DNA from: Candidatus Manganitrophaceae bacterium
GTDB lineage: Bacteria; Nitrospirota; Nitrospiria; SBBL01; Manganitrophaceae
Reading direction: 5' to 3'
NCBI GenBank assembly: GCA_016200325.1
Contig: JACQEZ010000020.1
Coordinates: 1-64,000, forward strand
Length of the DNA stretch: 64,000 nt
Shown here one piece after another: positions 1 through 64,000 of the stretch (its first letter is position 1; each line of letters opens with the position of its first letter). A model generated the notes under the pieces. That model saw nothing but the letters and a program-made list of their open reading frames with translations. It ran no database searches and had not been told where the DNA came from. Made by a program: the position numbers and the translations under genes.

Positions 1-285
1 CGCGGTGCTCTCCCGCGCGTGGTACAAGTTGTGACCGTAAGGGGGGAGCGGGGGGGATCTCCCCCCGGCTGCACGGGGAGGCCGGAGGGGGCCGGGCAGT
101 CGGCCCCCACGGTGGGGGGTGGGGTAAAACCCCACGACCTTAGGCAGTGAGGTCAAGAGCAGTGTGTCTGAATCGACATCCTTCTCCTTTAAGGCCATCC
201 CTCCGTCTTCTCTTCTCCTTGACACACCTTCTCTTCCTCCGCTACCATAGGCGATTATTTTTTACTTTCTTCTTGCGGAGGATTC
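1..285. other. GC-rich left-edge intergenic region with inverted repeats
   Basis: No convincing gene. It holds several G- and C-runs that fold back on one another: a G6/C6 inverted repeat with a four-base loop at 51-66, C-run/G-run pairs around 104-119, and a perfect 6-bp stem GTGGGG/CCCCAC with loop TAAAA at 119-135. From about 170 the composition becomes pyrimidine-rich and leads into the ribosome-binding site of the first gene (GGAGG at 278-282). It may be the end of an upstream transcript (a run of terminator-like hairpins without clear T-tails) or a structured leader. The window edge prevents a decision. Confidence 0.4.
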
Positions 286-2346
286 ATGGAGAGTCTTTGG
301 TCGGATCGGGATGCGAAAGGATTGGCGGGGGTCGATCTGGTTGTTTATACCTCCCGGATCATCGGGGCGAATCCCAATTTGGTGTTATGGGGCGGGGGGA
401 ATTCGTCGATCAAGGTGGAGGGGACGGATCACACCGGCGCGCCGGTCCGGCTCCTCTGGATCAAAGGGAGCGGATCGGATATGAAGACGATCACCGCCAA
501 ACAGTTTACGCCGCTTCGCCTCGACGACCTTCTCCCTTTGATGAAGCGGGAAGCGATGACCGATGAGGAGATGGTCGCCTATCAGATGAAATCGGTTCTG
601 GAGCCGGGCGCTCCGAAACCGTCGATTGAAACCCTCCTGCATGCGTTCCTCCCCTCTCCCCATATCTATCACACCCATGCCGATGCGATCTGCGCCCTGA
701 CCGACACGCCCGACAGTCCGGGGGTCGTCGAGGCGGTCTATGGCCAAGGGGTGGCGGTCGTCGATTACATCCGGCCGGGATTTCTCCTGTCGAAATGGGT
801 CGGCGAGGCGTACCAGAAGAATCCGGGGCTCAAGGCGATCATTCTCGATAAGCATGGCCTGATTACCTGGGGCGATACCGCCCGGGAGGCGTATGATCTG
901 ACCATTTCGATGGTGACCCAAGCGGAGCGGTATGCGGCGAAGCAGGGACGGGGGAAGTTGGTCTTGGGGGGATTGAAGGTCCCGGCGCTTTCGCATGCAG
1001 AACGACATGCGGTGGCAGCCGAAGTCGCGCCGACCCTCCGCGGCGAGGTGAGCCGGAAGAAGCGGATGGTGCTGCAATATGAAGATGCGCCGGCGGTGTT
1101 GAAGTTTGCCGGATCGGAGGAGGCGAAGCGGCTGACGCAGATCGGTCCGTTTACCCCCGATCACTTGATGCATACCAAGCCGTGGCCTCTTTTCGTCGAC
1201 ACAAAAAATCCGGGCGATCCCGAGAAGCTCCGGGAGAAGATTCGGAAGGGGGCCGAGGCCTATCGGCAGCGGTATGCCGCCTATTTCGAAAAGTACAAAA
1301 CCGCCGGGGTAACGATGCTCGATCCGAATCCGCGCGTCGTCCTCATTCCGGGCCTCGGGATGTTCACCACCGGGAAGGACCGCCGGGCGACGCGGATTCC
1401 GCGCGATCTCTACGTTCATACGCTGTCGGTGATCCAGGCGGCCTCCGGAATTGACGCGTACCGGTCGATTACGACCCGCGAGATCTGCGATTTTGAATAT
1501 TGGCCGATGGAGAACTTTAAGCTGACCCTCCTGCCGCCCGAGAAAGAATTTTCCCGAAGGATCGTGCTCGTCACCGGCGGCGCCGGCGGGATCGGGCGGG
1601 CGATCGCAACTGCATTTGTAGAGGCGGGGGCGATGGTGGTGCTGACCGACATCGACTTGAAGAAAAGTCAGGCGCTGGTCGATGAAATCAATCAAAAAGC
1701 GGGGGAGGCGAACGCAACGGCGGTGGCGATGGATGTGACCGATGAGAAGAGCGTCCGCCGCGGATTCGAGCAGGCGGTCCTTGCTTACGGCGGGCTTGAT
1801 ATCTTCATCTCCAACGCCGGGGTGGCGAAGACCGCTCCGGTCGATCGGCTGTCGCTGGCCGACTGGGAGACGTCGCTCGCCGTCAATGCGACCGGCCATT
1901 TTCTCACCTCCCAATCGGCGCTGCGCGTGATGAAGGAGCAGGGGATCGGCGGATCGATCGTCGTCGTGGCAACCAAGAACCTGTTGGCCCCCGGAAAAGA
2001 CTTCGGCGCCTACTCCGCCTCCAAAGCGGCGCAGGCGCAGCTCGCCCGGATCATGGCAATCGAGAACGCGTCGGCCGGCATTCGGGTGAACATGGTCAAC
2101 CCCGATGGGGTTTTCGAGAATTCCGGCCTCTGGTCGAAAGAGGTGCGGGAGGAGCGGGCGCGCGCCCACGGCATCCCGGTGGAGCAGGTCGAGGATTTTT
2201 ACGCCAAGCGAAACCTGCTGCAGACCAAGATCACCGCCCGCGACGTCGCCGAATCGGTCCTCTTCCTCGCCTCCGACCGCGCCGCCAAAACGACCGGCGC
2301 GATGATTCCGGTGGATGGGGGGGTACGAGAGGCCTTTCCGAGGTAA
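286..2346 (+). CDS. Bifunctional class II aldolase / short-chain dehydrogenase (RhaD/YuxG-like)
   Basis: Two-domain cytoplasmic enzyme of 686 aa. The first ~420 residues are a class II aldolase/adducin domain with the zinc-ligand motif H129-T-H131-A-D. The rest is a classical short-chain dehydrogenase with the Rossmann motif T430-GGAGGIG and the catalytic Y576-S-A-S-K580. The family cleaves a ketose 1-phosphate such as rhamnulose 1-phosphate to dihydroxyacetone phosphate plus lactaldehyde and oxidises the aldehyde product; the length matches the ~690-aa YuxG-type proteins. The ATG follows GGAGG with good spacing. No kinase, isomerase or transporter for rhamnose or fucose lies nearby, so the substrate is not settled by context. 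Confidence 0.88.
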   Translation: MESLWSDRDAKGLAGVDLVVYTSRIIGANPNLVLWGGGNSSIKVEGTDHTGAPVRLLWIKGSGSDMKTITAKQFTPLRLDDLLPLMKREAMTDEEMVAYQMKSVLEPGAPKPSIETLLHAFLPSPHIYHTHADAICALTDTPDSPGVVEAVYGQGVAVVDYIRPGFLLSKWVGEAYQKNPGLKAIILDKHGLITWGDTAREAYDLTISMVTQAERYAAKQGRGKLVLGGLKVPALSHAERHAVAAEVAPTLRGEVSRKKRMVLQYEDAPAVLKFAGSEEAKRLTQIGPFTPDHLMHTKPWPLFVDTKNPGDPEKLREKIRKGAEAYRQRYAAYFEKYKTAGVTMLDPNPRVVLIPGLGMFTTGKDRRATRIPRDLYVHTLSVIQAASGIDAYRSITTREICDFEYWPMENFKLTLLPPEKEFSRRIVLVTGGAGGIGRAIATAFVEAGAMVVLTDIDLKKSQALVDEINQKAGEANATAVAMDVTDEKSVRRGFEQAVLAYGGLDIFISNAGVAKTAPVDRLSLADWETSLAVNATGHFLTSQSALRVMKEQGIGGSIVVVATKNLLAPGKDFGAYSASKAAQAQLARIMAIENASAGIRVNMVNPDGVFENSGLWSKEVREERARAHGIPVEQVEDFYAKRNLLQTKITARDVAESVLFLASDRAAKTTGAMIPVDGGVREAFPR

Positions 2347-2857
2347 TTGCTTTCCCGAAGACGCATGATCGGGTCGTGTTGTTGAACATTTCTGAAGGGC
2401 AACTCCAAGAACGAAAGCCGCATCGGGAGCCACTGGCCCGTTTGAGTGTCTTCGGCATCGCCTCTCGTTATCCGGGTCGTCGGGCCGATCGCGCGGCCGC
2501 AGAAGATTCTATGAAAACGACGAAGATCATTCGTACGATCATGAGGACCCGATTTGGACTGCCGTAAGAGCGAAAGCGGTTTTTCCTCCCTCTTTTTCAT
2601 CATTAATATCATATATCTTCCCAGATGCTGAACCGTCGGGTGGGACTCTGTGTCGCCTTCTCATTGCTGGTTCCCCCAGAGAAGGTGTTCTGGGTCTACC
2701 TTCGTGATCTCAGTCGCTTTTCTCCGTCCAGCCTTACCCATCTGCACTTCCAGATGTCCGAATGAGAGTGCCAAACCTCTAGGGCCCCTTGAACTTTTTT
2801 CCGCTTAAGATTATTGTTGCTCGATGGTCTTTTCAGAGGGGAGATAAAGGAGTTATG
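2347..2857. other. 511-bp intergenic region with a candidate sigma-70 promoter
   Basis: No ORF here has a credible start, composition or recognisable product. Near the right end is a candidate sigma-70 promoter reading right: TTGAAC (2789-2794), 17-bp spacer, TATTGT (2812-2817), which would start transcription about 35 bases before the cupredoxin gene. The remainder (2347-2780) shows nothing I can name. Confidence 0.4.
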
Positions 2858-3838
2858 ATGAAAGTGTATCTGAGTCAAAAAGGGATTCGGCGGTGGGGGA
2901 TCTCGATCCTCGCCTTTTGCTTTATCTCACTACAGCTTCCGGCAAATGCAGCGGCGGGAACGGTTGATGGAATTGTCAAAATCGGCTCGGATCCGGGAGA
3001 GGGAGCGGTGGTCTATCTAAAAGCGACCGGCTCAAAACCGGCGCGGGTGCCGCCGAAGCAGGTCACGATTCAACAAGAAGATTTGGAGTTTAAACCCTTT
3101 TTCACGGCGGTGCCGGTCGGTTCCACCATCCTCTTTGAGAACAAGGATAACGAGATGCACAATATTCACTCGACGACCCCCGGCAACCGCTTCGACGTCG
3201 GCATCCATAATCAAGGGGACACCAAAACGGTTATTTTCGATAAGCCGGGAGCGGTGATGCTTCGGTGCAAGATTCACCCGCAGATGCGGGGGCTGGTTTT
3301 CGTTTCACCCTCCCAATATTATGCGGCGGTCGGAAAAGAGGGAAAGTATTCAATCCCAAAGGTGCCGGCCGGCACCTACCAGATCGAGGCGTGGCATCCG
3401 CGGCTGACCGGAGAGGAGATCAAGGCGGGGAGCCGGTCGATCACGGTGGGGGCGGAAGCGGTTTCGGTCGATTTCAACTTAACAGGCAAAGCGCCGAAAG
3501 AGGCGAATCTGACCGAGGTGCCGGACAAAGATTGGATGGAGGTGTTGAACGAGGTGCGCAGCTCGCTCGATCAGGCGCTCGAAAAATGGAAAGAAGGAAA
3601 GAAGACCGGGGCGATGACGAAGGTGATGACGACGCACTCCCGAATTTACGGGGAGTCGGGTCTGCGGAATGCGATCTCCCAGAAATTGGGAAAGGGCCAA
3701 GCGGAGGCGCATGACGCCCAATTCAGCGCGCTGGTCCGACAGGTTCAAAGGGACGGCCCGGCCGCCGAGGCAGGAATTCAATCAGAGAAGGAAAAGCTCC
3801 TGACGAACCTAAAAGGGGATATTCAGAAGATGAAGTAG
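2858..3838 (+). CDS. Secreted cupredoxin-domain protein with C-terminal helical tail
   Basis: Protein of 326 aa with an N-terminal signal peptide (hydrophobic ~13-33, cleavage near A-N-A-A-A). Residues ~36-150 form a methylamine-utilisation-like cupredoxin fold with a full type 1 copper set: H101 or H104, C137, H140 and M143 (motif C-K-I-H-P-Q-M). Residues ~150-235 look like a carboxypeptidase-regulatory beta-sandwich (YSIPKVPAGTYQIEAWHP). Residues ~245-326 are charged and helical. The family is periplasmic and is thought to carry electrons or bind copper; the partner is unknown. Start choice: AAAGGAG lies 5 bases before the ATG at 2858 and only 2 before the one at 2855. A possible terminator hairpin follows the stop. 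Confidence 0.8.
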   Translation: MKVYLSQKGIRRWGISILAFCFISLQLPANAAAGTVDGIVKIGSDPGEGAVVYLKATGSKPARVPPKQVTIQQEDLEFKPFFTAVPVGSTILFENKDNEMHNIHSTTPGNRFDVGIHNQGDTKTVIFDKPGAVMLRCKIHPQMRGLVFVSPSQYYAAVGKEGKYSIPKVPAGTYQIEAWHPRLTGEEIKAGSRSITVGAEAVSVDFNLTGKAPKEANLTEVPDKDWMEVLNEVRSSLDQALEKWKEGKKTGAMTKVMTTHSRIYGESGLRNAISQKLGKGQAEAHDAQFSALVRQVQRDGPAAEAGIQSEKEKLLTNLKGDIQKMK

Positions 3839-3870
3839 GGGCAAAAGCAGGAGGCGGAAATGAGAAGGCA

Positions 3871-3908
3871 GAAGTCCAGAATAAAATAATAATTCTGAAT
3901 TCTGGCTT
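3871..3908 (+). terminator. Hairpin between cupredoxin and epimerase genes
   Basis: Inverted repeat GAAG-t-CCAGAAT ... ATTCTGG-CTTC with an A/T-rich loop of about 16 bases, just past the cupredoxin stop. The stem has one bulge. It is followed by CGGTCTTTTGAA, a poor T-tract, so it may be a weak terminator, a processing site or a small repeat element. Confidence 0.4.
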
Positions 3909-3941
3909 CGGTCTTTTGAATGCTAAGCGGTGGAGGTAGTG

Positions 3942-4850
3942 ATGAGAGTCTTCGTGACGGGTGGATCGGGATATGTTGGAAATGCGGTGGTGGCGGCGCT
4001 TTGCCGGGCCGGTCATGCGGTGACGGCGCTGGTAAGGACTCCGGAGAAGGCAAAGCTCGTAGAACGATTCGGCGCCAAGGCGGTGGAGGGGGATATCAAA
4101 AAGCCGGGCCCGTTGATTCCGTTGACGGCCGAAGTCGACGCCATCGTCCATACGGCGGCGGAGATGTCTGCCGACGGCGGGAAGATCGACCAGCAGTGGG
4201 TCTCGGCGGTGCTCGATCCCCTTTCGCAGTCGAAGGGACGGAGCCGATTTATCTATACCAGCGGGGCTTGGGTGTTGGGAGACACCGGCGGCCGGTTTGT
4301 CGATGAGAGCGCCACGACCGATCAGGCGGCGCCGATCGTCGCCTGGCGGCCTGCGGTGGAGCGGATGGTCCTGGAATCGGCCGGACGCGGGGTGACCCCC
4401 TGCATCGTCCGCCCCGGGCTGGTCTATGGAGGAGCCGGCGGGCTCTTGGCGATGCTGATGGCCTCCGCCGAAAAGGAGAAGGCGGTTCGGATTGTCGGGG
4501 AGGGCCGGAACCATTGGCCGCTCGTCCATCGAGACGATCTTGCCGATCTCTATGTCCGTTGCGTGGAGCGGGCCCCGGCGGGACAGCTCTTCAACGCGAC
4601 CGACGGCTCCCGGTTGACGCTGCGCGCGATCGCAGAAGCGCTCAGCGCCGCGGCCGGCGGCTACGGCAAGGTGAATACGACCCCGCTGGAGGAGGCGAGA
4701 AAACAGATGGGAGCTCTGGCCGACGCGCTGGCGTTGGATCAGGAGGTCTCCGGAACGCGGGCCGAGCAGCTGCTCGGATGGCAGCCGCGCCATCGCTCCC
4801 TCGTTGCCGAGGCCGATGCGCTCTATCGGGCGTTCAAGGCAGGGGGGTAG
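3942..4850 (+). CDS. NAD(P)-dependent epimerase/dehydratase-like protein (atypical SDR)
   Basis: Protein of 302 aa starting at an ATG 5 bases after GGAGG; the upstream in-frame GTG at 3930 overlaps that site and is not used here. It opens with the Rossmann motif TGGSGYVG (residues 6-13), and R36-T-P-E-K lies after beta-strand 2, typical of NADP-binding atypical SDRs. The serine segment YTSGAWVLGDT is present, but the usual YxxxK is replaced by WRPAVE, so it may not be a classical oxidoreductase. A RPGLVYGG motif and the C-terminal substrate lobe are normal for extended SDRs. The substrate is unknown. It is followed 35 bp later by an MBL-fold hydrolase on the same strand. Confidence 0.75.
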   Translation: MRVFVTGGSGYVGNAVVAALCRAGHAVTALVRTPEKAKLVERFGAKAVEGDIKKPGPLIPLTAEVDAIVHTAAEMSADGGKIDQQWVSAVLDPLSQSKGRSRFIYTSGAWVLGDTGGRFVDESATTDQAAPIVAWRPAVERMVLESAGRGVTPCIVRPGLVYGGAGGLLAMLMASAEKEKAVRIVGEGRNHWPLVHRDDLADLYVRCVERAPAGQLFNATDGSRLTLRAIAEALSAAAGGYGKVNTTPLEEARKQMGALADALALDQEVSGTRAEQLLGWQPRHRSLVAEADALYRAFKAGG

Positions 4851-4885
4851 CGCAGCGACGTGCGGAGGCGACGCAATCGAATGCC

Positions 4886-5989
4886 ATGAAGCCCCTTTTT
4901 CATCCCCGCTTGGTCCACGATCCGTTCGGCGATCCCGGTCTCTATGTGTCGCTCCTCTTCGAGCGGCGGGGGCTTCTCTTCGACCTGGGAGACCTCCGGC
5001 CGCTCTCCGCCCGGATGTTGTTGAAGACCAGCCATGTCTTCATCACCCACGCCCATATGGACCACTTCATCGGCTTCGATCAGATGCTCCGGATTTGTCT
5101 CGGCCGGGAGAAGGCGCTCCACCTCTTCGGCCCGCTCGGGATCACCGATCAGGTCTCTCATAAGCTCTCCGGATATACCTGGAACTTGGTCGAGAATTAT
5201 CCCGCCGACTTTCACGTCATCGTTACCGAGGTCGACGAGCAAGAGCGAAAGACGACCCGTTTCCGAACCCGCTCCGGCTTTCGCCGCGAGGAGACGGTGA
5301 TCGCCCATTTTTCCGAGGGGGTGTTGGTCGATGAGCCGGGATTCCGTGTGCGATCTGTCCACCTCGATCATAAAATTCCCTCCCTCGGTTATACGCTTGA
5401 AGAAAAAGTCCACATCAACATTTTAAAGAACCGATTAGAAGCGCAGGGGCTGCCGGTCGGACCGTGGCTTAAGGAGCTAAAGGATGCAATCTTGCGAAAT
5501 GAGCCCGACGACCTTCCCTTTCGCATTTGGTGGAAGCGCGACGGCGCCCGAGAGGGTGTTATTGAAGAGTGCCGGCGCCCCCTTGGGGCGCTCAAGCGGG
5601 AGATCATCCAAATCGCGCCCGGCCAGAAAATCAGCTATGTGACCGATGTCGTCTACCATTCCGAGAACGCGCGGAGAATTATTGATCTGGTGCGCGGCTC
5701 CGACATCCTTTTTATCGAGTCCGCATTCCTCCAAGAAGATGCCGATCGCGCCGCGGAGAAGTACCATCTCACCACCGCCCAGGCGGGGCTGCTCGCCCGC
5801 GACGCCGGTGTAAAAGAAGTCGCTCCCTTTCACTTTTCGGCGAAATACAATGGAGAGGGAGAGCGCCACTTCCAAGAGGTGCGGGAGGCATTTAAAGGAA
5901 AGGTGAGCGGAAGGATGAATGAGGCGTCGAATCGCGCCGCCGGGGCCGACGACAGCGGCCCAAACGACCCGCTCCCGTTTGAAGATTGA
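4886..5989 (+). CDS. MBL-fold metallohydrolase, ribonuclease Z-like
   Basis: Protein of 367 aa of the metallo-beta-lactamase fold. The metal motif H55-A-H57-M-D59-H60 is intact; near the C-terminus are the segment YVTDVVYHSEN (metal-bridging Asp), a glutamate in LFIESAF, and a late histidine in VAPFHFSAKY, all in RNase Z order. Family members process tRNA 3' ends, but many relatives of this length and divergence act on unknown phosphodiesters, so I leave the symbol blank. The reading frame stays open upstream inside the previous gene; the true start is taken as the ATG at 4886 because the preceding frame is a shadow of the epimerase. No strong ribosome-binding site is adjacent. Confidence 0.75.
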   Translation: MKPLFHPRLVHDPFGDPGLYVSLLFERRGLLFDLGDLRPLSARMLLKTSHVFITHAHMDHFIGFDQMLRICLGREKALHLFGPLGITDQVSHKLSGYTWNLVENYPADFHVIVTEVDEQERKTTRFRTRSGFRREETVIAHFSEGVLVDEPGFRVRSVHLDHKIPSLGYTLEEKVHINILKNRLEAQGLPVGPWLKELKDAILRNEPDDLPFRIWWKRDGAREGVIEECRRPLGALKREIIQIAPGQKISYVTDVVYHSENARRIIDLVRGSDILFIESAFLQEDADRAAEKYHLTTAQAGLLARDAGVKEVAPFHFSAKYNGEGERHFQEVREAFKGKVSGRMNEASNRAAGADDSGPNDPLPFED

Positions 5990-6058
5990 CACTGATCACC
6001 GTCGAAGATTAAAATCAGCCGATTCCGGGAGGCGAATACCAATAAAGGAGGCGAGGCG

Positions 6059-6379
6059 ATGTCGGAGTTGACGGTGATCGTGCAGGCAAAGGCAAAACCG
6101 GGAAAAGAGGCGGCGCTGGAGAAGGCATGGCGGGCGATCATCGCCCCGACCTACAACGAGCCGGGCTGTCTCCGGTATCTGCTTCACCGGGCGGTCGAGG
6201 ACCCGGCCCTTTTTATCTCTATCGAGCGCTGGGCATCCAAAGAGGCGATCGATCAGCACATGGCCACCCCGCACATTCAAAGCCTGCTGAAGCAGGTGCC
6301 TGATTTGGTCGCCGGCGTCCCGCAGATCCAGATCTTCGAATCGCTCTCGGAAGGGCGATCGGAGAAAGGCAAAATCTAA
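6059..6379 (+). CDS. Antibiotic biosynthesis monooxygenase (ABM)-domain protein
   Basis: Small cytoplasmic protein of 106 aa with one ABM/dimeric alpha-beta-barrel domain: an N-terminal strand ELTVIVQAKAKPG, a helix ending in PGCLRYLLHRAVEDP, the strand FISIERWASKEAIDQHMATPHIQ, and a C-terminal strand. The pattern W-x-S/D-x-E-A-x-x-x-H-x-x-T/S-x-H is the family signature. Members are cofactor-free quinol monooxygenases (YgiN-like), haem-degrading enzymes or proteins of unknown role; nothing nearby chooses between them. The start is supported by AAAGGAGGCGAGGCG before the ATG. Its stop abuts the stop of the convergent nuclease gene with no spacer. Confidence 0.8.
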   Translation: MSELTVIVQAKAKPGKEAALEKAWRAIIAPTYNEPGCLRYLLHRAVEDPALFISIERWASKEAIDQHMATPHIQSLLKQVPDLVAGVPQIQIFESLSEGRSEKGKI

Positions 6380-7339
6380 TCACTCCTGTCGCTTCCAACC
6401 TGCTTCCACAAAGAGGGGTACATACTCTTCCGGGATGAAAAGGCGGTCTTCCATATTCGGGATGGTGTAATAGTTCTGCGGTCGAATGAGAAGGTCGTCG
6501 TTTTTGCTCAGATCGATGGCCCACCGCTCGGGCGGCCGTCGCTGAGAGAGAAAGCGAAGCTCGAAGGGGAGGAGCCGGAGCGGATCGTTCGGATCGAAGA
6601 TTCCGATCTGATTCTGCCGCGCATCCTCGATCCACCTCCGGGCGTCGGCCAGGCTCTTCTCCTTCGTTGCGATTTGATTCGCTTTGCCGGGTGGAATGAC
6701 GGCCTGGGTGATGCTTCCCTGCCGGCGGAACGGATTGATGTTCGGCCAGATAAAATAGGGGGTAATCAGAGCGGTCTTCAGGAGCCGTTCGTTATAAGTG
6801 AGCGGACGCGGCGTCTCCGTTTTCGCCGGTTCGAACCGATTGATGAAGGCCAGCATCCGGCCGTATCGATCCATCACCTCGTGGGAGAAGAACAGAAGAA
6901 ATTGGAAGGTCTCTTCGGTTTTTCCAAGGGCGGCAACGTCGGCGGTGACCTCCTGCTCGAGCGCCACCTCTGCGGCTGAGGCGAGCCGGTAATGATTCAG
7001 CGCCGTGCCGGGTCCGACATGCGATTCGAGATAGGCGCGCAGCCCGGGGTCGAGCGCCGGTTTAAAGCGGGGAAGGCCGGGGTTGAATGGATCGCTTAAG
7101 AAGGCCTCCCATTTTGGGTCGGCGAGTCCGGTAAAGGTTTTCTCTCCAGGGAGGGTAAAGCTGATTTCGGGCGCATCGACTCCCAGAAAGCGGACGCCGA
7201 AATCGCCGATCGCGCGGGCGCGAATCGTGTCTCCATCATGGACCTCCTGCCCGACATTTCCCGGCACGCCGCGGTAGGTGCCGAGACCGACATGGCCGAC
7301 GATCAACCCTGAACGGAGCTGCTCGATTGCGTTAGACAT
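6380..7339 (-). CDS. Staphylococcal nuclease (SNase)-like protein
   Basis: Protein of 319 aa without a signal peptide. A thermonuclease-like core is visible: VHDGDTIRARAIGDFGVRFLGVDAPEI near the N-terminus (the D-G-D-T and R-x-x-G-V-D-A-P-E elements), and later MDRYGRMLAFINR, matching the D-x-x-G-R segment of the family. A long insertion (~residues 65-150) separates these parts, so this is a divergent, oversized member. Calcium-dependent phosphodiesterase activity is likely but not certain. The start at 7339 is chosen because GAGGAGG lies 6 bases upstream; an in-frame codon at 7354 overlaps that site. Confidence 0.72.
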   Translation of the reverse strand: MSNAIEQLRSGLIVGHVGLGTYRGVPGNVGQEVHDGDTIRARAIGDFGVRFLGVDAPEISFTLPGEKTFTGLADPKWEAFLSDPFNPGLPRFKPALDPGLRAYLESHVGPGTALNHYRLASAAEVALEQEVTADVAALGKTEETFQFLLFFSHEVMDRYGRMLAFINRFEPAKTETPRPLTYNERLLKTALITPYFIWPNINPFRRQGSITQAVIPPGKANQIATKEKSLADARRWIEDARQNQIGIFDPNDPLRLLPFELRFLSQRRPPERWAIDLSKNDDLLIRPQNYYTIPNMEDRLFIPEEYVPLFVEAGWKRQE

Positions 7340-7472
7340 CCCTGTCCTCCTCAATGAAATCTTCAGTGATGCTTCAAATGCACGTGTTCATCCGCATTTC
7401 AAGAGAGGCATCGCGCATCGATCGAACGTTAATCGAAATCGGGATTCTTTGTCAATCGCCTGAGAGGTTCTC

Positions 7473-7725
7473 ATGACACCGCCATCCATGAAGGGACTGA
7501 TTATTTCTATCGGAAGCGATCCGGCCGCCGCCACCTTCACCCTCAATCGGCTTTCCCCGGAGGCGCTCTGCTTTTTCGTCTCGGAGGGGCGGCGGGGAGA
7601 GACCAATCGGGAGATTATTCCGGTCGATGCCGATGGAGCGCTATCGGCCGCTGTGGGAGTGGGTCCTTAAAATTTCAGAGACTCTGCCGGAGAAAGGAGT
7701 GCGATTTCCGAAATTGGCGTTTTAG
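7473..7725 (+). pseudogene. CARF-like N-terminal fragment, probably a gene relic
   Basis: A 65-codon frame (7473-7670) with its own ribosome-binding site (GAGAGG, 5 bases before the ATG). Its first ~45 residues (KGLIISIGSDPAAATFTLNR, then CFFVSEG and REIIP) resemble the first strand-loop-helix of CRISPR-associated CARF proteins of the TIGR02710 type. A second frame (+1) opens inside it and runs to 7725 with gene-like residues (PLWEWVLKISETLPEKGVRF). The two may be the ends of one gene joined by an internal deletion plus a frameshift. Full-length CARF proteins are several hundred residues long and no cas gene or repeat array is in the window. A functional micro-protein cannot be excluded. Confidence 0.35.
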
Positions 7726-7898
7726 CCAAACCGGCTCCCGACCGATACGGCATGTCCTGTCTCTTCTAATGGAGGCACGTTGACAAAAAGTGTCATTTTC
7801 TTAAGAGGGATGGACATTCTATGCGCCGAACGATAAATCTTAATCGGTCGATGAAATAGAAGTCCTTTTAAAATAAAGTAAATTTCGTTCCGTCCGGA

Positions 7899-7914
7899 TG
7901 GCATAGAACCTGCT
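7899..7914 (+). promoter_or_regulatory. Sigma-54 promoter of the major pilin gene
   Basis: TGGCAT-AGAAC-CTGCT matches the -24/-12 consensus TGGCAC-N5-TTGCW, with the invariant GG and GC at the correct spacing; the mismatches are T for C at the end of the first element and C for T in the second. Transcription would start near 7925, about 38 bases before the pilin ATG. PilR at 53428-54813 is the obvious activator candidate. Confidence 0.72.
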
Positions 7915-7962
7915 TTCCCAAGAGTGAACTCAAGTCCTCAATGGTATTCGAGGGAGGTCGGC

Positions 7963-8358
7963 ATGTTTGGGCGGATGAAAAATCAAAAGGGCTTTACATT
8001 AATTGAGTTAATGATTGTGGTGGCCATTGTCGGTATCTTGGCTTCGATCGCCATTCCAAGTATGCTGAACTATCAGGCGAGATCGCAACAGGCGGAAGCA
8101 CGGGCGAATCTCGACGCCATTTTCACCGGGATGATGATCTATTCGACCGAGCATACCGGATATGCCGGGGCGACATTGATCGAGATCGGCTTTGCGACCG
8201 AAGGAACCCGCCGGTATTCTTATACATTGACCGGCCTCACCGCGAATACCTTTACCGCCAGAGCGACAGGGATGGCAGGACGTATTACAGGTGACGTTTG
8301 GACCATCGATCAGAACAAATCGATCACCGACGTGAATCCATCCTCTTATACTTCCTAA
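7963..8358 (+). CDS. pilA: Type IV pilin (PilA-like major pilin)
   Basis: Prepilin of 131 aa. A short positively charged leader of 10 residues ([10 protein letters not shown]) precedes the prepilin-peptidase site G|FTLIELM, with Glu at +5 of the mature protein and a ~25-residue hydrophobic helix ending in AIPSM. The mature domain is only ~120 aa and has no cysteine pair, similar to the short pilins of Geobacter and relatives. GGGAGG precedes the ATG. The gene stands alone, 42 kb from the other pilus genes in the window, but has its own sigma-54 promoter. It could also be a pseudopilin; its single-gene placement and promoter favour the major pilin. Confidence 0.8.
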
Positions 8359-8741
8359 GGTTCGCATCTCACCCGGGATCCATTCTTCAATACAAATCGA
8401 TCAGGCTCGAAGCAAATAAGGGTGATCCCCTTCGATTCTCCCTGCATCCTCCTGAATCGTTTTTTCGGTCCGCTGTACATGTAATCGTGCTTTCCCTCCT
8501 GTGTAAATCACCTATCGTTTGATGCAGCTTTTTTGCAGACCCTTTCCGTATACCGCATTACTCTTCGTCGCCGGGCAAGAAAATCGCTCCGTAGCGGCGA
8601 GCGGACGATCCATCTCTTCTGGTCCCATTCTTGCGATTGGATTGATGCATGCAATCCGATTGAATCAATCGGCGATTAGCCTCCGAGCCGTCGACCGGCC
8701 GATCGGTTAAGGCGCTTACAGAATTGAGGTTATATCATCGC
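8359..8741. other. 383-bp leader of the oxidase operon with palindromes
   Basis: No gene is supported here. At 8656-8672 lies a perfect 17-bp inverted repeat, CCGATTG-AAT-CAATCGG, immediately preceded (8638-8656) by GGATTG...CAATCC, a second inverted repeat with related arms, so the half-site (G)ATTG recurs four or more times in ~40 bp. The arrangement suggests a dimeric repressor or activator site in front of the terminal oxidase. The spacing does not fit an FNR box (TTGAT-N4-ATCAA). The rest of the gap shows nothing I can name. Confidence 0.45.
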
Positions 8742-11504
8742 ATGGAAGCGGAGAGGGAGAGCCGTCTCGAAGAACCGTTGGTGAACAATGCGCTCGTGAA
8801 ACGCTGGGCGTATGCGACGTTGTTCTGGCTCACCCTCTTTCCGATCGACGGCGTACTGGTTTCAATCAAATTTCACAATCCGGAGTTCCTCGGCAACATC
8901 GCGTGGCTGTCGTTCGGCCGGCTGAGGCCGATCCATGTGAACGGGGTGATTTTCGGCGCTTTCTCGACCGGATTTTTCACCCTCGTCTATTATTTCGTCC
9001 CGAAGATCTGCGGGGTTCGGCTCTACAAAGAAGCGTGGAGCACGATCACCTTCTGGATCTGGAATATCGCCATTGCCCTCGGGACCGTTTCGTTGATGGC
9101 CGGATTTAACAAAGGGATCGAAGCAGGAGAATATCCGGTCTGGGTCGGCGTTCTGATCATGATCGCGCTGATCCTCATCACGATCCAGGTGTATGGAACG
9201 GTCTTCCGGCGGCGTGAGAAAAGGGTTTATGTCGCCCTCTGGTACACGATGGCGGCGCTGATCTGGACGGCGATGAATTATCCGTTGGGAAACTTCATCC
9301 TCCCTTATTGGGTCAACGGTGTGAACAGCGCGGCATTGCATGGCCTTTACATCCACTATGTCGTCGGTCTGTGGATCACGCCGGCCGGGTTGGCATTGAT
9401 CTACTACTTCCTCCCAAGCGCAGCCCGGAATCCGCTCTATTCGCACAAGCTTTCGCTCATCGGTTTTTGGAGCATCGCGTTTCTCTATCCCTTTCTTGGG
9501 ATTCATCACTACCTTTATAGCCCGATCGCGGCCTGGACGCAGACGGTCGCCATCGCCTACGGGGTCCTTCTGATCATTCCGGTCTGGACGGTGACGACGA
9601 ATTTTTTCGGAACGATGTCGGGGAAATGGCACCTGCTGGCCGGCCGTCGCGCCTCCGACTATGCAACGAAGTTCTTCATCGTCGGGGCGATCTTTTACTT
9701 CCTCGGCTGCTTTCAAGGTTCGGTCGAAGCGCTTCGGCGGATGCAACAGCTGACCCATTTCAGCGACTTTGTTATTGCCCATTCTCACATGACCGTCTTC
9801 GGCACATTTATCCTCTGGGTGACCGGAGGACTTTACTACATCTGGCCGCGGATCACCGGCCGAGAGCTCTGGAGCTGGCGGCTGGCGAGCTGGCATTTCT
9901 GGCTGACCGTCATCGGATTTTCCCTGATGGCGGTAGTGCTGACGGCAATGGGGTTTATTCAGGGGGCGATGCTCGAATATGGGGCGAACTTCGTCGACAG
10001 CGTTGCGGAGCTAAAGCCCTGGTGGATCGCCCGGACGCTGACCGGGGTGACGATGGACATCGGGTCGGGCCTCTTCTTCTACAATCTCTGGAGAAGCGCG
10101 CGAGAAGGAGTCTTGGCCGAATCGGTGCCGGCACCGCAGCGTCCCACCGTGCCGGCACGCGCCCCCTTGCATTCGTCCGGTCCGTTGGAACGCCCCTCGG
10201 CGATCATTCTTTTGGCCGGGGTCGCGTTCTTTCTCCTGGCGATCGTTATCCAATGGATCGTTCCGATCGCCTTCCACTCCGAATACCGATTGCCGGTCCG
10301 ATCGATGAACGGGGTGGAGATTCTCCCGACCGACTATACCCCCCAGGAGCAGCTCGGGCGTCGTGTTTATATTCGAGAGGGATGTTGGTATTGCCATTCG
10401 CAATATATCCGTCCCGTCACCGGGGAGGAGAACCGATGGGGGCCGGTCTCCCAGGCGGGGGAGTATACCTATGATATTCCGCATCTCTTCGGAACGCGCC
10501 GCATCGGGCCCGATCTGACGCGCATCGGGAGAAAATACGGAGACGATTGGCACATCGCGCATCATTGGGATCCCCGCCAGGTCGTTCCCGACTCGGTCAT
10601 GCCGTCTTTCCATTGGCTGTATCAAGGGACCGACGCCAACGGCGCGCCGCAGCTGACCGAGGAGGGAAAGGCCCTCGTGGCCTATATTCAAAAGCTCGGA
10701 ACCCAAATCGGCGATTGGCGGGAGTCGTTTCATCCGACCCAGCTTGCCGCCGGGTCGGCGTTGGCGCCGAATGAAAAAGTGCTCGACATCGGGAAAGAGG
10801 TCTACAAGCGCCGCTGCATCGGCTGCCACGGTGAGAAGGGAGACGGAAACGGCGCGTCGGCGCCGTTTTTAAACCCGAAGCCGCGCAATTTTACGCGCGG
10901 CTTCTTCAAATTCCGTTCTACGGCGGGGAAAGATTCGCTCCCGCTCGATGCCGACCTTTATCAAACCATCACCCACGGCTTGTGGGGAACGGCAATGCCG
11001 CCCTGGTATGAGATCTCGGAGCTGGAGCGGGGAGCGGTAATTCAATACATTAAAACCTTTTCCGACCGATGGCGGAAAGAGGCGGTTTCTCTCCCGGTCG
11101 TCATCCCGGCGGAGCCGGCGCCGGATGCGGCGGCCGTCGAGCGGGGAAGGCAGGTCTTTGCGCAGGCGGGGTGCCTCGGCTGCCACGGGGCGGAGGGAAA
11201 AGGAGACGGCCCATTGGCGCCGATTCTGCGCGATGTCTGGGGAAATCCGGTCCGGCCGGCGAACTTCACCCTGCCGGCAGGGGCCAAGGGAGGGGTGAAG
11301 CTCGGACACGATGCGCGGCACCTCTTCACCGTCGTCATGAACGGCGTCGGAGGGACACCGATGGAAGCCTTCGCCGAACGGCTGACGCTGCAACAGATCT
11401 GGGATGTCGTTCACTTCGTTCAGTCGCTTCGACAGAACGCCGGGGAGAAGGAGTTGGAGCGGCTGCGGGCCGGTCCGCCGGTTCAGGCAGCACAACAAAA
11501 ATGA
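8742..11504 (+). CDS. ccoNO: cbb3-type cytochrome c oxidase, CcoN-CcoO-diheme CcoP-like fusion
   Basis: Single chain of 920 aa. Residues ~15-470 are the catalytic haem-copper subunit CcoN with many membrane spans; visible ligands are H65 (RPIHVNG), the CuB pair H255-H256 (GIHHYL), and H347/H349 (AHSHMTVFG). A membrane anchor at ~487-508 starts the CcoO part, with haem c motif C548-W-Y-C-H552 and the typical GPDLTRIG and MPSFHWL elements. Two further c-type haem domains follow: C692-I-G-C-H and C811-L-G-C-H, as in CcoP. The enzyme reduces oxygen with electrons from cytochrome c in the inner membrane. Normally CcoN, CcoO and CcoP are separate chains. The start is the ATG at 8742; an in-frame TTG at 8724 is less likely. 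Confidence 0.9.
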   Translation: MEAERESRLEEPLVNNALVKRWAYATLFWLTLFPIDGVLVSIKFHNPEFLGNIAWLSFGRLRPIHVNGVIFGAFSTGFFTLVYYFVPKICGVRLYKEAWSTITFWIWNIAIALGTVSLMAGFNKGIEAGEYPVWVGVLIMIALILITIQVYGTVFRRREKRVYVALWYTMAALIWTAMNYPLGNFILPYWVNGVNSAALHGLYIHYVVGLWITPAGLALIYYFLPSAARNPLYSHKLSLIGFWSIAFLYPFLGIHHYLYSPIAAWTQTVAIAYGVLLIIPVWTVTTNFFGTMSGKWHLLAGRRASDYATKFFIVGAIFYFLGCFQGSVEALRRMQQLTHFSDFVIAHSHMTVFGTFILWVTGGLYYIWPRITGRELWSWRLASWHFWLTVIGFSLMAVVLTAMGFIQGAMLEYGANFVDSVAELKPWWIARTLTGVTMDIGSGLFFYNLWRSAREGVLAESVPAPQRPTVPARAPLHSSGPLERPSAIILLAGVAFFLLAIVIQWIVPIAFHSEYRLPVRSMNGVEILPTDYTPQEQLGRRVYIREGCWYCHSQYIRPVTGEENRWGPVSQAGEYTYDIPHLFGTRRIGPDLTRIGRKYGDDWHIAHHWDPRQVVPDSVMPSFHWLYQGTDANGAPQLTEEGKALVAYIQKLGTQIGDWRESFHPTQLAAGSALAPNEKVLDIGKEVYKRRCIGCHGEKGDGNGASAPFLNPKPRNFTRGFFKFRSTAGKDSLPLDADLYQTITHGLWGTAMPPWYEISELERGAVIQYIKTFSDRWRKEAVSLPVVIPAEPAPDAAAVERGRQVFAQAGCLGCHGAEGKGDGPLAPILRDVWGNPVRPANFTLPAGAKGGVKLGHDARHLFTVVMNGVGGTPMEAFAERLTLQQIWDVVHFVQSLRQNAGEKELERLRAGPPVQAAQQK

Positions 11505-11511
11505 AGGGAAG

Positions 11512-11670
11512 ATGATGGAGATCACCTGGATCAATTATCTGGTTGGAATGTTGATTTCGATCGCCGCCTGGTTTGTTTTTCTCTGGGCGATACGGGATGG
11601 ACAGTTCCGTGAGCCGGAAGAGACCGCCCGCCGGATGCTTGAGAACGAGGTCGGCAAGGAGAAGCGCTGA
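11512..11670 (+). CDS. Small membrane protein of the cbb3 operon (CcoQ/CcoS-like)
   Basis: A 52-residue protein with one membrane helix (~8-27, ending in FLWAIRDGQF) followed by a charged tail (REPEETARRMLENEV). Size, position 7 bp after the oxidase and the W-A-I-R-D-G-Q-F/Y-x-x-x-E-E pattern resemble CcoS-type assembly proteins (which carry a similar W-A-x-x-x-G-Q-F-D-D-x-E segment) or CcoQ. It overlaps the next gene by one base (TGATG), so the two are translationally coupled. GGGAAG lies just before the ATG codons at 11512 and 11515; either can be the start. Confidence 0.65.
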   Translation: MMEITWINYLVGMLISIAAWFVFLWAIRDGQFREPEETARRMLENEVGKEKR

Positions 11671-11885
11671 TGCGATTTAGAAAAAGCTCTGCCCGAAGAA
11701 AAGAGGAGGGACACCGGCTGGTCGAAAAGATCGGCCTGGAGAAGGATCAGCACCTTCACCAAGATTATGAATATGCCTCTGGGATTGTGGAGCGGGTCGG
11801 CATCGTTCCCCTCTGGCTGAAGGTCGTTTATCTCTCGCTCATTCTCTGGGCCATTTACTACATTGTCCGCTATTGGTCGGGATGA
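11670..11885 (+). CDS. Small membrane protein resembling the CcoP N-terminal anchor
   Basis: A 71-residue protein: a charged, soluble N-terminus (~1-45, including H-Q-D-Y-E-Y-A-S-G-I-V-E) and one membrane helix (~48-67, PLWLKVVYLSLILWAIYYIV). The order resembles the N-terminal membrane anchor of CcoP/FixP, which here would lack its haem domains; those domains are fused to the end of the big oxidase chain instead. I infer that it anchors or assembles the oxidase. The start codon overlaps the stop of the previous gene (TGATG). Confidence 0.6.
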   Translation: MRFRKSSARRKEEGHRLVEKIGLEKDQHLHQDYEYASGIVERVGIVPLWLKVVYLSLILWAIYYIVRYWSG

Positions 11886-11918
11886 GCGGGGCGGCGCCGA
11901 TGACGAAGGGAGCGTTCC

Positions 11919-12131
11919 GTGAAAGTATTCGTTTATCTTAATTTGATTGTGGGGATCTGGCTGGTCGTCTCGCCTTTCCTCTTCCGGTATACCTACAACA
12001 CAGCCGAATTTTGGAACAGCGAAGTGGTCGGGATCATGCTGCTCGTGATTACGAGCGTGGTCGGCTTTTCGGTTCCGCGAAGAAAGATCGACGAGCCGCT
12101 TTCTCAGGTGGAGCGGCGACGGCGAACCTAA
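11919..12131 (+). CDS. SPW-repeat-like small membrane protein
   Basis: A 70-residue protein with two membrane helices (~3-21 and ~33-51). The first helix ends in GIWLVVSPFLFRY, the S-P-W/F-type repeat seen in SPW-family proteins, whose function is unknown. The start is a GTG at 11919 preceded by GAAGGGAGC at suitable distance. It is the last gene of the oxidase cluster, 33 bp after its neighbour, and converges on the DUF3106 gene 27 bp away; a short palindrome with a T-run (CGCTAGCGTTTTT, 12160s) may serve both as terminator. Confidence 0.6.
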   Translation: MKVFVYLNLIVGIWLVVSPFLFRYTYNTAEFWNSEVVGIMLLVITSVVGFSVPRRKIDEPLSQVERRRRT

Positions 12132-12158
12132 TCGGAGATTTCGTAGGGACGGAGAGCG

Positions 12159-12638
12159 CTAGCGTTTTTCGGGCCGAGAGTGCGGCGGCTGTCCCGGAGG
12201 TTCGCGTCTGGGGCGGGATGCATTCTCTTTGACCCCTTTTTTCTCTCGTTGCTCCCGTCGGGCTTTGATCCGCTCCTGAAGCTGTGCGCGCTCTTCCGGG
12301 GAGAGATGTTTGACTCGGTCGAATCGCTTTCGTAATTGCGCCTGGCGATCGGGGGGGAGTTTTTGAAAGCGGCGGTAGTTTTCTCGAATCCGTCCCCGCT
12401 CTTCAGACGACATCTTGTGGAGCTGTTCGAGATTTTCTTGGACCCGGTGCTGCTCCTCCAGGGAGAGCCGCTTCCACGTTTCATAGTTTTTCAGCACCTG
12501 TTGCTGCTCTTGCGGCGAGAGCGTCTCCCACTGTTTGGGAGCGCGGTTGCCCTCCTCCTCCGCTGAAACCGGCGCTCCGAAGAAGAAAATCGCGATCCAG
12601 AAGAGAATCAGTAATCTCCAACATCGATTCGATCTCAT
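12159..12638 (-). CDS. DUF3106-type secreted helical protein
   Basis: Protein of 159 aa with a signal peptide (hydrophobic core LLILFWIAIFFFGAPVSA) and a mature part built from ~17-20-residue helical repeats rich in L-S/P-x-E-x-R/Q (W-x-x-L-S-P-Q-E-Q, M-S-S-E-E-R, L-P-P-D-R-Q, L-S-P-E-E-R), the DUF3106 pattern, then a basic tail. Such proteins often accompany ECF sigma factors and resemble Spy/CpxP-like periplasmic sensors, but no function is proven. The start codon overlaps the upstream stop (ATGA), so it is coupled to the preceding gene and is the last of a four-gene sigma operon. Confidence 0.72.
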   Translation of the reverse strand: MRSNRCWRLLILFWIAIFFFGAPVSAEEEGNRAPKQWETLSPQEQQQVLKNYETWKRLSLEEQHRVQENLEQLHKMSSEERGRIRENYRRFQKLPPDRQAQLRKRFDRVKHLSPEERAQLQERIKARREQREKKGVKENASRPRREPPGQPPHSRPEKR

Positions 12639-12961
12639 TTGCTTGCCTCTCCATCCCCCTTCGTCCGTGAGGGGGGGCCTTGCTTCGAGCAGCCGGGGGA
12701 CGTCTCGGCGCATGCGCTCTTTTTATCGCGAGCCGGCATCTCTTTGAATAAATCGATCTCCTTCAAAAGGGGGAGGTTTTGGAGAAGCTCCAGGTTTTGA
12801 ATTACCTCCTCCGGGGGTGGCTCTTTGTTTGCTTTTGTCCGGCTGGAATTCGCGGCCGGCGCCTCTGAACGCGTTTTTGGAGCAGCGCTCTCCTCCGCCC
12901 CCGCGGGGGTGAAGAAGAGCGAGAGAAGCAGTCCCAGAAATAGCGCAATCGCCTGTCGCAT
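12635..12961 (-). CDS. Small secreted protein of the sigma operon
   Basis: Protein of 108 aa with a signal peptide (MRQAIALFLGLLLSLFFTPAGA). The mature part is short, charged and mostly disordered, apart from one amphipathic segment at residues 54-75 (IQNLELLQNLPLLKEIDLF) that closely resembles residues 141-158 of the anti-sigma factor encoded just upstream. Two cysteines (C84, C91) lie near the C-terminus. It is coupled on both sides: its ATG overlaps the anti-sigma stop (TGATG) and its stop overlaps the DUF3106 start (ATGA). I do not recognise a family. Confidence 0.65.
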   Translation of the reverse strand: MRQAIALFLGLLLSLFFTPAGAEESAAPKTRSEAPAANSSRTKANKEPPPEEVIQNLELLQNLPLLKEIDLFKEMPARDKKSACAETSPGCSKQGPPSRTKGDGEASK

Positions 12962-13482
12962 CACTCGACCGTCCGCTCCGTCTCCAGACCGGTGTCGCTC
13001 TCCTCCAGCGCATCCATTTCCTCCAACAGGGTCAGGTTTTCGAACATCCCCAAATTTTGAACCAGGTCGAGCGTCTCCGCCGCCTCCGGGTGTTCGACGA
13101 CCGGGACGAGGCGCTGGGTCGAATGCGGTTTGGGGGTGAGCCAGAGTGCCACCGCCCCGACGAGCAGCAGTCCCATCATGGCCACGAACGCCGGACGCGA
13201 TGTCCATTCAAATCGCCCAAATCGCTTGGCAAACCGGTTTCGCTTTTCGGGGATCCGCCCCCTCAGCGTCCGCCGGTAGTCCTGCCAGAAAGAAGGGGGA
13301 GGGTCGACCCGGGAGGCCTCGCGGATCTGTTCCTGCCACTGCCGGAGCCGGTCGGCCGCCGCCGAGCAGCCCGGACAGGTTGAGAGATGCGCAGAAATTT
13401 CATCGCGCCGCGGTGGGGGGAGCGCTCCGTAAAGATAGAGGGGAAGCGCTTCGCGGTGCTGATTACAGCGGTCGTCGATCAT
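12961..13482 (-). CDS. Anti-sigma factor, zinc-finger (zf-HC2) type
   Basis: Protein of 173 aa with the anti-sigma topology. The cytoplasmic N-terminus carries the zinc motif H32-x3-C36-x2-C39 preceded by a conserved helix with P-L-Y-L-Y-G-A-L-P. One membrane span lies at ~98-116 and the periplasmic C-terminus ends with the amphipathic motif VQNLGMFENLTLLEEMD (141-157). It would hold the adjacent ECF sigma factor inactive at the inner membrane. It lies 14 bp after the sigma gene and is coupled to the next gene by TGATG. The repeat of its C-terminal motif in the secreted neighbour suggests a direct contact in the periplasm (inference). Confidence 0.85.
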   Translation of the reverse strand: MIDDRCNQHREALPLYLYGALPPPRRDEISAHLSTCPGCSAAADRLRQWQEQIREASRVDPPPSFWQDYRRTLRGRIPEKRNRFAKRFGRFEWTSRPAFVAMMGLLLVGAVALWLTPKPHSTQRLVPVVEHPEAAETLDLVQNLGMFENLTLLEEMDALEESDTGLETERTVE

Positions 13483-13495
13483 GGCCGTCGCTCAT

Positions 13496-14212
13496 TCATT
13501 TAAAGTCCGATAACCTCTCTCGCAGCATCCGGACCGCGCGGAAGAGATGGGTCTTGACCGTTCCTTCCGAGGTGCCCAAAATTTCGGCAATCTCCGATGT
13601 CAAAAGATCATGATTGTTGCGAAGGAGAAAGACGGCCCGCTGCTGGGGCGAGAGGGTGGTGAGCGCCGCACGCAGCGCCAGGCGGAATTCTTTATCCACC
13701 AGGCCTCGTTCCGGATTTCCGAAGCCGCGCTCCTCGGCGACCTCCGGAAGAGCGTCTTCAGCGCCGCCGTCATCGGTTTCCTTTCCCGAAAAAAAGCGAA
13801 AAAACCGATTGCGAAGAGAGCGACGCCGAAGGTGGTCGAGGCAAAGATTGACCAAGATGCGGTAGAACCAGGTATAGAACCGCGATGCGCCGCGGAAGGA
13901 GTCGATCCCTTCGTAGATCCGAATAAAGGCTTCTTGGGAGAGATCCCTGGCATCTTCCTGATGACCCACCATCTGATACGCGATCCCATACGCCTGCCGT
14001 TGATAACGCTCAACCAACAGGTCGAAGGCCGCCGAATCTCCTCCCTTCAGCCGGATAATTAAATCTTCATCCGAGATCAATTCCCTCTCTTTCCCTCGTA
14101 ACGGCGCCGGCGCTGGCCGCCGGGATATACCATCTCGGAGAGAATAAACGGGCGGGATGCCTCTTGTCAATTCGAATAGGCTTGGAGCGGATCGGGTCAA
14201 AGAGAGGGACAT
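13496..14212 (-). CDS. ECF-family RNA polymerase sigma factor (RpoE-like)
   Basis: Protein of 238 aa with region 2 (FDLLVERYQRQAYGIAYQMVG, then DARDLSQEAFIRIYEGI and FYTWFYRILVNLCLDHLRRR) and region 4 (LTTLSPQQRAVFLLRNNHD, then TSEIAEILGTSEGTVKTHL). An acidic-basic linker (~135-160) between them is longer than usual. The first ~45 residues are an N-terminal extension that is rare in ECF sigmas; the ATG at 14212 is nonetheless favoured because AGGAGG lies 7 bases upstream and the candidate promoter is only 20 bases away. A TTG start after E-R-E would remove the extension. It is transcribed with its anti-sigma factor and appears autoregulated. Confidence 0.88.
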   Translation of the reverse strand: MSLSLTRSAPSLFELTRGIPPVYSLRDGISRRPAPAPLRGKERELISDEDLIIRLKGGDSAAFDLLVERYQRQAYGIAYQMVGHQEDARDLSQEAFIRIYEGIDSFRGASRFYTWFYRILVNLCLDHLRRRSLRNRFFRFFSGKETDDGGAEDALPEVAEERGFGNPERGLVDKEFRLALRAALTTLSPQQRAVFLLRNNHDLLTSEIAEILGTSEGTVKTHLFRAVRMLRERLSDFK

Positions 14213-14231
14213 TTCTTTTCCTCCTGGATGA

Positions 14232-14260
14232 TTAGACGGGTGTTTCCGGAAAAGGTTGAC
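14232..14260 (-). promoter_or_regulatory. ECF-type promoter of the sigma operon
   Basis: Read on the minus strand: GTCAACCTTTTCCG, an 8-base spacer (GAAACACC), then CGTCTAA. AACC in the -35 region and CGTC in the -10 region are the elements shared by many ECF promoters. The sigma ATG lies 20 bases downstream of the -10, leaving just enough room for a short leader containing AGGAGG. It mirrors the plus-strand promoter at 14266-14294. Confidence 0.62.
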
Positions 14261-14265
14261 AGGCC

Positions 14266-14294
14266 GTCAACCTTTTCCGAAGCGGGGCGTCTAA
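14266..14294 (+). promoter_or_regulatory. ECF-type promoter of the DUF4382 lipoprotein gene
   Basis: GTCAACCTTTTCCG, an 8-base spacer (AAGCGGGG), then CGTCTAA. The -35 and -10 blocks are identical to those of the divergent promoter at 14232-14260 and at the same distance; only the spacer differs. Transcription would start near 14301, about 44 bases before the lipoprotein ATG. Confidence 0.62.
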
Positions 14295-14344
14295 CCCTCA
14301 TGCCGCCATGGTCGGCGGGTTTTTCCGAAATAAAGGAGGTTCTG

Positions 14345-15916
14345 ATGGTGAATTCTGTTCTGAAAGGACAAAAAGGGTTTTTACTCACCCTGCTTCTTCT
14401 CTGTGAAATGCTCTTTCTGGCGGCCTGTGGGAGCGGATCGGGCAATGGAAGCGTCTCTCCTTCTTCCCAGGCGACCGGCCCTGATTTAAACAAGGGAACC
14501 TTGGCGGTTTCGTTGACCGATGCCTCCGGATGTGATTTCGACGGCGTTTTCGTCACAATTCAGAAGCTCCGCGTCCATGAGAACCCGTCGGCGGCGGCGC
14601 ACGACGGCGGATGGATTGAGATTCCCCTTCCGAACGGTCCGCAGCAGATCAACCTTTTGACGCTGCAAAACGGCGTGATGACCGACCTCGGACTGGCGCC
14701 GCTCCCAGCGGGACATTATACCCAGGTGCGTCTTCTCCTCGTCCCAAATGACAGCGACACCCCCCCCTTTAAAAATTACGTGACGGTCGACGGCCAGGCC
14801 TCTCCCCTCAACATCCCGGCCGGATTTACCGATGGAATCAGGCTCGGTCATGAATTTGAAATTAAGACGGGCGAGAAGGAGGAGCTGATTGTCGACTTCG
14901 ATGCCTGCCGGTCGATTCTCAAAGCGAAGGACGGCAGCTATTTCCTCCGGCCGAATGTTTTGATCGTCAAAAGATCGGCGGCCGGGAGAATCGTCGGGGC
15001 GGTCGATGCGACCTCCTCCGGGGCGATCGTCAAGGCGGAGATTAATGGATATGTTTACAAGCAGACCCGGATCAAGCCGGACGGTACGTTCATTCTATAT
15101 CCGCTGCCGAACAGCGACATGGTCAAAACCCTCTATCCGCAAGACACCGCGGGGACCTATGATGTGGTGATCGCCTCCGAGGTGACGGCGACCGTGTTGA
15201 CCACCGGGGTTCCGGTGGCAGCGAAAGGGGAGACTGCCCTCAGCACGACGACGCAGCCGATCGCGCTGCCGCTCTCGGCGGTCGCCGTGTTGAACGGCCA
15301 TATCAATCCGACGAGCGCCGATGCCCGTGTCCGTCAGACGATCAACGGAAAGCCGTACCAGGTCAATCGGCATGCCGTCGACCTGACCGACGGCTCTTTC
15401 ATCTTCAGCCTCTCCGCCGACGCGCCCTGGTATGGGACCTATGCCACGACCGTTCCGGTCAGCTATCAGAAAGAGCTGTCGGCGGCGGCCCAGTATCTCG
15501 TCGACACGCCGAACGATGATGGCCTCTATAAGGTGAGCAGTCGCACGGTGACCCTTTCAAAGGATGCGCCGACGGCGGTCGAGTTTACCGGCTCCGCCAG
15601 CCTGCAGCCGGCGTCGGGGACGGCGGGGAAGGTGACCGGCAATATCACAGTGGCCGATCTGCCGACCGGGTTTACCTCCGGTACCGTTTTGGTGAGCGCC
15701 ACGATCGGCCATGAGAATGTGAACTCGGTCGGTGTCGATGTCGACAAAACGGGAGCCGTTTCATTTACTCTCGATGACCTGGCGCCGGGAACGTATACCA
15801 TCGCCATTCTCTCCGCAAAGGGATTTCCCCACCTCTCACCGAAGGGTATTGAGATCGTCGTCCCATCAACCGGCGGAACCTTTATGAACGCCGACTTCTC
15901 CCTCTCTCATCATTGA
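14345..15916 (+). CDS. DUF4382-domain surface lipoprotein
   Basis: Protein of 523 aa. The signal peptide ends in a lipobox (FLAAC-G-S-G-S-G), so the mature protein is lipid-anchored and begins with a Gly/Ser linker. Residues ~45-210 are a DUF4382 domain (opening GTLAVSLTDASGCDFDGVFV, with GHYTQVRLLLVPND in the middle). The remainder has three or more beta-sandwich segments of carboxypeptidase-regulatory type (e.g. GTYDVVIASEV and LDDLAPGTYTIAIL). Function unknown, probably envelope structure or binding. AAAGGAGG precedes the ATG. It is divergent from the ECF sigma operon and probably a target of that sigma factor. Confidence 0.8.
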   Translation: MVNSVLKGQKGFLLTLLLLCEMLFLAACGSGSGNGSVSPSSQATGPDLNKGTLAVSLTDASGCDFDGVFVTIQKLRVHENPSAAAHDGGWIEIPLPNGPQQINLLTLQNGVMTDLGLAPLPAGHYTQVRLLLVPNDSDTPPFKNYVTVDGQASPLNIPAGFTDGIRLGHEFEIKTGEKEELIVDFDACRSILKAKDGSYFLRPNVLIVKRSAAGRIVGAVDATSSGAIVKAEINGYVYKQTRIKPDGTFILYPLPNSDMVKTLYPQDTAGTYDVVIASEVTATVLTTGVPVAAKGETALSTTTQPIALPLSAVAVLNGHINPTSADARVRQTINGKPYQVNRHAVDLTDGSFIFSLSADAPWYGTYATTVPVSYQKELSAAAQYLVDTPNDDGLYKVSSRTVTLSKDAPTAVEFTGSASLQPASGTAGKVTGNITVADLPTGFTSGTVLVSATIGHENVNSVGVDVDKTGAVSFTLDDLAPGTYTIAILSAKGFPHLSPKGIEIVVPSTGGTFMNADFSLSHH

Positions 15917-15919
15917 CCT

Positions 15920-17125
15920 TCAGGGGCGGGGTTCATTCGAATCCCGCCCTTCTTTCTCCGATCTTCCTTCCCTCTTAAACACTTTCTTCAAGAGCATCAG
16001 GAAAACCATTCCGAGGAGCAAGGGGATCTCGGCTGCCTGGTTCAGGCTTCGAGGGTTCCTATTCGATCCGTTCGTGACCGCGCATCCTCCGCCGTTGGCG
16101 GCACTTTGATTTTGCGGCAGTTCGTCCGGGCCGGTCGAAAGGGGGGGAGAAGAAGGGGTTGAAATCGAAGAGACCGGAGCGGGAATGTCGGCTACCGGAG
16201 CAGGGATGTCGGATGCAGGGGTGGTGAAGAGGGTGTTGGCGGAGATCGCAAGGTTCCCGGAGCGATCGGCACTTTTTACCTGGTAATAATAGGTGGTCGA
16301 TGGGGTCAGGCCGAGTAAGGTTGCGCTGTGCTCCGTCGAAAGAGCGGTATTGGGTGCCGATGTAGAACCATACGAGGCGGTGGTGCCATACTCTACCTGG
16401 GTGGTCGCCGTCTCGTTGGTGTTCCAAGTAATAGAGGCGCTGCTGCTGGTGAGATCGATTAAAGTGAGGCCTGAGAGAAGGGGCGGCGTGGCATCGCCGA
16501 CGGGGGAAGGGGGCGTCTCGGCGGAAGTGGTAAAGGTGTGATCCGCTGAGGTGGCCCGATTTCCCGCCGCATCTCGGCTGAGAACCCTAAAATGGTATGT
16601 CGTCGAAGGGATCAGGTTTTTTAGAATCTGGCTGTGGGCCAGTCCCAATGAGGCGGCGATCGGGGTGGATAATCGATAGGAAGCGGTTGTGCCGTATTGA
16701 ACCTGGCCGTCGGACGGTTTGTCAGTTATCCAAGCGATTGTCGTGCTACTGCCGGAGGTATTGCTGGTCCGGATGCTGAGAATGATCGGCGCCGGCTCCA
16801 AAAACGTTTTGCTGATCTCGTTTGAAAACGAACTCTCCGCCGCGGAGGCGGTATAAGCGGTGAGGGCAAAGTAGTATGTTCCCGATCCGAGCCCGCTGAC
16901 CGTGTAGCTATTCTGCTTGCCGATGATAATCGGTGTTCCATAACTCCGCGACGCCGACCCATAATACACTTTATATCCGGCGAGGTTCGGATCGGTATCA
17001 CTGTCCCAAGATAAAGTCGCATTGAATGCAAAGACGGGAGAGGTCCGGCCGAGCAATGACACCGTAAGCAGGGTGAAAATAAAAAGGATGAGAAAGGGAA
17101 TTACCGTTTTTGTCCGAGATTGCAT
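15920..17125 (-). CDS. Fibronectin type III surface protein with GGGC-type C-terminal sorting signal
   Basis: Protein of 401 aa: signal peptide (~1-34), three fibronectin type III domains (~36-108, 112-200, 212-302; the latter two share VQ/EYGTTASY and L-x-PSTTYx(F/Y)x-V), a Pro/Ser linker with a repeated (D)IPAPV unit, then GGGC (345-348), a membrane helix (~367-380) and a basic tail. That C-terminus resembles Cys-containing sorting domains such as JDVT- or MYXO-CTERM, implying export to the outer surface. The ATG at 17125 lies just after a riboswitch and terminator; an upstream in-frame ATG at 17191 is inside the riboswitch and is rejected. Expression is probably set by a cyclic dinucleotide. 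Confidence 0.82.
   Translation of the reverse strand: MQSRTKTVIPFLILFIFTLLTVSLLGRTSPVFAFNATLSWDSDTDPNLAGYKVYYGSASRSYGTPIIIGKQNSYTVSGLGSGTYYFALTAYTASAAESSFSNEISKTFLEPAPIILSIRTSNTSGSSTTIAWITDKPSDGQVQYGTTASYRLSTPIAASLGLAHSQILKNLIPSTTYHFRVLSRDAAGNRATSADHTFTTSAETPPSPVGDATPPLLSGLTLIDLTSSSASITWNTNETATTQVEYGTTASYGSTSAPNTALSTEHSATLLGLTPSTTYYYQVKSADRSGNLAISANTLFTTPASDIPAPVADIPAPVSSISTPSSPPLSTGPDELPQNQSAANGGGCAVTNGSNRNPRSLNQAAEIPLLLGMVFLMLLKKVFKREGRSEKEGRDSNEPRP
15924..15949. terminator. Bidirectional terminator between convergent genes
   Basis: GGGCGGGGTTC / GAATCCCGCCC, 11-bp arms with one mismatched pair around a short loop, followed on the plus strand by TTCTTTCT. It sits just after the lipoprotein stop at 15916 and overlaps the last codons of the convergent fibronectin-III gene, so it mainly serves the plus-strand gene. 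Confidence 0.6.
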
Positions 17126-17146
17126 CGCCGCAGAGTCTCCACACAC

Positions 17147-17182
17147 AAAAAAGCCGCCAAAAGGAATTTCCTTCGGCGGCTT
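17147..17182 (-). terminator. Intrinsic terminator following the GEMM riboswitch
   Basis: On the minus strand: AAGCCGCC-g-AAGGAA, short loop, TTCCTTTTGGCGGCTT, then TTTT, a strong stem with a U-tract. It lies between the riboswitch and the fibronectin-III gene, and its 5' arm abuts the 3' end of the aptamer (GCCCGCCAAGCCGCC), the usual arrangement for ligand-controlled termination. Confidence 0.8.
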
Positions 17183-17262
17183 GGCGGGCATGGCTTGTCG
17201 GCTTTAGCCCCGTGGCTCTGCGTCCCCATCTTTCGACAGGTTTGCTCTGAATCAAAGGATGA
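17165..17262 (-). promoter_or_regulatory. GEMM-I cyclic dinucleotide riboswitch (A20 variant, GEMM-Ib-like)
   Basis: On the minus strand the conserved GEMM-I core is present in order: CAGAGCAAACC, stem-loop TGTC-GAAA-GATG with its GNRA tetraloop, GGGACGC-A-GAGCC, then CACGGGGCTAAAGCC and the pairing CCCG of the second helix. In the Vibrio Vc2 numbering the base at position 20 is A here (CAG-A-GC instead of CAG-G-GC), the change that in Geobacter relatives shifts specificity from c-di-GMP to cyclic AMP-GMP. A terminator follows directly, so it most likely controls transcription of the surface protein gene. Confidence 0.82.
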
Positions 17263-17349
17263 GAAAGTATTTCTCGGAAATGCGATTTTATTTTTTAGAT
17301 CTTTCACGCGGCGCCGGTTGACCGGCGCCGATTTCCAAACATCCAACGA

Positions 17350-17379
17350 AATTTAGCACGGTTAAAAAATCGATGTCAA
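17350..17379 (-). promoter_or_regulatory. Candidate sigma-70 promoter of the riboswitch transcript
   Basis: On the minus strand: TTGACA (17379-17374), 18-bp spacer, TAAATT (17355-17350). A perfect hairpin, GGCGCCGG-TTGA-CCGGCGCC, at 17310-17329 would lie in the leader between this promoter and the riboswitch; its role is unknown. The remaining 120 bp up to the DUF2630 gene show no other feature. Confidence 0.5.
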
Positions 17380-17496
17380 CTAAATTGCATTCTCCCTTGA
17401 ACGAGACTTGTAAGGGGCGAGGCGCTTCATTTAGACTGGGCTGAAAGACCCGACAGGCGGGTCATACCGATCTCATTCACAGCGGAGGATTCCAAC

Positions 17497-17730
17497 ATGG
17501 AAGACGGAAAGGTGTTAAATCACATCGATACGCTTGCAAAAGAAGAGCACCACCTCTATTCAAAGGAGAATCTGAGCGACGATGAGGTGAAGCGCCTTCA
17601 GAAGATCACGGTGGAATTGGATCAATGCTGGGACCTGCTGCGGCAAAGACGCGGCCTCCGCGATGCGCAGGCGAATCCCGATGTCGCCAAGGTCCGTCCG
17701 GCAAAAGTGGTCGAAAATTACGAACAGTAA
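17497..17730 (+). CDS. DUF2630 family protein
   Basis: Small cytoplasmic helical protein of 77 aa. The pattern H-I-D-x-L-x-x-E-E-H-x-L at the start and L-D-Q-C-W-D-L-L-R-Q-R-R in the middle is characteristic of DUF2630, which is found in many bacteria and has no proven function; a helical hairpin is expected. The C-terminus ends V-V-E-N-Y-E-Q. GCGGAGGATTCC lies before the ATG. It is the first of three small genes on the same strand. Confidence 0.82.
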   Translation: MEDGKVLNHIDTLAKEEHHLYSKENLSDDEVKRLQKITVELDQCWDLLRQRRGLRDAQANPDVAKVRPAKVVENYEQ

Positions 17731-17814
17731 CCCTGTCCCGGGGCTTCCCGAGGTTTGAATCGAGATTGGGTTTCACAATCGCAGGTCCGGATTGCCGACG
17801 ACAGAGGAGAGAAG

Positions 17815-18270
17815 ATGGACGAGGAGAAGCTTCGCCTGATGGCAAAAGATTTGAGGAAAGATTTTCCGAGAAGTCCCCACGCGATGCTCGGAGGGTATGT
17901 CATTGCGGCCCGGGCGCTCGACAAATGCCGGGCGTTCCTTTTAGGGATGAATGGGGAGTACAACTACTGGCCCTGTTCCCTGTCGAGCCAATTATATGCA
18001 TTCACCGGACTCGGTCCGGAGCCGGTCAAAGCATTCGTCGCGACCGGGGCGACCGATGCGGAGTTTGCCGACTGGTTGGTTGCAAAGTCGAAAGTGAAGG
18101 ATCGGATGGAGATTATCCGGTGGAATAATAAAATGCGCGCGTTGAGGCTCTGCGATTTGGAGGACCATGCCCAGGAATATCTGGAAGCGTATATCGAAAC
18201 ATATGTCCCGAAACACCGCCCCGTCTATATCTGGTTCGATGTCTACGATTTAGAAGAAGATCGATTCTAA
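17815..18270 (+). CDS. DUF5069 domain protein
   Basis: Cytoplasmic protein of 151 aa with the DUF5069 pattern: A-K-D-L-R-K-D-F-P-R-S-P-H-A-M-L-G-G-Y near the start, A-R-A-L-D-K-C-R-A next, and D-x-E-E-D at the end. Family function is unknown; members are single-domain proteins of ~140-150 aa, so it is full length. The start at 17815 is chosen because GAGGAGAGAAG directly precedes the ATG; a longer in-frame reading from 17755 has no site. It lies 85 bp after the DUF2630 gene and 16 bp before the DsbA-like gene, which suggests an operon. Confidence 0.78.
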   Translation: MDEEKLRLMAKDLRKDFPRSPHAMLGGYVIAARALDKCRAFLLGMNGEYNYWPCSLSSQLYAFTGLGPEPVKAFVATGATDAEFADWLVAKSKVKDRMEIIRWNNKMRALRLCDLEDHAQEYLEAYIETYVPKHRPVYIWFDVYDLEEDRF

Positions 18271-18286
18271 TAAGGGAGGGGATGAG

Positions 18287-18832
18287 ATGAATGCGAAGCA
18301 AAATCAGAGGAAGCTGGCGGTGCCGGTCGGCCCCCGGGACCATATTCAGGGCCTGGAGACGGCGCCGATTACGCTGGTCGAATATGGTGATTTTGAATGT
18401 CCCCACAGCCAGCGGGCCGTCGACATCGTTCAGGAGATCCAGGCGCGGCTCGGCGACCGGGTCCGATTTGTCTTTCGGCATTTTCCGCTCACCCAGAAGC
18501 ATCCGCATGCGCAGCAGGCGTCCGAGGCGGCCGAAGCGGCCGCAGCCCAGGGAAAGTTCTGGGAAATGTATCAAATGCTCTTTGAGAATCAATATGCGCT
18601 CGATGAGGAAGACCTGGTCTCTTACGCCGAGGCGCTCGATCTCGATCCCGATCACTTTGAACGGGAGCTCGAGGGGCATGTCCATGCCGAGCGGGTGAAA
18701 GAAGATGTGCGAAGCGGTCTGGACAGCGGTGCGACCGGGACCCCCGAATTTTACGTGAATGGGCTCCTCCACAGCGGAGACTATGATATCGAGTCGCTCT
18801 GGGGAACGATCCAGCGAACCGGCCTGGTGTGA
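18287..18832 (+). CDS. DsbA-family thioredoxin-fold protein with a monothiol CPHS site
   Basis: Protein of 181 aa with a DsbA/FrnE-like fold: EYGDFECPHS near the start (active-site C-P-H-S at about residues 41-44), the helical insertion AAAQGKFWEMYQMLFENQ, and the cis-Pro loop G-A-T-G-T-P-E-F-Y-V-N. The second active-site cysteine is a serine, so it cannot cycle as a dithiol oxidase by itself; the same monothiol form occurs in thioredoxin domains attached to NhaA antiporters. There is no signal peptide, so it is cytoplasmic. GGGAGGGGATGAG precedes the ATG. Reaction and partner unknown; glutathione-dependent or isomerase-like activity is possible. Confidence 0.8.
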   Translation: MNAKQNQRKLAVPVGPRDHIQGLETAPITLVEYGDFECPHSQRAVDIVQEIQARLGDRVRFVFRHFPLTQKHPHAQQASEAAEAAAAQGKFWEMYQMLFENQYALDEEDLVSYAEALDLDPDHFERELEGHVHAERVKEDVRSGLDSGATGTPEFYVNGLLHSGDYDIESLWGTIQRTGLV

Positions 18833-18882
18833 AAGGATTCGGCCGGTCCGAGGGAATCGATATCGCCGGCCGGATCAACGCG

Positions 18883-19452
18883 TTAACGGTCGATCCGTCG
18901 GCTGAGGGAACCGACATACTGCAGGTAAGCGGTGAGGAGCGCTCCCAGCCGATCTCGATTTTTCGGATCGATAAATCGATCCGACGGGTCGAACGCCTCG
19001 CGGGCGAGGGGAAGCGCAAACACCTCCGGGTAGACGTAAGCGCCGATCGCCTCGAACGGCACCCGCGTATGCCAAAGCCCCCGCACGGCACCGAATCGGC
19101 CGGGCGAAGTCCCCAGCAATAAAACCGGTTTTCCTTCCAAGGGATCGGGGTCATTCCTCGACGACCAATCGATCGCGTTCTTCAGGGTGCCGGGTATCCC
19201 TCCATTGTATTCCGGTGTGGCGATGACGAGACCGTCCGCCCCTTGAATACGCCGGATGAATTCTCTTCCCCCGGCCGGGATGCCGCTCCGCTCCTCCAAA
19301 TCGCCATCAAAAATCGGCATTTCAAATTCGCGGTAGTCGGCATGATCCAACACCAGATCCGAATGGAATCGGAGCAGCGCCGCCGCTTCCTTGATCAGCT
19401 TGCGGTTGTATGATCCCTGCCTCAGAGAGGCGGCAAAGGCCAAAATTTTCAC
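18883..19452 (-). CDS. NADPH-dependent FMN reductase (flavodoxin fold)
   Basis: Protein of 189 aa of the NADPH-dependent FMN reductase/ChrR-like family. The phosphate-binding loop near the N-terminus is A-A-S-L-R-Q-G-S-Y-N-R-K-L; a second FMN-contact motif is A-T-P-E-Y-N-G-G-I-P-G-T-L-K-N-A-I-D-W, which is diagnostic. The family reduces FMN, quinones, azo dyes or metals such as chromate with NADPH. Full length, cytoplasmic. It converges on the DsbA-like gene and is followed downstream by nothing on its own strand, so it is probably a single-gene unit. Confidence 0.85.
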   Translation of the reverse strand: MKILAFAASLRQGSYNRKLIKEAAALLRFHSDLVLDHADYREFEMPIFDGDLEERSGIPAGGREFIRRIQGADGLVIATPEYNGGIPGTLKNAIDWSSRNDPDPLEGKPVLLLGTSPGRFGAVRGLWHTRVPFEAIGAYVYPEVFALPLAREAFDPSDRFIDPKNRDRLGALLTAYLQYVGSLSRRIDR

Positions 19453-19509
19453 AGATCACTCCGGATGAATGATGGTCGGCTCACCGATCTCCGCCGATCG
19501 CTTCCGCCC

Positions 19510-20382
19510 TCAGTCGAGTCCATCCTCGCTTTTGATAAATTCACAGCTCCCGTTGAGAACCCACCCGTCGGAGAGGCGCAGCGCCTCTTGCGCGAGCTCC
19601 TCCGCCCGCTGTTGAATGACCTGGGCACGGGATTTCAGACTGTCACACTGGAACCGGAGCGTCGGGTCGATATGGAGCAATTTAAATCGTTGAAAAGCGG
19701 CCGCCTGATCGGGAGAGGGAGCCCCCTTCCCACGGGTTGAAACGTCCCAGGACGAAAAAATAAATCCTTCTTTGCTGACGATCAGCCCGATGCCGTTTCC
19801 ATGTCCCACGCACGATTCAATGAACGCCATCGAGACGGTCTCCCTCCAATCCGGGGCCAATTCGATCGGCGGCGTCCTCTGGCGCTCGGCGACGTCGAGC
19901 GCCGAGTGGAATTCCTGATCTTGAATCGTGATCTGTATCAGGAGATCTTGCTTCGAGCGCTCATAATCGGAGAAATGATGGACCAGGTCATGACTCATCT
20001 CCTCCGGCCAGAGCAAGCGCGATGGATCGGCCCCGGCCCGGCCTTTTGTCATCTGTGCGATATGCGCCTCTGTCGAAATGAGCCCGGCGATTTCTTGAAG
20101 ATTCAGCGCCTCCTGTCGGAGCACCGGCCGAAGTTGCCGATAGTGTTGATCGCGCAACGCGATCAAGCGGTCATCTCGGTCTCGTTTGAGGCCATACCAA
20201 TTGGTTAAGATCACTGAGAAAAGGACTGCAACCACCCCGCTGGCGGCAAGGGCTGCAAACCGCGGTCGGGACCGCTGAAAATAGCGCTCCGGAAGAAACC
20301 GAAAAAGGCCCAGGACGGAACCAACTGCAAAGAGGAGCATCAACAGGGTCACTGCGAGTAGGTGCTGGATGATCCAGGCCAT
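19510..20382 (-). CDS. Hypothetical membrane protein with extracytoplasmic domain
   Basis: Protein of 290 aa that I do not recognise. Two membrane helices lie at ~5-27 and ~43-62, separated by a short basic loop; residues 65-290 should then be outside the membrane or in the cytoplasm, depending on orientation, and are largely helical with several long amphipathic runs. One motif, SWDVSTRGKGAPSPDQA, sits after a strand containing G-N-G-I-G-L-I-V-S-K-E-G-F-I-F-S, so a small alpha/beta sensor domain is possible. The C-terminus ends with a short conserved-looking stretch (DGWVLNGSCEF). No operon partner is evident. Confidence 0.6.
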   Translation of the reverse strand: MAWIIQHLLAVTLLMLLFAVGSVLGLFRFLPERYFQRSRPRFAALAASGVVAVLFSVILTNWYGLKRDRDDRLIALRDQHYRQLRPVLRQEALNLQEIAGLISTEAHIAQMTKGRAGADPSRLLWPEEMSHDLVHHFSDYERSKQDLLIQITIQDQEFHSALDVAERQRTPPIELAPDWRETVSMAFIESCVGHGNGIGLIVSKEGFIFSSWDVSTRGKGAPSPDQAAAFQRFKLLHIDPTLRFQCDSLKSRAQVIQQRAEELAQEALRLSDGWVLNGSCEFIKSEDGLD

Positions 20383-20579
20383 AATTTAATGTCTACTTTA
20401 ATATCTACGATGAAAGTAAAGAGAGAGAGTGCCTTGGATTAAAAGGCGGTTCCCTAGTATTGGGGAGATAACAGAAGGGCTCCCCTAAAGTCAAGGAAAA
20501 GGAGGTCCGGGTCTCCTCACGACCGCACCGGTCGGCTCGGCCAGGATGGGATGTCGCTCAAAGGGGACCGTTCCGGCGA

Positions 20580-21470
20580 TCAGGCCGATTTCAATACCCG
20601 GCGGACACCATAGGCTTTCTCATTAAAAATGCGCATCGCTTCGTCCAGACCAAGCCCTTTGATCTCAATCCGTTTGAGGTCGCCCTCGCCGAGGCCCAGT
20701 TTGATCGCCTGGCGAAGGTATTCCACGCCGAGGGTAGAGAAGCCGAGGAGCGAGGCGCAGACCGTATCGACCGCGACCGGGTCGACGCCGGCGACGACCA
20801 GTCCGGTTTCGATGGCGACCCCGCCGGTCGGCCCGGTGGCGATCATCGCCGGATGTCCCGTCACGATGCCGAGGTGGGGACGAAAGCGCTGGAGCATTCC
20901 GGCGATAAAGGCGTTTTTGTCCTCCACCATTCCGCTCCGTCCGTATTTGTTCCCCATTCTGGGGTGGCCGTAATAGTCGGCCGCGGGCCAGCTCATCGCG
21001 ATGTTTTTGATGGCGCCGACGATCACCGACTGGGAGTGGACCTTCAGCTGGCTCAAGGAGATGACCGTTTCATAACGGAGCACCCCTTCATGGACGACCA
21101 CCTCTCGCATCGGCCCATAATCGAGCGGAATCGTTGCAAACGGCGGCTTGTTGTGGTCGACGAAAGCGACCCCCTCGCGTTCAACCACCGCCATCATCCC
21201 GCTGGCCCGGAAGACCGCCTCGGTTTCCAAAGCGCCGGAGCCGCCTGAGACGATGAGCTCGCGCGGCTGGAACCGCTTTACATATCGGATCACCGCTTCC
21301 AAGGTGTCGGGTTGGGTGACGGCGGAGGTGTCGTCGTCGGTCGCCATGGTGTCGTTCGGATGGATGGCGACGATCTTGTCCCGAAGGATCGACTCGACCG
21401 GAATGAATCCGAGCGCCTCTTCGATCGCTCGCCCGATCTCGGCATGCGCTGTCAGTGCAACCGCCGCCAT
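20580..21470 (-). CDS. DUF362 domain protein
   Basis: Protein of 296 aa with the DUF362 domain: V-I-R-Y-V-K-R-F..E-L-I-V-S-G-G-S-G, then H-E-G-V-L-R-Y-E-T-V-I-S-L-S-Q-L-K-V-H-S-Q-S-V-I-V-G-A-I-K-N-I, and A-G-V-D-P-V-A-V-D-T-V. No 4Fe-4S ferredoxin domain follows, unlike the longer members. DUF362 proteins are of unknown function and are found in many anaerobes and Nitrospirota. The start is the ATG at 21470 after AAGGAGG; the long upstream extension of the frame has an unnatural composition. It lies 34 bp after the eRF1-like gene, so the two are likely co-transcribed. Confidence 0.8.
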   Translation of the reverse strand: MAAVALTAHAEIGRAIEEALGFIPVESILRDKIVAIHPNDTMATDDDTSAVTQPDTLEAVIRYVKRFQPRELIVSGGSGALETEAVFRASGMMAVVEREGVAFVDHNKPPFATIPLDYGPMREVVVHEGVLRYETVISLSQLKVHSQSVIVGAIKNIAMSWPAADYYGHPRMGNKYGRSGMVEDKNAFIAGMLQRFRPHLGIVTGHPAMIATGPTGGVAIETGLVVAGVDPVAVDTVCASLLGFSTLGVEYLRQAIKLGLGEGDLKRIEIKGLGLDEAMRIFNEKAYGVRRVLKSA

Positions 21471-21504
21471 TTTCAGATCCCTCCTTAAGTGATGAATAAA
21501 GCGA

Positions 21505-22791
21505 TTAAGCCGCCCCTTTTGCCACGTTGGTGTTTCTTGCCGGCTGATAACGAAGGAGGGCGGCCATCCCCTGTGACTCCGAAAGGACCGGATGCTGTTG
21601 CAGGTGGACCACCTGGGCTCCCTGCAAAATCGCCTCTTCAATCGCCTCTTCGACGAGGTCGGGAATCGGCTCCGTCGCCGTGCCGCAATCGGGGCAGGCG
21701 GCCTCTTCTTGTAAGGTGAGATGGCCGCAAGAAGGGCATCGTCCGCCGGGAAGGGTCGCCCCGTCATGGACGACCAGCGTCTGCACCCCCCCTTGCATCA
21801 ACGCATGCAGCGTGGGGGCCAGGCCGAGGACGCCGAGCCCATTCGGACCGTTTGCATCTTTGATCCGCTGGATCAATTGATCTTTTTGCTCCGATTCCGC
21901 CTGCTGAATGACCTGAAGACTCTCTTCCAGCAGTTCGGGGAGGGATGATTTGGGATCTCCCTTAATCCTTCCGATTATCCGGGAGGCGAGATACCGATGC
22001 AGGGTCGATTCAAATCCGTTTACATTTTCCGGCTGGCCGCCGAGGATCAGCGAATCGAAGTGATGGTCTCGGAAGAAGGTAAAGGTGGTGTCGGCAATCC
22101 GCTTGAAGTGATGCCGGACATGGTTTTCAACGTGACGTTCGATTTTCCGCTCGGCCAATCCATAGACGCTGCTCTCCGAGTTCCCCCCCCCGACGCCGCT
22201 TTCCGACCTTCTCCCCCGTCGCTCCAGCCGCCGCTCCGCCAACCCATACCAAGCCATCGATTTGAATTCTCTGCTTTCGGGATCGTGGACCTTGCCGGGG
22301 ACCTCGTCGTAGATTTCAGAATGCTCGACGATCTCGCCCAAATAGACTTCAAAGATGCGGGCCCGCTCTTGGCTGACCACGACGACACCATATTTTGGAT
22401 ATTGATCGAGGAGGGAGGTGAGGGGAAGGGTATAGGGGTGGGGCTGGACGACCAATTTCGATCGAAGGGGAACCGGGAAAGAAAGCGGTTGCCAGAGTCC
22501 CTTCCGTGAGCAGGCGTAGATTAATAGGCCGCGATGGTGACTTCTTTGAAATTCATCCCGGAGATAAGCTTCCATCCGATTAAAATCCGCTTCGATCGAC
22601 GCGCGAATCTGCGGCGACAGCGCCGCTTGCTCTAAATCGGCCCGCGTCTGCTTCAGCAGATTTTTGAAGACCAGACTGTATCCCTGGCGCTTTGGAAGCG
22701 CCCGCCCGTCGACGTTTAAACTCAAGGTGGTGACCCAGGCGTCTCCATTTTCGAACGCCAGCAATTTCTTTACATCGTTCCGTGAGATCAT
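21505..22791 (-). CDS. Bacterial archaeo-eukaryotic release-factor-like protein (baeRF10-type)
   Basis: Protein of 428 aa of the baeRF/eRF1-like superfamily: an N-terminal domain with LLLYACS-type segment (RGLLIYACSRKGLW), the central domain with VVVSQERARIFEVYLGEI, and the third domain with GGVQTLVVHDG. A C-terminal zinc ribbon is visible as C-P-S-C-G...C-P-D-C-G. Relatives release or rescue nascent peptides on stalled ribosomes (the Vms1/ANKZF1 fold) or are predicted to; the catalytic GGQ is not present in the loop I can see, so activity is uncertain. It is the first gene of a two-gene unit with the DUF362 protein. Confidence 0.78.
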   Translation of the reverse strand: MISRNDVKKLLAFENGDAWVTTLSLNVDGRALPKRQGYSLVFKNLLKQTRADLEQAALSPQIRASIEADFNRMEAYLRDEFQRSHHRGLLIYACSRKGLWQPLSFPVPLRSKLVVQPHPYTLPLTSLLDQYPKYGVVVVSQERARIFEVYLGEIVEHSEIYDEVPGKVHDPESREFKSMAWYGLAERRLERRGRRSESGVGGGNSESSVYGLAERKIERHVENHVRHHFKRIADTTFTFFRDHHFDSLILGGQPENVNGFESTLHRYLASRIIGRIKGDPKSSLPELLEESLQVIQQAESEQKDQLIQRIKDANGPNGLGVLGLAPTLHALMQGGVQTLVVHDGATLPGGRCPSCGHLTLQEEAACPDCGTATEPIPDLVEEAIEEAILQGAQVVHLQQHPVLSESQGMAALLRYQPARNTNVAKGAA

Positions 22792-23105
22792 CGGTTATTC
22801 CTTTATTTATTCTCAGTGCGCTATTTATTCTCAGTCGAGGCGACCGTTTCAGGTTTATCTGCAAAGCACCTGTTCCCATTTGATTGCTCAGGTTGGGTCG
22901 GCGAAAACAGGTGAAAACAAGGATCGCCTTGTCAACTCCATCCATTTATTTTTGCAACTTTCGCCGAGCGCTGTCAATCCCGGCCATCGACCGGTTCAGC
23001 CGCCGTCACAAAGGTCGTGGCGCGGTCGCTCTTCCCTCCGCAGAAGTGTTGACACCCGGTGGGTGATCGGGTAAGATGGGGCGTCTTTTTTTATGAGGTT
23101 GTCCC
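22792..23105. other. Intergenic region with direct repeat and sigma-70 promoter
   Basis: A 13-base direct repeat TATTTATTCTCAG occurs at 22804-22816 and 22822-22834 (18-bp period), just upstream of the minus-strand eRF1-like gene; it could be an operator. At 23049-23077 a strong sigma-70 promoter reads right: TTGACA, 17-bp spacer, TAAGAT, about 29 bases before the TPR lipoprotein ATG. Nothing else is apparent. Confidence 0.55.
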
Positions 23106-23765
23106 ATGGTTGTTTTATTCAGGGTTGTTTTTGTCTCTTTCTGCTTGGCCCTTGCGCTTCTCGGCTGCCAAAAGAAAGAGCGCATTGACGAGAAGGTCGG
23201 CGAAGCCACTCCACCGCCGCCCCCCGCCGCGACCGCTCCGGCAGCCCCGTCGGCCGGCGCGCCGCCTCCTTCTCCGCCCGGTGACGCTCCCCACGGATCG
23301 GGCGCCCCGGCTCCTTTTATGCAAAAATTGGCGGAATATAAAGCGCGTCTGGAGAAGAATCCAAAAGATATCGAGGCGCTCGTCTTCATGGGAAACGCAA
23401 ATTATGACATTCAGCGTTTTGAGAAAGCCAAGGAATTTTATCAGCGGGCGCTCGATGTCGATCCCAACAACAACCATGTCCGGACCGATCTCGCCTCCTC
23501 TTACCGCAGCCTCGGAGAGACCGACCAGGCATTGGAAGAGTTAAACAAAGTGTTGAAGGTCGATCCGAATCATGAGGTCGCCCTTTACAACTCCGGCATT
23601 ATCTATTTGAACGACAAGAATGATCCCGATAAAGCGAGAGTCGTCTGGGAAAAACTGGTTCAACTGAAGCCGAACGATCCCCTGTCGGAAGAGCTTAAAA
23701 AACAGATTAAGGAGTTGACGCAAACAGGCGCCAAGCCGAAGCCGTCCGCGGCTCCCCGGAGATAA
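23106..23765 (+). CDS. TPR-repeat lipoprotein
   Basis: Protein of 219 aa. The signal peptide ends with a lipobox (A-L-L-G-C), so it is lipid-anchored. A proline/alanine-rich linker (~35-68) follows, then at least three tetratricopeptide repeats (N-P-K-D-I-E-A-L-V-F-M-G-N-A-N-Y-D, P-N-N-N-H-V-R-T-D-L-A-S-S-Y-R-S-L-G, P-N-H-E-V-A-L-Y-N-S-G-I-I-Y) and a short charged C-terminus. TPR lipoproteins act as scaffolds in the periplasm or at the outer membrane; the partner is unknown. It begins a short operon with the aldolase gene 12 bp downstream and has its own sigma-70 promoter. Confidence 0.82.
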   Translation: MVVLFRVVFVSFCLALALLGCQKKERIDEKVGEATPPPPPAATAPAAPSAGAPPPSPPGDAPHGSGAPAPFMQKLAEYKARLEKNPKDIEALVFMGNANYDIQRFEKAKEFYQRALDVDPNNNHVRTDLASSYRSLGETDQALEELNKVLKVDPNHEVALYNSGIIYLNDKNDPDKARVVWEKLVQLKPNDPLSEELKKQIKELTQTGAKPKPSAAPRR

Positions 23766-23777
23766 AGGAGTGTTTCG

Positions 23778-24425
23778 ATGAAATTCTTTTTGGATTCCGC
23801 AAATATTTCCGAAATCAAAGAATCGGTTGCGTTGGGATTGATCGACGGGATCACCACCAATCCGTCGTTGGTCTCCAAGGAGAAGAGAGATTTCAGGAAG
23901 CTGATCGAAGAGATCTGCCAGATCGTCGATGGGCCGATCTCGGCGGAGGTGGTCGCCACCGATGAGGAGGGAATGCTCGAGGAGGGACGCTCGCTGGCGA
24001 AGATTCATCAAAACGTCGTCGTGAAAGTGCCGATGACGCCGAACGGACTCAAAGCGACCCGCCGTCTCTCCCAAGAGGGAACCCGGGTGAATGTGACGCT
24101 GATCTTCTCGCCGGCGCAGGCCCTCTTGGCCGCCAAGGCGGGGGCGACCTACGTCAGCCCCTTTATCGGCCGGCTCGACGACGTCGGTCAGGTCGGTATG
24201 GATCTGATCGATCAGATCGTTACCATTTTTTCGAACTATGACTTTGGAACCGAGGTCCTGGTCGCCAGCATCCGCAATCCGATCCATGTGATCGAGGCGG
24301 CCCAGATCGGGGCCCATGTCGCCACGATGCCCTTTTCCGTTTTACAACAATTGATGAAACACCCGCTGACCGATCTCGGGCTGGCGAAATTTCTCTCAGA
24401 TTGGGAGAAAGCGTCCAAGGGATAA
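23778..24425 (+). CDS. fsa: Fructose-6-phosphate aldolase / small transaldolase (Fsa/TalC)
   Basis: Protein of 215 aa, the usual length for the small transaldolase (FSA/TalC) family. It starts [10 protein letters not shown]; the Schiff-base lysine is K83 in VVVKVPMT, and the segments GITTNPSLV and [10 protein letters not shown] are typical. It cleaves fructose 6-phosphate to dihydroxyacetone and glyceraldehyde 3-phosphate or transfers the dihydroxyacetone unit in the pentose phosphate pathway. Cytoplasmic. AAAGGAG precedes the ATG. It is the second gene after the TPR lipoprotein; a glycerate kinase follows after 134 bp. Confidence 0.9.
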
Positions 24426-24559
24426 CGCTTGACTCGAAACGCCGGGTCGAAAAAAGTTTTGTCTCACAATCCGTAGGCTCCGGTCACCGCGCCCAGACTT
24501 CGATCAATGGCGTCCGACCTTCCCGTGATCCCTCCCTTTAATGCACGCCACTGCCAGCG

Positions 24560-25882
24560 ATGAACCCTCCTTTTCTTCAAAAGAAATCGCTTGAACGGAT
24601 CATCCGGTCTCTTCTAAGCGCGTTAGATCCCGCCTTGCTTCTCCGAAAAAATCTTCGTCTCAAGAACGAAATCGTGGAATGGGGAGATCATCGCTATCCG
24701 CTCCGGCGGAATCGTGCGGTCCATCTGCTCGGAGCCGGGAAGGGATCGGCTCGGATGGCCGAGGAGGCGGAGCGCATCCTCGGCGAGGCGATCACCGGCG
24801 GGATCGTCGTGACGAAGTATGGCTACGGTGGCGCTTGCCGTAAAATTCAAGTGATTGAAGCAGGGCATCCGATCCCGGACCGGTCGGGCGAGGCGGCGGC
24901 GAAAGAGATCCTTCATCGGGCCCACGAGGTCCGGCGCGGCGATCTGGTCATCGGACTTTGGTCGGGGGGCGGCTCGGCGCTGCTGCCGCTGCCGGCAGAG
25001 GGGATCTCCCTTCGCGCCAAGCGGCAGGTCACCGACCTCCTTCTTCGTTCGGGCGCCGTCATCGGTGAGATCAATGCCGTCCGCAAACATCTTTCCGGAA
25101 TCAAAGGGGGGCGTCTCGCGGAGGCGGTCTCGCCGGCACGGATGGTGAACTTCATTCTTTCAGATGTCGTCGGAGATCGCCTCGATGTGATTGCCTCCGG
25201 CCCGACGGTCCCTGACCGCTCTACCTTCGCCGATGCAATCGATATTCTAAATCGGTATTCCATTTGGAGGAAGGCCGATCGGTCGGTACGGTGGGTCCTT
25301 CAAGCGGGGGCTGCAGGCCGCCGTCCCGACACGCCGAAACGCCTCGGGCGCAACATTGAAAACCGGTTGATTGGGAACGGCGCCGTCGCCGTCGCCGAGA
25401 TGGCCCGTCAGATCAAGGCGGCCGGATTTCATCCGGAGCGTCTGACCTCCGGTCTGGAAGGGGAAGCGCGAGAGGTGGCAAAGGTTCTGATCGCGCTTGC
25501 CTTGGAGAGAAAGCGGCATCAGAAGAAGAACGCGCCGCCGGTCTGTTTGATTGCGGGAGGCGAGACGACGGTGACGGTGCGCGGGCGTGGGAGGGGAGGA
25601 CGCTGTCAGGAATTTGCCCTCTCCGCAGCCCTTGCCCTTGCAGGGGAAAAAGGAATGATGGCGGCCGCTTTCTCCACCGACGGGACCGACGGTCCGACCG
25701 ATGCCGCAGGCGCGGTGGCCGATGGAAAAACGGTTTCGCGGGCGGCCCGGAAGGGGATCGATGCCCGGAGGGCGCTGGACGATAACAATGCGTATTATTT
25801 CTTTGATGCCCTGGGAGATCTGATTCGAATCGGTCCGACACGGACCCATTTGAACGATTTCTATTTAATCTTTATTGAGTAG
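24560..25882 (+). CDS. Glycerate 2-kinase (MOFRL/DUF4147 type)
   Basis: Protein of 440 aa of the type II glycerate kinase family. The N-terminal DUF4147 domain has GAGKGSARMAEEAE and WSGGGSALLPLPAEG; the C-terminal MOFRL domain has LIAGGETTVTVRGRGRGGRCQEFALS, then FSTDGTDGPTDAAGAV. It phosphorylates D-glycerate at C2, giving 2-phosphoglycerate. Cytoplasmic. Full length compared with family members of ~420-450 aa. With the aldolase upstream it may belong to a carbon-salvage or sugar-degradation set. The gene starts after CGATGAACC with no strong ribosome-binding site; the upstream gap carries a GACTC/GGGTC hairpin that could terminate the aldolase transcript. Confidence 0.85.
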   Translation: MNPPFLQKKSLERIIRSLLSALDPALLLRKNLRLKNEIVEWGDHRYPLRRNRAVHLLGAGKGSARMAEEAERILGEAITGGIVVTKYGYGGACRKIQVIEAGHPIPDRSGEAAAKEILHRAHEVRRGDLVIGLWSGGGSALLPLPAEGISLRAKRQVTDLLLRSGAVIGEINAVRKHLSGIKGGRLAEAVSPARMVNFILSDVVGDRLDVIASGPTVPDRSTFADAIDILNRYSIWRKADRSVRWVLQAGAAGRRPDTPKRLGRNIENRLIGNGAVAVAEMARQIKAAGFHPERLTSGLEGEAREVAKVLIALALERKRHQKKNAPPVCLIAGGETTVTVRGRGRGGRCQEFALSAALALAGEKGMMAAAFSTDGTDGPTDAAGAVADGKTVSRAARKGIDARRALDDNNAYYFFDALGDLIRIGPTRTHLNDFYLIFIE

Positions 25883-25920
25883 GAGCCCTTCCGGTTCGGG
25901 CCGGCGCAGGCTGCTTTTCG

Positions 25921-26412
25921 TCATCGGTAATTTACAAACTGCAAATCGACTCCAAAGTCTTGGGAACGAAGAAGGCTCATGACCGATTGCAGATCGTCTT
26001 TGCTCTTGCTGGAGATGCGGACCTGGTCTCCTTGTATTTGCGCCTGCACTTTAAGTTTGCTGTCTCGAATCGCTTTGGTAATCTCTTTTGCTTTCTCCGA
26101 AGCGATTCCCTGCTGAAGGTTGATCTTTTGGCGCGCGGTTCCCCCCAGCGCTCGTTCAATCGGCAGATAATCGAGCGCTTTTAGAGAGACCCCTCGTTTG
26201 ACCAGCTTGGATTGAAGAATGTCGAGGACCGCCTTCAACTTGTAATCGTCGTCCGAGGTGACGATCAGCTCCTTCTCTTCTTCCAGCCGAATTTCGCTCT
26301 TGGTTCCTTTCAGGTCGAAGCGCTGGCGGATCTCTTTGACCGCCTGCTCGACGGCGTTCTTGACCTCTTGGATTTCGACCTTTGAAACGACATCGAATGA
26401 ATTGTCCGCCAT
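25921..26412 (-). CDS. yajQ: YajQ family nucleotide-binding protein
   Basis: Cytoplasmic protein of 163 aa. It starts [20 protein letters not shown], then [14 protein letters not shown], and ends with [15 protein letters not shown], the full YajQ pattern with two ferredoxin-like halves. Some homologues (Xanthomonas) bind c-di-GMP and act as regulators; others affect translation or phage functions. The ATG at 26412 follows AAAGGAG; a longer reading from 26457 is not supported. It lies downstream of a receiver protein and a giant hybrid kinase with a degenerate GGDEF domain, but has its own sigma-70-like promoter. Ligand binding is not established here. Confidence 0.88.
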
Positions 26413-26519
26413 GGGATACTCCTTTCTTGGAGGGCGCAGGTTCGCTGGGGGCGACATCGAAGAAGCCGTCCCCCCGGCAGGTGAAGGCCTCGATCATCCT
26501 GGCGAGGAAGATAGTTCAA

Positions 26520-26547
26520 AATACAATGAGCGAAGCGGGGTTGTCAA
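26520..26547 (-). promoter_or_regulatory. Candidate sigma-70 promoter of yajQ
   Basis: On the minus strand: TTGACA (26547-26542), 16-bp spacer, TGTATT (26525-26520). It sits about 108 bases before the yajQ ATG, so a leader of ~100 bases is implied. Confidence 0.45.
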
Positions 26548-26582
26548 TGGGAAGATCGGGAAGATCGAATAGGGAAGCGAGC

Positions 26583-26603
26583 ACGCAGCCTGCAAGGCTG
26601 CGT
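26583..26603 (-). terminator. Hairpin after the receiver-protein gene
   Basis: ACGCAGCC / GGCTGCGT, a perfect 8-bp stem with a five-base loop, directly after the receiver stop codon. There is no U-tract, so it may be an imperfect or Rho-assisted terminator, or an mRNA 3' stabiliser. Confidence 0.45.
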
Positions 26604-26989
26604 CACGATTGAACCTCAGACTGCTTTAAGATCTCGATGATCCGATCGGCCAGTTTCTGCGGCGAGAACGGTTTGGTGAGATATTCGATGGCTCCGGCGT
26701 TTTCGCCCCGCTCCTTCGCGGTGGGATCGCCCCGCGCGGTCAGCATGACGATGGGGATATGCTCCGTCTCTTTGCTCGCTTTGAGCCGTTGACAGGCTTC
26801 GAAGCCGTTCATCTTCGGCATCATGACATCCATCAAAATGAGGTCGGGTCGCTCGGAGATCGCCTTCTCGATTGCGTCGACGCCGTTTCCAGCCTCGATC
26901 GTTTCAATCCCGCAGAACTTCAGCTTGATCTGAATGAGCTGTCGGACGAACTCTTCATCATCGACAATCAATACTTTTTTAGGATTCAT
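26603..26989 (-). CDS. Single-domain response regulator (CheY-like)
   Basis: Protein of 128 aa that is only a receiver domain: acidic pair D-D-E-E after strand 1, phosphoacceptor Asp in L-I-L-M-D-V-M-M-P, Thr in V-M-L-T-A-R-G-D, and Lys in Y-L-T-K-P-F. No output domain. It overlaps the end of the hybrid histidine kinase gene by 11 bp, so it is co-translated and most likely the phosphate sink or messenger of that kinase. It may control motility, adhesion or a diguanylate-cyclase pathway through protein contact. Confidence 0.88.
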   Translation of the reverse strand: MNPKKVLIVDDEEFVRQLIQIKLKFCGIETIEAGNGVDAIEKAISERPDLILMDVMMPKMNGFEACQRLKASKETEHIPIVMLTARGDPTAKERGENAGAIEYLTKPFSPQKLADRIIEILKQSEVQS

Positions 26990-29900
26990 GGGTATGGATC
27001 CGATCGCTCGACATAGTGCGATTGCCTCCCTGCTCTTGCGCGTGGCGCAACGCGCTGCTCGCCTGAATAATCATCTTCTCGGCGGTGTCGGCATCATCGA
27101 AGAAGGTGGAGATGCCAATGCTGATCGTGATCATTTCCAGGGACTGTTTTCCTGAAACGGAGAAATCGTGAGACTCTACCAATTTCCTGATTTTTTCGGC
27201 GGCCATCCGTGCGGCATCCCGCGTCGTTTCGGGAAGCAGCAGGGTGAAGGTGCTCCCGCCGCACCTACAGAGCGGATTCGACGCGCGTGTATTTCGCCGA
27301 AAGAGGACAGCCAACTCACGCAGCACGTGGTTGCCCGCTTCGGTTCCATGCCGTCGATTGAAGAGGCGAAATTCATCGATATTGGAGACGAAAATTGAAA
27401 AGGGGCGTTTATAGCGGAAGGCCCGATTCACCTCATCGGCCAGCCGGTTATTGAGATACCGTTCATTATAGAGGCCGGTGAGGCCGTCGATCATCTTGGC
27501 CTTGTCCGGATAGAGCTTCTCAAACTTTCGAACCTCCTGAATCAACGTCTCCTTGAGGGACGGTCCCTTATAGATGATCTCCCGGACCTGGCCGTCGAGG
27601 ATATGTTTTTCTTCGCGCGTCAGCTCCCTTGATGAAAAGAGAATGATCGGAATGTTCTTTGCGGTAGGGTGTTGTTTTAAACGGTGGATCGTCTCGATGC
27701 CCGAGATATTTTCAAGCATCAGGTCGAGGAGGATGAGATCAGGCTGTATCTCGACTGCCAAAGCAACCCCTTCTTCCCCTTTGTTCGTCTTGATGACGCC
27801 GAAGCGTTCCTCGTCGAGAATGGAGCCGATCTGTTCCATGACCGTCGTGTCTTGTTCGATGACCAAGAAGTTGATCGGTTTTCGGATGATCGATTGGGTA
27901 ATGCTATACTTCTTCAGGCTGTCGATCAGCCCTTTGCGATTGATCGGCTTCGTGAAGTAGTCGACTGCCCCCAAGCTGAAGCCGAGGGTCGGATTTTCTA
28001 CGATGGAAACGATGATCACCGGAATGTCTCGGGTGGCGGGGAGGGTTTTTAACTTCTTCAACACCTCCCACCCGTCGATCCGCGGGAGCATAATATCGAG
28101 GGTGATCGCAAAAGGTCGGAGCTCCTGCGCCTTCTCGATCGCATCTTGTCCGTCATAGGCATGAAGGATGGCATAGCCTTCCTGGGTCAGATAAAGGGCG
28201 AGCAGCTTGGCGACGGCGGGATCATCTTCAACGATGAGGATGCGGGGACGCTCTTCTTCCGTGTCTTGCAATTGAAGATTATAGGGCTGTGCGGCTCTCA
28301 CCGCGTCTTGTGAGGGAATAACCAGATCAAGCTGACGCATCCGGCTCCCCTCCGAGAGCGGGATGAGGACACGGAAGGTGCTGCCTGCCCCGGATTGGCT
28401 TTGAACCGTGATCTCCCCCCCCAGCATGTCGATAAAGCGCTTCGTAATCGCCAAGCCCAAACCGGTGCCGGGATAGTCGCGGGTATAGGAACCGTCGATC
28501 TGCTGGAATTCGTCAAAGATCTTTTTCAGCGAATGTTCCGGAATGCCGATGCCGGTGTCTCGGACCCGTATCTCGACCGCTTGGGACCGTCCGAGCCGGC
28601 TCATCCGGACATGAAGGCTAATGATGCCATTGGCCGGGGTGAACTTGACGGCATTTCCGAGGAGGTTCAGCAAAATCTGTTTAATCTTTCCCTCATCGCT
28701 GTAGATCACATCGAGCCCTTCTTCAACCGAGACGTCGAAGTGGAGGCCTTTTTTATAGGTCAGCGGGATGATCGTCTGCTGGGCCGTCTCCAATAGGCCT
28801 CGGAGGCTGAAGGGATGAGGATAGATCTCCATCTTGCCGGCTTTGATTTTGGAGAGGTCGAGGAGATTGTTGATGATCTCGAGGAGGTGTTGCCCGCTTG
28901 TGTTCATGTTCCGGACGTATGATTCTTGCTCGGAGGTCAGATCACCCGCCAAGTGGTCGAGGAGAATTTCCGAAAAACCGATAATGGAGGTCAGCGGGGT
29001 TCGGAGTTCGTGTGAGACGTTTGAGAGGAATTCCGATTTGATTCGATCCATCTCGACCAGCTTCTCCACCGTCTCCTGCTCTTTTTGGTAGAGATGGGCG
29101 TTTTCCACCGCGGTGCCGATCTGGTTCCCGATCGAGGAGAGAAGCTGTAGATCTTGCACGGTCAGGGAGTGAACCGCCCGGCTGGCGAGGGTAAAGGTCC
29201 CGATGATTTTATTTTTCGATTGAATCGGGAAGGCAATGAGGGTCTGATACCCTTCCAGTATAAAGGGGTGCTTTGTTTCCGGCTGCTGCGCCCGCTCCAG
29301 AATGACCGGCGCGCGGGTCTCGATGACCTCTTCGGAGAGGGGACGGCTTTCAGAGAAGAGGCCCTGTTGGTCGAGCAACGCGGAAGAGAGGCCGAAATGG
29401 CTCTTCATCACCAGCCTGTTTTCTTTCGGATTAAGGATCTCGATATATCCCGACTCGAATCCGGTGACCTCAATGACCTTTTCAATCGTCGTATCCAAGA
29501 GGCCTTGCAATTCGAGCGATTGGTTCGAGGTCATCGCAATTTGATTCAGCGCCTGGAGCTCGCGGGTCCGGGCCAGAACCTTCTGCTCTAAGGTCGCATA
29601 CGACTCGGAGAGCCGCTCCGCCATCTCATTAAATTTATCGGCAAGTGCCTCGATTTCATCGTTTGTTTTGACTTGAAGACGATATCCGAGATCCCCTTTT
29701 CGAATATGTTCGGCCCCCTCGTGCAACAGAAGGAGCGGCTTCACCAATTTTCCCGCGACGGTCAACCCGATGGTACCTGTAAAGACAACCAAAAGCAATC
29801 CGTATCCCGAGACAGTCCTCAGCAGCGACTGAATCGGCTCATAGGTCTCCTTCGGCTCCTGCCGGATAAAGCTGTGCCACGGTTTGCCTCCCTTCGCGGA

Positions 29901-30785
29901 AACCAACTGGCTGACTGCGGGAAGGGGTGCAAATCCGACAATGGAATTGGTCCCGCCATGGCCGTCGTTGTGGGCGGTGACCCAGCCGGAATGATCGGAG
30001 GTTATGGTCTCTAAAAGAGAGGGATCGGCGACATGGCTTCCGGTTGGAAGGATCGGGCAGATTAAAACGACGCCGGCCGAATCAATCAGCATCGCATGTC
30101 CGGTCGATCCGAACCGAATCGGATAGATAAACGGCTGCAAAAACGGTTTGAGATGAAGGCTCGCCTTCAGGGCCCCTAGGAATCGTCCGTTCTCCTTCTG
30201 AAAAATAGGTAACGCAATATCGAAGAGAAAATCAGATCTGTTTTGATCGTCTTGATAAATCCCGCCGATGTAGACGGCCCCTTTTTCCCCATTGGAACTC
30301 TCTTTCCACCAAACGGATTCCGCAGTGGAAGAGACCTTATCTAGGATATTGGAAGAGGCCGCAATGGGAGTGCCGATGCGGTTGACGACGACCAGCGACT
30401 GTAAAACCGATTCATTTTCGGGGAGGTGAATGGTTCGGTCTAAAAAGGGGACGAGTTTCGGGTCGAAGAGAGAAGAGGGAAGCGCTTTGCCGGAGGGCGC
30501 TTCCCGATCGAAGGTGAGCATTGTGCTGTTGCGTAACGCTTGCTGCATTTCCGGGGAGGCGCCGATAAAGTGAAGCTCGGCGATTTCTTTTTGAACACCG
30601 AGGTCGGTCTTGCTTGCCGCCTCTTTTGCAAGGCCTTCAAAGTTGGTTCCAATCGCCTTGCGAAGGGCGGTGGTTCCTCTCCAAGAGGTAACAATCAGTC
30701 CAAGGAAGACGGGGAGGATGGCCATGATCACCATCGCCGAAACAATTTTCTTTTTTAGCCCGGTCTTCCTCGACGCGTCGACCAA
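26979..30785 (-). CDS. Hybrid sensor histidine kinase with dCACHE, HAMP, GAF, two receivers and degenerate GGDEF
   Basis: Protein of 1268 aa. Approximate order: TM1 (~16-36), extracytoplasmic dCACHE-like sensor (~40-325), TM2 (~330-350), HAMP, GAF (~420-575), HisKA with H592 in S-N-V-S-H-E-L-R-T-P, HATPase (GTGLGLAI), receiver 1, receiver 2 and a GGDEF-like domain. In the last, the active-site motif is G1176-G-S-T-F, so cyclase activity is lost; the surrounding fold (C-R-C-G, then L-L-L-P-E-T) is kept. It would sense an external ligand and pass phosphate through its own receivers or the co-encoded receiver protein. The degenerate domain may bind GTP or c-di-GMP as an effector. Next on the strand is yajQ. 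Confidence 0.88.
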   Translation of the reverse strand: MVDASRKTGLKKKIVSAMVIMAILPVFLGLIVTSWRGTTALRKAIGTNFEGLAKEAASKTDLGVQKEIAELHFIGASPEMQQALRNSTMLTFDREAPSGKALPSSLFDPKLVPFLDRTIHLPENESVLQSLVVVNRIGTPIAASSNILDKVSSTAESVWWKESSNGEKGAVYIGGIYQDDQNRSDFLFDIALPIFQKENGRFLGALKASLHLKPFLQPFIYPIRFGSTGHAMLIDSAGVVLICPILPTGSHVADPSLLETITSDHSGWVTAHNDGHGGTNSIVGFAPLPAVSQLVSAKGGKPWHSFIRQEPKETYEPIQSLLRTVSGYGLLLVVFTGTIGLTVAGKLVKPLLLLHEGAEHIRKGDLGYRLQVKTNDEIEALADKFNEMAERLSESYATLEQKVLARTRELQALNQIAMTSNQSLELQGLLDTTIEKVIEVTGFESGYIEILNPKENRLVMKSHFGLSSALLDQQGLFSESRPLSEEVIETRAPVILERAQQPETKHPFILEGYQTLIAFPIQSKNKIIGTFTLASRAVHSLTVQDLQLLSSIGNQIGTAVENAHLYQKEQETVEKLVEMDRIKSEFLSNVSHELRTPLTSIIGFSEILLDHLAGDLTSEQESYVRNMNTSGQHLLEIINNLLDLSKIKAGKMEIYPHPFSLRGLLETAQQTIIPLTYKKGLHFDVSVEEGLDVIYSDEGKIKQILLNLLGNAVKFTPANGIISLHVRMSRLGRSQAVEIRVRDTGIGIPEHSLKKIFDEFQQIDGSYTRDYPGTGLGLAITKRFIDMLGGEITVQSQSGAGSTFRVLIPLSEGSRMRQLDLVIPSQDAVRAAQPYNLQLQDTEEERPRILIVEDDPAVAKLLALYLTQEGYAILHAYDGQDAIEKAQELRPFAITLDIMLPRIDGWEVLKKLKTLPATRDIPVIIVSIVENPTLGFSLGAVDYFTKPINRKGLIDSLKKYSITQSIIRKPINFLVIEQDTTVMEQIGSILDEERFGVIKTNKGEEGVALAVEIQPDLILLDLMLENISGIETIHRLKQHPTAKNIPIILFSSRELTREEKHILDGQVREIIYKGPSLKETLIQEVRKFEKLYPDKAKMIDGLTGLYNERYLNNRLADEVNRAFRYKRPFSIFVSNIDEFRLFNRRHGTEAGNHVLRELAVLFRRNTRASNPLCRCGGSTFTLLLPETTRDAARMAAEKIRKLVESHDFSVSGKQSLEMITISIGISTFFDDADTAEKMIIQASSALRHAQEQGGNRTMSSDRIHTHES

Positions 30786-30897
30786 AGGTCCCCTCGGCGT
30801 AAATATTTTAGAGTATATCCGAATAGCGGGAAAATGTCATTGAATTCCCCCTCAAGAACGGCTCTCTCTATTCTGTACTCTTGAAAAAGGGGGTTCC

Positions 30898-31590
30898 TTA
30901 CGGAGAGTCGATAACCTCCGTTCCTTTGGGAATTTTGAGGACAAAGAGGTCTTCACCGATCCCTTTGTTGATCTGCATTCCTTCAAAAGAAAAGGTGGAA
31001 ACGTTTCCATTTTCCTCGAAGAGGGTCACTTTCTGAATCACCAACCCTTCTACTTGAGGAGAGGGAGCGACTGAGGCGAGGACCTTGCTGACTTGCGTCT
31101 CCTTGCTCTTCGGAGTCAGGCGGAGTGAGAGCGATTTGTCGGGGCGTTCCTCCTCAATGGAGATTTGAAAGTCTTGGTCGAGGCGGCTGGTTCCGGAAAG
31201 AAGCTGCAGCGGCAGGTGACTGTCCGATTGGCCGCCGATCCGGCTCTTGATGACCTGTTTGTGCTCCGGGATATAGAAGGTGGCCGTCTCTCCTTCAACG
31301 ACAATCTGCTGACGGCTCGGTTCTTGGTAGTCCCACCGCATCTTTCCTTTTTTTAGGAACAATTTTCCTTTGGAGACATAGGGGGTGTCGAAGTCTTGGA
31401 AGCGAACGGTTTGGACGAAGTCGGTCTGCAGGTCGGTGATCTTATCATAGGCCGCCTGGATCTTTTTCGCCACGGAGGCCGGATCTTCTTTTGCTGCGCT
31501 CTCGCGGGGCGATGTCACCCATAGGGAAAGAATGAAGAGGCTCAGCGTTATTCTAAAGAACGTCACAGTAAATCCTTTCTGATAAAGCAA
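30898..31590 (-). CDS. lolA: Outer-membrane lipoprotein carrier protein LolA
   Basis: Periplasmic protein of 230 aa with an N-terminal signal peptide (~1-32). The mature part has the LolA fold: A-Y-D-K-I-T-D-L-Q-T-D-F-V-Q-T near the start, S-K-G-K-L-F-L-K-K-G-K-M-R-W-D-Y-x-x-P in the first half, and V-x-L-F-E-E-N-G-N-V-S-x-F-x-F near the end. It shuttles lipoproteins from the LolCDE transporter to the outer membrane, so the organism has a lipoprotein-bearing outer membrane, consistent with the lipobox proteins encoded nearby. It follows ftsK by 4 bp on the same strand and is probably translated with it. Confidence 0.9.
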   Translation of the reverse strand: MLYQKGFTVTFFRITLSLFILSLWVTSPRESAAKEDPASVAKKIQAAYDKITDLQTDFVQTVRFQDFDTPYVSKGKLFLKKGKMRWDYQEPSRQQIVVEGETATFYIPEHKQVIKSRIGGQSDSHLPLQLLSGTSRLDQDFQISIEEERPDKSLSLRLTPKSKETQVSKVLASVAPSPQVEGLVIQKVTLFEENGNVSTFSFEGMQINKGIGEDLFVLKIPKGTEVIDSP

Positions 31591-31594
31591 ATCA

Positions 31595-33784
31595 TTAACC
31601 GATCTCCTTTTTGACGAGGATCTCTCTCGGTTTCCCGCCGCTCGCCGGTCCGATCACCCCATCCTCTTCCATCATTTCGATCATCCGGGCGGCACGGGGG
31701 TAACCGACGCGCATCCGCCGCTGAATGAAAGAGGCGGATGCCTGACCGGTTGAGATGACCAGCTCTCGCGCTTGTTCATAAAGTTCATCCCGTTCGTTTA
31801 AGGAAGATTCTTCCGGGGAAGGGGCCTCTTCCGAGAGGGCGGCCTCATAATGCGGAGAGGCCTGTTCCTTCACGAAGGAGGTGACCTTTTTAATCTCTTC
31901 TTCCGAGACATAGGAGCCGTGCACCCGGAGAATCTTCCCGGTGCCGGCCGAAAGATAGAGCATGTCTCCCTTTCCCAACAGCTGCTCGGCGCCGTTGGCA
32001 TCGAGGATCGTTCTGGAGTCGGTTTTGGACGAAACGCAGAAAGCGATCCGGGCCGGGAAATTCGCCTTGATCACCCCGGTGATCACATCGACCGAGGGAC
32101 GCTGGGTGGCGAGGACCAGGTGAATCCCGGCCGCGCGGGCCATCTGTGCCAGGCGGGTGATCGAATCCTCGACATCGCGCGGCGCCACCATCATCAGATC
32201 GGCCAGCTCGTCGATGAAGATCACGATATACGGCAGCGGGCCCTGCGGCTCTGGAGGGGGGGCTCCTTCCGGCGTGACCGTCTCCACCTTCGCAGGGGGG
32301 GCGCCGTTCTTGAATAATTTGTTATAGGCCTCGATGTTGCGAACCCCCTTCTCGGCGAGGAGCTGATACCGACGTTGCATCTCGGCGACCATCTTCTTGA
32401 GCGCATCGGAGGCGACTTTCGCTCGGACGATCACCGGCGCCACCAAATGAGGGATGCCGTCGTAAAGGGAGAATTCGAGCATCTTGGGATCGATCATCAA
32501 CATCTTTACTTCGGAAGGGGTTGCAGAGTAGAGAAGCGAGAGAACCATCCCGTTTAAACCGACACTCTTTCCCGACCCGGTCGAACCGGCAATCAGCAGG
32601 TGCGGCATCGTGGCGAGATCGGCGGAGACCGGATTTCCGAAGATGTCTTTTCCCAGGGCAAGACGGAGCTTCGAGCCGATCTGATTGAAGGGGGCCGAAG
32701 AGAGAATTTCTTTTAAGATCACTTCTTCCCGAATGTTGTTTGGAATTTCGATCCCGACTGTCGATTTTCCGGGAAGGGGGGCGACGATGCGGACCTGCAT
32801 CGCCTTCATCGCCAGGGCGAGGTCATCCGAGAGGTTGGTGATTCGATTGAGCTTGATGCCGGGGGCCGGCTCGAATTCGAACATCGTGACCACCGGCCCG
32901 GGATGAACCTGCGTCACCTTCCCTTCGACATCGAAATCCAGCAGCTTTCTCTCCAGGATGTGGGATTGGGCGACCCACTCTTCTTCGCTCATCCGTTTGG
33001 ACGTGCTGGAAGGATCGGCTAAAAGGGAGAGGGGAGGGAGGCGATAATCTCCCTCCTCCGACCTCACAAAGGGAAAGACCTCTTGCTGCGGACGCAGGGC
33101 GATCTGGGGAGGGAGAGGGGGTTCGACCGCCGGCGTTCGGGCGATCTCCGGCTCTTTCGATGAAGGCGCGGGGGCGGTAGCGCGGCGCTTCTTTTTTCCC
33201 TGACGGATGACGATCTGCTCCCAAATCATTTGGTGTAAATCCGACGCCCGGGTCCGGATCTGCTCCAGCGCCGCGCGGGGAGAGAAGGGGGAGATCAACA
33301 TCCAGCCGAGGAGAAAGAGGAAGAAGAGGATGATATGGCTCCCGATGGCGGCGAAATAGTCGAGGAAAAACTGCGACAGCAATCGGCCGATGAGCCCGCC
33401 CCGGAAATTGGGGGAGACGGTTGATCCGAAGCCTCCCCACTCCAATTCGGCCAACGAGGCGACCGTCAAGAGGAGAAGGGCCGAGCCGGAGACACTACGC
33501 AGCGCAATCGGACCGAACCCCTCCCTGAAAAATTTGATTCCTAAAACGAGAAAGATCACCGGAAAGAGATAAGAAGCGATTCCAAACAGCTGGAAGAAGA
33601 GGTCGGAGAGGTTCGCTCCCGCCTTGCCGATGGCATTTTGAATCTGTGGATGGGTCGCGGTCGTCGAAAAAGAAATATCTTCGGGGTGATAGGTAAGGAA
33701 GCTGATCGCCAACAGAAGCCCCACGACGATCAGCAGCAGCCCGATCATTTCATCCCGATAACCGTTCGACTTATTTGACGCCAT
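31595..33784 (-). CDS. ftsK: DNA translocase FtsK/SpoIIIE
   Basis: Protein of 729 aa. Four membrane helices occupy ~12-180; a charged linker follows, then the motor domain (~280-660) with Walker A GSTGSGKS, Walker B IVIFIDELADL and ATQRPSVDVITG, and the C-terminal gamma winged helix (~665-729, QRRMRVGYPRAARMIEMME). It pumps chromosome DNA during division and activates XerCD at dif. The linker is short compared with E. coli FtsK, like SpoIIIE. The true start is the ATG at 33784 (AAGGT precedes it); the frame upstream overlaps RNase J and is a shadow. Confidence 0.92.
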   Translation of the reverse strand: MASNKSNGYRDEMIGLLLIVVGLLLAISFLTYHPEDISFSTTATHPQIQNAIGKAGANLSDLFFQLFGIASYLFPVIFLVLGIKFFREGFGPIALRSVSGSALLLLTVASLAELEWGGFGSTVSPNFRGGLIGRLLSQFFLDYFAAIGSHIILFFLFLLGWMLISPFSPRAALEQIRTRASDLHQMIWEQIVIRQGKKKRRATAPAPSSKEPEIARTPAVEPPLPPQIALRPQQEVFPFVRSEEGDYRLPPLSLLADPSSTSKRMSEEEWVAQSHILERKLLDFDVEGKVTQVHPGPVVTMFEFEPAPGIKLNRITNLSDDLALAMKAMQVRIVAPLPGKSTVGIEIPNNIREEVILKEILSSAPFNQIGSKLRLALGKDIFGNPVSADLATMPHLLIAGSTGSGKSVGLNGMVLSLLYSATPSEVKMLMIDPKMLEFSLYDGIPHLVAPVIVRAKVASDALKKMVAEMQRRYQLLAEKGVRNIEAYNKLFKNGAPPAKVETVTPEGAPPPEPQGPLPYIVIFIDELADLMMVAPRDVEDSITRLAQMARAAGIHLVLATQRPSVDVITGVIKANFPARIAFCVSSKTDSRTILDANGAEQLLGKGDMLYLSAGTGKILRVHGSYVSEEEIKKVTSFVKEQASPHYEAALSEEAPSPEESSLNERDELYEQARELVISTGQASASFIQRRMRVGYPRAARMIEMMEEDGVIGPASGGKPREILVKKEIG

Positions 33785-33828
33785 AGGGACCTTGCGCGCG
33801 GCGCGCCTTTTGGAGCGTGGTTGAAGCG

Positions 33829-35562
33829 TTAGATGACGATGACGTTGGGGATGATCATTGGATATCGGTTCATTTTCTTGGAGATGAGTTTCTTTACGGT
33901 CTGGCGGATCTTTGTCTCCATCCCTTCTTTCAGGTCGGCGGTTAACTCCGAGCCCCAGATCGGGTCGGTCTCCATGTCGGAGAGAAGGGCGCGGAGGGAG
34001 GCCTCCATCTCCTTCCAGAGAGGGTGAGGCTCGCCGCCTTGGGAAGTAAATCCACGGGAGAGGAGCGTGGGGCCCGACCGGATCTTTCTCCCTTCTTTTT
34101 CGAGGGTGACCGTCACGATGACCATTCCGTCGGAGCCGAGGTGCCGCCGGTCCTTCAAAACCGATTGTTCCACGTCGCCGATCCCTTTCCCGTCGATATA
34201 AATCCGTCCGGAGGGAATCGTCTTTCCTTTTTCGCATCTCCCCGGCCGGAGCAGAATTTCGTCGCCGTCTTCGACCACCAAAATATGTCCCGGTTCGATC
34301 CCCGCTTTCGAAGCGAGCGCGGCATGGGAGATCAGCTGCCGATACTCTCCATGGATCGGGATAAAGAATTCGGGCCGAATCCACTCGATCATCTTTTTCT
34401 GCTCCTCACGGCTGGCATGGCCGGAGACATGGACCGGCGCAATCTTTTCATGCAGCACGCGGGCCCCTTTTCTAAAAAGGTGGTTAATCACGTGGGAGAT
34501 GTCTTCCTCATTTCCGGGAATGACCCTCGCCGATAAGATAACCGTGTCACCCGGTTTGATCTGAATCTGTTTGTGATCGTCGGTCGCCATCCGGTAGAGC
34601 GCCGACATCGGCTCTCCTTGGCTTCCGGTGGTGATCAGGACCACCTCTCCATCGGGGGTATGGCCGAGGTCGTCGATCGGCGCGATCTGGTCGAGGGGGA
34701 AGGAGAGGTACCCGAGTTCCCTCGCAATCCGGACGTTGTCGATCATGCTCCGTCCGGCCAGGAAAATTTTCCGTCCCCGGCGGCTGGCAATCTGAGCGAT
34801 CTGGTCGATCCGGTGGATGTTCGAAGAGAAGGTCGCGATGATGATCCGCCCTTCCGCCTCGCCAAAGAGTTTTTCAAAGTTCTCGCCGACGCGGCTCTCC
34901 GATCCAGTGTGCCCCTCCCGCTCGGCATTGGTGCTGTCGGAGAAGAGGGCGAGAACCCCCTTTTCGCCATACTCCTTGAATCGGTCACTGTCGAAATAGC
35001 TTCCGCCGACCGGCGTGGGATCAATCTTAAAGTCTCCGGTATGAATAACGCATCCGACCGGGGTGGTGATGGCGTAGGCAACGCTGTCGACCACGCTGTG
35101 TGTCACGCTGATCGGCTCGATGCAAAACGGCCCGACAAAGATCGGCTCTCTCGGTTTAATCGAAATCAGACGGGGGGTGATCGGCGACCCATCTTCCCGC
35201 CGGAAAAGTTCCGACCGATGCTCTTTCAATTTTTCCGAAACAAAGCCGAGGGTCAGCGGGGTTCCATAAATCGGGACATCCATCTCCCGGAGAAGATAGG
35301 GAACCGCACCGATATGATCCTCGTGCCCATGGGTCAGAAAAATGCCGAGGACCTTTTTATTCGGATCAAAGAGGGAAGAGAAATCGGGGATGACGATATC
35401 GACGCCCAACATATCGTTCTTGGGGAACATCAATCCGACATCGACCAGCACGACCGAGCCTTCGTATTCGAAGGTCATCATATTCATGCCGATCTCCCCC
35501 AAGCCTCCCAGCGGGACGACATGGAGAGGGTGAACGGTCTTTTCTATTTGTTCTTGCGACAT
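33829..35562 (-). CDS. rnj: Ribonuclease J
   Basis: Protein of 577 aa of the metallo-beta-lactamase/beta-CASP family. The metal motif is H78-G-H80-E-D82-H83; later come V-I-H-T-G-D-F-K-I-D, a beta-CASP segment with F-S-S-N-I-H-R, and H-V-S-G-H-A and I-P-I-H-G-E-Y-R, all diagnostic. It combines 5'-3' exonuclease and endonuclease activity in mRNA turnover and rRNA processing. Length fits RNase J1/J2 (~555-600). It lies between rsmA and ftsK on the minus strand. No second copy is in the window. Confidence 0.92.
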   Translation of the reverse strand: MSQEQIEKTVHPLHVVPLGGLGEIGMNMMTFEYEGSVVLVDVGLMFPKNDMLGVDIVIPDFSSLFDPNKKVLGIFLTHGHEDHIGAVPYLLREMDVPIYGTPLTLGFVSEKLKEHRSELFRREDGSPITPRLISIKPREPIFVGPFCIEPISVTHSVVDSVAYAITTPVGCVIHTGDFKIDPTPVGGSYFDSDRFKEYGEKGVLALFSDSTNAEREGHTGSESRVGENFEKLFGEAEGRIIIATFSSNIHRIDQIAQIASRRGRKIFLAGRSMIDNVRIARELGYLSFPLDQIAPIDDLGHTPDGEVVLITTGSQGEPMSALYRMATDDHKQIQIKPGDTVILSARVIPGNEEDISHVINHLFRKGARVLHEKIAPVHVSGHASREEQKKMIEWIRPEFFIPIHGEYRQLISHAALASKAGIEPGHILVVEDGDEILLRPGRCEKGKTIPSGRIYIDGKGIGDVEQSVLKDRRHLGSDGMVIVTVTLEKEGRKIRSGPTLLSRGFTSQGGEPHPLWKEMEASLRALLSDMETDPIWGSELTADLKEGMETKIRQTVKKLISKKMNRYPMIIPNVIVI

Positions 35563-35601
35563 CAGTTTTCTCGAATAGGGAATATAGCATAAATCGCCTT
35601 C

Positions 35602-36441
35602 TTAATCAATCAAACGATCTCCCAAACGATCTCCCAAACGATCTCCGAAAGAGTCGTCCAAAGTGTCAGCCAGCGAAGCGAATTCGGCGAGCGAGAGGGT
35701 CTCCCCGCGGCGGCCCGGATCAATCCCGATTTTTCTCAGCGCCGCTTCCACCCGATCTCTTCGAAAGCCGGCATTTTCGAGGGCGTTGGCGAGCCGTTTT
35801 CGCCGGTGTCCGAATGCCCCCCGGACGATGCGGACAAATTGTGCTTCGTTCCGAAGGGGAACCCGTGTTTCGGAGAGCGGATGGAGGAGGATCACCGAAG
35901 AGTCGACCTCGGGGCGGGGACGAAAACAGCCTCTCGAAACATGAAAGGCGATCCGAACGTCGGCATACAGCTGAACCAGAACCGACAGAACGCCGTAGTT
36001 TTTATTTCCCTCCGCGGAGACCAAGCGCTCGGCGACCTCTCTTTGAAGCATCAATACCATTTTGGAGATCCGGCGGCGCTCCTCCAGGAGGCGGAACAGC
36101 AGGGGGGTGGAGAGGTAGTAGGGAAGGTTGGCGACCACTTTAAAGGGGGCGGGGAGCTGCTCAAAGGGGTATTGAAGCGCATCGGCCTGGACCAGCTTGA
36201 GATGCGGAGCGGGGAATGCCTGTTGGAGCATCCCGACTAAAAGAGGATCGATTTCGATGGCGAGGAGCGCCGCACCCCGCTCCAGGAGTCCCTTCGTCAA
36301 ACTGCCCCGGCCCGGGCCGATCTCGACCACCTGTTCGCCCGGCTGAATCTCGGCCGCATCGAGAATCTTTCTCTGGATGTTCGGATCGATCAGGAAGTTT
36401 TGGCCCCACGCCTTCCGGGGGCGGGGAAGGGGTCGGTTCAT
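35602..36441 (-). CDS. rsmA: 16S rRNA (adenine1518-N6/1519-N6)-dimethyltransferase RsmA/KsgA
   Basis: Protein of 279 aa. SAM-binding motif I is V-E-I-G-P-G-R-G-S-L-T; motif IV is V-V-A-N-L-P-Y-Y-L-S-T-P; the N-terminus A-W-G-Q-N-F-L-I-D is family-typical. It dimethylates two adjacent adenines near the 3' end of 16S rRNA. The extreme C-terminus is odd: a 12-bp unit repeats three times and adds the amino acids G-D-R-L repeatedly after D-S-F. The start overlaps the pdxA stop by 4 bp (ATGA), so rsmA follows pdxA in one transcript, as in many bacteria. Confidence 0.92.
   Translation of the reverse strand: MNRPLPRPRKAWGQNFLIDPNIQRKILDAAEIQPGEQVVEIGPGRGSLTKGLLERGAALLAIEIDPLLVGMLQQAFPAPHLKLVQADALQYPFEQLPAPFKVVANLPYYLSTPLLFRLLEERRRISKMVLMLQREVAERLVSAEGNKNYGVLSVLVQLYADVRIAFHVSRGCFRPRPEVDSSVILLHPLSETRVPLRNEAQFVRIVRGAFGHRRKRLANALENAGFRRDRVEAALRKIGIDPGRRGETLSLAEFASLADTLDDSFGDRLGDRLGDRLID
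35612..35647. repeat. Three 12-bp tandem repeats in the 3' end of rsmA
   Basis: AAACGATCTCCC occurs twice in succession, then AAACGATCTCCG. Read on the minus strand it encodes (G-D-R-L)n at the very C-terminus of RsmA. The third copy differs in one base. Such perfect in-frame repeats are prone to slippage, so the tail length may vary between strains. Confidence 0.85.
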
Positions 36442-37448
36442 CGGTGTGGGCGGCGACCGGTTTGGGCCATTGCAGCGGCCAACCGAAGCGCCTCTTTCAA
36501 GCTTCCCGGGTCGGCAATCCCTTTGCCTGCGATGTCATAGGCGGTGCCGTGGTCGACCGAGGTTCTCACAAAAGGAAGACCGATGGTGACGTTGACGGCA
36601 TTGCCGAAGGCGAGGAGCTTGATCGGGATCAGCGCTTGATCGTGAAAGAGGGAGACGGCGGCATCGAATCGGCCGATCTTCAACTGGTAAAAAAGGGTGT
36701 CGGCCGGATAAGGACCGGACGCGTCGATTCCCTCCCGGCGGGCCGTCTCCACCGCCGGGACGACCTCCCGCTTCTCTTCATCGCCGAAGAGACCCCGCTC
36801 GCCGGCGTGCGGATTGAGCGCGGTGACGGCGATCCTCGGCGTCTCAATCCCGAAATCGCGTTTCATCGATTGATCGGTGAGGCGGAGGGCATCGAGAATC
36901 ATCTCTTTTTGAAGCGTTGCAATCGCCTCTCGGAGGGCGAGATGAATCGTCGTCAAGGTGATCTTCAATCCGCCGCCGACCATCATCATCGCGAACTTCT
37001 CGCTCTTGGCGAGGTCGGCGAGGAATTCGGTATGCCCGGGAAAGGCGAAACCGATCGCCTTCATCCCCTCTTTATTGATCGGCGCGGTGGTGATGCCGTC
37101 GATCTCCCCGCGCAGCGCCATCTCGGCCCCTCGCGTGATCGCCTGAAGCGCGGCGCGCGCCGCAGCGGGATGCGGTTTTCCATGTTCCAGCGGCGCGAGC
37201 GGTTTTTCTCCGATGTCTAAAACCTCGACGACCCCCTCCTCAAAGCGGGCCTCCGAGAGCGATGTGATCGGGCGGATCGAAAGGGCCGGCGCGAAACGGG
37301 CCGCCGCCTCCGACATCCAACGCGCATCTCCGATGACGAGCCTCCGACAGAGATCGTAGAGTCCTTTTTCCTGTAAACCTTTGACGATCACCTCCGGGCC
37401 GATCCCGCATGGATCGCCCATTGTGATGGCGATGACAGGCTTTATCAT
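36438..37448 (-). CDS. pdxA: 4-hydroxythreonine-4-phosphate dehydrogenase PdxA
   Basis: Protein of 336 aa, a normal length. It starts KPVIAITMGDPCGIGPEVIVKGL and includes T-T-A-P-I-N-K-E-G, the metal-binding P-G-H-T-E-F-L-A, N-P-H-A-G-E-x-G-L-F-G and S-L-F-H-D-Q-A-L-I-P-x-K, all conserved. It oxidises 4-phosphohydroxy-L-threonine in vitamin B6 biosynthesis, using NAD and a divalent metal. Cytoplasmic. The ATG at 37448 is chosen over in-frame codons further upstream because the homologous region starts there. It overlaps rsmA by four bases and lies 13 bp after the CDF transporter gene. Confidence 0.92.
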   Translation of the reverse strand: MIKPVIAITMGDPCGIGPEVIVKGLQEKGLYDLCRRLVIGDARWMSEAAARFAPALSIRPITSLSEARFEEGVVEVLDIGEKPLAPLEHGKPHPAAARAALQAITRGAEMALRGEIDGITTAPINKEGMKAIGFAFPGHTEFLADLAKSEKFAMMMVGGGLKITLTTIHLALREAIATLQKEMILDALRLTDQSMKRDFGIETPRIAVTALNPHAGERGLFGDEEKREVVPAVETARREGIDASGPYPADTLFYQLKIGRFDAAVSLFHDQALIPIKLLAFGNAVNVTIGLPFVRTSVDHGTAYDIAGKGIADPGSLKEALRLAAAMAQTGRRPHR

Positions 37449-37461
37449 AACAGCGTCCCTT

Positions 37462-38352
37462 TCAATCATTCTCAAGCTGCGGCAGGTGCGGCTCCAAGTG
37501 GACGACGACCTCGATGACATCGGTAAACTGCTTCATGATCTCCGCTTCAACCCGATGGGCGAGGACGTGGGCCTTTTCAAGATGCATGTGGGGATGAACA
37601 TGGATGTGCAGATCGACGTAGATGTGGTTGATCCCGCCGCGTGTTCGGACGGCGTGGCACTCTTCAATCCCGTCGATCTGTATCACCAGGTCGTGGATCT
37701 CCTGCGGGTGGATCCGCGAATAGTCGGTTAGAACCTTGGAGCTCTCCATTAGAATTTGCATTCCGACCTTCCCGATGATGAACGCAATGACCACCCCGAC
37801 CAATGGATCGAGAATCGGGTAGCCGGCCCAACCGGCGGCGAGGCTGGCGATCACCGACAAGGAGGAGAAGACATCACTTTTGGTATGGAACGAGTCGGCG
37901 ATGAGGATTTCGCTTTTGAGGAGGACCCCTTGCCGTTTTTCCCACCGACTGACGACGATATTCAATAGGATGGTGAGAAGCATGATGACGAAGCTGGCCG
38001 AAGTGATCTCCGGCATCGTTCCATCTTGAAACCGGGCATAGCTGCTTTTGAGAATTTCCAAACAGCCCAAGAAAAGAAAGACGGAGATACAAAACGAAGC
38101 GAACGTCTCGAATTTGCGATGTCCATAGGGATGCTCGTCGTCGGGGGGACGGGAAGCGAAATAGATCCCGATCAGGCCGATCACATTGGAGGCCGCATCG
38201 AGAAAGGAGTGAAAGCCGTCGGCCTGCATGCTGATCGAATGGCTGGAGTAGCCCCAGATCGATTTCGCGAGGGCGGTTAGAAGATTCAGGCCGAGGGTCA
38301 CAAGGAGGATCTTTTTGACCGGCTGGTAGTGGACGTCAGGAATACTTGGCAT
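37462..38352 (-). CDS. Cation diffusion facilitator (CDF) family efflux transporter
   Basis: Protein of 296 aa with six predicted membrane helices in its first ~210 residues and a cytoplasmic C-terminal domain (~215-296). The metal site of helix 2 is Q-A-D-G-F-H-S-F-L-D-A (H-x3-D) and the helix 5 site is I-A-D-S-F-H-T-K-S-D (D-x3-H-x3-D). The C-terminal domain has several H-x-H segments (Y-V-D-L-H-I-H-V-H-P-H). CDF proteins exchange Zn, Co, Fe or Mn for protons. The helix 2/5 motifs (D/H set) fit a Mn- or Fe-type or mixed-metal subgroup, not settled from sequence. It lies 6 bp after a sensor kinase gene. Confidence 0.88.
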   Translation of the reverse strand: MPSIPDVHYQPVKKILLVTLGLNLLTALAKSIWGYSSHSISMQADGFHSFLDAASNVIGLIGIYFASRPPDDEHPYGHRKFETFASFCISVFLFLGCLEILKSSYARFQDGTMPEITSASFVIMLLTILLNIVVSRWEKRQGVLLKSEILIADSFHTKSDVFSSLSVIASLAAGWAGYPILDPLVGVVIAFIIGKVGMQILMESSKVLTDYSRIHPQEIHDLVIQIDGIEECHAVRTRGGINHIYVDLHIHVHPHMHLEKAHVLAHRVEAEIMKQFTDVIEVVVHLEPHLPQLEND

Positions 38353-38358
38353 GGCCTA

Positions 38359-40893
38359 TCACGAGGGGGAAGACTCGGTCTCACGAGGCTGATGTTCTGC
38401 AATCGGCAGGGTGAAGTAAAACGTTGCCCCCTGTCCGGGCCTGCTCTCGCACCAAATTCTTCCGCTGAGATGGTTGATGATTTCACGGCAGATCGCAAGT
38501 CCCAACCCGGTCCCTTTCGGAAGCCCCTTTTCGGGCCGCGCCACTTGATAAAATTTGTTGAAAATCTTGTTCGCTTCATTAGAGGGAAGGCCGATGCCGG
38601 TATCGCGAACCCCGGTGAGAATTTCCCGGTCGTTCGATCGTTTTGCAAAAACGACCACCTGACCCTTCTCGGTGAATTTAATCGCGTTTGAAAGGAGGTT
38701 GTTCAGGACCTGGATGAGATGATCCCGATCTCCTTGCACCGGCGGCAGGTCGACTTCCGTTTCCACCCGCAGGTCGATCTTTTTGGAATCGACCAGAGAG
38801 TGGGTCGCTTTAACGGTGGTATCGATCAACTCCGCCAGATCGAGCGGTTCTATGTTCCAAGCGATCTTTCCCGCTTCGATTTTAGAGAGATCGAGGACAT
38901 CGTTGATCAGCCGAATGAGCCGGTCGGACTCTTGATTGATAATCTGCAGAAACTCCCGCTCTTTTTCCGCGCTGATGTCGTCATAAGAGAGGAGGATCTC
39001 GATAAATCCTTTAATCGACGTCAGCGGGGTTCGGAACTCATGTGAGACCTTTGAAACGAAGTCGGATTTCAGCTGGTCGACCTTTTTGGTCTCTTCATAA
39101 AGCCGGATGTTCTCGACCGCCACGCCGATTTGATTTCCGATCGCCGCCAACAGTCCGAGGTCTTGATTGATGAGCGCGGCGGGGGTCTGATCGAAAAGGG
39201 TCAAGGTCCCGAGGATGTTTCCCTTTGAGCGAATCGGGATCGTTACAAAATTCGGAAAAGAGATTCCGTTGAATGGGATTTCTTCCAACGATTCGCCGAA
39301 AGAGGAGATCGCCGCCCCTTTCTCGATGACGTGACGGAAGAGAATGTCGCTGTCTTTGCGCCGCTGGTTGGGATTCTCGCCATAGAGCGGAAGACCTCTT
39401 GAAGAGATCAGAAGCAGCGGGCCTTTGGCCTCTTCAAGCAGATGGATAATTCCTCCCTTCATGCCGAAGATGGTTAAAACGGTGGAGAGGGCCTCATCGA
39501 GCAGCTCTTTTAAATTGAGCGATTTACTCAGCGTGGATGCAATCGTGTAAAGGGCGGAGAGCTCCCGGTTCTTCGCCGCCAGATCCTGTGTTCGCTGCGC
39601 TACTTTCTGCTCCAGCTGCGTATACGACTCCTTAATTTTGGCCGCCATTTCGTTAAAGTCGGAGGCGAGATCCTCAATCTCATCCCCCGTCCGGATGTCG
39701 AGCGGCTCTTGAAGCGCTCCATGGGCAATCTGTTTGGTTCCCTTCTGGAGCTGCTTGATCGGCTGGACCAGCCGCCCGGTGGTGTAGGAGATGAAAAAGG
39801 CGAGCATCCCCATGCCGAGGAGGCCCGACCCTGCAACCCATCCGAGGAGGGTTTGAATCGGTGCATACGTTTCCTGTGGATCCTGGCTGGTGAAGATATA
39901 CCACCGATGGTTGCCGAAGCTTCCTTGAACGGCGCCGGGGACGATCACCGGAGCGAAGCCGTTGATCGAGCGTTGTCCCGGATAATGAACGTCGGCCAGG
40001 CTGGTTCCCCACCCCGGCTGCCCCCGCGTAATCTCTTGAATCAGCTCGGGGCGGAGGGTGTGGTTTTTGACGAGAAAGATCGGACAAAAGAGGAGATTTC
40101 CGTCCGATCCGGCGAGCATCGTATGGTCGGTCTTCGTCAGCTTCACCTGGGTGACCAGCTCGAAGAAGTTTTTCACCGACTGCACCATCAAGAGGACGCC
40201 GATCGGACGCTTTCCCTGGGCGCTGTATATGGGAGTGGCGATGGAAAGGGTGTACATCTCAGGGACATTTTTAAAAGGCGTTACCATCTCGATGTCGGAA
40301 ATATACTCGCGGCCTTCCGAGGCGCTGAAGATCTCCTTCCACCAGGCTTGATCTCCGAAGTAAATTTCTTTCGGCTCATCGGTCGCCGCGACAACAATTC
40401 CGTTTTGGTCGATAATGAGCGTGCCGAGATCTTCGTCCGTCCGCGCCGGTTTGAGATGAAAGGTCTTCAGGCTCCGGGATGCGGGGTTATTTAAGAGCCG
40501 CTCCGCCAAAAGAGAGTGGGGACCCTCGCTCTGCCAGGCGGTGCGGATCTGTCCGATTCGATCTTGACTCGGCTGGAGGAACGGGAGATCATAAAGGCGG
40601 CCCGATTGGTTCAGGATGTCGAGCGTATCGGAGGAAGAGGTGAGGGCGTAGGCCTCTTCGATATGATGTTCCAGTAACCGGGTGAGATTCTTGCTTGTCT
40701 CCTCCGCGGTATGTTGAAACTCCAAACCGATGTTCCTCTCGATTGCCCCTTTCCCCACAAAATAGATCACGGTCAGGCCCAACGCCCAGGTGAGGCCGGC
40801 GATAATCAGGATCGAAAAGACCATCCGGGCCTGAAAGCTGCGAGTCTGTTTCATTATGCGTGTGATCATTAACGGAGCGCTATTTCTCTTCAC
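38359..40893 (-). CDS. Membrane sensor histidine kinase (dCACHE-HAMP-GAF-HisKA-HATPase)
   Basis: Protein of up to 844 aa: TM1 (~24-47), extracytoplasmic dCACHE-like sensor (~50-345), TM2 (~350-375), HAMP (~376-430), GAF (~440-600), HisKA with H618 in K-V-S-H-E-F-R-T-P-L, and HATPase with G-T-G-L-G-L-A-I-C. No receiver domain, and no response regulator is adjacent. It closely resembles the N-terminal two-thirds of the hybrid kinase at 26979-30785 (same domain order, similar GAF wording), so the two are probably paralogues. Start uncertain: the GTG at 40893 or one of the ATG codons down to 40854. Confidence 0.85.
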   Translation of the reverse strand: MKRNSAPLMITRIMKQTRSFQARMVFSILIIAGLTWALGLTVIYFVGKGAIERNIGLEFQHTAEETSKNLTRLLEHHIEEAYALTSSSDTLDILNQSGRLYDLPFLQPSQDRIGQIRTAWQSEGPHSLLAERLLNNPASRSLKTFHLKPARTDEDLGTLIIDQNGIVVAATDEPKEIYFGDQAWWKEIFSASEGREYISDIEMVTPFKNVPEMYTLSIATPIYSAQGKRPIGVLLMVQSVKNFFELVTQVKLTKTDHTMLAGSDGNLLFCPIFLVKNHTLRPELIQEITRGQPGWGTSLADVHYPGQRSINGFAPVIVPGAVQGSFGNHRWYIFTSQDPQETYAPIQTLLGWVAGSGLLGMGMLAFFISYTTGRLVQPIKQLQKGTKQIAHGALQEPLDIRTGDEIEDLASDFNEMAAKIKESYTQLEQKVAQRTQDLAAKNRELSALYTIASTLSKSLNLKELLDEALSTVLTIFGMKGGIIHLLEEAKGPLLLISSRGLPLYGENPNQRRKDSDILFRHVIEKGAAISSFGESLEEIPFNGISFPNFVTIPIRSKGNILGTLTLFDQTPAALINQDLGLLAAIGNQIGVAVENIRLYEETKKVDQLKSDFVSKVSHEFRTPLTSIKGFIEILLSYDDISAEKEREFLQIINQESDRLIRLINDVLDLSKIEAGKIAWNIEPLDLAELIDTTVKATHSLVDSKKIDLRVETEVDLPPVQGDRDHLIQVLNNLLSNAIKFTEKGQVVVFAKRSNDREILTGVRDTGIGLPSNEANKIFNKFYQVARPEKGLPKGTGLGLAICREIINHLSGRIWCESRPGQGATFYFTLPIAEHQPRETESSPS

Positions 40894-41051
40894 GCGGGCT
40901 GTGAAGGGGTTATAAAAATGCCCTCATTCTATCATCCGACCTGTGATAAGTCAAAGATAAGTCGACAAAGAAAACAACTCAAAAAATATTGATTTATTTG
41001 AATTTAAGCGCTGATTCTGTTAGGCTTTGACCGGTTTCGCGGGAGAGGTTT

Positions 41052-42767
41052 ATGTTAAAAGAAGTGAAGCGAAGGGTCGCGTTTGGGGTCACCCTTCTCC
41101 TGTTGGCGGGGCTGGCCTATGCGTTCGGTCGCAACCTGCAGTTCCCGTCGGGAAAGATTCATCTCGATACGGCACTATCGCAGCTGCCGTATTATGCGGC
41201 TTATTCGCTGATGCGGATGCTCTTCGCCTATCTTCTCTCGTTTTTTTTCTCGGTCCTTTACGGCTATGTTGCCGCAACCGTTCCGAAGGCCGAGGGGCCG
41301 ATGATCGCGATCCTCGATGTGCTTCAATCGATTCCGATCCTGGGGTTTTTCCCCGTAGCGGTATTTTTTTTCGTGAATCTGTTTCAAGGAAGCCGTTGGG
41401 GGGTCGAAGTCGCCAGCGTCGTGCTGATCTTTACTTCAATGGCCTGGAACATGGCTTTCAGCGTCTACGAATCGTTTAAGACCATCCCCAACGACCTGAT
41501 TGAAGCGGCCGACGGCCTGGGGATTCGAGGCTGGCTCAAATTCGAGAAAGCGCTCTTTCCGATCTGCATTCCAAAGCTGATTTACAGCAGCATGATCTCC
41601 TGGGCGGGCGGCTGGTATTTCCTGATTGCCTGTGAGATCATCGCCATCGGCTCGATCCGTTATCACCTGCCCGGCTTGGGAAGCTTTCTGATCGAATCGG
41701 TCGAAAGCGGTCAGCTTGGGCGAACCCTTTATGGTCTTCTTTTTTTAATTGCCATCATCGTTCTCCTCGACCTTTTTATCTGGCGGCCGCTTGCGGTCTG
41801 GGGAGAAAAATTTCGGTATGAATTTACCATGACGTCTGCGATCCCGCCGACCTCTTTTGCGCTTCAATGGTACCGGCGATTTCGTACAAGCCCGCTCTGG
41901 CGCTGGACCAAAGCGGTTGTTGCGACATCGGCCCCGGTTCTGAAGCTTCCGAGCCGCCTTCTTTTTCCCGAGCAGGGGCTGGCCCAACGGACCAGGAAGG
42001 TGATTTGGCGGCGGTGTCGAGGGTGGATCGGATATGTCACGCTGGCCGCGGTCTTTTTTGTCATCGGATGGAGCTTTTTTTTGCTGATCCAGGGGCTGGC
42101 CCGGCCGCTTCCAAAAGAAGCTGATTTAATCCCGATCGCACTCCTGGCCTCGTTTCTTCGTTTGGCGGTCGCTTATCTTCTTGCCCTTGCTTGGACCCTT
42201 CCGGTCGCCTTCTGGGTGGGGGAGAATCCGCACGCGGCGCATTTCGTCACACCGATCGCTGAGATCGGCGCCTCCATTCCTGCGACCGCCTTGTTTCCAT
42301 TCTTCATTCTCTTGGCGGTCCATGTCTTGGGCGGGATGAATGGAGCCGCCATTCTATTGATCTTAACCGGGATGCAGTGGTATCTTCTCTTTAACCTTAT
42401 TGGAGGGGTCCAAAGTATTCCGGGGGATCTGAAGGAGGCGGCAAAAGCGCTGGGGGTTTCAAAGTGGCTCTATTGGCGGCGGCTTTATCTTCCGGCCGTT
42501 TTTCCGTCGCTTGTAACCGGGAGCATTACCGCCTGGGGAGGGGGATGGAATGCCTTGATTGTCGCGGAGTATGTGGTTTACCGGCGAGAGACCTATTCGG
42601 TCACCGGCATCGGCGCCCTCCTCGATCGGGCGACCTACGAGGCGGGGAACGAGCAGATGATGCTCCTCTCATTGATCACAATGGTCGTTACGATCACCCT
42701 TCTCAATCGGTTTTTTTGGAGAAGGCTTTATCTTTATGCGGTAGAACATTACAAGATCGATTATTAA
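41052..42767 (+). CDS. ABC importer permease, two fused BPD domains
   Basis: Protein of 571 aa in which two NitT/TauT-type permease domains are joined in tandem: each half has about six helices and its own cytoplasmic coupling loop (E-A-A-D-G-L-G-I-R-G-W in the first half, E-A-A-K-A-L-G-V-S-K-W in the second), followed by the same F-P-x-x-x-P-x-L-I/V-x-x-S/G pattern. A heterodimer-like pore could thus be made from one chain. The first gene of a three-gene unit with an ATPase and an AAA-associated protein; no substrate-binding protein is in the window. GAGAGG precedes the ATG. Substrate unknown; nitrate, sulfonate, taurine or a metal complex are family options. Confidence 0.85.
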   Translation: MLKEVKRRVAFGVTLLLLAGLAYAFGRNLQFPSGKIHLDTALSQLPYYAAYSLMRMLFAYLLSFFFSVLYGYVAATVPKAEGPMIAILDVLQSIPILGFFPVAVFFFVNLFQGSRWGVEVASVVLIFTSMAWNMAFSVYESFKTIPNDLIEAADGLGIRGWLKFEKALFPICIPKLIYSSMISWAGGWYFLIACEIIAIGSIRYHLPGLGSFLIESVESGQLGRTLYGLLFLIAIIVLLDLFIWRPLAVWGEKFRYEFTMTSAIPPTSFALQWYRRFRTSPLWRWTKAVVATSAPVLKLPSRLLFPEQGLAQRTRKVIWRRCRGWIGYVTLAAVFFVIGWSFFLLIQGLARPLPKEADLIPIALLASFLRLAVAYLLALAWTLPVAFWVGENPHAAHFVTPIAEIGASIPATALFPFFILLAVHVLGGMNGAAILLILTGMQWYLLFNLIGGVQSIPGDLKEAAKALGVSKWLYWRRLYLPAVFPSLVTGSITAWGGGWNALIVAEYVVYRRETYSVTGIGALLDRATYEAGNEQMMLLSLITMVVTITLLNRFFWRRLYLYAVEHYKIDY

Positions 42768-42794
42768 TCCCGTTTTAGGATTAACCGCCTTTAA

Positions 42795-43544
42795 ATGAAT
42801 CTGTTGGAAATCGAAAAAGTCTCGAAGTGTTTCAATCAGAACGGCGCGATGATGCCTGTTTTGAAGGAGATCTCTTTCTGCATTCGGGAAGGGGAATTCA
42901 TCGCCCTGGTCGGTCCTTCCGGATCGGGGAAAAGCACCCTCTTGCGCATCCTCAACGGGCTGATTCCGCCGACGGAGGGCAGGGTCCTTTATGAGGGGCG
43001 GGCGCTTGGCTCGGTCAATCTCGATTCGGCGATGGTCTTTCAGTCGTTTGCCCTCTTTCCTTGGCTGTCCGTTTTACAAAACGTCGAGCTGGGCCTGGAG
43101 GCGCGCGGGTTGCTTCATGAGGCGCGCCGAAAAAAAGCGCTCCATTTTATCGAAAAGGTCGGACTCGACGGCTTTGAGGAGGCGTACCCCCGCGAGCTCT
43201 CGGGAGGGATGAAACAGCGGGTCGGAATTGCGCGCGCGCTTGCGGTCGAGCCGAAGATCCTCTGTATGGATGAACCTTTTTCTGCGCTCGATCCGCTCAC
43301 CTCGCTGACGCTGCGGGAAGAGGTGTTGATGCTCTGGGAAGATAAATCGATGCCGGTGAACACAATCATCATGGTGACGCATATCATCGAGGAGGCGGTT
43401 TTCATGGCTGACCGGGTCTTGGTTCTCTCCACCCATCCGGGGACATTGGTAGCCGATATGTTAATTAATGTGCCTCGGCCGCGCGATCGGAAAGACCCGG
43501 TGTTGAATGAATTCAGCGATCGGATCTTCTCATTGATGGCCTAA
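42795..43544 (+). CDS. ABC transporter ATP-binding protein (NitT/TauT type)
   Basis: Protein of 249 aa, a complete ABC ATPase. Walker A is G-P-S-G-S-G-K-S-T, the Q-loop lies in M-V-F-Q-S-F-A-L-F-P-W-L-S-V-L, the signature is L-S-G-G-M-K-Q-R-V-G-I-A-R, and Walker B is I-L-C-M-D-E-P-F-S-A-L-D; the H-loop is M-V-T-H. It energises the fused permease encoded 27 bp upstream. It lacks the C-terminal AAA-associated domain that some homologues carry; that domain is a separate gene downstream. Confidence 0.9.
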   Translation: MNLLEIEKVSKCFNQNGAMMPVLKEISFCIREGEFIALVGPSGSGKSTLLRILNGLIPPTEGRVLYEGRALGSVNLDSAMVFQSFALFPWLSVLQNVELGLEARGLLHEARRKKALHFIEKVGLDGFEEAYPRELSGGMKQRVGIARALAVEPKILCMDEPFSALDPLTSLTLREEVLMLWEDKSMPVNTIIMVTHIIEEAVFMADRVLVLSTHPGTLVADMLINVPRPRDRKDPVLNEFSDRIFSLMA

Positions 43545-43620
43545 ATCAGCGACCGGTTTTTGCCTGTATTGTTGTTCTCCACACGGCTAAAACCGAACGC
43601 TCTTATTATAAGGAGAAGGT

Positions 43621-44124
43621 ATGGAAGTTGAAGCTTTGCCCCACGGTGTCACGTCGAGCAAAGTGATTGGGCTGCTGGAGTATTTAGACGACCACCATGG
43701 GAAGGAGGATATCTACAAGCTGGCCGAAGCGATCCATTATGAATTGGGAGAGCTCCTTGCCGTGATTAAAATGACGGAGATGCTCGGCTTCGTGGAGACC
43801 CCCGGCGGAGATGTCGTTATTACCGATCTCGGACGAAAGATTCTCAAGAGCAAGGTGGCACAGCGAAAGTTAATCGTTCGAGAACAGCTCAAACGGCTGA
43901 AGATTTATCAACGTCTGATTGAGGCACTCCAAAAATCGGAAGAGGGGCGTCTCCATAAGCAAGCCATCCTGGAGGAGCTTGCCGCGCTTCTTCCTCATGA
44001 AAATGCGGAAGCGCTCTTTAAGACCGTCGTCAATTGGGGAAGGTACGCCGAGCTATTGGGATACAATCCCGACACCCAGACCCTCTATCTCGATGAGGAG
44101 TCGTTCCCTCCGCCCCAAGCTTAA
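43621..44124 (+). CDS. AAA-associated C-terminal-domain protein (stand-alone)
   Basis: Cytoplasmic protein of 167 aa with two winged-helix-like parts (H-G-V-T-S-S-K-V-I-G-L-L-E-Y-L-D-D near the start; I-Y-K-L-A-E-A-I-H-Y-E-L-G-E-L-L; G-R-K-I-L, then V-N-W-G-R-Y-A-E-L-L-G-Y-N near the end). It matches the AAA_assoc_C domain that is normally fused to the C-terminus of NitT/TauT-type ABC ATPases; here it is a separate gene 76 bp after the ATPase. It probably modulates the ATPase or senses the substrate. AAGGAGAAGGT precedes the ATG. Confidence 0.82.
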   Translation: MEVEALPHGVTSSKVIGLLEYLDDHHGKEDIYKLAEAIHYELGELLAVIKMTEMLGFVETPGGDVVITDLGRKILKSKVAQRKLIVREQLKRLKIYQRLIEALQKSEEGRLHKQAILEELAALLPHENAEALFKTVVNWGRYAELLGYNPDTQTLYLDEESFPPPQA

Positions 44125-44208
44125 AGAGGCCGATTTCATTCAGACAGGAGGCGCCTTTGATGTAGACGTTTCCTGCGACCCTCGCGCCGCATGAAGAGGA
44201 ACCCCTTC

Positions 44209-45087
44209 TTATTCGTCCTCTTTGCTCTCCCTGGCCCTGCTGTTCTTCGGCAGCCGAAAATCAAGCTGTCCGTTCTTGTGAAGGTAATGAATGACCTCAT
44301 GCGGAATCGATTCTTGAGAGAGGATCTCCTCTTCGGAAAGGGCCCCTTTCTTGAGCTGATCGATCAGCCGGTTTTGCGCTTCAACCCGTTCTTTCCGCTG
44401 GTGGTAGTCGCGATAGACGAGGGAGATTCCCAGCACGGTAATCACCGCCATCATCATCCAGAAGACCTCGTGATTCATCTCCACATGAAAGGACTCGAGG
44501 ACCAGCTTGGTCCCGATGAAGAAAACCAGCTGATAAGCGAGGTCCTCAAGCCGCGGGAATTTTTCCAGCAGGCGAATAAAGAAGCTGGAGACGAAGCGGA
44601 GGAAGACAATCCCCATGATTCCGCCCAGCCAGACGATCAGCAGCTTGTCGCTCATCGCGACCGCGGTGGTAATGCTGTCGATGGAGAAGGCAATGTCGGT
44701 CAGCTCGACGATTCCCACCGTCTTCCAGAAACTTCCGGCCGTCTTCGGTTTGAGCTGATAGCCCTCCTCTCTCTTAAAGAAGAACATATGTTTCATCGCC
44801 AGGTAGAGGAGATATCCTCCCCCAATCAATTTGAAGAGGGTCAGTCGCATCAGATAGGCCGCGAAGACGAGCGCCACGAATCGAAAGACAAAAGCGCCGA
44901 CGAGACCGTAGGTCAGCGCTTTACGCTGCTGCTCTTTTGGAAGGGTTCGGACCAGAATGGCGAGGACCAGGGCATTGTCGACGGAGAGGATTCCCTCCAA
45001 AATCGCGAGTGTCCCGATCGTTAAAAGATCAAAAAGTTGAAATGCGCGCGCCTCCGCAACGATCTGCGCTAAGAAAGAGCTGTCCAT
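44209..45087 (-). CDS. TerC family membrane protein
   Basis: Protein of 292 aa with about seven membrane helices. The metal-binding signatures E-G-I-L-S-V-D-N-A-L-V-L-A near the start and E-L-T-D-I-A-F-S-I-D-S-I-T-T-A in the middle each contain the conserved acidic residues of the TerC/LysE-like fold. Relatives export manganese (MeeF/MeeY) or take part in tellurite resistance. The cytoplasmic tail after residue ~240 is long and charged. The ATG at 45087 follows GGAGATTTG. A Mn-sensing yybP-ykoY riboswitch, common in front of terC genes, is not visible. It lies 37 bp after larC on the same strand. Confidence 0.85.
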   Translation of the reverse strand: MDSSFLAQIVAEARAFQLFDLLTIGTLAILEGILSVDNALVLAILVRTLPKEQQRKALTYGLVGAFVFRFVALVFAAYLMRLTLFKLIGGGYLLYLAMKHMFFFKREEGYQLKPKTAGSFWKTVGIVELTDIAFSIDSITTAVAMSDKLLIVWLGGIMGIVFLRFVSSFFIRLLEKFPRLEDLAYQLVFFIGTKLVLESFHVEMNHEVFWMMMAVITVLGISLVYRDYHQRKERVEAQNRLIDQLKKGALSEEEILSQESIPHEVIHYLHKNGQLDFRLPKNSRARESKEDE

Positions 45088-45124
45088 CAAATCTCCATGT
45101 AAAGGGTCGATCCCGTTCGATCGG

Positions 45125-46282
45125 TCATACTTGGCGCCGGATCTCCTCCCACAACGTTCGGAGAGGAAGGTCATTCCGCCGGGCGATTTGACGGACATCT
45201 TGAAACTCAGGTCGCTTCCGGAGCACCCGGCCGTTTTGCGAGGCGCTCTTCACCCGCACCGTGCCGCGGGAGGTCTTTTGTCTTCGGATCTCCCGTTCGA
45301 GCTTTTTTCGTCCGATTTTCTGAAGACGGACGCCGAGGGTGGTCGTCTCCGTGAAGAGCGTCTGCACCACCGCGTCGCAGGCGGAGGCGGGGCTGAGAAG
45401 GGTCAGCAGGATTGCCGGCCTTCCCCGTTTCATAATGATCGGGGTGAGGAAGACGTCGAGCGCGCCGGCGGCAAACAAGGCTTCCATGACGTGCTCATAG
45501 AGCTGCGGGTTCATGTCATCAATGTTGGTCTCCACCTGGACGACCTCATCTTCAGAAAAGACCGGCGCTTCCTCTCCGATGAAGAGACGAAGCAGGTTCG
45601 GCGTCGCCCGCTCCGCGGTCCCTGCGCCATGGCCGATCTTCTCGACGGTCAGTTGCGGAAGGGGAGAGAACTCGGACGCCAGGGTCGTGATGATGGCGGC
45701 GCCGGTCGGCGTCGTCAATTCTCCTTGAAGGCCCGTTGCATAAATGGGGAAGCCTTTTAAGAGGGCGGCGGTGGCGGGTGCCGGGATCGGAAAAATACCG
45801 GAGCGGGTCTTGACCGTGCCGGTCCCGACATGAAGCGGGGAGGCGACAATCCGATCGATCTTCAGTAAGGAAAGGCCGATGATGGCGCCGCAGACGTCGG
45901 CCAGCGTATCGACCTCGCCGACCTCATGAAGGTGGGTTCGATCGGCGCGGCGGCCGTGTACGGCGGACTCGGCTTTTGCCAGCCGTTGGAAGATCTCCAG
46001 CGACTGCCGTTGGATCGGTTTCGAGAGGTCGCTCCGGTGAATCTGCCGCTCAATCTGTGCAAAGGTCGTCAGCGGCGGGAGCTGTTTGCGATTGATCACT
46101 TCTACTTTCGTCGCGGCGAGCCCTCCTTTGCGCACGCGACGCGCCTCGACCGCACAGCCGGGGAGCTTGAGCTTGGCGATTCCTTCTTGAAGTGATTTAA
46201 TCGGAAGGCCGGCGTCGACCATCGCCCCGAGGATCATGTCGCCGCTGATTCCGGAGAAGCAGTCAAAATAGGCGGTTCTCAC
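45125..46282 (-). CDS. larC: Nickel pincer cofactor biosynthesis protein LarC
   Basis: Protein of 385 aa starting R-T-A-Y-F-D-C-F-S-G-I-S-G-D-M, with H-L-H-E-V-G-x-x-D-T-L-A-D and G-A-A-I-I-T-T-L motifs and, later, V-E-T-N-I-D-D-M-N-P-Q-L-Y-E-H. It inserts nickel into the pincer cofactor using CTP; the family is usually ~400 aa and here LarC1 and LarC2 parts are in one frame (some species use a programmed frameshift). LarB is encoded two genes upstream, LarE and a lactate racemase are not in the window. Cytoplasmic. It overlaps no neighbour. Confidence 0.9.
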   Translation of the reverse strand: MRTAYFDCFSGISGDMILGAMVDAGLPIKSLQEGIAKLKLPGCAVEARRVRKGGLAATKVEVINRKQLPPLTTFAQIERQIHRSDLSKPIQRQSLEIFQRLAKAESAVHGRRADRTHLHEVGEVDTLADVCGAIIGLSLLKIDRIVASPLHVGTGTVKTRSGIFPIPAPATAALLKGFPIYATGLQGELTTPTGAAIITTLASEFSPLPQLTVEKIGHGAGTAERATPNLLRLFIGEEAPVFSEDEVVQVETNIDDMNPQLYEHVMEALFAAGALDVFLTPIIMKRGRPAILLTLLSPASACDAVVQTLFTETTTLGVRLQKIGRKKLEREIRRQKTSRGTVRVKSASQNGRVLRKRPEFQDVRQIARRNDLPLRTLWEEIRRQV

Positions 46283-46307
46283 TTATTCTCCATAGAAAAG
46301 TTTTTCC

Positions 46308-46937
46308 CTACCGGTGTGCGACGAAGTCGGCGAAGTCGGCTTCGATGCTGGTCATGATGCCGATTCCATAAGCCTCCTCGCCGGGAGGTTCGCCGTGAAG
46401 TCGCTTGAAATGATCGAGGACATTGATTGTCTCGGTGACCCACTCGCCGGCTTCCGCCGGACCGCTTCGGAGGACCAGGGTCGAAGCGCTGGTAAAACCG
46501 CCGGAGACCTCTTCTCCGACCGGCGCCAGGCTGCTCCAAAGATACTTCGTAATCTTAGGGATACCGAAGAAGTCCCGATCCAGGGAGACATAAATCGCCG
46601 CCCGCTTCTCCTTTTGCGAGTCGACCGGAACGGTCTTCATCCGCCATTTCCAGCTGAGGAGGGGATATTGATGCGGATTCCATTTCATCTTTTTGAAAAA
46701 TCGATTGGGCCGTCCGCTCGCGGCAAGGTAAGAATGATCCCCCTCTTTCCGGATCTGATAAACCTGCGTGGGATCCGGCGTCTCTTTTTGCGCGATCCAC
46801 CCTTTTGGCAATCCCCGCTCGTCCGGAGCAGAGAAGTCTTCCAGGATGATCGAGGCGGGGCTCTCCTCCGAAAGTACGCTCGAAGGAAAGAGCGGAAAGG
46901 TGAGCATCAATAAAATAAAGAGAATAATTTTTTGCAT
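46308..46937 (-). CDS. DUF3047 secreted protein
   Basis: Protein of 209 aa with a signal peptide (M-Q-K-I-I-L-F-I-L-L-M-L-T-F-P-L-F). The mature part matches DUF3047: L-E-D-F-S-A-P-D-E-R-G-L-P-K-G-W-I, then L-S-W-K-W-R-M-K-T-V-P near the middle and A-Y-G-I-G-I-M-T-S-I-E-A-D near the end. It should fold as a jelly-roll in the periplasm; function unknown. The ATG at 46937 is preferred over upstream in-frame codons because the signal peptide starts there. Lying between larB and larC, it may be a passenger or a secreted partner of the nickel enzyme. Confidence 0.8.
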   Translation of the reverse strand: MQKIILFILLMLTFPLFPSSVLSEESPASIILEDFSAPDERGLPKGWIAQKETPDPTQVYQIRKEGDHSYLAASGRPNRFFKKMKWNPHQYPLLSWKWRMKTVPVDSQKEKRAAIYVSLDRDFFGIPKITKYLWSSLAPVGEEVSGGFTSASTLVLRSGPAEAGEWVTETINVLDHFKRLHGEPPGEEAYGIGIMTSIEADFADFVAHR

Positions 46938-47016
46938 GGGGAGTGGATCTCCTTCTACCATTGACGGCGCGGCGCTTATCATACCAAATCGACGGGGGGA
47001 TTTCTATGGGAGGAGG

Positions 47017-47769
47017 TCAGGGCCGCTTCGCCAAGATGCGATGGGCCAGGATGGCGGCGCCGAAGCCGTTGTCGATGTTCACCACGGCCACCCCCGCGGC
47101 GCAGGAGTTGAGCATGGTGAGGAGCGGGGCGAGACCTGCGAAGCTTGTTCCATAGCCGACGCTGGTCGGTACAGCGATGACCGGCTGGCCGAAAAGCCCG
47201 CCCGCCACACTTGCCAAGGCGCCGTCCATGCCGGCGATCACGATGATCAGATCGGCTTTCTCGATCTTCTCGCGTTGATTGAGAAGCCGGTGAACCCCTG
47301 CGACGCCGACATCGTAAAAGGGAACCACGGTATAACCGAGCAACGCTGCGGTGACGCGGGCCTCCTCGGCGACGGGAAGATCGGCGGTGCCCCCCGTGAG
47401 GAGCGCAATTTCACCCGGCCGCCGATCGACGGCATCGTGTGTAATAACGATCGTCCGAGCAAGCGGGTTATATTCGGCCCGCCGGAATTTTCTCCGGATT
47501 TTGCGGGCGAGGGCCGGCGTCACCCGGGTGGCAAGGGTAGGGGTCCGCGTGGCACCCATTTTTTCGAGGATGGCCAATACCTGCGCGTCGGTTTTGCCGG
47601 GAGAAAAGACAACCTCCGGGAATCCTTGTCGCAAACTCCGGTGATGGTCGAGATTGGCGAACTCTATCGATTCATAAGGGAGTTGTCGCAGTCGCTCGAG
47701 CGCCGCCACGATGGGGATTTTTCCCGATTGAACCTCCTTCAATAACTTTTCAATCGATTTTTTATTCAT
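47017..47769 (-). CDS. larB: Nickel pincer cofactor biosynthesis protein LarB
   Basis: Protein of 250 aa. The N-terminal helical part has L-E-R-L-R-Q-L-P-Y-E and L-D-H-H-R-S-L-R-Q-G-F-P-E-V-V-F; the C-terminal part is PurE-like with T-G-G-T-A-D-L-P-V-A-E-E-A and G-M-D-G-A-L-A-S-V-A-G-G-L, then A-V-P-T-S-V-G-Y-G. LarB carboxylates and hydrolyses nicotinic acid adenine dinucleotide in the first step of the pincer cofactor pathway. Length is normal. It overlaps the Na/Pi symporter gene by 4 bp (ATGA) and lies two genes upstream of larC. Substrate enzyme (lactate racemase) is not in view. Confidence 0.9.
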   Translation of the reverse strand: MNKKSIEKLLKEVQSGKIPIVAALERLRQLPYESIEFANLDHHRSLRQGFPEVVFSPGKTDAQVLAILEKMGATRTPTLATRVTPALARKIRRKFRRAEYNPLARTIVITHDAVDRRPGEIALLTGGTADLPVAEEARVTAALLGYTVVPFYDVGVAGVHRLLNQREKIEKADLIIVIAGMDGALASVAGGLFGQPVIAVPTSVGYGTSFAGLAPLLTMLNSCAAGVAVVNIDNGFGAAILAHRILAKRP

Positions 47770-49430
47770 GACGAGCTCGAACCCCGCGCATCCATTCTGG
47801 CCGAGATATCTAAGACGGTATGGGCGATGGAGGTGATATGGGAGGTGATCCGCCGGAGGTTGGTTAAGACATCGAGGTGGATCGACGTCGACTCGATTGT
47901 CTCCGAAATCCCTTCGTGAAGCCGCTGAATATGGGAGGCCGACAGCTCCCGTTCCCGCTGGCGAATGCGTCCCTTTTCCTGGATGACCCGCTCGGCCAAA
48001 ACGGGGTCCCTTGCCGCAAAGGCGGCGATTGCGAGATCGAAGTCGTCGGAGATGATCTTATGGAAATCGATCACCTCTCTCAATCCGGCATCGGAGAAGC
48101 GAAGACCGGTATAGAGCTTCTTTCGCGCCATCTCAATGAGGTTCTTGTCGATGATATCGCCGATGTTCTCCAGGTCTTTGGTCAACTCCAAAATCGCCAT
48201 CTCCCGGGCCGACTCTTCCGGGGTCAGTGCATTCTGGGAGAGGCGCGTCAGGTAGAGCTTGATCTCTTGGTTCAACCGGTCGACAATCTCCTCGCGGCGC
48301 TCGATCTCCTCCAGCAGCGATTCATTCCGCTCGGTGAAGAAATGGGGAACCTTCCGGAACATTTGGCGAACGATATCGGCCATTCGGAGGGCCTCTCGGG
48401 CCGCCTGCTCTAATGCGATGGAAGGGGTATCGAGGAGATTGGTATCGAGATATTTCGGCCGGGCGGGATCTTCGTGCGGCGGCGGAGCGCTCACCAGCCA
48501 GGTGATCCATTTGGCCGCCGGGACGGCGAGCGGAAGAAAAAGGAGGGCAAGGCCGAAGTTAAAAAAAGTATGGGCATTGGCAATCTGTCGAGGGACCGCG
48601 CCGGCCGTTCCTGCGATCCACGTTTCGAACGGAGAAAGAAAAGGATAGAGCAAGAGGGCGCCGACTACCTTAAAAAAAAGGTGCGCCATGGCAACCCGTT
48701 TTGCCTCTGCAGAGCCTCCGAAGCTGGCGATCCAAGCGGGGGCCGACGTTCCGATATTGGCCCCCAAAATAATCGGCAGCGCTCCTTTCAGCGTTAACAA
48801 CCCTTCCCCGCTCATCGCCAAGGCGATTCCAAGGGTTGCAGCGCTGCTGTGAAGCAAGGCGGTCAAGAGCGCCGCCGCTGCAATTGCCTTGAACGGCGCT
48901 TCCTCAACCGATCGGAGGAGGTCTTGAACCCACGGCTCGGTTTGGAAGGGACGCATCCCCTGCGTCAACATGCCGAACGCCAAAAAAATAAAGCCGAACC
49001 CGAGAATCGCCATCCCTGCCGCCTTTGCCTTTTTTTTCTTGGCGATCGATTGAATGAGAAAGCCGATTGCAATGATCAGGGGAGAGAAGGTCTGAATTTG
49101 AAAAGAGATCAACTGAACGGTCAGGGTGGTACCGATATCGGCGCCCAGAATAATCGGGATTGCTTGGGGCAGGGTGACGAGACCCGCCCGGCTCAGTCCG
49201 ACGAGAAGGACGGTGGTGGCGCTGCTGCTTTGCACGGCGGCGGAGAGGAAGGCGCCAAAGCCGGTCCCGAGGATCCGGTTCTTCGTCACGGAGGCGATGA
49301 GCGCTTTGAGCCCCTTTCCGGCCATGTCTTGAAGGCCGTTTCCGGCCAGCTGCAGTCCGTGGAGGAGGACGGCGACCCCACCTGCGAGGAGGAGGATCAT
49401 CCGGAGGATGGATTCGATCTCCGGGGTCAT
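47766..49430 (-). CDS. Na/Pi cotransporter family protein with PhoU-like C-terminus
   Basis: Protein of 554 aa. The first ~310 residues hold two inverted NptA-type repeats, each with the Q-S-S-S/A-T/A motif (A-V-Q-S-S-S-A-T-T-V and L-H-S-S-A-A-T-L-G) and a G-A-D/N-I-G-T segment. The remainder (~330-554) is a helical PhoU-like domain with D-I/L-E-N-I-G-D-I-I-D-K-N. The family imports phosphate with sodium or is involved in phosphate homeostasis. Inner membrane. It overlaps both neighbours (larB and gpsA) by 4 bp each, so it is translationally coupled to both. Confidence 0.85.
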   Translation of the reverse strand: MTPEIESILRMILLLAGGVAVLLHGLQLAGNGLQDMAGKGLKALIASVTKNRILGTGFGAFLSAAVQSSSATTVLLVGLSRAGLVTLPQAIPIILGADIGTTLTVQLISFQIQTFSPLIIAIGFLIQSIAKKKKAKAAGMAILGFGFIFLAFGMLTQGMRPFQTEPWVQDLLRSVEEAPFKAIAAAALLTALLHSSAATLGIALAMSGEGLLTLKGALPIILGANIGTSAPAWIASFGGSAEAKRVAMAHLFFKVVGALLLYPFLSPFETWIAGTAGAVPRQIANAHTFFNFGLALLFLPLAVPAAKWITWLVSAPPPHEDPARPKYLDTNLLDTPSIALEQAAREALRMADIVRQMFRKVPHFFTERNESLLEEIERREEIVDRLNQEIKLYLTRLSQNALTPEESAREMAILELTKDLENIGDIIDKNLIEMARKKLYTGLRFSDAGLREVIDFHKIISDDFDLAIAAFAARDPVLAERVIQEKGRIRQRERELSASHIQRLHEGISETIESTSIHLDVLTNLRRITSHITSIAHTVLDISARMDARGSSSS

Positions 49431-50458
49431 TTCTTTTCCCTCGTCCGTTTGACCTCGAGCGGAATCTCACCTCCCCGCGCAATTTTCATCAGATCCATGA
49501 CCGCCTGTTTGGGCCGTTTGTCCTCGAAGAGAATCCGATAGATCTCCCGGACGATCGGCATTTCCACCTTGTGCTTGAGCGCAAGGGCATAGGCCGACTC
49601 CGTCGTGTGGACCCCTTCCGCGACCATTTGCATTCCTTTCAGCACCTGCTGCAAGGGGACGCCTCGGCCGATCTCCTCGCCGACCCGTCTATTCCGCGAG
49701 AGGGTGCCGCTGCAGGTGAGAAAAAGATCGCCCATCCCGGAAAGGCCGTAAAAAGTATTAATGTCGGCCCCCATGGCGAGGCCGAGCCGGGCCATCTCCC
49801 AGAGTCCTCGGGTCATCAGCACCGCCTTTGTGTCGTAACCGAACCCCAGGCCGTCGGATCCGCCGGCGGCCAGGGCAATGACATTTTTCAACGCGCCTCC
49901 TAACTGGACACCGACCAGATCGCTGCTTAAAAAAAGCCTGAAGAAAGGGGTTGAGAAGATGTTCTGAATCCGTGCGGCCAGCCGGTAGTCCGCGGCGGCC
50001 AAGACGACCGCGGTCGGATGTTCGAGAACCACCTCTTTGGCGAAGCTCGGTCCGGAGATGACGGCGATTCGGTTGGCGGTCTTTCTTCGGAGGGTCTCAC
50101 TGATTACGTCCGAGATCAGCTTCAGGCTTTTGCGTTCAATCCCTTTGGTGGCGCTGATGATAGGAATCTCCGGCGGCAATAGCGGCGCAATCTGCAGGAG
50201 GACATCGCGAGCGACATGAGAGGGGACGGCGAAGACGACCCATTTGGCGTTTGATAAGACCTCTTGAAAATCGGTGCTTGCTGCAAGCGTTTTCGGAAGG
50301 GGAACTCCCGGAAGGTAGGCGCTGTTTTCATGCCGCGTTCGGATTGATTCGGCCACCTCCTTCTCATACACCCACAGAGAGACGGAATGGCCTTTCCGCG
50401 CCAATAGACGCGCAAGCGCAGTTCCCCAACTTCCTCCTCCAATCACAGCGATGTTCAC
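49427..50458 (-). CDS. gpsA: Glycerol-3-phosphate dehydrogenase [NAD(P)+]
   Basis: Protein of 343 aa. The NAD-binding motif is I-G-G-G-S-W-G-T-A-L-A at the N-terminus; later come A-T-K-G-I-E, G-P-S-F-A-K-E-V, and the substrate-binding A-L-K-N-V-I-A-L-A-A-G with G-L-S-G-M-G-D-L-F-L-T-C. It reduces dihydroxyacetone phosphate to sn-glycerol 3-phosphate for phospholipid synthesis. Cytoplasmic. It is the first gene of the minus-strand block that continues to the phosphate symporter (4-bp overlap). The 250-bp gap before the divergent pilD gene has no clear gene. Confidence 0.92.
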   Translation of the reverse strand: MNIAVIGGGSWGTALARLLARKGHSVSLWVYEKEVAESIRTRHENSAYLPGVPLPKTLAASTDFQEVLSNAKWVVFAVPSHVARDVLLQIAPLLPPEIPIISATKGIERKSLKLISDVISETLRRKTANRIAVISGPSFAKEVVLEHPTAVVLAAADYRLAARIQNIFSTPFFRLFLSSDLVGVQLGGALKNVIALAAGGSDGLGFGYDTKAVLMTRGLWEMARLGLAMGADINTFYGLSGMGDLFLTCSGTLSRNRRVGEEIGRGVPLQQVLKGMQMVAEGVHTTESAYALALKHKVEMPIVREIYRILFEDKRPKQAVMDLMKIARGGEIPLEVKRTREKK

Positions 50459-50711
50459 GTCCGTTCCCCACTTTGAATTGAATCCATTCGAAATTTATCC
50501 TATTGCCTTTTCAGACCCTTGTCAAGGAAACCGATGGATCATCCTGAATGTTTCCGCGATAAGAAGCGTCCCGCCGCCTTGTCGGAAGATAAGAGGTTGA
50601 AGTCGCAAAAGAGGGGAACGCCGGAATTCCAACGGCCGATTTTAAGCAGAGAGAAGCCTTGCTGGGGTGGGGATCTTGTGTTAAGCTTAGCGAGTAAAAA
50701 AGGGCTTTTTC

Positions 50712-51476
50712 ATGTTAGAAGTAACGATTTTTATTCTGGGATTGTTGATCGGTAGTTTTCTGAATGTCTGCATTTATCGACTCCCGCGACAAGAGTCGAT
50801 TGTTTTTCCCGCGTCGCACTGCCCGTTGTGTCAGGCGCCGGTCCAACCTTACGATAACTTACCGCTGTTGAGCTTTCTCCTGCTTCGAGGACGCTGCCGA
50901 TCGTGCGGAACGGCGATCTCATGGCGGTATCCGTTGGTGGAATTCATTCATGCTCTCGGCTATCTGTTCATCCTTCATCAATTCGGTCCGTCGGTGCAGG
51001 CCGGGATCTATGCCCTCTTTTTCTCCTCATTGGTGGTGGTGATCTTTATCGACCTCTCGCATCAAATTATTCCGGATGTCATCACCCTTCCCGGGATGGT
51101 CTTAGGCCTTCTCGCCGCGTCGACGGTTCTTCCTCCCGGCCCGATCAATTCTCTGATCGGTCTTTTTCTCGGAGGGGGGCTTTTCTACTTGGTGGCGATC
51201 CTTTCCGTCGCCCTTCTTAAAAAGGAGGGGATGGGTGGGGGCGATATAAAACTCATCGCCATGATCGGCGCTTTTCTCGGCTGGAAGGGGATGCTCTTGA
51301 CGATTTTTTTGGCCGCCTTGGCCGGATCGGTGAGCGGTCTCTTCCTGGTTCTCATTCGGGGCCGCAGCCGCGCGGAGCCGATTCCCTTCGGCCCTTTTTT
51401 GGCGTTGGGGGCGATGGTCAGCTTGTTCTGGGGTCCCGAGATCCTACACTGGTATCTTCTCCTCGGCCGGGCTTAG
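50712..51476 (+). CDS. pilD: Prepilin peptidase/N-methyltransferase PilD
   Basis: Inner-membrane aspartic protease of 254 aa. The cytoplasmic zinc loop has C37-P-L-C40 and C62-R-S-C65; the catalytic aspartates are D114 (F-I-D-L-S-H-Q-I-I-P-D122) and D178 in G-G-G-D-I-K-L. About seven membrane helices. It cleaves the G|F/A/C site of the pilins encoded here and N-methylates their new N-terminus. It is the first gene of the pil cluster, followed by pilS 68 bp later. There is no strong ribosome-binding site. Confidence 0.9.
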   Translation: MLEVTIFILGLLIGSFLNVCIYRLPRQESIVFPASHCPLCQAPVQPYDNLPLLSFLLLRGRCRSCGTAISWRYPLVEFIHALGYLFILHQFGPSVQAGIYALFFSSLVVVIFIDLSHQIIPDVITLPGMVLGLLAASTVLPPGPINSLIGLFLGGGLFYLVAILSVALLKKEGMGGGDIKLIAMIGAFLGWKGMLLTIFLAALAGSVSGLFLVLIRGRSRAEPIPFGPFLALGAMVSLFWGPEILHWYLLLGRA

Positions 51477-51544
51477 GCGGAGTCTCTGCTGAAGGGCCGG
51501 CCCGATTTCGCAGCGCAGCGATACGACACTAAGCAAGGAGACAG

Positions 51545-53365
51545 GTGACCTCTCCAAAGACCCGCTATCATCAAATCCGTCTTTTCGCATTGCTCTTCCT
51601 CGGGTTTTCCTCTCTTTTTTTAATTCTGCTGGCGATCTATTCCTTTCTACAGTTCCAGGCGCTGGGCCAGGCGCTCGATCTCAGCAATCGAGAGCGCCTG
51701 AAACTCCTTGCTGAATCGGTCCGCTCGGCGGTGACGAGCCAGCTCGATAAAGTAAAAACGGATCCCTCTTTTCTGGCGACCCTTTCTAAACAGAAAAGCC
51801 TGACGCGGATTGTGTTGGTCGATTCCGACGGGACCATTTTTGCCGATTCCCAACCGGAGACGCTTCTCAAAGAGGAAATCGATGCGGCGGGCCCGCGCTC
51901 GGCCTGGCAAACTGCGCTGGAGGGAAAGATGGTGGTAGAGACGTCTACCGAGCCGCGCTCCGGCGAGGCGTTTGGGCGAATATGGATGCCGCTCGGTGGC
52001 CGGGCGGGAGATCCGCGTCGGGCGATTCAGCTGATTGTGCCCCTCACCTCCCGCGGAGATTCGAGGGTTCACTCACTTTTTTTATTTATGAAATTTTTCG
52101 GGATCACCGGTGCGGGAATCTTAGGTTATTACCTGATCCGTCTTTTCTTTGTTCCGTCTCCATTCGCTTTCCAAGGTGCTGGCGAAGGAGCCGTCAATGA
52201 GACCGGCTTTGTCATGAGCACGTTTCAGAATCTGATTCAGCAACTCAAGCAGAAGGAACAGGAGCTGGAACGCTTGAAGGGAAGGGCGGAGGAGCATGCG
52301 GAGAGTGTCGAAAGCTATAATGAGAACATCCTTCAGAGCGTGACCAGCGGCGTCTTGACATTCAACTGCGATCGGATCGTCACGACCTTCAATGCAACGG
52401 CGGGAGCCATCCTTTATCTGTCACCCGATGCCGTGATGGGAAAATCCTATGAAACAATCTTCGGGAAAGATCAAAAGATCGCCCGCATTCTCGAGGAGAC
52501 CTTGAGGGGAACAGCGGTTGCCCGCGAGGAGTGCGAGGTAGATCGCTCGGATGGAAAGAAAATCTGGCTGGGGATGAACACCTCCGTGCTTCGCGACAGA
52601 AGCAACAGAACCATTGGGGCGACCCTGGTCTTTACCGATTTAACCGAGATGAAGGCCTTACAGGACCAGGTGGAACTTAAGAAGCGGTTGTCGGTGATGG
52701 GGGAGATGTCGGCGTGGATCGCCCATGAGTTTAGAAACTACATGGGGACGATTTTAGGCTTCTCGCGTCTCCTCTCCAAAAAGATTGAGCCGAATGATCC
52801 TCGGCAAGAGATGATCAAAGCAATTACGACCGAGCTGAGTGCAATGGAGCGATTGATCACGGAGTTGCTCGATTACGGCCGCAAAACCGTCATCCACCCT
52901 TTGCGCACCCCCATCGGGTCGATCCTGGAAGAGTTAAGGGAGCAGTTTGAGGGGGCGGGTGCCTATCCGAACATTCGTTGGAACCTCTTGTTCAAAGATC
53001 CATCAGAGATCGATGTCGATCCAATATTAATTCGGCAAGCTTTTTTAAATTTAATTCAGAACGCATTGGAGGCGATGGAAGGTGAGGGAGAGATCAGCAT
53101 CACTGCCGCTACCCGATCTCCTGGAATAATGGAGATCAAGATCAAAGATATCGGTGTCGGCATCTCCAAGGAAAATCTGGACAAGATCTTTCTTCCTTTT
53201 TTTACTACGAAAGAGAAGGGAACCGGGTTGGGATTGGCCTTGGTGCACAAAATCGTCTTGGCGCATGGCGGTCAGATATCGGTTGAGAGCGTGGAGGGTT
53301 TTGGGACAACGTTTACGGTTCGCCTCCCCCGTCAGATACCGCTTGACATCGGCGCCCAAATGTAA
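51545..53365 (+). CDS. pilS: Sensor histidine kinase PilS-like
   Basis: Protein of 606 aa. Two membrane helices (~10-35 and ~180-205) flank an extracytoplasmic sensor of ~140 residues; then a coiled coil (~235-260), a PAS domain (~262-380, starting S-V-T-S-G-V-L-T-F-N-C-D-R), HisKA with H394 in I-A-H-E-F-R-N-Y-M-G-T-I-L-G, and HATPase with K-E-K-G-T-G-L-G-L-A-L. PilS homologues of Pseudomonas have six helices instead. It should phosphorylate the sigma-54 activator encoded 62 bp downstream. The start is a GTG at 51545, after AAGGAGACAG. Confidence 0.85.
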   Translation: MTSPKTRYHQIRLFALLFLGFSSLFLILLAIYSFLQFQALGQALDLSNRERLKLLAESVRSAVTSQLDKVKTDPSFLATLSKQKSLTRIVLVDSDGTIFADSQPETLLKEEIDAAGPRSAWQTALEGKMVVETSTEPRSGEAFGRIWMPLGGRAGDPRRAIQLIVPLTSRGDSRVHSLFLFMKFFGITGAGILGYYLIRLFFVPSPFAFQGAGEGAVNETGFVMSTFQNLIQQLKQKEQELERLKGRAEEHAESVESYNENILQSVTSGVLTFNCDRIVTTFNATAGAILYLSPDAVMGKSYETIFGKDQKIARILEETLRGTAVAREECEVDRSDGKKIWLGMNTSVLRDRSNRTIGATLVFTDLTEMKALQDQVELKKRLSVMGEMSAWIAHEFRNYMGTILGFSRLLSKKIEPNDPRQEMIKAITTELSAMERLITELLDYGRKTVIHPLRTPIGSILEELREQFEGAGAYPNIRWNLLFKDPSEIDVDPILIRQAFLNLIQNALEAMEGEGEISITAATRSPGIMEIKIKDIGVGISKENLDKIFLPFFTTKEKGTGLGLALVHKIVLAHGGQISVESVEGFGTTFTVRLPRQIPLDIGAQM

Positions 53366-53427
53366 ATAATGCCCGAAGGGCTGTTTCGCCCCGGAGGGCT
53401 GTTTCGCATTGAGAAGTAGGAGTGATC

Positions 53428-54813
53428 ATGGAGACCATTTTAATCGTTGAGGATCGAGAGAGCCTTGCGCAGATGTTATCGCAGGCATTGGCCGGGGCCG
53501 GTTATCAAGTGGTTTGGGCCAAAGATGGCAGGGAAGGGATTGCAAAGGTTCGGGAGGGGAAGATTGACCTCGTTGTGACCGACCTAAAGCTTCCTCACAA
53601 AACCGGGCTGGACGTCCTCCATGCGGTCAAAGAGCAAAACTCATTTATTCCAGTTATTCTAATGACCGCTTATGGGAGCATCGAAACGGCGGTCAAGGCG
53701 GTAAAGGAGGGGGCCTATGATTTCATCACCAAACCTTTCGACCCTGATCATCTCTTGCTCCAAATCGAGAAGTCGCTTGAGAAGCAGCGGCTGGTCACGG
53801 AAAATATGATTCTTAAGGAAGACCCGACCCATCAGCTTCGGTTCCCGAAAATCATCGGGAAGACCCCGGTGATGATTGAAGTGGTGGAGCAGATGCGGAA
53901 AGTTGCGCCGGGGAAAACCACCGTGATGATCGGCGGGGAAAGCGGCACCGGAAAAGAGCTCTTTGCACGCGCCATTCACATGCTGAGTCCCCGAGAAGAT
54001 AAATCTTTCGTGGCAATCAACTGCGCTGCAATTCCTCGCGATCTCTTGGAAAGCGAGCTCTTCGGGCATGAGCGGGGTGCGTTCACCGGTGCAGTCGGCA
54101 AGAAAGTGGGTAAATTCGAGTTGGCGGACAAGGGAACGATTTTCCTCGATGAAATCGGGGAGATGGACCTGGGTCTTCAGGCGAAATTATTGCGTGTTCT
54201 GGAAGAAGAGGAAATGATGCGTGTGGGAGGGACCGTCAAGGTAAAGATCGATGTCCGCGTGGTCGCGGCCACCAATCGAGACCTGATGCAATTGATCCAA
54301 CATAAGACATTCCGCGAAGATCTTTATTATCGGCTGAATGTTTTCCCGATCGTCATTCCTCCTCTCCGGGAGCGGAGAGAAGATATCCCGGCGCTGGTCG
54401 ATCACTTCACCTCATACTATTCAAAAGAAATGAAAAAAGAGGTCAAAAAGGTCTCTCCCCAGGCGATGGATATGTTGATCGCGCATTCCTGGACCGGAAA
54501 TGTCCGCGAGTTGCAGAACGCCATTGAGCGGGCGATCATCCTCAGCGATGGCAACGAGCTCCTTCCCGAACATTTTGGCCTCAAGCCGAAGGTCCAGGAG
54601 GAGTTCTCCCTCTACGATATCGATATGGAGGGAACCCTCCAGGAGGTGAGTGACAGCGCAACGCGGCTGGTCGAGTCGAAATTGATCCGAAGGGTATTGA
54701 GTGAAACCGGCGGGAATAAAACCCGGGCGGCTGAGATTCTACAGGTAAGCTATAAGACGTTATTAACCAAGATTAAGGAGTACGGAATAGAGAAAGGAGA
54801 AACGGCGAGCTAA
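53428..54813 (+). CDS. pilR: Sigma-54-dependent response regulator PilR-like
   Basis: Protein of 461 aa of the NtrC type: receiver with phosphoacceptor D52 in V-V-T-D-L-K-L-P, AAA+ domain with Walker A G-E-S-G-T-G-K-E, the sigma-54 contact loop G217-A-F-T-G-A222 and Walker B G-T-I-F-L-D-E-I-G-E, then a Fis-type helix-turn-helix at the C-terminus (N-K-T-R-A-A-E-I-L-Q-V-S-Y-K-T-L). It would activate the sigma-54 promoters at 7899, 54973 and 58130. The ATG at 53428 follows TAGGAG; an in-frame GTG at 53422 overlaps the site. Pairs with PilS upstream. Confidence 0.9.
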   Translation: METILIVEDRESLAQMLSQALAGAGYQVVWAKDGREGIAKVREGKIDLVVTDLKLPHKTGLDVLHAVKEQNSFIPVILMTAYGSIETAVKAVKEGAYDFITKPFDPDHLLLQIEKSLEKQRLVTENMILKEDPTHQLRFPKIIGKTPVMIEVVEQMRKVAPGKTTVMIGGESGTGKELFARAIHMLSPREDKSFVAINCAAIPRDLLESELFGHERGAFTGAVGKKVGKFELADKGTIFLDEIGEMDLGLQAKLLRVLEEEEMMRVGGTVKVKIDVRVVAATNRDLMQLIQHKTFREDLYYRLNVFPIVIPPLRERREDIPALVDHFTSYYSKEMKKEVKKVSPQAMDMLIAHSWTGNVRELQNAIERAIILSDGNELLPEHFGLKPKVQEEFSLYDIDMEGTLQEVSDSATRLVESKLIRRVLSETGGNKTRAAEILQVSYKTLLTKIKEYGIEKGETAS

Positions 54814-54972
54814 TTCGACTTTATCTTTCGACCGGGAGAGTGTATCTATCCGGCGCTTTCAGTATCTATCTTATCCGTAATACAATCCTTCCTATAAGAT
54901 GCTTATTCATAGATAACCGCTTAACACTCTATTTTCTCAATACTTGTAGTACTTAAGAGATAAAAACTAAAT

Positions 54973-54988
54973 TGGCACCCTTGTTGCT
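54973..54988 (+). promoter_or_regulatory. Sigma-54 promoter of minor-pilin cassette 1
   Basis: TGGCAC-CCTTG-TTGCT is a full match to the -24/-12 consensus TGGCAC-N5-TTGCW. Transcription would start near 54999 and read the fimT-pilV-pilW-pilX cassette. The 160 bp between pilR and this site are AT-rich and may hold activator sites, but I cannot name a motif. Confidence 0.85.
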
Positions 54989-54993
54989 ATTGT

Positions 54994-55030
54994 CCCCTGC
55001 TTAGAACAACCTGGATCTCTTCCGCAGGGG
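54994..55030 (+). other. Inverted repeat in the leader of cassette 1
   Basis: CCCCTGC (54994-55000) and GCAGGGG (55024-55030) form a 7-bp perfect stem; CAGGGG recurs at 55041-55046, next to the ribosome-binding site (GGGGAG), so an alternative pairing could bury that site. Whether it controls translation is untested. Confidence 0.4.
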
Positions 55031-55057
55031 GATTCAATAACAGGGGAGCCGTAACGA

Positions 55058-55561
55058 ATGATCGCATCATCCCAAAAAGGATGCACCCTCCTAGAAGCAA
55101 TGATTGTCTTGGCGATTGTCGCCTCTTTATCGGTCATCAGCCTCGCCTCTTTTTCAACTCAAATCACGCATAACTATCTAACCGATGCCGATCGGGAACT
55201 GATCGCCGATCTAAGACTAGTCCGTCAGAAGGCGGTGACGGAGGGGATTTCCGAACCGGTTCGGTTCGATCCGGAAGGCCGCAAGTATATCCTTCCCGGT
55301 CTCGGCGAGCGTATCCTTCCGCCGAAGGTTCGTTTTGGACTCAAGAACGGGGTCCCTCCTTTGCCGGACGCAGTGCTTCCCGAAGACGGCGTCAGCTTTC
55401 GGGACAATATCTTGACTTTCCAAGCGAACGGAACGATTGTGGGGGTGGGCGGGACCATCTATCTAACCAATGATCCTGCACATAATGAAACGGTTGCGAT
55501 CTCTGTGATCACAACAGGGCGGGTCAAAATCCGAAGGTGGGATGGCCATGTGTGGCAATAA
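55058..55561 (+). CDS. fimT: Minor pseudopilin FimT/GspH-like (cassette 1)
   Basis: Prepilin-like protein of 167 aa. A short leader (M-I-A-S-S-Q-K-G) precedes the processing site G|C-T-L-L-E, where Cys replaces the usual Phe at +1; Glu at +5 and a hydrophobic helix follow. The mature domain has the GspH/FimT pattern (L-R-L-V-R-Q-K-A-V-T-E-G-I-S, then L-T-F-Q-A-N-G-T and V-I-S-V-I-T-T-G-R-V-K-I). FimT forms part of the priming complex of type IV pili and may bind DNA. First gene after the sigma-54 promoter; 20-bp overlap with pilV. Confidence 0.82.
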   Translation: MIASSQKGCTLLEAMIVLAIVASLSVISLASFSTQITHNYLTDADRELIADLRLVRQKAVTEGISEPVRFDPEGRKYILPGLGERILPPKVRFGLKNGVPPLPDAVLPEDGVSFRDNILTFQANGTIVGVGGTIYLTNDPAHNETVAISVITTGRVKIRRWDGHVWQ

Positions 55562-55910
55562 AGATCAAAAAGGATTTTCGCTTCTCGAGGTTGTCATCGC
55601 AATGCTTGTTTTATCGGTCGGCCTGCTGGGTGTGGTCAGTCTTTTTGAAACCGGTTTCAAAGCACTCCGAACCGCAGATAAACAGGGAACTGCAGTGCAA
55701 CTGGCGAAGGGAAAGATGGAAGAACTTCGCGCCGGCGATCCGACACTTCTCACCAGTGGTCAGGACGCGCCGGATGGGATGGTAAGGGACTGGACGGTTG
55801 AACGGAGTGTGAGAGATCCAAAGATCTGGGTGGTCGAGGTCCAGGTTATCTGGAAATACGGACGCCCACGAAATCAAGCGGTCTCGGTCAAAAGTTTCAT
55901 CTTTCATTAA
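55542..55910 (+). CDS. pilV: Minor pilin PilV-like (cassette 1)
   Basis: Prepilin-like protein of 122 aa with the site K-G|F-S-L-L-E-V-V-I-A-M-L-V-L-S-V-G-L-L-G, the classic PilV/GspI N-terminus, then E-x-L-R-A-G-D and a short beta-rich domain. It overlaps fimT by 20 bp. The start may be the ATG at 55542 or that at 55548. Minor pilins PilVWX with FimU/FimT and PilY1 initiate pilus assembly and sit at its tip. Confidence 0.8.
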   Translation: MAMCGNKDQKGFSLLEVVIAMLVLSVGLLGVVSLFETGFKALRTADKQGTAVQLAKGKMEELRAGDPTLLTSGQDAPDGMVRDWTVERSVRDPKIWVVEVQVIWKYGRPRNQAVSVKSFIFH

Positions 55911-55923
55911 TAAGGAGCGGCCA

Positions 55924-56664
55924 ATGGCTTGGATAAAGCTGAACGATAGAGGAGCGACTTTGATTGAACTCCTATTCTCATCAACCATCATGATCGTCGT
56001 AACCGCCTCTTTTTATCAGTTGATCGGGTCATTCTATCAAAGCTATCAAAGTCAGGAACAAATAGCCGAAGTCCAACAGCAGGCGCGGGTGGCGGCGGAC
56101 CTCCTATCGAGAGAAATGCAAATGGCCGGATATGACCCGAAAGGATCTCTCTTCCTCCCTGACAACAAGCCGAATGAAAGCAGGCAAACCAAGGGGACGA
56201 GCAAAGTCGGCTGTGAAAAGAAGCCTCATCCGGCGGAGAGAATTCTGGAGGCGGCGCCCGGGGTCATCCACTTCTTGGCCGACCTGAACGGAAGCACCTT
56301 CGTCGATGATTCCATTTCAACACAGAAGGACCTTGATGAGGATGTCCGCTATGAATGGGTCGGGGCGGGTGGAATTGATTCCTGCGGGACGAAAAGGACC
56401 CCTTTTACCCTCTATAGAGATACCGGAGGAGGGGGAGGTGCACAAGAGGTCGCGACCGATATTGACTCCTTAAAACTGGCTTATTCTGATGAAGAGGGTC
56501 GGTTATTCCCTGAGAGGTCTCTGACCGAGAGTGAGCGGGCGCGCATCCGAAAAGTGGTCATGACCGTGCACGCTCAATCGGACCCGAGAACACAGCACCT
56601 TCCGTCGCAAGGAGGTTTGCAGGGCCGACAGGTCACTTTCGAAGTGCAGTTGAGGAATATGTAA
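55924..56664 (+). CDS. pilW: Minor pilin PilW-like (cassette 1)
   Basis: Prepilin-like protein of 246 aa. The leader ends in R-G|A-T-L-I-E-L-L-F-S-S-T-I; Ala takes the +1 position. Next comes a coiled-coil segment (Y-Q-S-Q-E-Q-I-A-E-V-Q-Q-Q-A-R-V-A-A-D-L-L-S-R-E-M-Q-M-A-G-Y) typical of PilW, and a beta-rich C-terminal domain. There are two Cys in the mature domain (V-G-C-E-K, S-C-G-T-K), perhaps a disulfide. It joins pilX without any gap (stop TAA followed by ATG). Role: priming and tip of the pilus. Confidence 0.8.
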   Translation: MAWIKLNDRGATLIELLFSSTIMIVVTASFYQLIGSFYQSYQSQEQIAEVQQQARVAADLLSREMQMAGYDPKGSLFLPDNKPNESRQTKGTSKVGCEKKPHPAERILEAAPGVIHFLADLNGSTFVDDSISTQKDLDEDVRYEWVGAGGIDSCGTKRTPFTLYRDTGGGGGAQEVATDIDSLKLAYSDEEGRLFPERSLTESERARIRKVVMTVHAQSDPRTQHLPSQGGLQGRQVTFEVQLRNM

Positions 56665-58002
56665 ATGGAGAGCCCCTTTGTAAAAACGCTATCGAATGAG
56701 AAGGGGACCGCTATTTTTGCGGCGCTGATGCTGCTGATCCTTGCTACCGGTCTCGGCCTGCTTGCATTCCATGTTTCTTCAGGAGAACTCCAAATTTCGG
56801 CTTATGGAGAGCGCGAACTTGCATCAACCTACCTGGCGGAAGCGGGTGTGGAGAAGATTCTTTCTTGGGTTTCCAACCCAACGAAATCCCCCAACCCGAC
56901 CTTCTTTGCACGGTTGCCGGCGACCCATTGCTCTGGAGAAAAAGCTTCCCCGGATTTTCAAGTCTCCGACGCGTTAATGAACGACCTCAGTGAAGGACCG
57001 TTTTCCGAACTAGGAAACCGGGGAAAGCTATTCGACCTTCGTCTCTTTAAGCCCTCCCATCCGGATGGAATTTGTACGATTCAAAGTGCGGCGGTTGTTG
57101 GAAAAGGAACGGCGAAGGTGATAAGGGTTGAAATCGGACGGAATCCGCTCCCGCCGATCACCGCCGGAGTCCAGGGATTCGGCGAGACCGGTGTCGCCTC
57201 TTCGGTATGGGGGCATTGGGGACCGGTTCGTTATACCGGAAATGTTCGGCTCGGAACAGCCTTAAATAAAATTCCGGTGGTTAATCCTACGCTCTCTCCG
57301 TATGCTTATCCATATACAGAGCAAGGACCCAACGAAGATCCGGTGACTGAAATCCATGTTCAAAAGCAGATCAATGGCCCCTTAACCCAGGGTTATACGA
57401 ATGTTTTCGAGAATGACTCCACCGTCGGCCTCGACTCGGTCATGCCGACTAAACAGGACGACATTAAGAATTTCATTAAAGGCCATGGAGGCTACTATGT
57501 CGTCTCGCCGTCAGGCCGTTTAGAGCAGAATGGGGTCGATCGAGGGGCATTTGATGACCTCTTTGGTGACCCGGGAGATGATTACGCCTTAGCCTGGATT
57601 GACATTGTGCCGGGATATAGCAGTTCCGATCCGATCCGCCTGGGGCGGAAAAATTATCGAGGGTATTTTTATTTTTCAGGCAACGTTCAGGTCCAAGATG
57701 ATCCATTCCAAATCGGGATGACCGTCGAAGCTCAGGCCCATCCATGGTCTTCAAGGCTTTCCGGTTCGGTAACCCTCAATCATATCCGCCTGGATGGACT
57801 GTTTTACGCTTTGGGCGCTATTGAGCTACAGGGCCCCTTTTCATCCTACGGCGCCTTTTATGCCGGGCAAGGTTTCACCGGCCCCGGTGCTGAAAATTTA
57901 CAAGTTTGGTATGATAATCGCCTTCGCTCGTCTTATGTCGGAGTCCCTCCCGTTACACGGTTGAAGGGAACCTGGCATTCACTTCCAATATCGGATATGT
58001 AA
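56665..58002 (+). CDS. pilX: Minor pilin PilX-like (cassette 1), long form
   Basis: Protein of 445 aa. The leader E-K-G|T-A-I-F-A-A-L-M-L-L-I-L-A-T-G-L-G-L-L is a PilX-type N-terminus; Ala/Phe replaces Glu at +5, as usual for PilX. The following L-Q-I-S-A-Y-G-E-R-E-L-A-S-T-Y-L-A-E-A-G-V-E is the PilX signature. The C-terminal part (~135-445) is much longer than usual PilX (~200 aa) and includes a region with F-S-G-N-V-Q-V-Q-D-D and G-A-I-E-L-Q-G-P-F-S-S-Y-G-A-F-Y-A, resembling the adhesin-like beta-helix of surface proteins. It overlaps pilW's stop directly; last gene of cassette 1. Confidence 0.75.
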   Translation: MESPFVKTLSNEKGTAIFAALMLLILATGLGLLAFHVSSGELQISAYGERELASTYLAEAGVEKILSWVSNPTKSPNPTFFARLPATHCSGEKASPDFQVSDALMNDLSEGPFSELGNRGKLFDLRLFKPSHPDGICTIQSAAVVGKGTAKVIRVEIGRNPLPPITAGVQGFGETGVASSVWGHWGPVRYTGNVRLGTALNKIPVVNPTLSPYAYPYTEQGPNEDPVTEIHVQKQINGPLTQGYTNVFENDSTVGLDSVMPTKQDDIKNFIKGHGGYYVVSPSGRLEQNGVDRGAFDDLFGDPGDDYALAWIDIVPGYSSSDPIRLGRKNYRGYFYFSGNVQVQDDPFQIGMTVEAQAHPWSSRLSGSVTLNHIRLDGLFYALGAIELQGPFSSYGAFYAGQGFTGPGAENLQVWYDNRLRSSYVGVPPVTRLKGTWHSLPISDM

Positions 58003-58129
58003 CCCGTTACATAGTTACTGATCCCTCCCATTCCTAGTGCTTGTCTTCCATCCAAGACTTGACCGAAAGAATTTCAAGTAACTCATTAAATAATCTCGTA
58101 AAAGTAGGTTTATCCTACATAGGTATATA

Positions 58130-58145
58130 TGGTATGGGAGTTGCA
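58130..58145 (+). promoter_or_regulatory. Sigma-54 promoter of minor-pilin cassette 2
   Basis: TGGTAT-GGGAG-TTGCA matches the -24/-12 consensus with the invariant GG and GC and a perfect TTGCA; C-to-T and C-to-T changes are in the first element. Transcription would start near 58156, only 18 bases before the fimT-2 ATG. A small hairpin, CCCT-GAACA-AGGG (58152-58164), overlaps the start of the leader and ribosome-binding site. Confidence 0.68.
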
Positions 58146-58173
58146 CTTGTTCCCTGAACAAGGGAGAGCGAGA

Positions 58174-58665
58174 ATGAATCAAAAAGGATTCACGGTTATA
58201 GAGATGGCAATTATTGGTGCGATCATCGGTATCCTAACAGCGATTGCAATACCGAATTTTCAGGTATGGGTTGCAAATCAACGGTTAAGAAATAGCATGG
58301 CTCAGCTGGAAGGAGACCTCCAGGTTGCGCGCCTTACCGCGATTAACCGGAACGTGCCCGTGACAACTTTATTTAATCAGGCGGGGAGCAGTTATACCGT
58401 TTTTGTCGATGACGCGACTGGTGGAGGAATCGCTCGGAATCTTATCCGAGATGGGGCGGAGGAACTTCTCTTCTCGAGGACACTTGATTCCGGTGTGACC
58501 TTTTCGGCAATCAATATGACTGCCAATGCTATCCTTTTTAATGGGAAAGGTCTTCGTTGGAGACCGATTGCTGATCCGGCCCAAGCTCAATTAAATGGCG
58601 GTCAAGGCCAAAAATATTGCGTCAACATTACGCTGGTAGGGGATGTTAATGCTGCTATTTGTTAG
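58174..58665 (+). CDS. fimT: Minor pseudopilin FimT/GspH-like (cassette 2)
   Basis: Prepilin-like protein of 163 aa with M-N-Q-K-G|F-T-V-I-E-M-A-I-I-G-A-I-I-G-I-L-T-A-I-A-I-P, a canonical site with Phe at +1 and Glu at +5. The mature domain has L-E-G-D-L-Q-V-A-R-L-T-A-I-N-R-N-V-P-V-T and ends with C-V-N-I-T-L-V-G-D-V-N-A-A-I-C; two Cys could form a disulfide. It is the second fimT-like gene; the first has only low visible similarity outside the N-terminus. The start at 58174 follows AGGGAGAGCGAG. It starts cassette 2. Confidence 0.8.
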   Translation: MNQKGFTVIEMAIIGAIIGILTAIAIPNFQVWVANQRLRNSMAQLEGDLQVARLTAINRNVPVTTLFNQAGSSYTVFVDDATGGGIARNLIRDGAEELLFSRTLDSGVTFSAINMTANAILFNGKGLRWRPIADPAQAQLNGGQGQKYCVNITLVGDVNAAIC

Positions 58666-59101
58666 AAATTGGAAAAATCTTTGTGTCATCGGTCGTGAGA
58701 AGGGCTTTACCCTCATCGAGGTAATGATTGCCTCAATTATACTGGCCATTGCCCTTATGGCCATTGCAACTGCGGAAATTACTTCTGTAGGAACAAACCG
58801 GACCTCGAATGGTATTACACAGGCTACAGCATCCGCTGAGGAGATCCTTGAAAGAATGCGCCGAAATCAGAGCAATCTGACATCTTATAGCGGACTTGAT
58901 ACGAATAACCCTGCGACCCGTCCCGCCGCCGGGACGGCACAGACTGACTATGATCAATGGAAGGCGCGCCTAATTAACGGAGGAAGAGGACAGGTTTCAG
59001 TCGCTCCCGGGTCTCCTATCACAGGTATTTCTTTAGTCACGGTAACGATTGTCTGGACCGATGTTTTACAAAGAACGATTACACTCCAGACCACTTTTTG
59101 A
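58649..59101 (+). CDS. pilV: Minor pilin PilV-like (cassette 2)
   Basis: Prepilin-like protein of 150 aa (from 58649) or 152 (from 58643). The leader (up to R-E-K-G) is longer than normal; the site G|F-T-L-I-E-V-M-I-A-S-I-I-L-A-I-A-L-M-A-I-A is canonical. AGGGG lies 6 bases before the ATG at 58649 and touches that at 58643, which favours the former. The mature domain has a helix with A-S-A-E-E-I-L-E-R-M-R-R-N-Q-S and a beta-strand with T-V-T-I-V-W-T-D. It overlaps fimT-2 by 17 bp. Confidence 0.78.
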   Translation: MLLFVRNWKNLCVIGREKGFTLIEVMIASIILAIALMAIATAEITSVGTNRTSNGITQATASAEEILERMRRNQSNLTSYSGLDTNNPATRPAAGTAQTDYDQWKARLINGGRGQVSVAPGSPITGISLVTVTIVWTDVLQRTITLQTTF

Positions 59102-59113
59102 GGACGGCTTCCG

Positions 59114-60043
59114 ATGAAAAAAGATGAGAAAGGGTTCACGCTTCTTGAGGTTTTGGTTTCGATGGGGATTACCCTTGTCGTCACTGCGGCTGGATATACC
59201 TTTTTTAACAATACCTTTAACTTCTCAATTTTACACAGTCGAACCGCAGAAATGCAAAGGGAAACGCGGGTGGCCATCGATATTATGAGTCGAGAAATCA
59301 GAAATGCCGGGTTTGGAATTGTGGAGCCGTTGACAGGAATCATCCAGGGAACGGTCTCGCCGATCCAGGCTTCTAATAATGTCGACCCCACACCGTCTGG
59401 CACCGCCAACAAGCTAGACCGGATTACCTTAGTCGAAGGTTATGAAACAATTGGTACCCTCAATGCCGCCGCAACCCTGGGGGCAACCACCCTCACTATG
59501 GTTCCTTCGACGGGTGTCAATCCGACGAGCCCTTCTATCGTCGGAAGTACAATTACGTTAGAAGGGTTCTATACCGGAGTGGTAACAGCCGTGGCCGGTG
59601 GTCCGGCCGTTTATACCCTTACCCTCAGTACCGGTTTAAATCGAGCTTATACAACGTCGAATTCGGTTATGATTGTCCGAACCATTACCTATCGTGTTGC
59701 AGTTCCTGCAGGCAGTACAGAGCCTGTTCTCTATCGAAATGCCAATGATGGAAATGGCGATCAAATCATCGCCTCCGGAATAGAAGATCTTCAATTTGCT
59801 TATCTGCTTAATGATGGAACAGAAACCAATGCGCCTGCAGCAGTTGTACCGCCGGCAGTTCCCGCTATCCGGGCTGTCAGAATTACCTTGCTGGCACGTG
59901 CTCTGGATCCCAATTCAAAGGCAACGCAAATCTCAACCCGCCCAGCGATTGAAGATCATGCAGCGGGAACAGCAACTGATCGATACCATCGGAAATTAGC
60001 AACCAAAGTCGTGGAGGTGAGAAACCTTGGGCTTAGTAGTTAA
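59114..60043 (+). CDS. pilW: Minor pilin PilW-like (cassette 2)
   Basis: Prepilin-like protein of 309 aa, K-K-D-E-K-G|F-T-L-L-E-V-L-V-S-M-G-I-T-L-V-V-T-A-A-G-Y-T-F. The coiled-coil region (S-R-T-A-E-M-Q-R-E-T-R-V-A-I-D-I-M-S-R-E-I-R-N-A-G-F) and the segment S-G-I-E-D-L-Q-F-A-Y-L-L-N-D-G are PilW-typical and also appear in PilW of cassette 1. A middle region (~100-180) is Thr/Ala/Gly-rich with many short beta repeats and no counterpart in cassette 1. It overlaps pilX-2 by 17 bp. Confidence 0.8.
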   Translation: MKKDEKGFTLLEVLVSMGITLVVTAAGYTFFNNTFNFSILHSRTAEMQRETRVAIDIMSREIRNAGFGIVEPLTGIIQGTVSPIQASNNVDPTPSGTANKLDRITLVEGYETIGTLNAAATLGATTLTMVPSTGVNPTSPSIVGSTITLEGFYTGVVTAVAGGPAVYTLTLSTGLNRAYTTSNSVMIVRTITYRVAVPAGSTEPVLYRNANDGNGDQIIASGIEDLQFAYLLNDGTETNAPAAVVPPAVPAIRAVRITLLARALDPNSKATQISTRPAIEDHAAGTATDRYHRKLATKVVEVRNLGLSS

Positions 60044-60635
60044 AAGGTTTTCAATTTCGAAAAATGAAAAGGGAATAGCCCTGATTGCCATGATGTTGAT
60101 GATTGTTCTGATGACGTCTCTCATCATGATGGCGCTGAATATCAGCGGCATTGAGATCAATCTGGCCTCGACCGGTCGGAGAACGACGCAGGGCATGCAC
60201 TCGGCGGAAGGGGGCGTTCAAATCGCTATTCCTGTGATTCAGCAAACCCTGGATCAGAATGCCATTCCGACCTTTCCGAGTTCTTCGGGGGTGGTTGTGG
60301 ATCCGCGTAATACGAATGGTGGCGCGTCGCTTCCTGATTTTGTGCAAGAGATCACTTCCGGAAGCTCACCGACCGGAGGAATGTTGGATAATGCCAAGAC
60401 AAATCCAAATCTAACGATCACCTCCCTCTCTGGTCAGACGATTCAGGTCGACATAGACTATGAGGGGCCAGCGAGCCTTCCAGGCTCGGAACTGGAAGAA
60501 CAGAACATTGGCTATCACAAGAAAGTTGCCGGTACCGGCTGTGCCTCCGGAACGATTTATTACATCGATTCTATCGCTAACGGAGCGATGAAGACTCAAT
60601 CTGAAGTGGCGTCTGCTTATTATCAATGTTCATAG
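60027..60635 (+). CDS. pilX: Minor pilin PilX-like (cassette 2), short form
   Basis: Protein of 202 aa. The PilX-type N-terminus is N-E-K-G|I-A-L-I-A-M-M-L-M-I-V-L-M-T-S-L-I-M-M-A-L; the +5 residue is not Glu. The sequence G-I-E-I-N-L-A-S-T-G-R-R-T-T-Q-G-M-H-S-A-E-G-G-V-Q is the usual PilX second helix. The rest is a small beta-rich domain with E-E-Q-N-I-G-Y-H-K-K-V-A-G-T-G-C-A-S-G. The start codon is TTG at 60027, with a strong GGAGGTGAG site. Compare the 445-aa PilX of cassette 1: that form has an added ~240 residues. Confidence 0.75.
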   Translation: MGLVVKRFSISKNEKGIALIAMMLMIVLMTSLIMMALNISGIEINLASTGRRTTQGMHSAEGGVQIAIPVIQQTLDQNAIPTFPSSSGVVVDPRNTNGGASLPDFVQEITSGSSPTGGMLDNAKTNPNLTITSLSGQTIQVDIDYEGPASLPGSELEEQNIGYHKKVAGTGCASGTIYYIDSIANGAMKTQSEVASAYYQCS

Positions 60636-60648
60636 TGAGGAGACAGCA

Positions 60649-60984
60649 ATGCAGAAGATATTATCTGGCTTGTTCCTAGTGGCTTTATTGAGCGTAGCGG
60701 CCGTCGGAGGCGAAGTGCTCAAATCGGCAGAGGCTTCGGAGGGCTCAATCGATCGGCCGGATCGGGAACGGCAGGAGATTGTTCGGGGACTCCTCAATGA
60801 GTTTGGACCTGGATTTGTGATGGTGGCTGGAGTTCGCTATAAGACCGCTCAAGGCATGACGGTCAAGAATCAGCAAGGGATGGCCTCTTCTAGTATGAAA
60901 GCACTGAGTCCTCAGATGATGGTGGAATTGGTTTTGGAAGGTCACCTCGTCGTGCAGATTCAAATCGTGAGTCTGCCGAGATAG
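60649..60984 (+). CDS. Small secreted protein before pilY1 (PilY2-like?)
   Basis: Protein of 111 aa with a signal peptide (L-S-G-L-F-L-V-A-L-L-S-V-A-A-V-G-G). The mature part has V-A-G-V-R-Y-K-T-A-Q-G-M-T-V-K-N-Q-Q-G and V-L-E-G-H-L-V-V-Q-I-Q-I-V, a small beta domain similar in size and place to PilY2 of Pseudomonas, which helps pilus biogenesis; similarity is weak, so the name is tentative. GAGGAGACAGC precedes the ATG. It lies 12 bp after cassette 2 and 12 bp before pilY1, all in one operon. Confidence 0.6.
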   Translation: MQKILSGLFLVALLSVAAVGGEVLKSAEASEGSIDRPDRERQEIVRGLLNEFGPGFVMVAGVRYKTAQGMTVKNQQGMASSSMKALSPQMMVELVLEGHLVVQIQIVSLPR

Positions 60985-60996
60985 GGAGGTATCGCA

Positions 60997-63900
60997 ATGA
61001 AAGCGGTCAAGCTTGTTCAATTCGTATTGATTTTTGTTCTCCTAGGGATGGGGGTCGCTCCGGCGCGGGCGGCTACGACTTCTTACTCATTGAGTGATTT
61101 CAGTGCGCTTCCTCCGTTTATCGGAAATGTTGTAACCCCGAACATTCTCCTTTTATTAGACAACTCCGGAAGCATGAACGACACCGCCTATGGTCAAGCG
61201 AGCGCAGGCCCATACAGTGCAGCAACGGAGTACGGCGGTTATTTTGACAATACGAAATGCTACAGCTATGGGAGCAGTCGCTTCACCCCCACCGCTACAG
61301 CGAAGCCCTGCGGCGGTGCGACGGGCCGGTGGGACGGAAATTTCCTCAACTATATCACCATGACAAAAATAGAAATCGCGAAGTGGGTGATGATGGGAGG
61401 CAAATGCGCGCCCCGGGTGACTGGAAACTGTTATCCTGGCGGGAAGCTCTCATTCGAATCCGGCGTAGATTTTCATTTGACCGTCGATGGCGGCACTGCG
61501 GTCCCGACCGCTTATACAGGAAGCCGCTGTTATACCCGGAGCGATACGAATTTCTATGTTCGGACATCGGCTCCAATTACCACTTGCAGCACATCGAGCG
61601 GCTCGACGGATAACTTTAACCTCTCGGCCGATGTTTCTGGTGAACCGCAGGGGATTATTCAGCAGATCGGGACCAAGGCCCGATTTGGACTGATGGAGTT
61701 TAAAGGCTCGGGAGACGGGGGGAAGGTCTTAGCGGGAGTGGGGGATAATACCACAAGTATGGTCAATGCCATCGAGAATACAACGGCCAGCACCTGGACT
61801 CCTCTCGCCGAATCGCTTTATGAGGCTACCCGTTACTTTGCTCAACTGGCTCCAGCCTATGCGAACTCCGACTTCAGCTCAAATGTAACAAACAAAGATC
61901 CTTATTATTTTACGGCGCCCGACTGGAGTACACAAGATCAATATGTCACCTGCTGTAAAAGCTTTGTAATTATCTTCACCGATGGGCAGCCGACGCAGGA
62001 TCTAAATGTCCCCTCGAGTATTCAGGGGTATGCTTCCAGCTTTTATCCAACCCCGACGAATTGCTCTCCTCCGGCCGGATGTACGACTGATCATCAAACA
62101 GCTAGCCATAACCATGCCACCGTTTCGAATCATTTTGATAACTGTTCCATCTATTATGGGGGTGATGGTACGGCTGGTAATACCCCGAAGAGTGATCCAT
62201 GTGCCTCGTCCGGCTCTCATTATTTGGACGATGTCGCCTATTGGGCCCATACCACCGATCTTCGGCCCGATTCGGGAAATATATTGGGCATCAATGAATC
62301 GCCGACCGCTCAGCGGTTGACTGGGATGCAGACTCTAACGATCTATCCCTTCTTTGCCTTTGGGACCGGCGCCAACATCCTCAAAGCAGCGGCCAAGATG
62401 GGAGGGTTTATCGACCTTGATGGCGACGGAAAACCGTTCGATGACGGTACCTGCGGAACGGCCCACCCGAACTCCCTCTGTAAGGAGTGGGACAAAGATG
62501 GAGATGGGGTTCCAGATACCTACTTTGAATCTTCGGATGCGTTTGATTTAAGGGCGCGCCTCATGGCAGCCATCACTGATATTCTACAGAAGAGCGCATC
62601 GGGGACATCGGTCTCCGTATTGGCGACCTCTTCTACCGGGGAAGGAGCGATTTACCAGGCTTACTTCTATCCTTCCGTATTTGAGGGAATTGATCAAATC
62701 TCCTGGCTCGGTTATCTGCAAGGTCTCTTCTTTGACACCAGTGGCCAACTGCGGGAAGATACCAATGCCGACGGTAAATTGGTCTTAAGTCAAGATAAGA
62801 TCATTGAAACCTATTTCGATACGACCAATCTTGAGACTCGGGTTCGACGGTACGATGTCGATTCGAACGGGAATAGAACCGGCACCCCCGAGATTATTGG
62901 ATTAAAAGAGTTGAAACCGATTTGGGAAGGGGGGAAAACCTTGGCCAAACGGAACCTCTCTACAAATCCGAGAACGATCAAAACTTGGATCGATTCAAAT
63001 AATAATGGAGCAGTGGATTCGGGTGAATTTATCGATTTCAGCACTACGAATGAATCAACGCTGAGACCCTATCTGCGCGCTGCCAATTCAACAGAAGGGA
63101 CCAATATCATTAATTTTATCCATGGGAATAAAATAACCGGATACCGGCTTCGAGAGGTGACGGTGGATGGCGTTGCAAATAATACTTGGCGATTGGGCGA
63201 TATTATCTATTCAAGTCCGGTTTCCGTCGGCGCGCCCGCGGAGCGCTTTGACCTAAAAAACCAAGATTCAAGTTACACGCTATTTTATAATAGATATAAA
63301 AATAGAAGGCATGTCGTCTATGTGGGGGCCAATGACGGAATGTTGCATGCCTTTAATGCCGGATTTTTCCATCAGGGAGACGATCCCTCCACTGCGAATG
63401 TGGTGGAGCACAGTTGGTTCACGACCGACAGCCATCCCTTAGGCGACGAACTCTGGGCTTTTATCCCAGAGTCGCTTCTTCCGCACCTAAAGTGGCTGAC
63501 TGGCACCGATTATGACAGCGGTCAGCATGTCTACTTTGTAGACGGATCGCCGAGAATCATGGATGCTCAGATCTTCACCGCGGAGGCAATTTGTGCAACA
63601 AATGCCAATGATTCAGGATGTATTCACCCCGGCGGCTGGGGAACCGTACTCATTGGGAGTATGCGACTCGGAGGAGGTGTAATCAAAACGGACCTGAATG
63701 GAAATGGCAGTGATACCGACTCGGGAGAAGATCGCTTCCGCTCAGCCTATTTTATGATGGATATCACAAATCCGGAGGCCACGCCGACGCTCAAATGGGT
63801 TTTTAAGGATAGCGACCTCGGTTTCACCACCAGTTGGCCCTCAGTCATGCGATTCAATTCGACGACATGGTATATGACCGTTGGGTCTGGCCCCCTGACA

Positions 63901-64000
63901 TATAAAGGGGAGCGTGAAAAATCATTATCCACAAATCGGTTCGAATCAACAGTCAGTGAGTATGGCCAGATTTATGTGGTGAATCTGAGCACAGGGGCAT
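60997..64000 (+). CDS. pilY1: PilY1-like tip adhesin, cut by the window end
   Basis: Open to the end of the window (1001 codons and no stop). Signal peptide ~1-27. A von Willebrand A-like domain starts at ~40 with the metal motif D55-N-S-G-S-M and continues with T-P-L-A-E-S-L-Y-E and I-I-F-T-D-G-Q-P-T; the second half is a beta-propeller opening with V-Y-V-G-A-N-D-G-M-L-H-A-F-N. Several loops are calcium-binding/EF-hand-like: D473-L-D-G-D-G, D499-K-D-G-D-G, D588-T-N-A-D-G, D620-V-D-S-N-G, D666-S-N-N-N-G, D899-L-N-G-N-G. PilY1 sits at the pilus tip, controls extension/retraction through calcium, and binds surfaces. AGGGAGG precedes the ATG. Confidence 0.9.
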   Translation, partial: MKAVKLVQFVLIFVLLGMGVAPARAATTSYSLSDFSALPPFIGNVVTPNILLLLDNSGSMNDTAYGQASAGPYSAATEYGGYFDNTKCYSYGSSRFTPTATAKPCGGATGRWDGNFLNYITMTKIEIAKWVMMGGKCAPRVTGNCYPGGKLSFESGVDFHLTVDGGTAVPTAYTGSRCYTRSDTNFYVRTSAPITTCSTSSGSTDNFNLSADVSGEPQGIIQQIGTKARFGLMEFKGSGDGGKVLAGVGDNTTSMVNAIENTTASTWTPLAESLYEATRYFAQLAPAYANSDFSSNVTNKDPYYFTAPDWSTQDQYVTCCKSFVIIFTDGQPTQDLNVPSSIQGYASSFYPTPTNCSPPAGCTTDHQTASHNHATVSNHFDNCSIYYGGDGTAGNTPKSDPCASSGSHYLDDVAYWAHTTDLRPDSGNILGINESPTAQRLTGMQTLTIYPFFAFGTGANILKAAAKMGGFIDLDGDGKPFDDGTCGTAHPNSLCKEWDKDGDGVPDTYFESSDAFDLRARLMAAITDILQKSASGTSVSVLATSSTGEGAIYQAYFYPSVFEGIDQISWLGYLQGLFFDTSGQLREDTNADGKLVLSQDKIIETYFDTTNLETRVRRYDVDSNGNRTGTPEIIGLKELKPIWEGGKTLAKRNLSTNPRTIKTWIDSNNNGAVDSGEFIDFSTTNESTLRPYLRAANSTEGTNIINFIHGNKITGYRLREVTVDGVANNTWRLGDIIYSSPVSVGAPAERFDLKNQDSSYTLFYNRYKNRRHVVYVGANDGMLHAFNAGFFHQGDDPSTANVVEHSWFTTDSHPLGDELWAFIPESLLPHLKWLTGTDYDSGQHVYFVDGSPRIMDAQIFTAEAICATNANDSGCIHPGGWGTVLIGSMRLGGGVIKTDLNGNGSDTDSGEDRFRSAYFMMDITNPEATPTLKWVFKDSDLGFTTSWPSVMRFNSTTWYMTVGSGPLTYKGEREKSLSTNRFESTVSEYGQIYVVNLSTGA

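Follow-up and report, generated by a model that had tools for sequence, protein, structure and literature searches.

Which second messenger does the leader of a secreted fibronectin-III (FN3) gene recognise in a bacterium of the phylum Nitrospirota, when its aptamer carries the base that marks the cyclic AMP-GMP (cGAMP) riboswitches of Geobacter? The best-known example of cGAMP signalling with GEMM-Ib riboswitches and Hypr GGDEF enzymes is that of Geobacter, in which this system governs contact between the cell and extracellular metal oxides. The host studied here is not a Geobacter relative; it belongs to the Candidatus Manganitrophus genus, whose cultivated members are manganese-oxidising chemolithoautotrophs (PMC9040806). 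Its genome comprises 4.21 Mb in 20 contigs and is estimated to be ~99% complete. We call the whole 64-kb stretch that was analysed the window; its features and those of related loci are collected in Table 1.

The full GEMM-I core claimed in the preliminary description was accepted by the covariance model. A cmscan search with all 4227 Rfam families returned c-di-GMP-I (GEMM-I, RF01051) as the sole gathering-level match within the window, on the minus strand, covering model positions 1-87 of 87 with 57.2 bits (gathering score, 35) and an E-value of 1.5e-8; searched in its own genome, the aptamer has an E-value of 2.3e-10. It combines a whole-model score above the threshold with the ligand-pairing C and the P1 helix, and the riboswitch is almost certainly real. 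In the Rfam alignment, the base at Vc2 position 20 is an A, again as first described, the mark of the GEMM-Ib subclass.

The P1 helix is also sustained in related sequences. Among 38 A20 aptamers it switches between CUUUG/CAAAG and CUCUG/CAGAG, and on average 5.79 of its 6 positions pair, a value that exceeds all of 1000 shuffles by a small margin (shuffled maximum 5.71). At the foot of P3, position 48 is in relatives either G with partner C, mostly in the A20 type, or A, usually with partner U, mostly in the G20 type. We considered G48 as a second specificity mark tied to A20 (Fisher p 1e-15) and dropped it, since it mainly tracks the change of partner: G48-C and, usually, A48-U point to a base-pair swap beside the ligand more than they argue separately for cGAMP. 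The P3 arm itself apparently contains an insertion of tens of bases in the A20 aptamers L011, L013, L014, L186, L194 and L198, so that Rfam aligns them partly or poorly.

Table 1. Features of the window and of related loci. Positions without a locus or genome prefix refer to the window.
Feature	Position	Strand	Basis or remark
GEMM-I aptamer, full length	17172..17256	-	Rfam covariance model
A20 (Vc2 numbering; model position 11), base setting c-di-GMP versus cGAMP preference	17246	-	Rfam alignment, CAGAGC
P1 5' strand, CCUUUG	17253..17258	-	pairs with CGAAGG 17175-17170, 6/6 pairs
C92-equivalent, expected partner of ligand guanine, also within terminator stem	17176	-	Rfam alignment and pilM precedent (PMC9262584)
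G at Vc2 position 48, foot of P3	17218	-	comparison with relatives
Sigma-70-like promoter, TTGACA-18-TAAATT, TG before second hexamer	17350..17379	-	consensus match only
Intrinsic terminator, 13 bp, 7 GC, then T run	17151..17182	-	terminator scan and ortholog conservation
Controlled gene, 401-aa predicted secreted FN3 protein	15920..17125	-	ORF, Pfam, orthologs with A20 leaders
Hypr-type GAF-GGDEF protein	L052:4162-3023		GHLMGS...RYGGDEF; 379 aa, gene adjoins secA
Hypr-type GAF-GGDEF protein	L051:9702-10808		GHLTGS...RYGGDEF
Clear A20 aptamers	L001-L007, L011, L013, L014		
Divergent A20 aptamer	L012		43 bits
G20 aptamers	L008, L009, L010		
Double leader L046, own genome	G000:C16:34892-34991, then 35063-35146	+	G20 then A20
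Double leader L047, own genome	G000:C20:152567-152470, then 152404-152324	-	G20 then A20
Double leaders L187, L198	sister genomes		G20 then A20

The sigma-70 promoter that had been proposed upstream of the aptamer is present as a match to 10 of 12 consensus positions, where 0.4 such matches are expected by chance. The proposed intrinsic terminator is likewise found; because the scan by itself expects 0.8 such hairpins by chance, its support comes from conservation, the orthologs of the window gene in three sister genomes (L190, L195, L200) retaining both the A20 leader and the terminator. One strand of the terminator stem (17182-17170) takes in the P1 3' strand together with C17176, and both sequence overlap and folding prediction make the terminator and the P1 helix with its ligand-pairing C mutually exclusive folds. 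The pilM riboswitch of G. metallireducens, an ON switch, has the same anatomy, with a terminator that seizes the ligand-pairing C (PMC9262584). As the terminator captures the same elements here, ligand should raise expression, and by anatomy and precedent the window leader is very probably a transcriptional ON switch.

The coding sequence behind this leader most likely starts at ATG 17125, which is preceded by GGAGA. We rejected ATG 17191, which lies inside the aptamer, as the coding frame has this better start. The protein had been described as secreted, C-terminally sorted and built of FN3 domains. Two fn3/Pur_ac_phosph_N stretches (Pfam) and a hydrophobic N-terminus bear out the first and last of these features, whereas no NCBIfam C-terminal sorting model matches the tail; this tail (GGGC, then hydrophobic, then basic residues) does resemble sorting signals, and sorting is plausible.

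Is the window leader alone in its genome? The search for further GEMM leaders proposed in the preliminary description found 14 GEMM-I aptamers, ten of them clearly A20, one a divergent A20 and three G20. The link to surface proteins that had been drawn from a single gene holds across this regulon: counting tandems, 10 of the 14 stand before six FN3-type surface-protein genes (called by Pfam for two of the six proteins and recognised by sequence for the others). L014 lies upstream of a gene for a beta-helix protein, L001 of one for a secreted protein and L010 of one for a lipoprotein-like protein, the last two proteins giving no Pfam match. Sister species show the same layout of riboswitch and FN3 gene. 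In another Candidatus Manganitrophaceae genome, an A20 core (L201, G003:C537, ~335-400) stands directly before the gene for a 450-aa protein with haem-binding CxxCH motifs.

As a source of cGAMP, a Hypr GGDEF enzyme or a DncV-type enzyme had been suggested. The second was not found: the SMODS domain (PF18144) has no match in this genome, while the same search was positive in control genomes. Hypr candidates are present: the signature of these enzymes, GHxxGS with GGDEF, appears in two of the genome's 31 GGDEF matches. The GGDEF domain of the protein encoded next to secA is closest, among all solved chains, to that of GacA (6d9m; 176 bits, the next chain scoring 123), with 83 of 161 residues identical (52% over the domain). 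Like this Hypr cGAMP synthase (GSU1658/Gmet_1914), it has Asn339, Ser348 and GGDEF rather than GGEEF, with Asp374 and Glu375 kept, and no Arg at the cross-dimer position 304, where predominantly cGAMP-making enzymes have Tyr, Ser, Ala or Gln. Position 304 is Phe, in place of Tyr, in this protein and Asp in the second candidate, the latter read by eye without residue-level alignment. The protein differs from GacA in its GAF-GGDEF architecture, in its secA neighbour and in showing no receiver domain by Pfam; its synthesis of cGAMP is a prediction. The combination of Ser with GGDEF has been reported in natural Ser/Thr-348 enzymes (PMC6456294); two proteins of this type are also known in G. sulfurreducens (PMC8835794).

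Two other GGDEF domains depart from the canonical form. The window contains a degenerate one with a GGSTF motif (27018-27494, minus strand), within a 1285-aa ORF, which is probably not a cyclase, and L029 (G000:C7:243705-244181, minus strand) encodes one that has Asn where specificity is set by Asp or Ser, together with a GGEEF motif.

Taken with the A20 set and the FN3 regulon, the Hypr-signature proteins support the earlier proposal of cGAMP-type signalling for surface structures, as far as sequence comparison can tell. We consider it probable that the window leader is a GEMM-Ib-type transcriptional ON switch for cGAMP, fed by the Hypr-type proteins. Without ligand, RNA 17182-17151 would fold into the terminator and transcription would stop. 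With 3',3'-cGAMP bound, C17176 would pair with its guanine and A20 would accept its adenine; P1 would close, the terminator would not form and the FN3 protein would be made. The two Hypr-type proteins would supply the cGAMP, and one signal would turn on FN3 surface proteins as a set, much as GacA turns on the surface cytochromes and pili of Geobacter.

How far does A20 specify the ligand? The A20G change makes Gmet_0970, a cGAMP riboswitch, into one for c-di-GMP (PMC6456294), which is why A20 is taken to favour cGAMP, and in Desulfobacca an A-type aptamer variant improved c-AMP-GMP binding (PMC9481103). A20 nevertheless confers selectivity without being proof: among natural GEMM riboswitches of Geobacter, at least that of the omcST operon is reported to respond to both ligands (PMC6456294). 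We regard cGAMP as the likely preferred ligand of the window riboswitch.

The principal competing explanation is that the leader is an ordinary c-di-GMP riboswitch carrying A20 by chance, with the FN3 proteins belonging to a c-di-GMP biofilm programme. Most of the 31 GGDEF matches keep the canonical Asp at the specificity position, so c-di-GMP is likely to be abundant; Hypr enzymes, too, are able to make it. It also fits this explanation that A20 shifts selectivity but does not act as a filter (PMC9262584); according to Keller 2018, as cited there, cGAMP riboswitches can bind c-di-GMP via a protonated adenine. However, the genome keeps its three G20 aptamers apart from the ten clear A20 ones, sometimes adjacent in one leader, an arrangement that makes little sense if both types bind the same ligand, and it encodes two Hypr-type GGDEF proteins, one of them near GacA. 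We therefore regard a c-di-GMP ligand as unlikely.

Somewhat less likely still is a dual sensor, a general ON switch that physiological levels of either cyclic dinucleotide would trigger. The omcST riboswitch offers a precedent, but the upkeep of separate G20 and A20 paralogs speaks against it, and selectivity can be high in A20 members that have been studied well, ~1200-fold for pgcA as cited in PMC6456294. Finally, a decayed riboswitch that was multiplied together with a growing FN3 family, for which one could invoke the multiplication of FN3 genes and aptamers in this genome and the divergent, low-scoring L012, is very improbable, as the window aptamer spans the whole model and retains P1, A20 and the terminator, and orthologous leaders in sister species hold the same elements while loops and spacers vary.

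If cGAMP is the ligand of the A20 type, what do the leaders that contain both types do? Four leaders of FN3 genes, two in this genome and two in sister genomes, have a G20 aptamer and, ~160-170 nt further on, an A20 aptamer. Mostly, each aptamer has its own terminator behind it; in the L009/L013 leader the first one is weak, and for L198 a simple scan found no second one. On contig 16, the double leader is followed by an FN3 gene broken into two frames that overlap, of 615 and 813 aa (L046:2159-6444, plus strand), which reflects a frameshift or an assembly error.

With the predicted ligands, c-di-GMP for G20 and cGAMP for A20, these double leaders would be AND gates. It is possible, though we put it forward tentatively, that the FN3 family of Candidatus Manganitrophus is wired copy by copy to c-di-GMP, to cGAMP or to both in series, forming natural RNA AND gates. 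A review of tandem riboswitches does not have the pairing of c-di-GMP-I with c-AMP-GMP in its table of two-input gates (PMC9481103). The nearest arrangement, the tandem AdoCbl/c-AMP-GMP riboswitches of Desulfobacca acetoxidans (PMC9481103), also sets an A20 GEMM aptamer in series with another riboswitch; here the upstream partner is a G20 GEMM aptamer, and the tandems occur in paralogous leaders, not at the window locus. If the reading is correct, members of a manganese-oxidising genus combine the two signals of surface contact that in Geobacter serve different modes of electron transfer, and the G20-then-A20 leaders are a direct test case for one mRNA integrating two cyclic dinucleotides.

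The closest known systems are the Geobacter GEMM-Ib riboswitches (pilM of G. metallireducens, Gmet_0970 and pgcA/GSU1761). Shared with these are the GEMM-I fold, A20, a terminator that captures the C, a likely ON direction, several copies per genome including tandems, and an association with genes for extracellular components. The differences lie in the Nitrospirota host, in G-C replacing A-U at the foot of P3, in a regulon composed mostly of FN3 surface proteins instead of cytochromes and pili, and in the cGAMP ligand, which is predicted here. From the Vc2-type c-di-GMP-I aptamers (G20, RF01051), of which this genome also has three, the window aptamer differs in the base that recognises the second purine, which is A instead of G, within the same family and fold.

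Beyond the genus, 296 genomes of the phylum Nitrospirota contain an exact A20 core in 33 cases and a G20 core in 50. A20 cores and the Hypr pattern tend to go together: in a set of 80 genomes, hand-picked to take in all those with A20, 29 of the 38 with A20 match the pattern, as do 16 of the 42 without (Fisher p 7e-4, ignoring phylogeny). This pattern overlooks some Hypr genes, for example where the spacer is one residue longer, and it had no match in nine A20-positive genomes from two families; in family f19, A20 cores without a match occur in G062, G071, G079, G100, G104, G108 and G126. Named genomes with close A20 cores include ones from Nitrospirota, Desulfuromonadales/Geobacteraceae, Acidobacteria and Gemmatimonadota, although these are metagenome bins, any one of which may be misplaced. 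Several A20 loci from Nitrospirota and Geobacteraceae bins, among them L053, L072, L076, L082 and L094, precede a shared small lipoprotein-like gene (CSPKIYG...). The Gemmatimonadota bins (L057-L060, L063, L064, L067, L070, L078, L085, L088, L097 and L101) have A20 GEMM cores, many with terminator-like hairpins and some before Ig-like or lipoprotein-like genes, and the Hypr pattern was matched in 1 of these 13 genomes.

While GEMM-Ib/Hypr cGAMP signalling is already known, its occurrence in the Candidatus Manganitrophus lineage appears to be new: we found no report of it in a literature search that covered few subscription papers. Both halves of the predicted system are present in a genus of autotrophs that oxidise Mn(II), and A20 aptamers with Hypr genes also occur across other Nitrospirota, which suggests that this form of signalling is older and more widespread. 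The finding also provides a testable handle on how these hard-to-culture cells may regulate surface structures around solid metal.
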